16,145 bases of DNA from Temnopleurus reevesii (Eukaryota; Echinodermata; Echinoidea; Temnopleuroida; Temnopleuridae): positions 14,385 through 30,529 of the forward strand of contig BQKZ01006061.1 of NCBI GenBank assembly GCA_036244855.1. Reading direction: 5' to 3'. The position numbers and the translations under genes are program-made. The notes under the pieces are model-generated. The model did no database searches and was not told the DNA's origin. It was given only the letters and a program-made list of their open reading frames with translations. How positions within the stretch are numbered: the stretch's first letter is position 1; each line of letters starts with the position of its first letter. Of the stretch, positions 1-16,145 are shown piece by piece.

Positions 1-21
1 CCCCCCCCCCCCCCCCCCCCC
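1..21. repeat. poly-C tract at the window edge
   Basis: The window opens with 21 C in a row. Similar mononucleotide C/G runs occur at 2973-2984 (interrupted), 3360-3371, 6377-6390, 6498-6507, 6637-6647, 9845-9856 and 12036-12042, mostly at edges of duplicated segments or repeats. Confidence 0.9.
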
Positions 22-39
22 TCTCCTTGATTTGTGCTA

Positions 40-58
40 ATTGGCGTTCCATATAAAG
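40..58 (+). promoter_or_regulatory. possible core promoter: ATTGG and TATA-like motif
   Basis: An ATATAAAG motif at 51-58 lies 287 bases before the start codon, with an inverted CCAAT core (ATTGG) at 40-44. The two are closer together than in a typical promoter, and AT-rich motifs arise by chance. Transcription might begin near 80-90, but nothing in the sequence proves it. Confidence 0.22.
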
Positions 59-187
59 CATAGTGAATAAACAATCGGTTATCTCACAACAGAAACGAGA
101 AGGTCAAGTTGAAGGAAGCGATCTAAAATGCAGATTAAATGTTAAACAAATATTATTATCACAGTCAAAGGGTGAAGGAGAACACTA

Positions 188-484
188 ATGGTATATGGGC
201 TCACAGACTGCGCTTGGAAGGAGCTTCAGATTGCTATATCCCAGCTTGATTTTCGGAGGTCAACAAGTCAATTACTTGCACTGGGATATCAGAGCTTTAT
301 ACGGAGCGTGATCTCGTCCTCTCCCGGAACTCTAGGCGATCATCATGGAGCGTCCCGCTGTCGTACCTGCTGGTACTGCAGAGAAGTCTATTTTCAGAAT
401 TTTACCGGATTTTCCAGCTGGTCCTCTCGATATATTCCGTCAAAAAGCATCTTTCGATTGGAAAAAGTTGAAAGTGGCCATTGA
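188..484 (+). promoter_or_regulatory. upstream ORF overlapping the ACOX3 start in another frame
   Basis: An ATG at 188 (C at -3, G at +4, a moderate context) opens a 98-codon frame that passes over the ACOX3 ATG in a different frame and ends at 484. Its product resembles nothing I know. If the leader includes this ATG, it could lower translation from 345. A shorter upstream ATG at 128 stops after five codons. Whether either lies in the mRNA depends on the unknown start site. Confidence 0.3.
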
Positions 485-509
485 GGGTCAAGATGCAATC
501 AAATTTCAG
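345..509 (+). CDS. ACOX3: ACOX3 exon 1 (residues 1-55), start codon
   Basis: Begins with ATG in a good initiation context (A at -3, G at +4). An in-frame TAG at 333-335, only 12 bases upstream, rules out an earlier start in this frame. The first 17 or so residues are not conserved. From [20 protein letters not shown] (20-39) it matches the ACOX3 N-terminus. Ends in CAG|gtaaat, phase 0. The exon lies in the acyl-CoA oxidase N-terminal alpha-helical domain. Confidence 0.92.
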
Positions 510-3500
510 GTAAATAATACAAAATATAAACATGATAAATTTTTTTTAGCAGTTTTGTTAAATTTTTGGTGTTTAGGTTAATGATTCTGTCCTTATCTCT
601 TTCTTTTTCTTTTGTAAATAAACATAATTATACACTGTAGCATGGATGTATTTTAAGATTTGTGGTACATTTATAATACACTATTGATATTTTTTCTGTC
701 ACTTAAGTATTGAAAACAAAATAGATTGGTATTTCATTGTGTACATATCAGTGACAAATTAAAATTTGTATGTGTTTTGCTGCAAATACAAAGGTACCGT
801 ATATTGGGGTTGGTTTGACAAGTGATGTAAACATTGACAATATGACTCTTTTTCTTCATTAATCAATTTTCATTTTATTTGCATAATTCGAATGCTCATT
901 AAATCTTAGACACTATCTGTGGGCACCCTACTTCAAGTTAACAACACTGAATAAACAAAGAAAAGAAGGAGAAGATGAAAGGGCCCGGGCAAGTGGTCTG
1001 CTCAGTGCTGTAAGAATTCTATTGACTTCAAGATGAAATTTACACAATGCAAAACTGAGGTTTCAGTATCTTTTTTTTTATTCCCACAGTACCAAGTATG
1101 GAAAACAATGGAGAAAGACCCTCTATTCCAGCACAGCCCGGAACCACTAACCACAGAAAAGGCACGGGAAATCACATATCGTCGAGTCAAACGCTTGGTG
1201 GAATATGGATTCCCACAATCCTTGTCGAGCCACGTCTCTGCAAATACATGGCTTCTTACGGCGCTGATCATGTACGACATGTCACTGTTTGCGAAGTTCA
1301 ACCTCAACAGAATTGTAAGTATTCAAGGGAGAAGTGATTTCTTAGTTTGCATGTTGGACTTTTTGTATCATATTGCATTGAAACAACTCTTTACATAACA
1401 CCGTAACACTTTAACATTCTTGTTTGGTTTGACGGAAGCAGCAAGCATTAATTGTCCAAGGGGAAGTGTGCCATAGGTCTCACAGTCAGCAGATATTAGA
1501 TCTTTTACAAAATATTGGGCAACATTTTCAATCATTAATCATTAATCAGAATAGGACATTCTCAATGTGTATATGGTTCTTGATTATTATTGAAGCTATA
1601 TGTAGATGTATTCTAAATCTTCTAGTTTGTGCTCTCAAGGGTGTTTGCTGATTTGCATCAGACATAAGATTATTCCAATTTAGATGTCTATCATCAGTGT
1701 AAAGTTCATTGATATACAGTATAATAAAATATTTGAAGACACCAAATTTTTTTAGCCTTTCTTGTACCGTACCATGATTGTTGATTTCTTGCAAAAGTAA
1801 TGATTTAAGTTTTTTTTAATAATTTTGTAATTTGATCATTCGTAATAAGTATGATTTAAAGCTAAATTGTAAAAAATATCTCAGCCCTTTAGAGGAGTGA
1901 GATAATTAGCAATTCAATGGCAATGACAGAGTCTACAATATGTGAATTTATTATAAATGAATAGATTGAAAACTATTTTGATGTGTGATTCATGACTTTC
2001 TGTGCGTATCATGAACAGATGTTTGGAGAGACCATTCGCAATACTGGTTCTGCTCGGCATGAAGGTTTAGCTCAGCAGTGCCAAATACTGGAGGTAAGTA
2101 ACACACCTCCCAGGTCCATAACACAAACTTTATGACAGATGATACAACCTATTTTGGTTAATAACAAATGTATTGTTCAAGATTCCCATTGCAACTGTAC
2201 TGCAATGAAAACATTTGAAAACTTCCAGCCTAAACACCACCCTGAGACTGCTCAAAAAGAATTTTTTCCATAACAGTTTCTTTATCAACAACACTGGCAT
2301 TTAGGAAAAATGCCTAGAGCATGAATAATTCCCACAAAATGCACCATAAAATTGTGATAGTTGGTAATAATGAGACTCTTCTGGAAAGAACCTAAGAACC
2401 TGCCCCTTAGACTAGGAACATACTTTATTCCTACTTCATGGAATAGACTAGTTTTTAATATCTAACGCATGATTCTTGAATGTGGGCATTTGTCTTGTCC
2501 AAAACACCAATAAATGTATGACAACTGGATTTCTGTAATAATCAATTGTTACTAGCAGTTTAATGTTAAAGGTAAAAGAAACGAAATTTTATGCTTAAAA
2601 AGATTAATTTTAAAGCAAACTGGCCAATTGATCATGACCATGGCCTTGACATTTATCCTAAGCCAACAAATATTAAAGAGTTTTATATCTCCATTTTGTT
2701 TCTTTCCTTCCAAGGCTTTCTGTAGCCTGATATTTGGAGTCAAATATTTGCCAAGAATCACAACTCCATTTGCTTAATCAACTTGCAAGGAATAGAGTCA
2801 ATATTTTATCTTCATTATGATCCCCCATCCAAGGCTGGAATCATAGTGTGTATATAATGTATGTTCACTATCCTGATATCTCCTTTTCTTGTTCACATTT
2901 TAAGGCAAAGGGTATAAAGGAGGTAATTTCTATATAGTGCGCAAATATTTTCTCCCTAAAGAAGCAGTTTATCCCCCCTCCCCCAAAATAGAACAATACA
3001 AATTTGTTTCCTCCCCATCTAAAGGCCTGGGCACACCAAACACGGCACGGCATCACGGCACGGTATTTACGCGATTTCTCCCCTGTGATTGGCCAATTGT
3101 GAGGCATCCTTTACGCGGAAGAGCGCGCTGACCAATAGCAAGGTAGCGCGTAAATACCGTGCCGTTATGCCGTGCCGTGTTTGGTGTACCCGGGCCTTAA
3201 GGCTTTCTAAACCCTGAGCCATTGTGTGGTATGTTGCATTCTTCATACATGATTCTCTGTTTTCGTACCCGCCTTCAGAGGGAATAGATATAAAGAACCT
3301 CATATCTACATGTACATAGGGCTCAGATTGTCTCTCCTTGAAGAAGTGCTATTCAACTCCCCCCCCCCCCCTCTACCCCCTAAAAACTACTATATCAAGT
3401 TGTTTCTCCCCTTCCAAGGCCTTTTACACCCTTAAACAATGTATAAAGTGTTGTAAAACCACATATCTCTTTTCTTGTATACCTTTATAGGGAATGGAGT

Positions 3501-6500
3501 CAATATGTACATCTATTTCCATCTTGATCCCCCGTCCAAGGCCTGAATCATTGTATGAAGTGTTTATAATCATCATATCTCCATTTTCTTATTCACCTTT
3601 CAAGGCAATGAGTGTAAAGGAGTCCATATCTCCATTTTTCTCCTTCCAAGGCTTTCTTAAGCCTGAACCAACTTACAAAGTGTTTGTAATCATCATATCT
3701 CCATTTTCTATGTTCACCTTTCAAGGCAATGGGGTGCTTTTCCCTGACAGAGCTATCTCACGGAACAAACACAAAGGCTATGCGTACAACTGCTATCTAT
3801 GACCCCAGTACAAAGGTAAGAAACTACTTGTACTCACTTGGAAATAAGACCACAAAGAAACTGGGCAAAGTAAACAACCCCCATTCAAGCCTATTCTTTC
3901 TCAGATAAAAGGAAAGATGCTTCTCTACCGTTCAGCAAATAAGGTCGACATCTGTTTTACAGACATTTTTTTCAGAATAGATGCGGAGGAGATTTTTTTG
4001 TGTGTGCTAGAACCATTGTAAGGGCTTGAGTGGGTAGTCGTTTATTTTGTCCAGTTTCTAAGTGCTTCGAATTCACAGAGCTATCTCACTGAACAAACAC
4101 AAAGGCTATGCGTACATTTGATATCTATGACCCAAATATAAAGGTAAGGAAGTTCTTACTAGGAAATCAACAGGCAAAGAAACTGGACAAATTGAACAAC
4201 ACCCATTCAAGTTTTCACAATGCCTCTTGCAACCTAAAGAAATGAACTTTCCTGTCATTCAGCAAACACATTTGACATCAGAAATTTCCATTGCAGGATA
4301 AATGCGGAGGCAATTTCTTTTTGTGTGCAAGAGCCATTGTAAGGGCTTGAGTCTGTAATCATTTATTTTGTCAAGTATCTTTTCCCCCCACAGAGATATC
4401 TCAAGTAACAATCATGAAGACTTTGCATAATTATCTATGACCCAAATACAATGGTAAAGAACTTCTCTCTAGGAATTTAAAAAGACAAAAAATTTAAATA
4501 ATAAACAACTGTACATTCAAGCTTTCATAATGGCTCTTCTGGAAAAAAAAAGGAAGGAGCTTCTTTTGCTGTGAGCAGAATGGACAAAATATTTTGGACA
4601 AAGTATTGCAGCCTTCACAATAGCCCCAAAACATAAAAGAAATTAGCTTCCTTCTCATTATGTGACTCATGTTTGATATTTTTTGGCTGAATGAGAGGGA
4701 AAGAAGTTTTTGTGTGTATCTAGCCATTGTGAACGCATGAATGAAGTGGTTTGCTTTGTCCAAATCTTTTGTCCCATCTACTCACAGTGGCTGCGATTCA
4801 GCCAACGCGTTTGACATATGTTCAACTTTCCTTTGCAGAACAACTGGGAAAGAAATGTCCTTTTGTGAACTTGAATCATTGTTTGGGCTGGAGTGGTAGT
4901 TGTTTATTTGTCCAGTTTCTTTGGTATTAGATTTCACAGTGACTATCTTCATGAGCCTGATAAGGGGCTCAATGTGTGTCAAAGCACTGATAAGGCACTC
5001 AAACTGTCAACAAGACAGAGATAGGGTGATTTGAGTGTTTCAGGCTTCATCAGTCTACGTGCAGAATTTCATCCTTCTTTTTATCTTTCCATTTTTGCCT
5101 TTTTAAATATTAATTAAACATGTATGTTTAGCCCGCAGTAAATTAGAATATGATCAAAGACCAATAAGAATGCCAGGACATGATTGAAAGCAAGTTAATT
5201 TGTTATATCATGAAATTAGGTTACATAATGTGTTCTTACTTGGATAACCTTGTATTACTTTCGTTCTACAGTTGCACATCCTTAGGCACCTGATTTAAAC
5301 AGTCTTTGATTACCTTGTAATTTTCGAACTTGAGAATACCAGGTTCCATATTTAAACACAAATATTTTTTGGTTTGTATTTCCATAATGTCTCAAAGTAA
5401 AGTTTGATGGATGAATGTACACATACATGGCACCCCTGAAGAAAGCACTCTATGAAAATATACATAGAAGATTTTCAAATTTTTTCAAATTTCAAAACAA
5501 TTAACTCTATATATCCGGGCGGTGTTTCACCAAGATAAGAAAGACTTTACGCACGACTTTACATTCGACTGGTATCCCTTCTTGCGCGTAATGGTTCACA
5601 CTATTACGCGCATTCAGGGCAAGATTTGACACCAGTCAAACTTCAAGTCGTTCTGAAAGTCTTTCTTATCTTGGTGAAACACCACCCAGATCTACATTGA
5701 ATGAGCTAAAATCCTTTTGTTGATTTTCAATGAAAGTGAGTTTCTACTATTCACTGTATGGTACTCTTTTTATCATTTTTTTTTTATAATGAGTCTTGCT
5801 TGGGAGATAGATGATTCTAATTTTTTCCATGTATATTAATAAAAAAAAATCATTTTGAAACATATTTTGGATGCAAGCTGTCTGTCGAAGTCAGCACCTA
5901 TCTTTCCAAAGAAAATTTCATAATGTTATCCTTCTCTATTGATAATTTGTAACAGTATTTTCATGACTGACATGCATTTGGTTGACATGTATTTCTATCA
6001 CTCTCGTAGCTGAATAAACACTAAATTTTCTTTTTAAAAAGTGATTTTTTTTCACCTTATATACATAAACCTATTTTCTCCATGCCTTCAGGAGTTCATC
6101 ATCAACACCCCTGACTTTGAGGCCACCAAGGTTTGGGTCGGCGTTCTCGGGAAGTCCGCTACGCACACCATCGCCTTCGCTCAGCTATACACGCCGGATG
6201 GCGAGTGTCATGGTCTGAATTCCTTTGTTGTACCGGTCAGAGATCCCAACACCTTGCTTCCCATGCCAGGGGTCCTGGTCGGTGACCTCGGGGTCAAGCT
6301 TGGCCAGAATGGGCTGGACAATGGGTGGGTATATTTGGTATTTCTGTGTTGGTTACCTGACTTGACGTTTTATTTTGGGGGGGGGGGGGGAGTTCTGGTC
6401 GGTGATCATGGGGTCAAACTTGGCCAGAATGGGCAGGACAATCGGTAGGTGTATTCATATTTTTGTGTTGATTACCTGACTGGATGGGTTTTTTTTTGGG

Positions 6501-9500
6501 GGGGGGGAAGTCCTGGTTGGTGATCTTAACGTCAAGCTTGGCCAGAATGGACTGGACAATGGGTAGGAATATTTGATATTTTGTGCTGATTACCTGACTG
6601 AGCTGGTTTCTTTTTTTCCCTTCTTTTTTTTTTTTTGGGGGGGGGGGAGGTGTCACGGTCTGACTTTGTTTATGGTACCGGTCAGAGATCCAAACACACT
6701 GCTTCCCATGCCAGGTGTCCTGGTTGGTGATCTCGGGGTCAAGCTTGGCCAGAATGGGCTGGACAATGGGTGGGTATATTTGATATTTTGTGTAGACTAC
6801 CTGAATTGGCGGAGGAGGGGGGATTGGGGGTGTCCTGGTCGGTGTCCTGAGCCCCGTAACATAAAGGTTTGCGATTAATCGCTATTTGATTTTACGATCA
6901 ATTGAAAACTTTAGTACATGATTTGCCATAGACCTGCGATTGATGGATTTTATAAATAAATAACAAACTGGCATTTGTATAATGCATAATCAGACGAACT
7001 GCTCTATGTACTTCACACTATTTTAGCGTCTTTGAAGCTCAAAGTCAGAAGTTACCATGTAAACAAATATGTCTTTAGCCTGCGCTTGAACACTTTAAGA
7101 GAGTTTGATGACTGAAGTTCATGTGATACGCCGCTCCATGTCTTCGGTGCACAGAAGTAAATATTTCATATTTTGTGTTGATTACCTCACTGTGGCCCGA
7201 GTTCTAAAGATAGATTGAATAAAACCACCTCCTCCCTTGACCATAGAAGACCCCCAAAAGCCTGACTTTTATTCACAGAATATTCTTATTTTGATATTTG
7301 CTCTCAAGTGGAATTCTATGGGATTGAATTCCCTGAAACCTTTCTTTTCTCTTTTACTAACACATATACATCTCTCTGATGATAAACAGGAACCACAAAA
7401 CTCTTGACTTTTGTTTTTTATACCATTAGTTCATACCCTAATTCACTAGAAGTGTCTGTGATATGTTTCAATTTACAGCTGTATCCTCTCTATATCAATT
7501 GCTTTCGAAGAATAATTCAATGAAGAAAATCAGAGTTTATATGTTGTTTTAAAGTAAAAACTATTTGGATCTGCTTTATCTTCATCGTTTGCTGAAGCTC
7601 TCCATAGAGGTCTATCCGTACATGGTGCATTGTCATAATTCATCAGCGACATGACGGTTGCTGATGAATTATCACTGTTAAATTGATTGTATTGCAAAAA
7701 ACCCATGACAAACAAACGTATAAAGCTCTGGGGATTCCTGTTTTAGAGAAATTTTGCCATATTGGCCATTGCTTTTAAACCATACTGATGTTGCAATGAT
7801 GTAACTGAAGACAAACAATAGATCACCTTCATTGCTAGATACTGGTGTAATAAATAAAGATGCAATTATTACATTCCAATATACATCTATATTCATATCA
7901 TCCTTTATGCTCCTCCAGATTTGTAGCATTCCACAATGTCCGCATTCCCAGAGAGAACCTTCTCAACCGACTTGGCGATGTGACGGTGGATGGAAAATAT
8001 ATCACTCCCATAGAGGTATGTGTGTCAGAATTTGACAGATTTGAAATCAGGTGTGCCGGTTCTAAACAAATTTAAATAAAAAGGAAATTGGAGATCTCAA
8101 TGGATCAACACATCTGCTCTCTTTCTCTCTACCTTTGATTAATGTTGGATATTATTCAAGGGAACGTTATTTGGTTCAGTTAAAAGTGTCCCGAATTCCT
8201 GGCCATAATCTTCCAAGATAAATGAAAATTCCGTTATGCAATACAACATATTGATATTGAGCATTCTACAATTTCTGGATTCCCAGAGAGAACCTTCTCA
8301 ACAAACTTAGTGATGTGACAGAGGATGGAAAATTTATCACTTTTATTGAGGTATGCTGGCGCTTATACCTGTAGGAAAGATTATAACTTTATTGTAGTGC
8401 AATACTCTCACTATTTTAGACATTCTTATCATACATACTTATCATTTAGACATACTTATCTTTTCATCCTTGTCAGGCCAGTGGACTAATTACAGATACA
8501 ATACAAAATACAAAATAAAAAATGTCAATACAAAATTGACACTTCCAACAGATATAGCATTCATTAATGAAATTATTTGGAAAATTATAATAGTCTTTTG
8601 TCACTTTAATTTGACTGTGCATTTAGATTATATACAGGAATAGAATTCTACTTGGAAATTGTATTAAAATCATATCGCTTACTGACCCCAATTCTGAATG
8701 AAATGATAGCATGCTGTATAAGCTGAAATTTGCACAGGAGTTTTATTTTCATGGATTTCACAACCATGAATTTGCTAGAATTTTCACTTTTTAGAATACC
8801 CAAAGACTTGTATACAAAAATCGTTCAAAAACGTGGAAATTACAACTTGATTATGTGTAAAAAAGGTCTGAGATTCAGTGAACTTGGTAAAATTAATTTA
8901 TGCTGAAATATTATCCCTGACAGTAATATTTAGGAGGCACATCTTCCTATTTTATTTAATTTATTCATCATTATTATTATTTTTGATGGAGGTTCTTTGT
9001 ACATACAGGTATGCATATATTTTTTTGCTAATTAAACTCAATAGGCGGGTTTACTTATATATTCAAATTTATGTGCGTTTTACGTAGTTACGTGGTATTC
9101 CATAGACCGGTTGATAACAATAAGACTACAATAATTGGAATCCAGTTTGCATACATTACTTGTTGCTATGTCGGGCAAGCCTTGGGCAAGCTTTCTGGTT
9201 GTCAAGAACAACCTTTGTGTTAGAGGTATGCATAAAATTTGCATCTTTTAGTAAACCCGCCTATTCATTTCCAATATTGCCGCAACAACAGGATCCAAAA
9301 GAGAGATTCGGTGCATCACTAGCAGCCCTGTCTGGTGGACGTGTTGGCATCACAGCTATCGGGGTCTGCAATCTGAGACTAGCAATCTCCATCGCTGTCA
9401 GATACTCGGCAGTTAGGAGACAGTTTGGACCAACGCCTGATGAGTTACCCGTACTGGAGTACCAGATGCAGGTATTATAAGCTTTTCTTTAACCTCTCTC

Positions 9501-12500
9501 TTCTATTTTTAGGTCAAGTAGTAAAAATTTTCAGGGTTTAAAAGCACTGAAAATTAATCTTCATTGCTATCAGATACTCTGCTGTCAACAGATAATTTTG
9601 ACCTACAGTGGTGGAGGAACTGCCTGTGCTGGAGTATCAAATACAGGTATTAAAGGCTTTACTTAACCATCTCCCTTAGGAATTTCCAGAATTCAAACAC
9701 ACACGTTCTCCAACAATAAAGACGAGCTGCCTGGACTTGAGTTTTAGCATGAAATGCATTATCCTTCTCCATTTTTAATATTCGTGATTTATCAGCGTTT
9801 ATAATTACCAAAGTAATACCAGCAATGGGAAGGGGAGCAATGAGGGGGGGGGGGGGCAGCAGTGGCACTAACAGATTGTCCTTCTCTAATGATTAACATA
9901 TATTATGGTGATATTAGTCTCATTCAATTTAGGAAAGACAAAAAAGAGCAAACTTTTGAAAAATACTTCATTCAAATCTTTTTATAATCCAAACTTTATG
10001 TGGGTATGATATATGTATTTATTCTTGTTTGATTGACATCTCTTCCACATATCATAATACTTGCAAATAAAAGAAACGTAGTTACACACACTTCTGTGTT
10101 TTCTTTTCTTAACTCCCTTGCATGTTTTTATTTTCAGCAATGGAGATTGATACCATATGTAGCTGCTGCGTTCGTCACCTTCAGATTATCAGAGAATATG
10201 TACAGACATTATGGGGAGCTGACACAAGCAGTTGCAACAGGAGATAAAAGTATCAATGCAGTAAGTACACATACACTACTGATTCAAAGTTTTGGTACTC
10301 TATGCATTTGACGTCACATGTTCGCTGACATTGAAACTGCATTTGTCACCTTCGGATTATAAGAGAACATGTACAGACACTATGGAGAGCTCACACAAGC
10401 AGTTGCAACAGGGGATAAAAGTATCAATGCAGTAAGTACACATACACTACTGATTCAAAGTTTTGGTATTTGATGCATTCGTTGTCTCTTGTTCTCTGAA
10501 AATTCGAAGCTGCGTTTGTCAACTTATTATCGGAGAACGTGTATAGGCAGTATGGGGAGCTAACACAAGCAGTTGCAACAGGGGATAAAAGTATCAATGC
10601 AGTAAGTACACATACACTACTGATTCAAAGTTTTGGTATTTGATGCATTCGTTGTCTCTTGTTCTCTGAAAATTCGAAGCTGCGTTTGTCAACTTATTAT
10701 AGGAGAACGTGTATAGACACTATGGCGAGCTGACACAGGCAGTTGCAACAGGGGATAAGAGTATCAATGCGGTAAGTACACATACACTACTGATTCAAAG
10801 TTTTGGTACTCAATAAATACAATTTCACACATTCTCTGACAAATAAGATGCATTCATAATTTTTAAAGAATATGTACCAACACAAATAAGTAGAGTTCAC
10901 ACATGCAGATGCAACAGGAGTATTAAGTCAGTAAGTACACATACATTATTAATTCAAAGTTTTGGTGCTTGCTGCATTTGTTGTCACATGTTCTCTAACA
11001 ATTTGAAGCTGCATTGGTCATCCTCAGACTATCAGAGAATATGTACAGACACTATGGCAAGCTAACACAAGCAGTTGCAACAGGGGATAAAAGTATCAAT
11101 GCAGTAAGTACACATACACTACTGATTCAAAGTTTTGATACTCAATTTATTCAATGTCATATGTACTCTGAAAATTCGAAGCTGCACATATCATCTTATC
11201 AGAGAAGATGTACAGACATTATGGGGAGCTGACACAAGCAGTTGCAACAGGAGATAAAAGTATCAATGGAGTAAATTACACATATACTACTAATTCAAAG
11301 TTTTGGTACTCTATACGTTTGACATCACATGTTCGCTGACAATATGGAGCTGCATTTGTGTTTCACCAAGACTGATAACAATTCTTTTGCTGAATGATTG
11401 ACAATCTTATGCATATTGGGAGTAAAAATGTAATCCAGTCTCTATTAAGTCGATCTTAACTATGAGAATGATCTGGTGAGACATCACCCAGGGTTGTGTT
11501 TGATAAAGATGTTCATAGAGGTACAAACGCTTGTGTGCATGACTGGTGATCGCTTTCTGCACTCAATGAAAAGGTAGCACCTGAAAAAGGATCATCAGTC
11601 GTGCGTCACTCTACGATCAGCTTTATGAAACACAACCCAGGGAAGTGTTTCACTAAGATAAGAAAGACTTTACGCACGAACTTACGTTCGACTGGTACCT
11701 CTTCTTGTGCGTAATGGTTCACATTATTACGCGCATCCAGGGCAAGAACTGATACCAGTCGAACGTAAAGACGTGCGTAACTTTAAGAACGACTTTATGA
11801 AACACAACCCAGGTATAATTTCATATTTTATATATTTTGTTCTTTTTTTTATGCCTCATGTAGCTGGAGTTAGGGAAGGAGATGCATGTGTTGTCCAGTG
11901 CATCCAAACCATTGTGTAGCTGGCTAGCTAGGGATTGTATACAGGAATGCAGAGAGGCATGTGGGGGACATGGCTACCTATGGGGTAAGTTAGAACTCTG
12001 TAATGAGGTATTTGTTTTTTTTGTGTTTTTTTTTGGGGGGGGCGCTATGGATGGTATTTTCTAATTGTGGGGTAAGTTAAACTGTTTGTTGTCCGGTGGT
12101 TTCATGCCTCAATGTAGCTGGTTAGCTAGGAATTGTATACAGGAATGCAGAGAGGTTTGTGGTGGACATGGCTACCTTGGGGTAAGTTTGACCTCTGTAA
12201 ATGAGATAATGTTGCTTTAAGGGAGAGGGAGGGTGGGGTCATAGGTAATTATTGTGTTAGTTGAACTGTTTTACTGAGAAGTAGTTGTTAACAGGTTAGC
12301 ATTTGTTTTTAGTGCTTCCAAACCCCTGTGTAGCTGGCTGGCTAGGGATTGTATACAGGAATGCAGAGAGGCTTGTGGTGGGGATTTGAGATATCATGAA
12401 TTAAACCAGGAAATTTCAACTCGCAAGTGTTGAATAATGTCTATCATTGGCATTTCTCTTTGTTCAAGCAGACCTACTAGTCATAGGCTATCTGCAATCT

Positions 12501-15448
12501 TTTTTTTTGCTTATTTCTTCTTCATATGCAGTGAACAGATTTGGCATGTTACGAGATGATAATGATCCTAACTGTACATACGAAGGTGATAACAACGTTC
12601 TCATGCAGCAGACCAGTAACTACCTACTTGCCATGGCACTAAGGCTACAGAAAGGTTAGTGAAACTACAAATAGTTCCCAACTGTCACACTAGCCACTCT
12701 CACCCAAGTGCTATTTGGGAAACAATGATAATTATCATAATAATTATGATACTTTGTAGTTTAATAATGATAGTGGTACTTGATTGAACAACCGTTATAT
12801 TTCTGGTTTAGCAATGCACGCCTCACAGTCGACAAGCTATGAATATGGTGACTGGGTAATATTAATATGAGCGCTTCAGTCAGTCACAATGGTTACTGGT
12901 AAAGCGTGATATAAGAACCCCATAATATAAACTTTTTGAAATCATTACTGATTATAGGCCTCAGATTCCAGGTTGCTTAAAATTTTTAGTGGAGTATAGT
13001 AGTTTCAGACAAAATAAAATAGTTTGGTTCAGTATAAATGTATATATGTCAAATTAGTGTCAATGTGTGAATGTTATTAAAAGAAGAATCTACCCCAAAA
13101 TGATAATTTCATAACAGAAGCAGAAAAAATTGGTGAGTAAAACAAACAAAAATTGAAGAAAATCGGACAAGTGATAAAAGAATTATGAAGTGTAAAATTA
13201 TTGAAAAAGTGGGCAAATCAATGAAAATTTCCAGAGTTGTTGCCAATTTGATGACATCATGGGTGCACAACTAACCAGAGTTTGCATTATAAATATGGTG
13301 CAAAATTCCTCATTTTTACAGAAAGTTACAAAGTTTGTATGAATGTAAACATACAAATAGTGGATCTACATATCTATCATAAAGATATCCTACCGTTAAA
13401 GTTTTGATGAAATCATATTTTTGGGGAAAAAAGTACCAGTTTATGACATTGATATGAATGTAATAAATGGTCAACTGTGCACCTATGATGTCGTCAGTTG
13501 TCAATTTGTCTAAATATATAAACATTCATAACTTTCTTAGTTGTCCAATTTTTCTCAGACTTTTTTGTTCTGTTCATCTGATTTTTATGCTTCTACTGAA
13601 GAAATATTATTTTAGGGTAGACTCTCCTTTTAAACTTCAGCAGAATCAATACTAATTCCTATATATTCATGTGCAGCTGTATCAATATTATATACATGTA
13701 TGTACATATTTCTATGTATTTTTTGTCCGCTGTGTACAAATTTCCAAATACATGTACAAGACCAATTTTAATCAAATCTGTTTTCTAATTTGATTCATAA
13801 AACATTCTTTTTCACTTCAGGCAAAAAGGTAACATCACCACTAGGTTCAATAAATTTCCTGAATTCAGCTGACATCATAGCTACGCAGAGGTTTACAGCT
13901 TCAACGTTTGAAGAGGTGACTGAACCAAAAGGTACTTCAGCCTATTTTTTTTGTTCTGTTCACAGTGGAAACTATATATAAAATTGTACATTTAGTTGTT
14001 GTTTGGGCTTATTCGTTATGAATGCGTTTAGGGTATGTCAAGTCTTTTCATTTGAATTTTTGGTTGGAGCAATTCCCTTCCATCCCAAATCGCCCAAATT
14101 TTCAGTTAAAATCATTTTTTCCACAATCAAGTAGCCCTTCTGAGCAATCTGAGGAAGACTGAATAATAATAATAATAGATGCAATTTATATAGCGCACGT
14201 ATCCACTCTGCTGAGTGCTCAAGGCGCTTTACATTATTATTACACTGGCTTTAGCCCAGCAGCCATTCACGGCGCACTTGGCATTTCAAAGAATAAATAT
14301 TCCTGCCAGGTACCCATTCACCTCACCTGGATTGAGTGCAGCACAATGTGGATGAATTTCTTGCTGAAGGAAATTGACGCCCTGGGTAGGATTCAAACCT
14401 ACGACCCTCTAGTTGAAAGGCGAGAGTCGCGACCACTACACCACGGCGCCTCCAAGGGGAAGGAAAGAATGATGAAGGGGAGAGTGCTAAGAGAAAGAGT
14501 TTGGTGGAAGATGAAATGAGGGGAGAAAAATGAATGGAATGAAAAAGGAGGCTAGGGGAGGAGCGAATAGGGGGTGTAGTCGTGAAGAGATATAGTACTT
14601 TAGAAAAAGAATGAGTATAAAGAAGATGATGTTGGCTGGGGAAAAGGAGAATTTGGATAAGAGGAGATGGAGGAAGATAGACGAAAAAGGAGGAGGTAGC
14701 TATTAAATCAATATAGAAGGAAGAAAGAGAGGTTCCAAATCTTCATTGTTCTCTACCAGAATTTACGATTCTGTTTAATATGCTAGCTATGATTCTTTCC
14801 CAGTTCTCCTTGATGCCTACCATTGGCTGGTGGTCCACCTCCTACATGTGAGTGGTAAGAAGTTCCAGGCACAACTCATGGATGGCAAGGACATGTTTAC
14901 AGCAAGGAATCAAACCCAGGTCTTCTTCTGTCGAACGTTATCCATTGCATTCATCGAGGTAAGCATCCTTTACTTCATTAGAATATTTGACTTGACATTC
15001 TTATTCAAAAGTTTTCTTTAGGCTAACAAGGTACTTGAGACCATCAAGAATACATTATTATAGCAGTAATCTTGTTATAGCAGGGAAAAAAAAGTTATAA
15101 AGAGCAAGTTCATGTATGTGCCCACCAATTATAGCTTCTTTAATAATTTCACATATAATTGCGAACTTTTTCCTATTCAATTCAACTGCTCCCCCTACTT
15201 GTCCTAGATGATACCACTTTTCTTGAAATTGTTTCCAATGAAAGAAAGTTGGAATAGAAGTAATTTTTCATGTTCCACACTCAGATATTTGCATTTGTTC
15301 TATCTTATCCAGTCGGTTGCTCTGGCGCAATTCATGGACTTCATTGAGTCCGGTAACTAGATCCCGGAGCAAACAGCTGTCCTGACTAAACTCTGTAGCC
15401 TGTATGGTCTTTGGAGTCTGGAGAAACATATGTCTACTCTCTATCAAG
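345..15448 (+). CDS. ACOX3: Peroxisomal acyl-CoA oxidase 3 (pristanoyl-CoA oxidase-like), 13 exons, 3' end outside window
   Basis: FAD-dependent oxidase of peroxisomal beta-oxidation. The family converts acyl-CoA (in ACOX3, 2-methyl-branched and long-chain forms) to trans-2-enoyl-CoA and passes electrons to O2, giving H2O2. Seen: spliced translation of about 611 codons from ATG 345 follows human ACOX3 as I recall it along its whole length, including N-terminal [12 protein letters not shown] (20-31), LTELSHGTN (162-170), [13 protein letters not shown] (240-252), [10 protein letters not shown] (254-263), RRQFGP (337-342), [11 protein letters not shown] (424-434) and CTYEGDNN (451-458). [10 protein letters not shown] is ACOX3-like rather than ACOX1-like. 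By family knowledge the Glu of YEGDN (E454) is the catalytic base, and the LTE.SHGTN and ACGGHGY segments line the flavin/acyl site. All 12 visible introns are GT-AG with matching phases. Oddities: an in-frame TAG in exon 13 (codon 582) and partial duplications of exons 4-9. Family length is about 700 residues, so roughly 90 and any PTS1 lie downstream. Confidence 0.93.
510..1089 (+). other. intron 1
   Basis: AT-rich intron with a GTAAAT donor and a T-run plus CCACAG acceptor. I see no repeat element, RNA gene or conserved block in it. Confidence 0.85.
1090..1314 (+). CDS. ACOX3: ACOX3 exon 2 (residues 56-130)
   Basis: Acceptor ttcccacag|TAC after a run of T; donor ATT|gtaagt. Exactly 75 codons, phase 0 at both ends. 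Encodes the N-terminal helical domain with [11 protein letters not shown] (62-72), matching the ACOX3 ENDPLF..SP stretch, and [10 protein letters not shown] (116-125), matching MYDSSLAAKY. Open reading continues upstream of the acceptor, but that part is intron because it is not family-like. Confidence 0.92.
1315..2018 (+). other. intron 2
   Basis: GTAAGT donor, AACAG acceptor. AT-rich filler with a short 'attaatcattaatca' repeat near 1535. Short ORFs on both strands have no family resemblance. Nothing else is seen. Confidence 0.83.
2019..2093 (+). CDS. ACOX3: ACOX3 exon 3 (residues 131-155)
   Basis: A short 25-codon exon, found by expecting the segment that follows LLHSL in ACOX3. Acceptor gaacag|ATG, donor GAG|gtaagt, phase 0. 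The product [17 protein letters not shown]... aligns with VFGSAVYSSGSERH, then QCQILE with the helix before the flavin-binding segment. Its acceptor lacks a strong pyrimidine tract. The size fits exactly between exons 2 and 4 with no residue left over. Confidence 0.88.
2690..3725 (+). repeat. diverged tandem units carrying copies of the exon 4 acceptor edge
   Basis: Related segments of about 100-120 bp recur up to exon 4. Each has a 'ccttccaaggctttcttaag' like block, then 'catatctccattttct' and a 'ttcacctttcaag|gcaatgg' like block that copies the true acceptor and first exon bases. Acceptor-edge copies start at 2904, 3281, 3491 and 3605, and the real one at 3726. The last three are 114 and 121 bases apart. 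Older copies are more diverged. A MITE interrupts one unit at 3023. The rest of intron 3 (2094-2690) shows nothing notable. Confidence 0.75.
3023..3197. mobile_element. palindromic MITE with TAA target duplication (PIF/Harbinger-like)
   Basis: The two ends are inverted repeats of about 50 bp that match at nearly every base (AGGCCTGGGCACACCAAACA at the left; its complement at the right, ending GGGCCT). TAA flanks it on both sides (3020-3022, 3198-3200), which fits the TWA target preference of PIF/Harbinger elements. No transposase is present. Removing one TAA and the element restores a block matching the neighbouring tandem units, which supports insertion. Confidence 0.85.
3726..3815 (+). CDS. 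ACOX3: ACOX3 exon 4 (residues 156-185), TELSHGTN flavin segment
   Basis: Acceptor acctttcaag|GCA, donor AAG|gtaaga, 30 codons, phase 0. Encodes [20 protein letters not shown] and an ATIYDPSTK-like end, matching [28 protein letters not shown]. By family knowledge the TE.SHGTN stretch (163-170) starts the beta-domain and contacts FAD. The acceptor edge is repeated several times upstream and the 3' two-thirds of the exon is repeated downstream (4076, 4392). Only this copy has both edges and an open frame. Confidence 0.92.
3816..4960 (+). repeat. tandem units of about 315 bp with degenerate exon 4 copies
   Basis: After exon 4 the sequence repeats the exon's 3' part plus intron. Pseudoexon copies end at donors at 4143 (GTAAGG) and 4453 (GTAAAG), 327 and 310 bases after the previous donor (3816 for the real exon). 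Each pseudoexon is preceded by a CACAG that could pass for an acceptor. The copies carry stops (for example TGA right after the CAC of copy 2). A third, very decayed intron unit runs to about 4960 and has only ACAGTG-like remnants of the exon (4785, 4937). Confidence 0.82.
3854..4061. mobile_element. inverted-repeat element inside the exon 4 duplication unit
   Basis: The left arm 'aaagaaactgggcaaagtaa' is matched in reverse by 'tttattttgtccagtttcta' at 4041-4060. The arms extend through 'acaacccccattcaagcc' and 'gggcttgagtgggtagtcgt'. The middle does not pair, and no protein is encoded. Copies recur near 4174-4378 and 4484-4770, with a single arm near 4900, because the element was carried along when the exon 4 region duplicated. 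No target duplication can be assigned. Confidence 0.7.
4961..5516 (+). other. intron 4, plain stretch
   Basis: AT-rich sequence with no recognisable element. The small direct repeat 'tgataaggggctcaa' / 'tgataaggcactcaa' at 4959 and 4989 belongs to the edge of the preceding units. Confidence 0.75.
5517..5687. mobile_element. palindromic MITE, family shared with 11637-11813
   Basis: The left end 'gggcggtgtttcaccaagat' pairs with the right end 'atcttggtgaaacaccaccc'. Pairing continues through 'aagaaagactt' and the inner 'actggt'/'accagt' arms, with central 'attacgcgca'. A second copy at 11637-11813 shares the order of blocks, including 'gataagaaagactttacgca' and 'gcgtaatggttcaca'. No clear target duplication and no coding capacity. 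Confidence 0.82.
5688..6091 (+). other. intron 4, stretch before exon 5
   Basis: AT-rich with short T and A runs. No repeat family or conserved block is seen apart from the exon 5 pyrimidine tract and acceptor. Confidence 0.75.
6092..6324 (+). CDS. ACOX3: ACOX3 exon 5 (residues 186-262 plus two bases), beta-domain
   Basis: Acceptor tgccttcag|GAG after a pyrimidine-rich stretch. The donor is taken as GG|gtgggt because only this keeps the frame into exon 6 (GG+A gives Gly263). 77 codons, ends in phase 2. Encodes [16 protein letters not shown] (187-202), [13 protein letters not shown] (205-217) and [13 protein letters not shown]...KLGQNGLDN. This is the middle beta-barrel domain, which in the family binds acyl-CoA and the flavin. 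GC content is visibly higher than in the flanking introns. Four partial copies of its 3' end follow. Confidence 0.94.
6391..6606 (+). pseudogene. two partial copies of exon 5 3' end with intron 5 start
   Basis: Copy a (from 6391) and copy b (from about 6509) repeat the last 60 or so bases of exon 5, its donor region and about 60 bases of intron ('gttggttacctgact'). Copy a reads [17 protein letters not shown] and then meets a stop in the donor. Copy b reads [18 protein letters not shown]. Both start straight after a T(n)G(n) tract. Joined to exon 5 through their AG, both shift frame and soon stop. Confidence 0.85.
6650..6769 (+). pseudogene. open, phase-symmetric partial copy of exon 5 (possible cassette exon)
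   Basis: 120 bases that repeat exon 5 from Cys224 to the GG before the donor. 36 of 39 codons give the same residue as exon 5; the differences lie in GLTLFMVPV against GLNSFVVPV. It keeps the same GG|gtgggt donor. A 30-base pyrimidine stretch (6607-6636), eleven G and an AG (6648-6649) precede it. Spliced after exon 5 it would enter and leave in phase 2, adding 40 residues in frame. It may be unused: the G run and loss of the real exon edge argue against it, and the insert would repeat part of the beta-domain. Confidence 0.8.
6770..6855 (+). repeat. intron copy and a fourth short exon 5 fragment
   Basis: After the open copy the intron start is repeated ('gtgggtatatttgatatttt', 'ctacctgaattgg'), followed by a G-rich stretch and 'ggtgtcctggtcggtgtcct', a stub of the same exon (VLVGVL). 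The duplication series ends here. Confidence 0.75.
6856..7918 (+). other. intron 5, remainder
   Basis: No gene. 6950-7165 has the look of an old decayed interspersed repeat with moderate GC ('tagcctgcgcttgaacactt'), but I cannot name it. A strong hairpin lies at 7635-7672. The fragment 'atttcatattttgtgttgattacct' near 7162 again resembles the start of intron 5, a further trace of the duplications. ORFs on the minus strand at 7530-7929 show no family resemblance. Confidence 0.6.
7635..7672. repeat. short perfect hairpin
   Basis: ATAATTCATCAGC and its exact complement GCTGATGAATTAT are separated by 12 bases, which themselves partly pair (GAC / GTT). It is intronic, 250 bases before exon 6. It could be the centre of an old foldback element. 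Confidence 0.7.
7919..8015 (+). CDS. ACOX3: ACOX3 exon 6 (residues 263-295)
   Basis: Acceptor gctcctccag|A, donor GAG|gtatgt. The first base completes Gly263, then 32 codons, ending in phase 0. [20 protein letters not shown] (264-283) matches the ACOX3 [20 protein letters not shown] stretch that links the beta-domain to the C-terminal helical domain. A degraded second copy sits 246 bases further on (8261-8350). Confidence 0.93.
8261..8350 (+). pseudogene. partial copy of exon 6 with donor
   Basis: 30 codons stay open and follow exon 6 in order: [20 protein letters not shown], then [10 protein letters not shown], with a GAG|gtatgc donor. The acceptor is gone: the bases before GCA are ttga where exon 6 has ttgta, with no pyrimidine tract or CAG. 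The only AG there would splice out of frame. It is probably a dead duplicate, although the reading frame is intact over the copied part. Confidence 0.85.
8351..9040 (+). other. intron 6, plain stretch
   Basis: AT-rich. A short repeated motif 'catacttatcatttaga' / 'catacttatctttt' occurs near 8433-8462 and 'atacaaaat' repeats near 8500-8530. No element or conserved block is recognised. The small ORF from 8878 is low-complexity and not protein-like. Confidence 0.7.
9041..9264. mobile_element. 224-bp element with perfect 15-bp terminal inverted repeats next to exon 7
   Basis: ATAGGCGGGTTTACT at 9041-9055 is exactly complementary to AGTAAACCCGCCTAT at 9250-9264. TCA flanks both ends (9038-9040, 9265-9267), which fits a 3-bp target duplication. 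The interior has no coding capacity and is not palindromic overall. The right end is 27 bases before exon 7, so the element supplies the sequence where the branch point should lie. The superfamily is not identified. Confidence 0.68.
9292..9471 (+). CDS. ACOX3: ACOX3 exon 7 (residues 296-355)
   Basis: Acceptor cgcaacaacag|GAT, which has a poor pyrimidine tract; donor CAG|gtatta. Exactly 60 codons, phase 0. Encodes [18 protein letters not shown] (299-316), then [20 protein letters not shown] (333-352). In the family the RRQFGP turn lies at the dimer/FAD interface. The acceptor region is bounded on its left by the terminal repeat of a 224-bp inverted-repeat element. Confidence 0.94.
9561..9690 (+). 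pseudogene. partial, broken copy of exon 7 3' end with donor
   Basis: 'tcattgctatcagatactct' to 'ctggagtatcaaatacag|gtatta' repeats the last 85 or so bases of exon 7 and about 35 bases of intron ('aggctttacttaacc'). The RRQFGP region is damaged, with TAA and frame changes. [10 protein letters not shown] can still be read just before the donor. A dead duplicate. Confidence 0.82.
9691..10137 (+). other. intron 7, remainder
   Basis: A G12 run at 9845-9856 and AT-rich sequence leading into the strong 'ttttattttcag' acceptor of exon 8. No other element is seen. Confidence 0.75.
10138..10260 (+). CDS. ACOX3: ACOX3 exon 8 (residues 356-396)
   Basis: Acceptor tttattttcag|CAA, donor GCA|gtaagt, 41 codons, phase 0. 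[10 protein letters not shown] (356-365) matches [26 protein letters not shown] aligns with VELQRGLASGDRSA. This is the only one of seven copies that contains the QWRLIPY segment and a real acceptor, so it is taken as the functional exon. Confidence 0.93.
10261..11359 (+). repeat. tandem array of exon 8 3' part plus donor plus intron, about 170-bp period
   Basis: Six further copies of exon 8 from GCTGC onward, with donor and intron start ('acacatacactactgattc'), end at 10431, 10601, 10771, 10930, 11103 and 11270; the spacings from 10260 are 171, 170, 170, 159, 173 and 167. A seventh start (11348) is cut short by a MITE. All lack QWRLIPY and the real acceptor. Copies at 10509, 11008 and 11181 are open and read [15 protein letters not shown] or close; those at 10335 and 10679 have one stop, and 10846 is badly decayed. 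Five of six keep GTAAGT; the last has GTAAAT. Copies 3 and 4 are almost identical, so some events are recent. Confidence 0.92.
11353..11490. mobile_element. possible degraded inverted-repeat element
   Basis: 'gtgtttcaccaagactg' at its left and 'tctggtgagacatcaccc' at its right pair imperfectly, in the style of the GTGTTTCACC family found at 5517. It interrupts the last exon 8 copy and directly abuts the next element. Confidence 0.45.
11487..11642. mobile_element. palindromic MITE sharing its right end with the next MITE
   Basis: 'cccagggttgtgttt' at 11487 pairs with 'aaacacaacccaggg' ending at 11642, with more distal pairing ('gataaagatgttcatagag' side against 'ctctacgatcagctttatg'). The last bases, CCCAGGG, are also the first of the MITE at 11637, so the two sit head to tail. 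No coding capacity. Confidence 0.7.
11637..11813. mobile_element. palindromic MITE, second copy of the 5517-5687 family
   Basis: The outer ends 'cccagggaagtgtttcac' and 'tgaaacacaacccagg' pair. Inner arms 'acgttcgactggtac' and 'taccagtcgaacgta' pair perfectly. It shares 'gataagaaagactttacgca' and 'gcgtaatggttcaca' with the 5517 copy. It ends about 50 bases before exon 9. Confidence 0.85.
11864..11984 (+). CDS. ACOX3: ACOX3 exon 9 (residues 397-436 plus one base), ACGGHGY motif
   Basis: Acceptor atgcctcatgtag|CTG after a T-rich tract; donor TGG G|gtaagt. 40 codons, ending in phase 1. Encodes [20 protein letters not shown] (397-416) and [16 protein letters not shown] (421-436), matching [20 protein letters not shown] and [14 protein letters not shown]. 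The CGGHGY segment contacts the flavin in acyl-CoA oxidases. Two defective copies follow at 12104 and 12308. Confidence 0.94.
12017..12190 (+). pseudogene. defective exon 9 copy with internal deletion
   Basis: A T/G tract (12011-12042) and a scrap of intron 9 start ('ggggtaagttaaactg') lead into 'catgcctcaatgtagctggt', which copies the exon 9 acceptor but then jumps straight to 'tagctagg'. In exon 9 the word TGTAGCTGG occurs both at the acceptor and about 50 bases inside, so the copy fits a deletion between these repeats. It then reads [15 protein letters not shown], lacks one base before the donor GTAAGT, and so is out of phase. Confidence 0.83.
12308..12390 (+). pseudogene. second defective exon 9 copy, donor lost
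   Basis: Reads [20 protein letters not shown] and then CGG, but the HGYL end and donor are replaced by unrelated sequence. Preceded by 'tttgtttttag', an AG that would not give the right phase after exon 8. A dead fragment of the same tandem series. Confidence 0.83.
12532..12654 (+). CDS. ACOX3: ACOX3 exon 10 (residues 437-477), catalytic glutamate YEGDN
   Basis: Acceptor ttcatatgcag|TG after a T run; donor AAA G|gttagt. The first two bases complete Val437 (G+TG) and the last base starts Gly478. [20 protein letters not shown] (438-457) is nearly identical to human ACOX3. By homology with ACOX1, Glu454 (codon 12582-12584) is the general base that removes the alpha-proton. QQTSNYLL (462-469) follows. 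No duplicate of this exon is seen. Confidence 0.95.
12655..13076 (+). other. intron 10, first part
   Basis: AT-rich. A self-complementary 'gataattatcataataattatgat' run at 12726-12751. No recognisable gene or element otherwise. Confidence 0.7.
13081..13629. mobile_element. 549-bp foldback element flanked by TTAA
   Basis: The left end AAGAAGAATCTACCCCAAAA pairs with the right end TATTTTAGGGTAGACTCTCC. Pairing continues with gaps for over 180 bases: 'gaagcagaaaaaat' with 'atttttatgcttc', 'aaatcggacaa' with 'ttgtccaattt', and 'gatgacatcatgggtgcaca' with 'tgtgcacctatgatgtcgtc'. TTAA stands at both ends (13077-13080, 13630-13633), as in piggyBac-type target duplications, though the ends do not begin with the usual CCC. 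No transposase is encoded; the ORFs inside are palindrome shadows. Confidence 0.8.
13821..13931 (+). CDS. ACOX3: ACOX3 exon 11 (residues 478-514)
   Basis: Acceptor tttttcacttcag|GC, donor AAA G|gtactt. Phase 1 in and out. [11 protein letters not shown] (483-493) aligns with the human SPLKSVDFLDA segment at the start of the second C-terminal helical region. The middle of the exon is only weakly conserved. It follows closely on a T-rich stretch and lies about 190 bases after a large foldback element. Confidence 0.88.
13932..14162 (+). other. intron 11, first part
   Basis: Unremarkable AT-rich intron between the GTACTT donor and the SINE. Confidence 0.7.
14163..14454 (-). mobile_element. tRNA-derived SINE
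   Basis: Read on the minus strand it starts GGAGGCGCCGTGGTGTAGTG, an A-box-like start, and has the B box GGTTTGAATCC about 55 bases on; together these form a decayed tRNA-like head (about 14377-14454). The body ends with AAAGCGCCTTGAGCAC and GCGCTATATAAATTGCATC, a tail shared with L2-like LINEs, followed by a TTA repeat (plus-strand ATAATA at 14163-14177). No clean target duplication was made out. It fits a SINE of a marine invertebrate. Confidence 0.85.
14455..14735 (+). repeat. purine-rich tract
   Basis: About 280 bases that are overwhelmingly A and G on the plus strand ('gaaggggagagtgctaagag', 'gatggaggaagatagacg'), abutting the SINE and ending 70 bases before exon 12. No exact repeat unit. 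Such tracts can form triplex DNA or act as purine splicing enhancers, but that is inference. Confidence 0.75.
14804..14958 (+). CDS. ACOX3: ACOX3 exon 12 (residues 515-566)
   Basis: Acceptor attctttcccag|TT, donor GAG|gtaagc. TT completes Val515, then 51 codons, ending in phase 0. [12 protein letters not shown] (517-528) matches the LAAYKWLVCYLL helix, [20 protein letters not shown] (545-564) matches the EARNKCQVSHGRPLALAF stretch, and IE follows. The exon sits just after a roughly 280-bp purine-rich tract. Confidence 0.91.
14959..15312 (+). other. intron 12
   Basis: AT-rich intron with a short direct repeat 'ttatagcag' (15058, 15074). No gene or mobile element is recognised. Confidence 0.75.
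15313..15448 (+). CDS. ACOX3: ACOX3 exon 13 with in-frame TAG (codon 582)
   Basis: Acceptor tatcttatccag|TCG, donor CAA G|gtaaaa. Read in the phase left by exon 12 it gives [15 protein letters not shown], a TAG stop (15358-15360), then [20 protein letters not shown] and EKHMSTLYQ. The part after the stop is clearly family sequence (human RAVLGRLSALYALWSLSRH), and both sides lie in one frame. The stop falls where the human protein has a loop, HQPSVPPS. It could be a nonsense allele, a sequencing error or a sign of decay. Two further AG sites (15359-15360, 15368-15369) could act as in-frame acceptors that skip the stop. Confidence 0.82.
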
Positions 15449-15654
15449 GTAAAACTTTCTATTTTCAATGTGATTTATTATTCATTCGTGTGATTTATTT
15501 TTGACTCAATAGGCTACTGTATTATTCCCCTCAGGGAGAGGAATTTGATCAATTGATAATTGTTTTAAATTTGTTAAAATGTCTTCCACTGATCGATTGC
15601 TAAATATGAAAGAGCTGACTTCTGAAGCATAAATTTATAAAATATACATTTTTA

Positions 15655-15840
15655 TGCCTCCGCCACCGTAAGGTGGTGCCGGAGGCATTATGTTTTCGGG
15701 TTGTCCGTGCGTCCGTGCGTCCGTCCGTCTGTCCGTGTGTCCGTCCGTGCGTCCGTGCGTCCGTCCGGACCTTGTTACCGCGATAATTTCAGAAACGCTG
15801 GACGGATTTTGACTAAACTTGGATCAAGTATGTATAACCA
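15655..15840 (+). mobile_element. interspersed repeat: GGAGGCA hairpin plus CCGT-rich array
   Basis: TGCCTCCGCCACC and GGTGGTGCCGGAGGCA form a hairpin (15655-15687). A CCGTGCGTCCGT / CCGTCCGT array (15705-15766) and a unit 'cttgttaccgcgataatttc' through 'acggattttgactaaact' follow. A related unit reappears at 16098-16145 ('gcttgttaccgcaataagtt', 'cagattttgacgaaa'). This hairpin-plus-CCGT design is common in marine invertebrate genomes to my knowledge; I cannot give a family name. Confidence 0.75.
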
Positions 15841-15841
15841 T

Positions 15842-15883
15842 GTTTATTTATTTATTTATTATTTATTTATTTATTTATTTGAA
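15842..15883 (+). repeat. TTTA microsatellite
   Basis: About ten units of TTTA with one shortened unit. It appears to begin an insertion (to about 16040) that separates the two related units of the surrounding repeat. Confidence 0.9.
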
Positions 15884-16041
15884 CATATTTACAGAGGATA
15901 AAAACATGATCAGCGTACAACTGTTTTACATCATGGTCCTCCTGGGACACAACACATAATATATACACAGTAACAAAACAGCAACATAAGAAGACTTTTG
16001 ACGATTTTGTGAGGATGAACTGATTAGATTTTGGGTTCAGT

Positions 16042-16061
16042 GGGTTAAAGGTCAAAGGTCA
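16042..16061 (+). promoter_or_regulatory. nuclear receptor half-site array (DR1)
   Basis: GGGTTA, AGGTCA and AGGTCA follow one another with one A between each; 16049-16061 is a perfect DR1 (AGGTCAAAGGTCA), and TGACC follows at 16064 on the other strand. By established knowledge DR1 is bound by PPAR-RXR and HNF4, and vertebrate acyl-CoA oxidase genes respond through DR1 sites. Here it lies in an intron inside a repeat, so chance or repeat origin is quite possible. Confidence 0.45.
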
Positions 16062-16145
16062 CATGACCAAAAAACTTGTAAAAAATCACCAAAAATAGCT
16101 TGTTACCGCAATAAGTTCAGAACTCCTGTACAGATTTTGACGAAA

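Follow-up and report, generated by a model that had tools for sequence, protein, structure and literature searches.

Why should six successive exons of a single gene each be accompanied by partial copies of themselves? This question was raised by the initial annotation of a stretch of Temnopleurus reevesii DNA (16,145 nucleotides, here called the window), which described tandem copies of the 3' parts of exons 4 to 9, and we considered which gene is concerned, which of its exon borders are affected and how such copies may have been generated and kept.

The affected gene encodes ACOX3

The sea-urchin gene in the window is that of peroxisomal acyl-CoA oxidase 3 (ACOX3): its nearest protein relatives are ACOX3 proteins, Pfam ACOX domains were found, and the predicted protein is 83% identical to ACOX3 of S. 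purpuratus. The solved structure nearest to the encoded protein is that of ACOX1. The exons have GT-AG borders and consistent phases.

345 to 15448, + strand: ACOX3 gene, exons 1 to 13
345-509, 1090-1314, 2019-2093 and 3726-3815, + strand: exons 1 to 4
6092-6324, 7919-8015, 9292-9471, 10138-10260 and 11864-11984, + strand: exons 5 to 9
12532-12654, 13821-13931, 14804-14958 and 15313-15448, + strand: exons 10 to 13
15358 to 15360, + strand: in-frame TAG in exon 13

The C-terminal part of ACOX3 is absent from these exons, and no additional exons were found within the window. The frame is also not open to the C-terminus, since the TAG in exon 13 occupies the position of a Leu codon in S. purpuratus and L. 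variegatus, so that this ACOX3 copy may be an allele, an error or a pseudogene.

Seven direct-repeat arrays reach exon borders

Flanks of each exon (at most 1500 bases, beginning 26 bases off the exon) were compared with 60 dinucleotide shuffles per flank. The downstream flanks of exons 4 to 9 all outscored every shuffle (6/6), confirming that each of these exons is followed by partial direct copies, and those of exons 1-3 and 10-13, where no copies had been described, did not rise above their shuffles (7/7). Among the 12 upstream flanks, that of exon 4 exceeded its shuffles (score of 49 vs a null maximum of 30), and that of exon 2 did so by one point only (25 vs 24, from a 15-base match). A repeat scan of the whole window (DUST on, distance between copies below 1300 bases, 100 block shuffles as null) gave 34.6 bits for the best shuffle; with repeat units and thresholds that were set after inspection of the data, seven direct-repeat arrays surpassed this value, their best scores ranging from 66 (exon 7) up to 909 (exon 8), and every one of them reaches an exon border. 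Just two other nearby direct repeats, both short and wholly intronic, did the same. Together with those of exons 4 to 9, the seven arrays include one in intron 3, upstream of exon 4, which carries copies of the exon 4 3' splice site and had been overlooked; the affected region, previously given as 3726-12390, thus becomes 2685-12381.

2685 to 3735, + strand: acceptor-type array of intron 3 (nhmmer), with six units, each about 100-115 bases long, of which the last enters exon 4
3631-3733, 3520-3612, 3403-3497, 3199-3285, 2817-2912 and 2700-2796, + strand: units of the intron 3 array (nhmmer)
3019-3201, + strand: hairpin element between intron 3 units
4075 to 4948, + strand: exon 4 copies, whole region
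from 4075, donor after 4143, + strand: exon 4 copy 1
from 4379 or 4389, donor after 4453, + strand: exon 4 copy 2
about 4791-4938, then a stub to 4948, + strand: third exon 4 unit, exon part lost
6389 to 7192, + strand: exon 5 copies, whole region
6389 (donor after 6444), 6510 (donor after 6562) and 6644 (donor after 6769), + strand: starts of exon 5 copies 1 to 3
about 6828-6844, + strand: exon 5 stub without donor
7160-7192, + strand: intronic relic in the exon 5 region
8253 to 8355, + strand: exon 6 copy, almost the entire exon, donor after 8350, only 5 intron bases
9556 to 9677, + strand: exon 7 copy, donor after 9646
10337 to 11359, + strand: exon 8 array, six copies plus the beginning of a further one (about 11349-11359)
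10337, 10509, 10679, about 10850, 11008 and about 11181, + strand: starts of exon 8 copies 1 to 6
after 10431, 10601, 10771, 10930, 11103 and 11270, + strand: donors of exon 8 copies 1 to 6
12087 to 12381, + strand: exon 9 copies, whole region
12087-12218, donor after 12181, + strand: exon 9 copy 1
12299-12381, + strand: exon 9 copy 2, without donor

The copy numbers given earlier stand for exons 4 (two), 6 (one), 7 (one) and 8 (six, to which we add the stub of a seventh). For exon 5, three of the four copies possess a donor and the fourth is a stub lacking it; for exon 9, where both copies had been credited with a donor, copy 2 stops short of it. By local alignment, the copies begin at exon nucleotides 22 and 12 (exon 4), 178, 181 and 109 (exon 5), 3 (exon 6, for which other alignments give 7918 or 7925), 93 (exon 7), 29, 28, 28, 43, 28 and 39 (exon 8) and 26 and 21 (exon 9), these exact starts being soft. 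The downstream units of exon 4 begin at ACAG, and exon 5 copies 1 to 3 are each preceded by a G run. The copies are direct, head-to-tail and built of units that cross an exon-intron border, with the exception of the exon 6 copy, which is separated from its parent by about 230 unmatched bases and shows no head-to-tail arrangement.

Among the titles listed from an open-access library, none pointed to such a pattern. In human segmental-duplication genes, internal tandem repeats at exon-intron boundaries have been described, with slippage or unequal crossover as the proposed origin (PMC2812944). As in ACOX3, tandem repetition can straddle an exon-intron border there, but the repeats of that account average 30 bases and altered exons or created introns, whereas the ACOX3 units measure 115-340 bases, are intronic, concern six successive exons and bring a donor or an acceptor only. 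Partial tandem copies at exon ends could also be general in the genes of this urchin, ACOX3 being merely the visible case, a possible reading that we hold somewhat doubtful. It would agree with the lack of any singular feature in the ACOX3 gene itself and with the repeats and local instability described for the sea-urchin SpTransformer (Sp185/333) loci (PMC5103432), although that account deals with whole clustered immune genes and several repeat types rather than with intronic arrays in a single metabolic gene. Against such generality, exons 1-3 and 10-13 of the same gene have no downstream copies, and six consecutive exons out of thirteen correspond to P = 0.005 from order alone.

The founding units supply one type of splice site

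A GT is kept at the donor position in 14 copies, that is in 14/14 of those that reach the donor, and these sites score 3.3-11.6, the real donors scoring -0.6 to 12.3 when left out in turn. The intron 3 units carry the exon 4 3' splice site and about 10 of the first exon bases; their acceptor copies at 2904, 3278, 3490 and 3604 score 7.3-11.1 compared to 10.7 for the real exon 4 site, under a scoring model that includes the parent sites of these copies. Acceptor-like AGs (score of at least 5, at most 60 bases from the start) are present at 5/15 copies (33%) vs 29% of 97 control intron windows, showing no enrichment under an acceptor model trained on just 12 sites, for which real sites score -3.4 to 10.2. 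Founding units provide donors only at exons 4-9 and acceptors only in intron 3, and none of the six donor-carrying founding units includes the acceptor of its own exon (P = 0.04 conditional on the lengths of exon and unit, P = 0.09 when units may fall on any exon). That the copies have no true 3' splice site, as first proposed, holds for exons 5 and 8, and the exon 6 copy needs a different description since it contains nearly the whole exon. Upstream of exon 9 copy 1, a resemblance to a true acceptor may, judging from the alignment, be altered exon sequence. The suggested tolerance for extra donors must also be reworded: considering the surplus acceptors upstream of exon 4, half of an exon's signals seems to be what is tolerated.

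Under random placement, at least six donor-only units of nine are expected with P of about 0.0001. Allowing for detection bias raises this value to 0.0015 if border units are detectable for twice as long and to 0.008 if for four times as long, and once exon-derived sequence is masked, 3/6 of the remaining repeats are donor-only (P = 0.018); with detection bias allowed for, P for donor-only placement is 0.0015 to 0.02 overall.

These features separate ACOX3 from known outcomes of tandem duplication. As in tandem exon duplication with mutually exclusive exons, copies of one exon stand in a row, but here they do not each have their own acceptor and donor: the acceptor is missing, as is, with the exception of exon 6, a substantial initial portion of the exon, and several copies contain stops or frameshifts. 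As in the ATP2A1 and potato RdRp cases of PMC4974935, splice signals are copied along with exon sequence, but in the cases described there the duplicate gives rise, at the mRNA level, to a new intron or exon, whereas no founding duplicate of ACOX3 provides both the GT and the AG that intron gain by tandem duplication takes. In-frame exonisation of an exon 8 copy via the AG before CTGC was rejected by eye, as the spliced copy would not continue the frame of exon 7 and runs into a stop; the first copy of exon 4 gave the same outcome.

The copied sites might rather act as decoys that slow or regulate the removal of introns 3-9, and the retained GTs, the strength of the four acceptor copies and published accounts that link decoy exons with intron retention are all consistent with this. 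Retention of 14/14 GTs is nevertheless close to the neutral expectation (taking a change of about 9% at each first or second position of a codon, P is about 0.07 by a rough hand estimate, which leaves selection for kept donors unsupported), and the position and number of the sites vary from exon to exon, making decoys highly improbable in our view.

A probable origin by recurrent duplication, with splicing as a proposed filter

We consider it probable that this part of the gene is an unstable stretch with recurrent tandem duplication, in which unequal exchange extends the arrays and splicing acts as a filter. Over about 10 kb of ACOX3, local tandem duplication would recur with units of roughly 115-340 bases, and short matches or homopolymer runs, such as the ACAG of exon 4 and the G runs of exon 5, are candidate sites of its breakpoints, as read from the present units rather than from the sequence before duplication. 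Unequal exchange among units would then enlarge the arrays and reshuffle the units. A unit that brings a whole exon together with its two sites would become part of the mRNA and would not be retained, and a unit with the donor half only or, in intron 3, the acceptor half only would not be defined as an exon and would persist; duplications would thus pass the filter because half-exons are silent. The exon 6 copy, not being head-to-tail, counts against this model, and the near-absence of wholly intronic duplications, which the filter does not cover, requires a further cause, as the low random-placement values given above also indicate.

The whole looks like repeated local duplication, kept only where splicing is undisturbed. 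If general, it would give a direct view of splicing filtering new duplications, with half-exons surviving and whole exons not, and the rate at which tandem duplications originate at exon borders, furnishing material from which new exons and introns can form, would become estimable. If special to ACOX3, it would identify this conserved metabolic gene as the site of a local hotspot of duplication.

Divergence of the copies

The copies are mostly decayed. Their exon-derived parts are 73%-94% identical to the parents, which upholds the earlier view of one kind of duplication that recurred, at different ages, in adjacent exons. As heterozygosity is high in sea urchins, haplotypes or reads of related loci could have been joined in series during assembly, and the premature stop in exon 13 and the long C/G runs could point to a rough assembly; divergences of 6-27% from the parents, often with indels and across seven separate arrays, make such an artefact very doubtful. 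Exon 8 units are mosaic: the trailing intron of copies 1 and 2 is identical at 77/77 positions and their exon parts differ at 11/93 (P = 0.001), which fits the exchange between units that the duplication model predicts.

Frame reading copy by copy is shifted for exon 8 copy 6 and exon 5 copy 3, and perhaps for other copies with indels; the codon positions used here were counted from MAFFT alignments. Variable columns at positions 1/2/3 amount to 12/8/19 of 32 each in the exon 8 family, 5/8/15 of 41/42/41 in the exon 5 family and 6/4/15 of 29/29/30 in the exon 7 family. This third-position excess exceeds simulated decay (P = 0.012 for exon 8, 0.036 for exon 5 and 0.016 for exon 7; 0.007-0.009 for all six families combined) and counts against the duplication model; decay alone leaves part of the pattern unexplained, namely the third-position clustering at exons 5, 7 and 8 and the mosaic exon 8 units. 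In favour of the model, such an excess is missing from the exon 4, 6 and 9 families (P = 0.99, 0.87 and 0.31 against simulated decay), and protein change is not accelerated in the copied exon parts (lineage-unique residues 2/191 vs 19/388 elsewhere). Plain exchange with one exon as the source failed to reproduce the excess, the exon 8 value being attained in at most 3.5% of runs of a small one-locus simulation with assumed rates.

Copies of exons 5, 7 and 8 might have diverged under coding constraint, either as units drawn from several functional alleles or paralogues by unequal recombination, or as former or present exon ends. Besides the third-position excess, this would account for the native frame that is open in exon 8 copies 2 and 5 and exon 5 copies 1 and 2, and for exon 8 with its copies 1, 2, 3 and 5, in which 13/32 third positions are variable vs 1/37 of the first intron bases, a 37-base stretch that was picked after looking. 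We nonetheless judge it unlikely, given the missing excess at exons 4, 6 and 9, the in-frame stops (two in the exon 7 copy, one each in exon 8 copies 1 and 3) and the exon 8 and exon 5 copies that have neither a good acceptor by our small model nor the first exon part. That they diverged as coding sequence within a reservoir of exon ends recombining with the working exon, or as ends from several functional gene versions, with 3' halves swapped as cassettes along the intron, appears more unlikely still. If the arrays are special to ACOX3, the third-position pattern would call for an exchange process between the exon and its copies. The exon 7 copy also retains a Glu codon no longer present in exon 7 itself.

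Six consecutive ACOX3 exons are followed by partial copies of themselves

The initial annotation had proposed that exons 4-9 of the ACOX3 gene (exons 1-13 at 345-15448, + strand) each have direct copies on their 3' side, and self-comparison together with alignments showed such copies at all six exons. A GT is kept at the donor position in 14 copies, and the exon-derived part matches the parent exon with identities from 0.73 (exon 7) up to 0.94 (c6, the sixth copy at exon 8). Two of the proposed counts of donor-bearing copies had to be lowered: of the two at exon 9, the first stood while the second lacks a donor, and the fourth of four at exon 5 is a stub without a donor. The exon-6 copy spans nearly the whole exon and lacks just the acceptor plus, at most, a few bases of the exon. 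When downstream flanks and 12 upstream flanks were each compared with their own 60 shuffles, no downstream flank of exons 1-3 or 10-13 exceeded its shuffles, in agreement with the claim that these exons have no copies. Among the 12 upstream flanks, that of exon 4 gave a strong signal, and that of exon 2 lay one point above its 60 shuffles (a match of 15 bases).

A Glu codon lost from exon 7 (9292-9471) is kept in the decayed copy of this exon (9556-9646), so that the copy probably predates the loss; the same codon is also kept in three other urchin proteins.

Exon 4 lies between copies of its own acceptor and copies of its own donor

Upstream of exon 4, an array missed by the initial annotation extends from 2685 to 3735 and comprises six diverged units, the last of which enters exon 4. 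The exon 4 acceptor is copied in four of the five other units, with scores of 7.3-11.1 against 10.7 for the real site, using a small model built from the 12 acceptors of the ACOX3 gene itself, parent included. Further AGs within these units (2714, 3418 and 3650) score 5.7-10.1. Exon 4 is thus flanked by both arrays, one of its own acceptor and one of its own donor.

Post hoc tests make random placement of the repeats unlikely

Across 100 block shuffles the highest score was 34.6 bits. Apart from the seven arrays (intron 3 and exons 4-9), just two direct repeats with copies under 1300 bases apart scored higher, a few repeats at 30-33 bits being left out of this list.

Direct repeats besides the seven arrays, above the best shuffle
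11597 and 11769: direct repeat, 45 bases
15771-15817, recurring at 16099-16145: direct repeat, 47 bases, preceded by GTCCGTGC-like units in a short tandem array (15703-15767)

In placement tests devised post hoc, with the data already seen, nine randomly placed units gave P ~0.0001 for at least six being donor-only (a 5' splice site without an acceptor), or P = 0.0015 and 0.008 if border units are detectable two and four times as long; six consecutive exons of 13 have P = 0.005 from order alone. When exon-derived sequence was masked, the arrays at exons 6, 7 and 9 were lost, four arrays (intron 3; exons 4, 5 and 8) persisted with the two other repeats, and the three donor-only units among these six gave P = 0.018 in the same post hoc framework.

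Absence of whole-exon units fits a proposed splicing filter

All six founding units (the stretches originally duplicated) that carry a donor lack the acceptor of their exon; the earlier claim that the copies carry a 5' splice site without a true 3' splice site is supported at exons 5 and 8. Where the exons have 90-97 bases, the founding units measure 328 and 336 bases and could easily have included the acceptor, and the joint probability of this absence is 0.04 given exon and unit length, or 0.09 if any exon is allowed. Acceptor-like AGs near copy starts were not enriched, with 5 of 15 copies scoring at least 5 compared with 29% of 97 control intron windows. The absence of whole-exon units and of acceptor enrichment fits a model in which splicing would act as a filter, half-exons being silent and kept and whole exons not being silent. 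Such a filter does not explain the scarcity of wholly intronic duplications.

In human duplicated genes, tandem repeats have been reported where exons meet introns (PMC2812944), and introns can arise by tandem duplication (PMC4974935). Unlike these cases, repetition in ACOX3 hits six neighbouring exons, and its units carry one-sided splice signals and sit within introns. Among the top-ranked titles of an open-access library, decoy-exon work included, the pattern had no match.

Exon-8 units are mosaic, and some families show a third-position excess

Exon-8 copies c1 and c2 are identical over their trailing intron bases (77/77) but have 11 mismatches in 93 bases of exon sequence (P = 0.001), while the 40 bases preceding c2 and c3 are common to both; these sharing patterns indicate that the units of this array are mosaics. 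Between 10337 and 10842, c1-c3 show several third-position differences packed into ~18 bases, and from one neighbour to the next their longer flanks match fully or almost fully.

Third codon positions made up 15/28 of the columns variable between exon and copies at exon 5, 15/25 at exon 7 and 19/39 at exon 8 (P = 0.036, 0.016 and 0.012 relative to decay simulated under selection on the exon). No such concentration was seen at exons 4 (3/18, P = 0.99), 6 (5/17, P = 0.87) or 9 (10/23, P = 0.31), and the combined P over the six families was 0.009, or 0.007 under stronger selection. Leaving out exon 8 itself, its copies c1, c2, c3 and c5 have 6, 2 and 12 variable columns at first, second and third positions; with exon 8, they vary at 1 of 37 first intron bases, a stretch picked after looking. 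The third-position share of these four copies, exon 8 left out, was reached by none of 148 plain-decay runs and by at most 3.5% of exchange simulations (106-147 runs of a crude model). As a tentative reading, this excess would fit units that stem from several different functional forms of the exon.

Exons are not visibly damaged by their copies

The exon borders are GT-AG with consistent phases, and the protein (up to the exon-13 stop) contains ACOX domains and is 83% identical to the peroxisomal acyl-CoA oxidase 3 found in S. purpuratus, 81% to that in L. variegatus and 73-74% to that in Diadema antillarum. These values place the animal among sea urchins, closer to Strongylocentrotus and Lytechinus than to Diadema. 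The exon-13 stop, an in-frame TAG at 15358-15360 where S. purpuratus and L. variegatus have Leu, may be an error, an allele or the mark of a dying gene; apart from it, the gene looks intact. Among 579 compared residues, 21 are lineage-unique in the window protein, compared with 9 in S. purpuratus (P = 0.04) and 15 in L. variegatus (P = 0.41). Exon parts with copies hold 2 of these among 191 residues and exon parts elsewhere 19 among 388, and the exons are not visibly damaged by their copies. Exons 11-12 have 8 residues unique to this lineage, compared with 1 each in two relatives.

Other repeats and homopolymer runs

Five hairpin or inverted-repeat elements are probably miniature transposons.

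Hairpin or inverted-repeat elements
3019-3201
5510-5694
9040-9265
11645-11780
13077-13633

Two of them are 88% alike (5522-5651 and 11645-11774), and one sits between units of the intron-3 array.

Runs of at least 8 G or C bases (n=7)
1-21
3359-3371
6377-6390
6498-6507
6637-6647
9844-9856
12035-12042

These runs are possible stalling sites; five of the seven lie inside arrays, the exceptions being 1-21 and 9844-9856.
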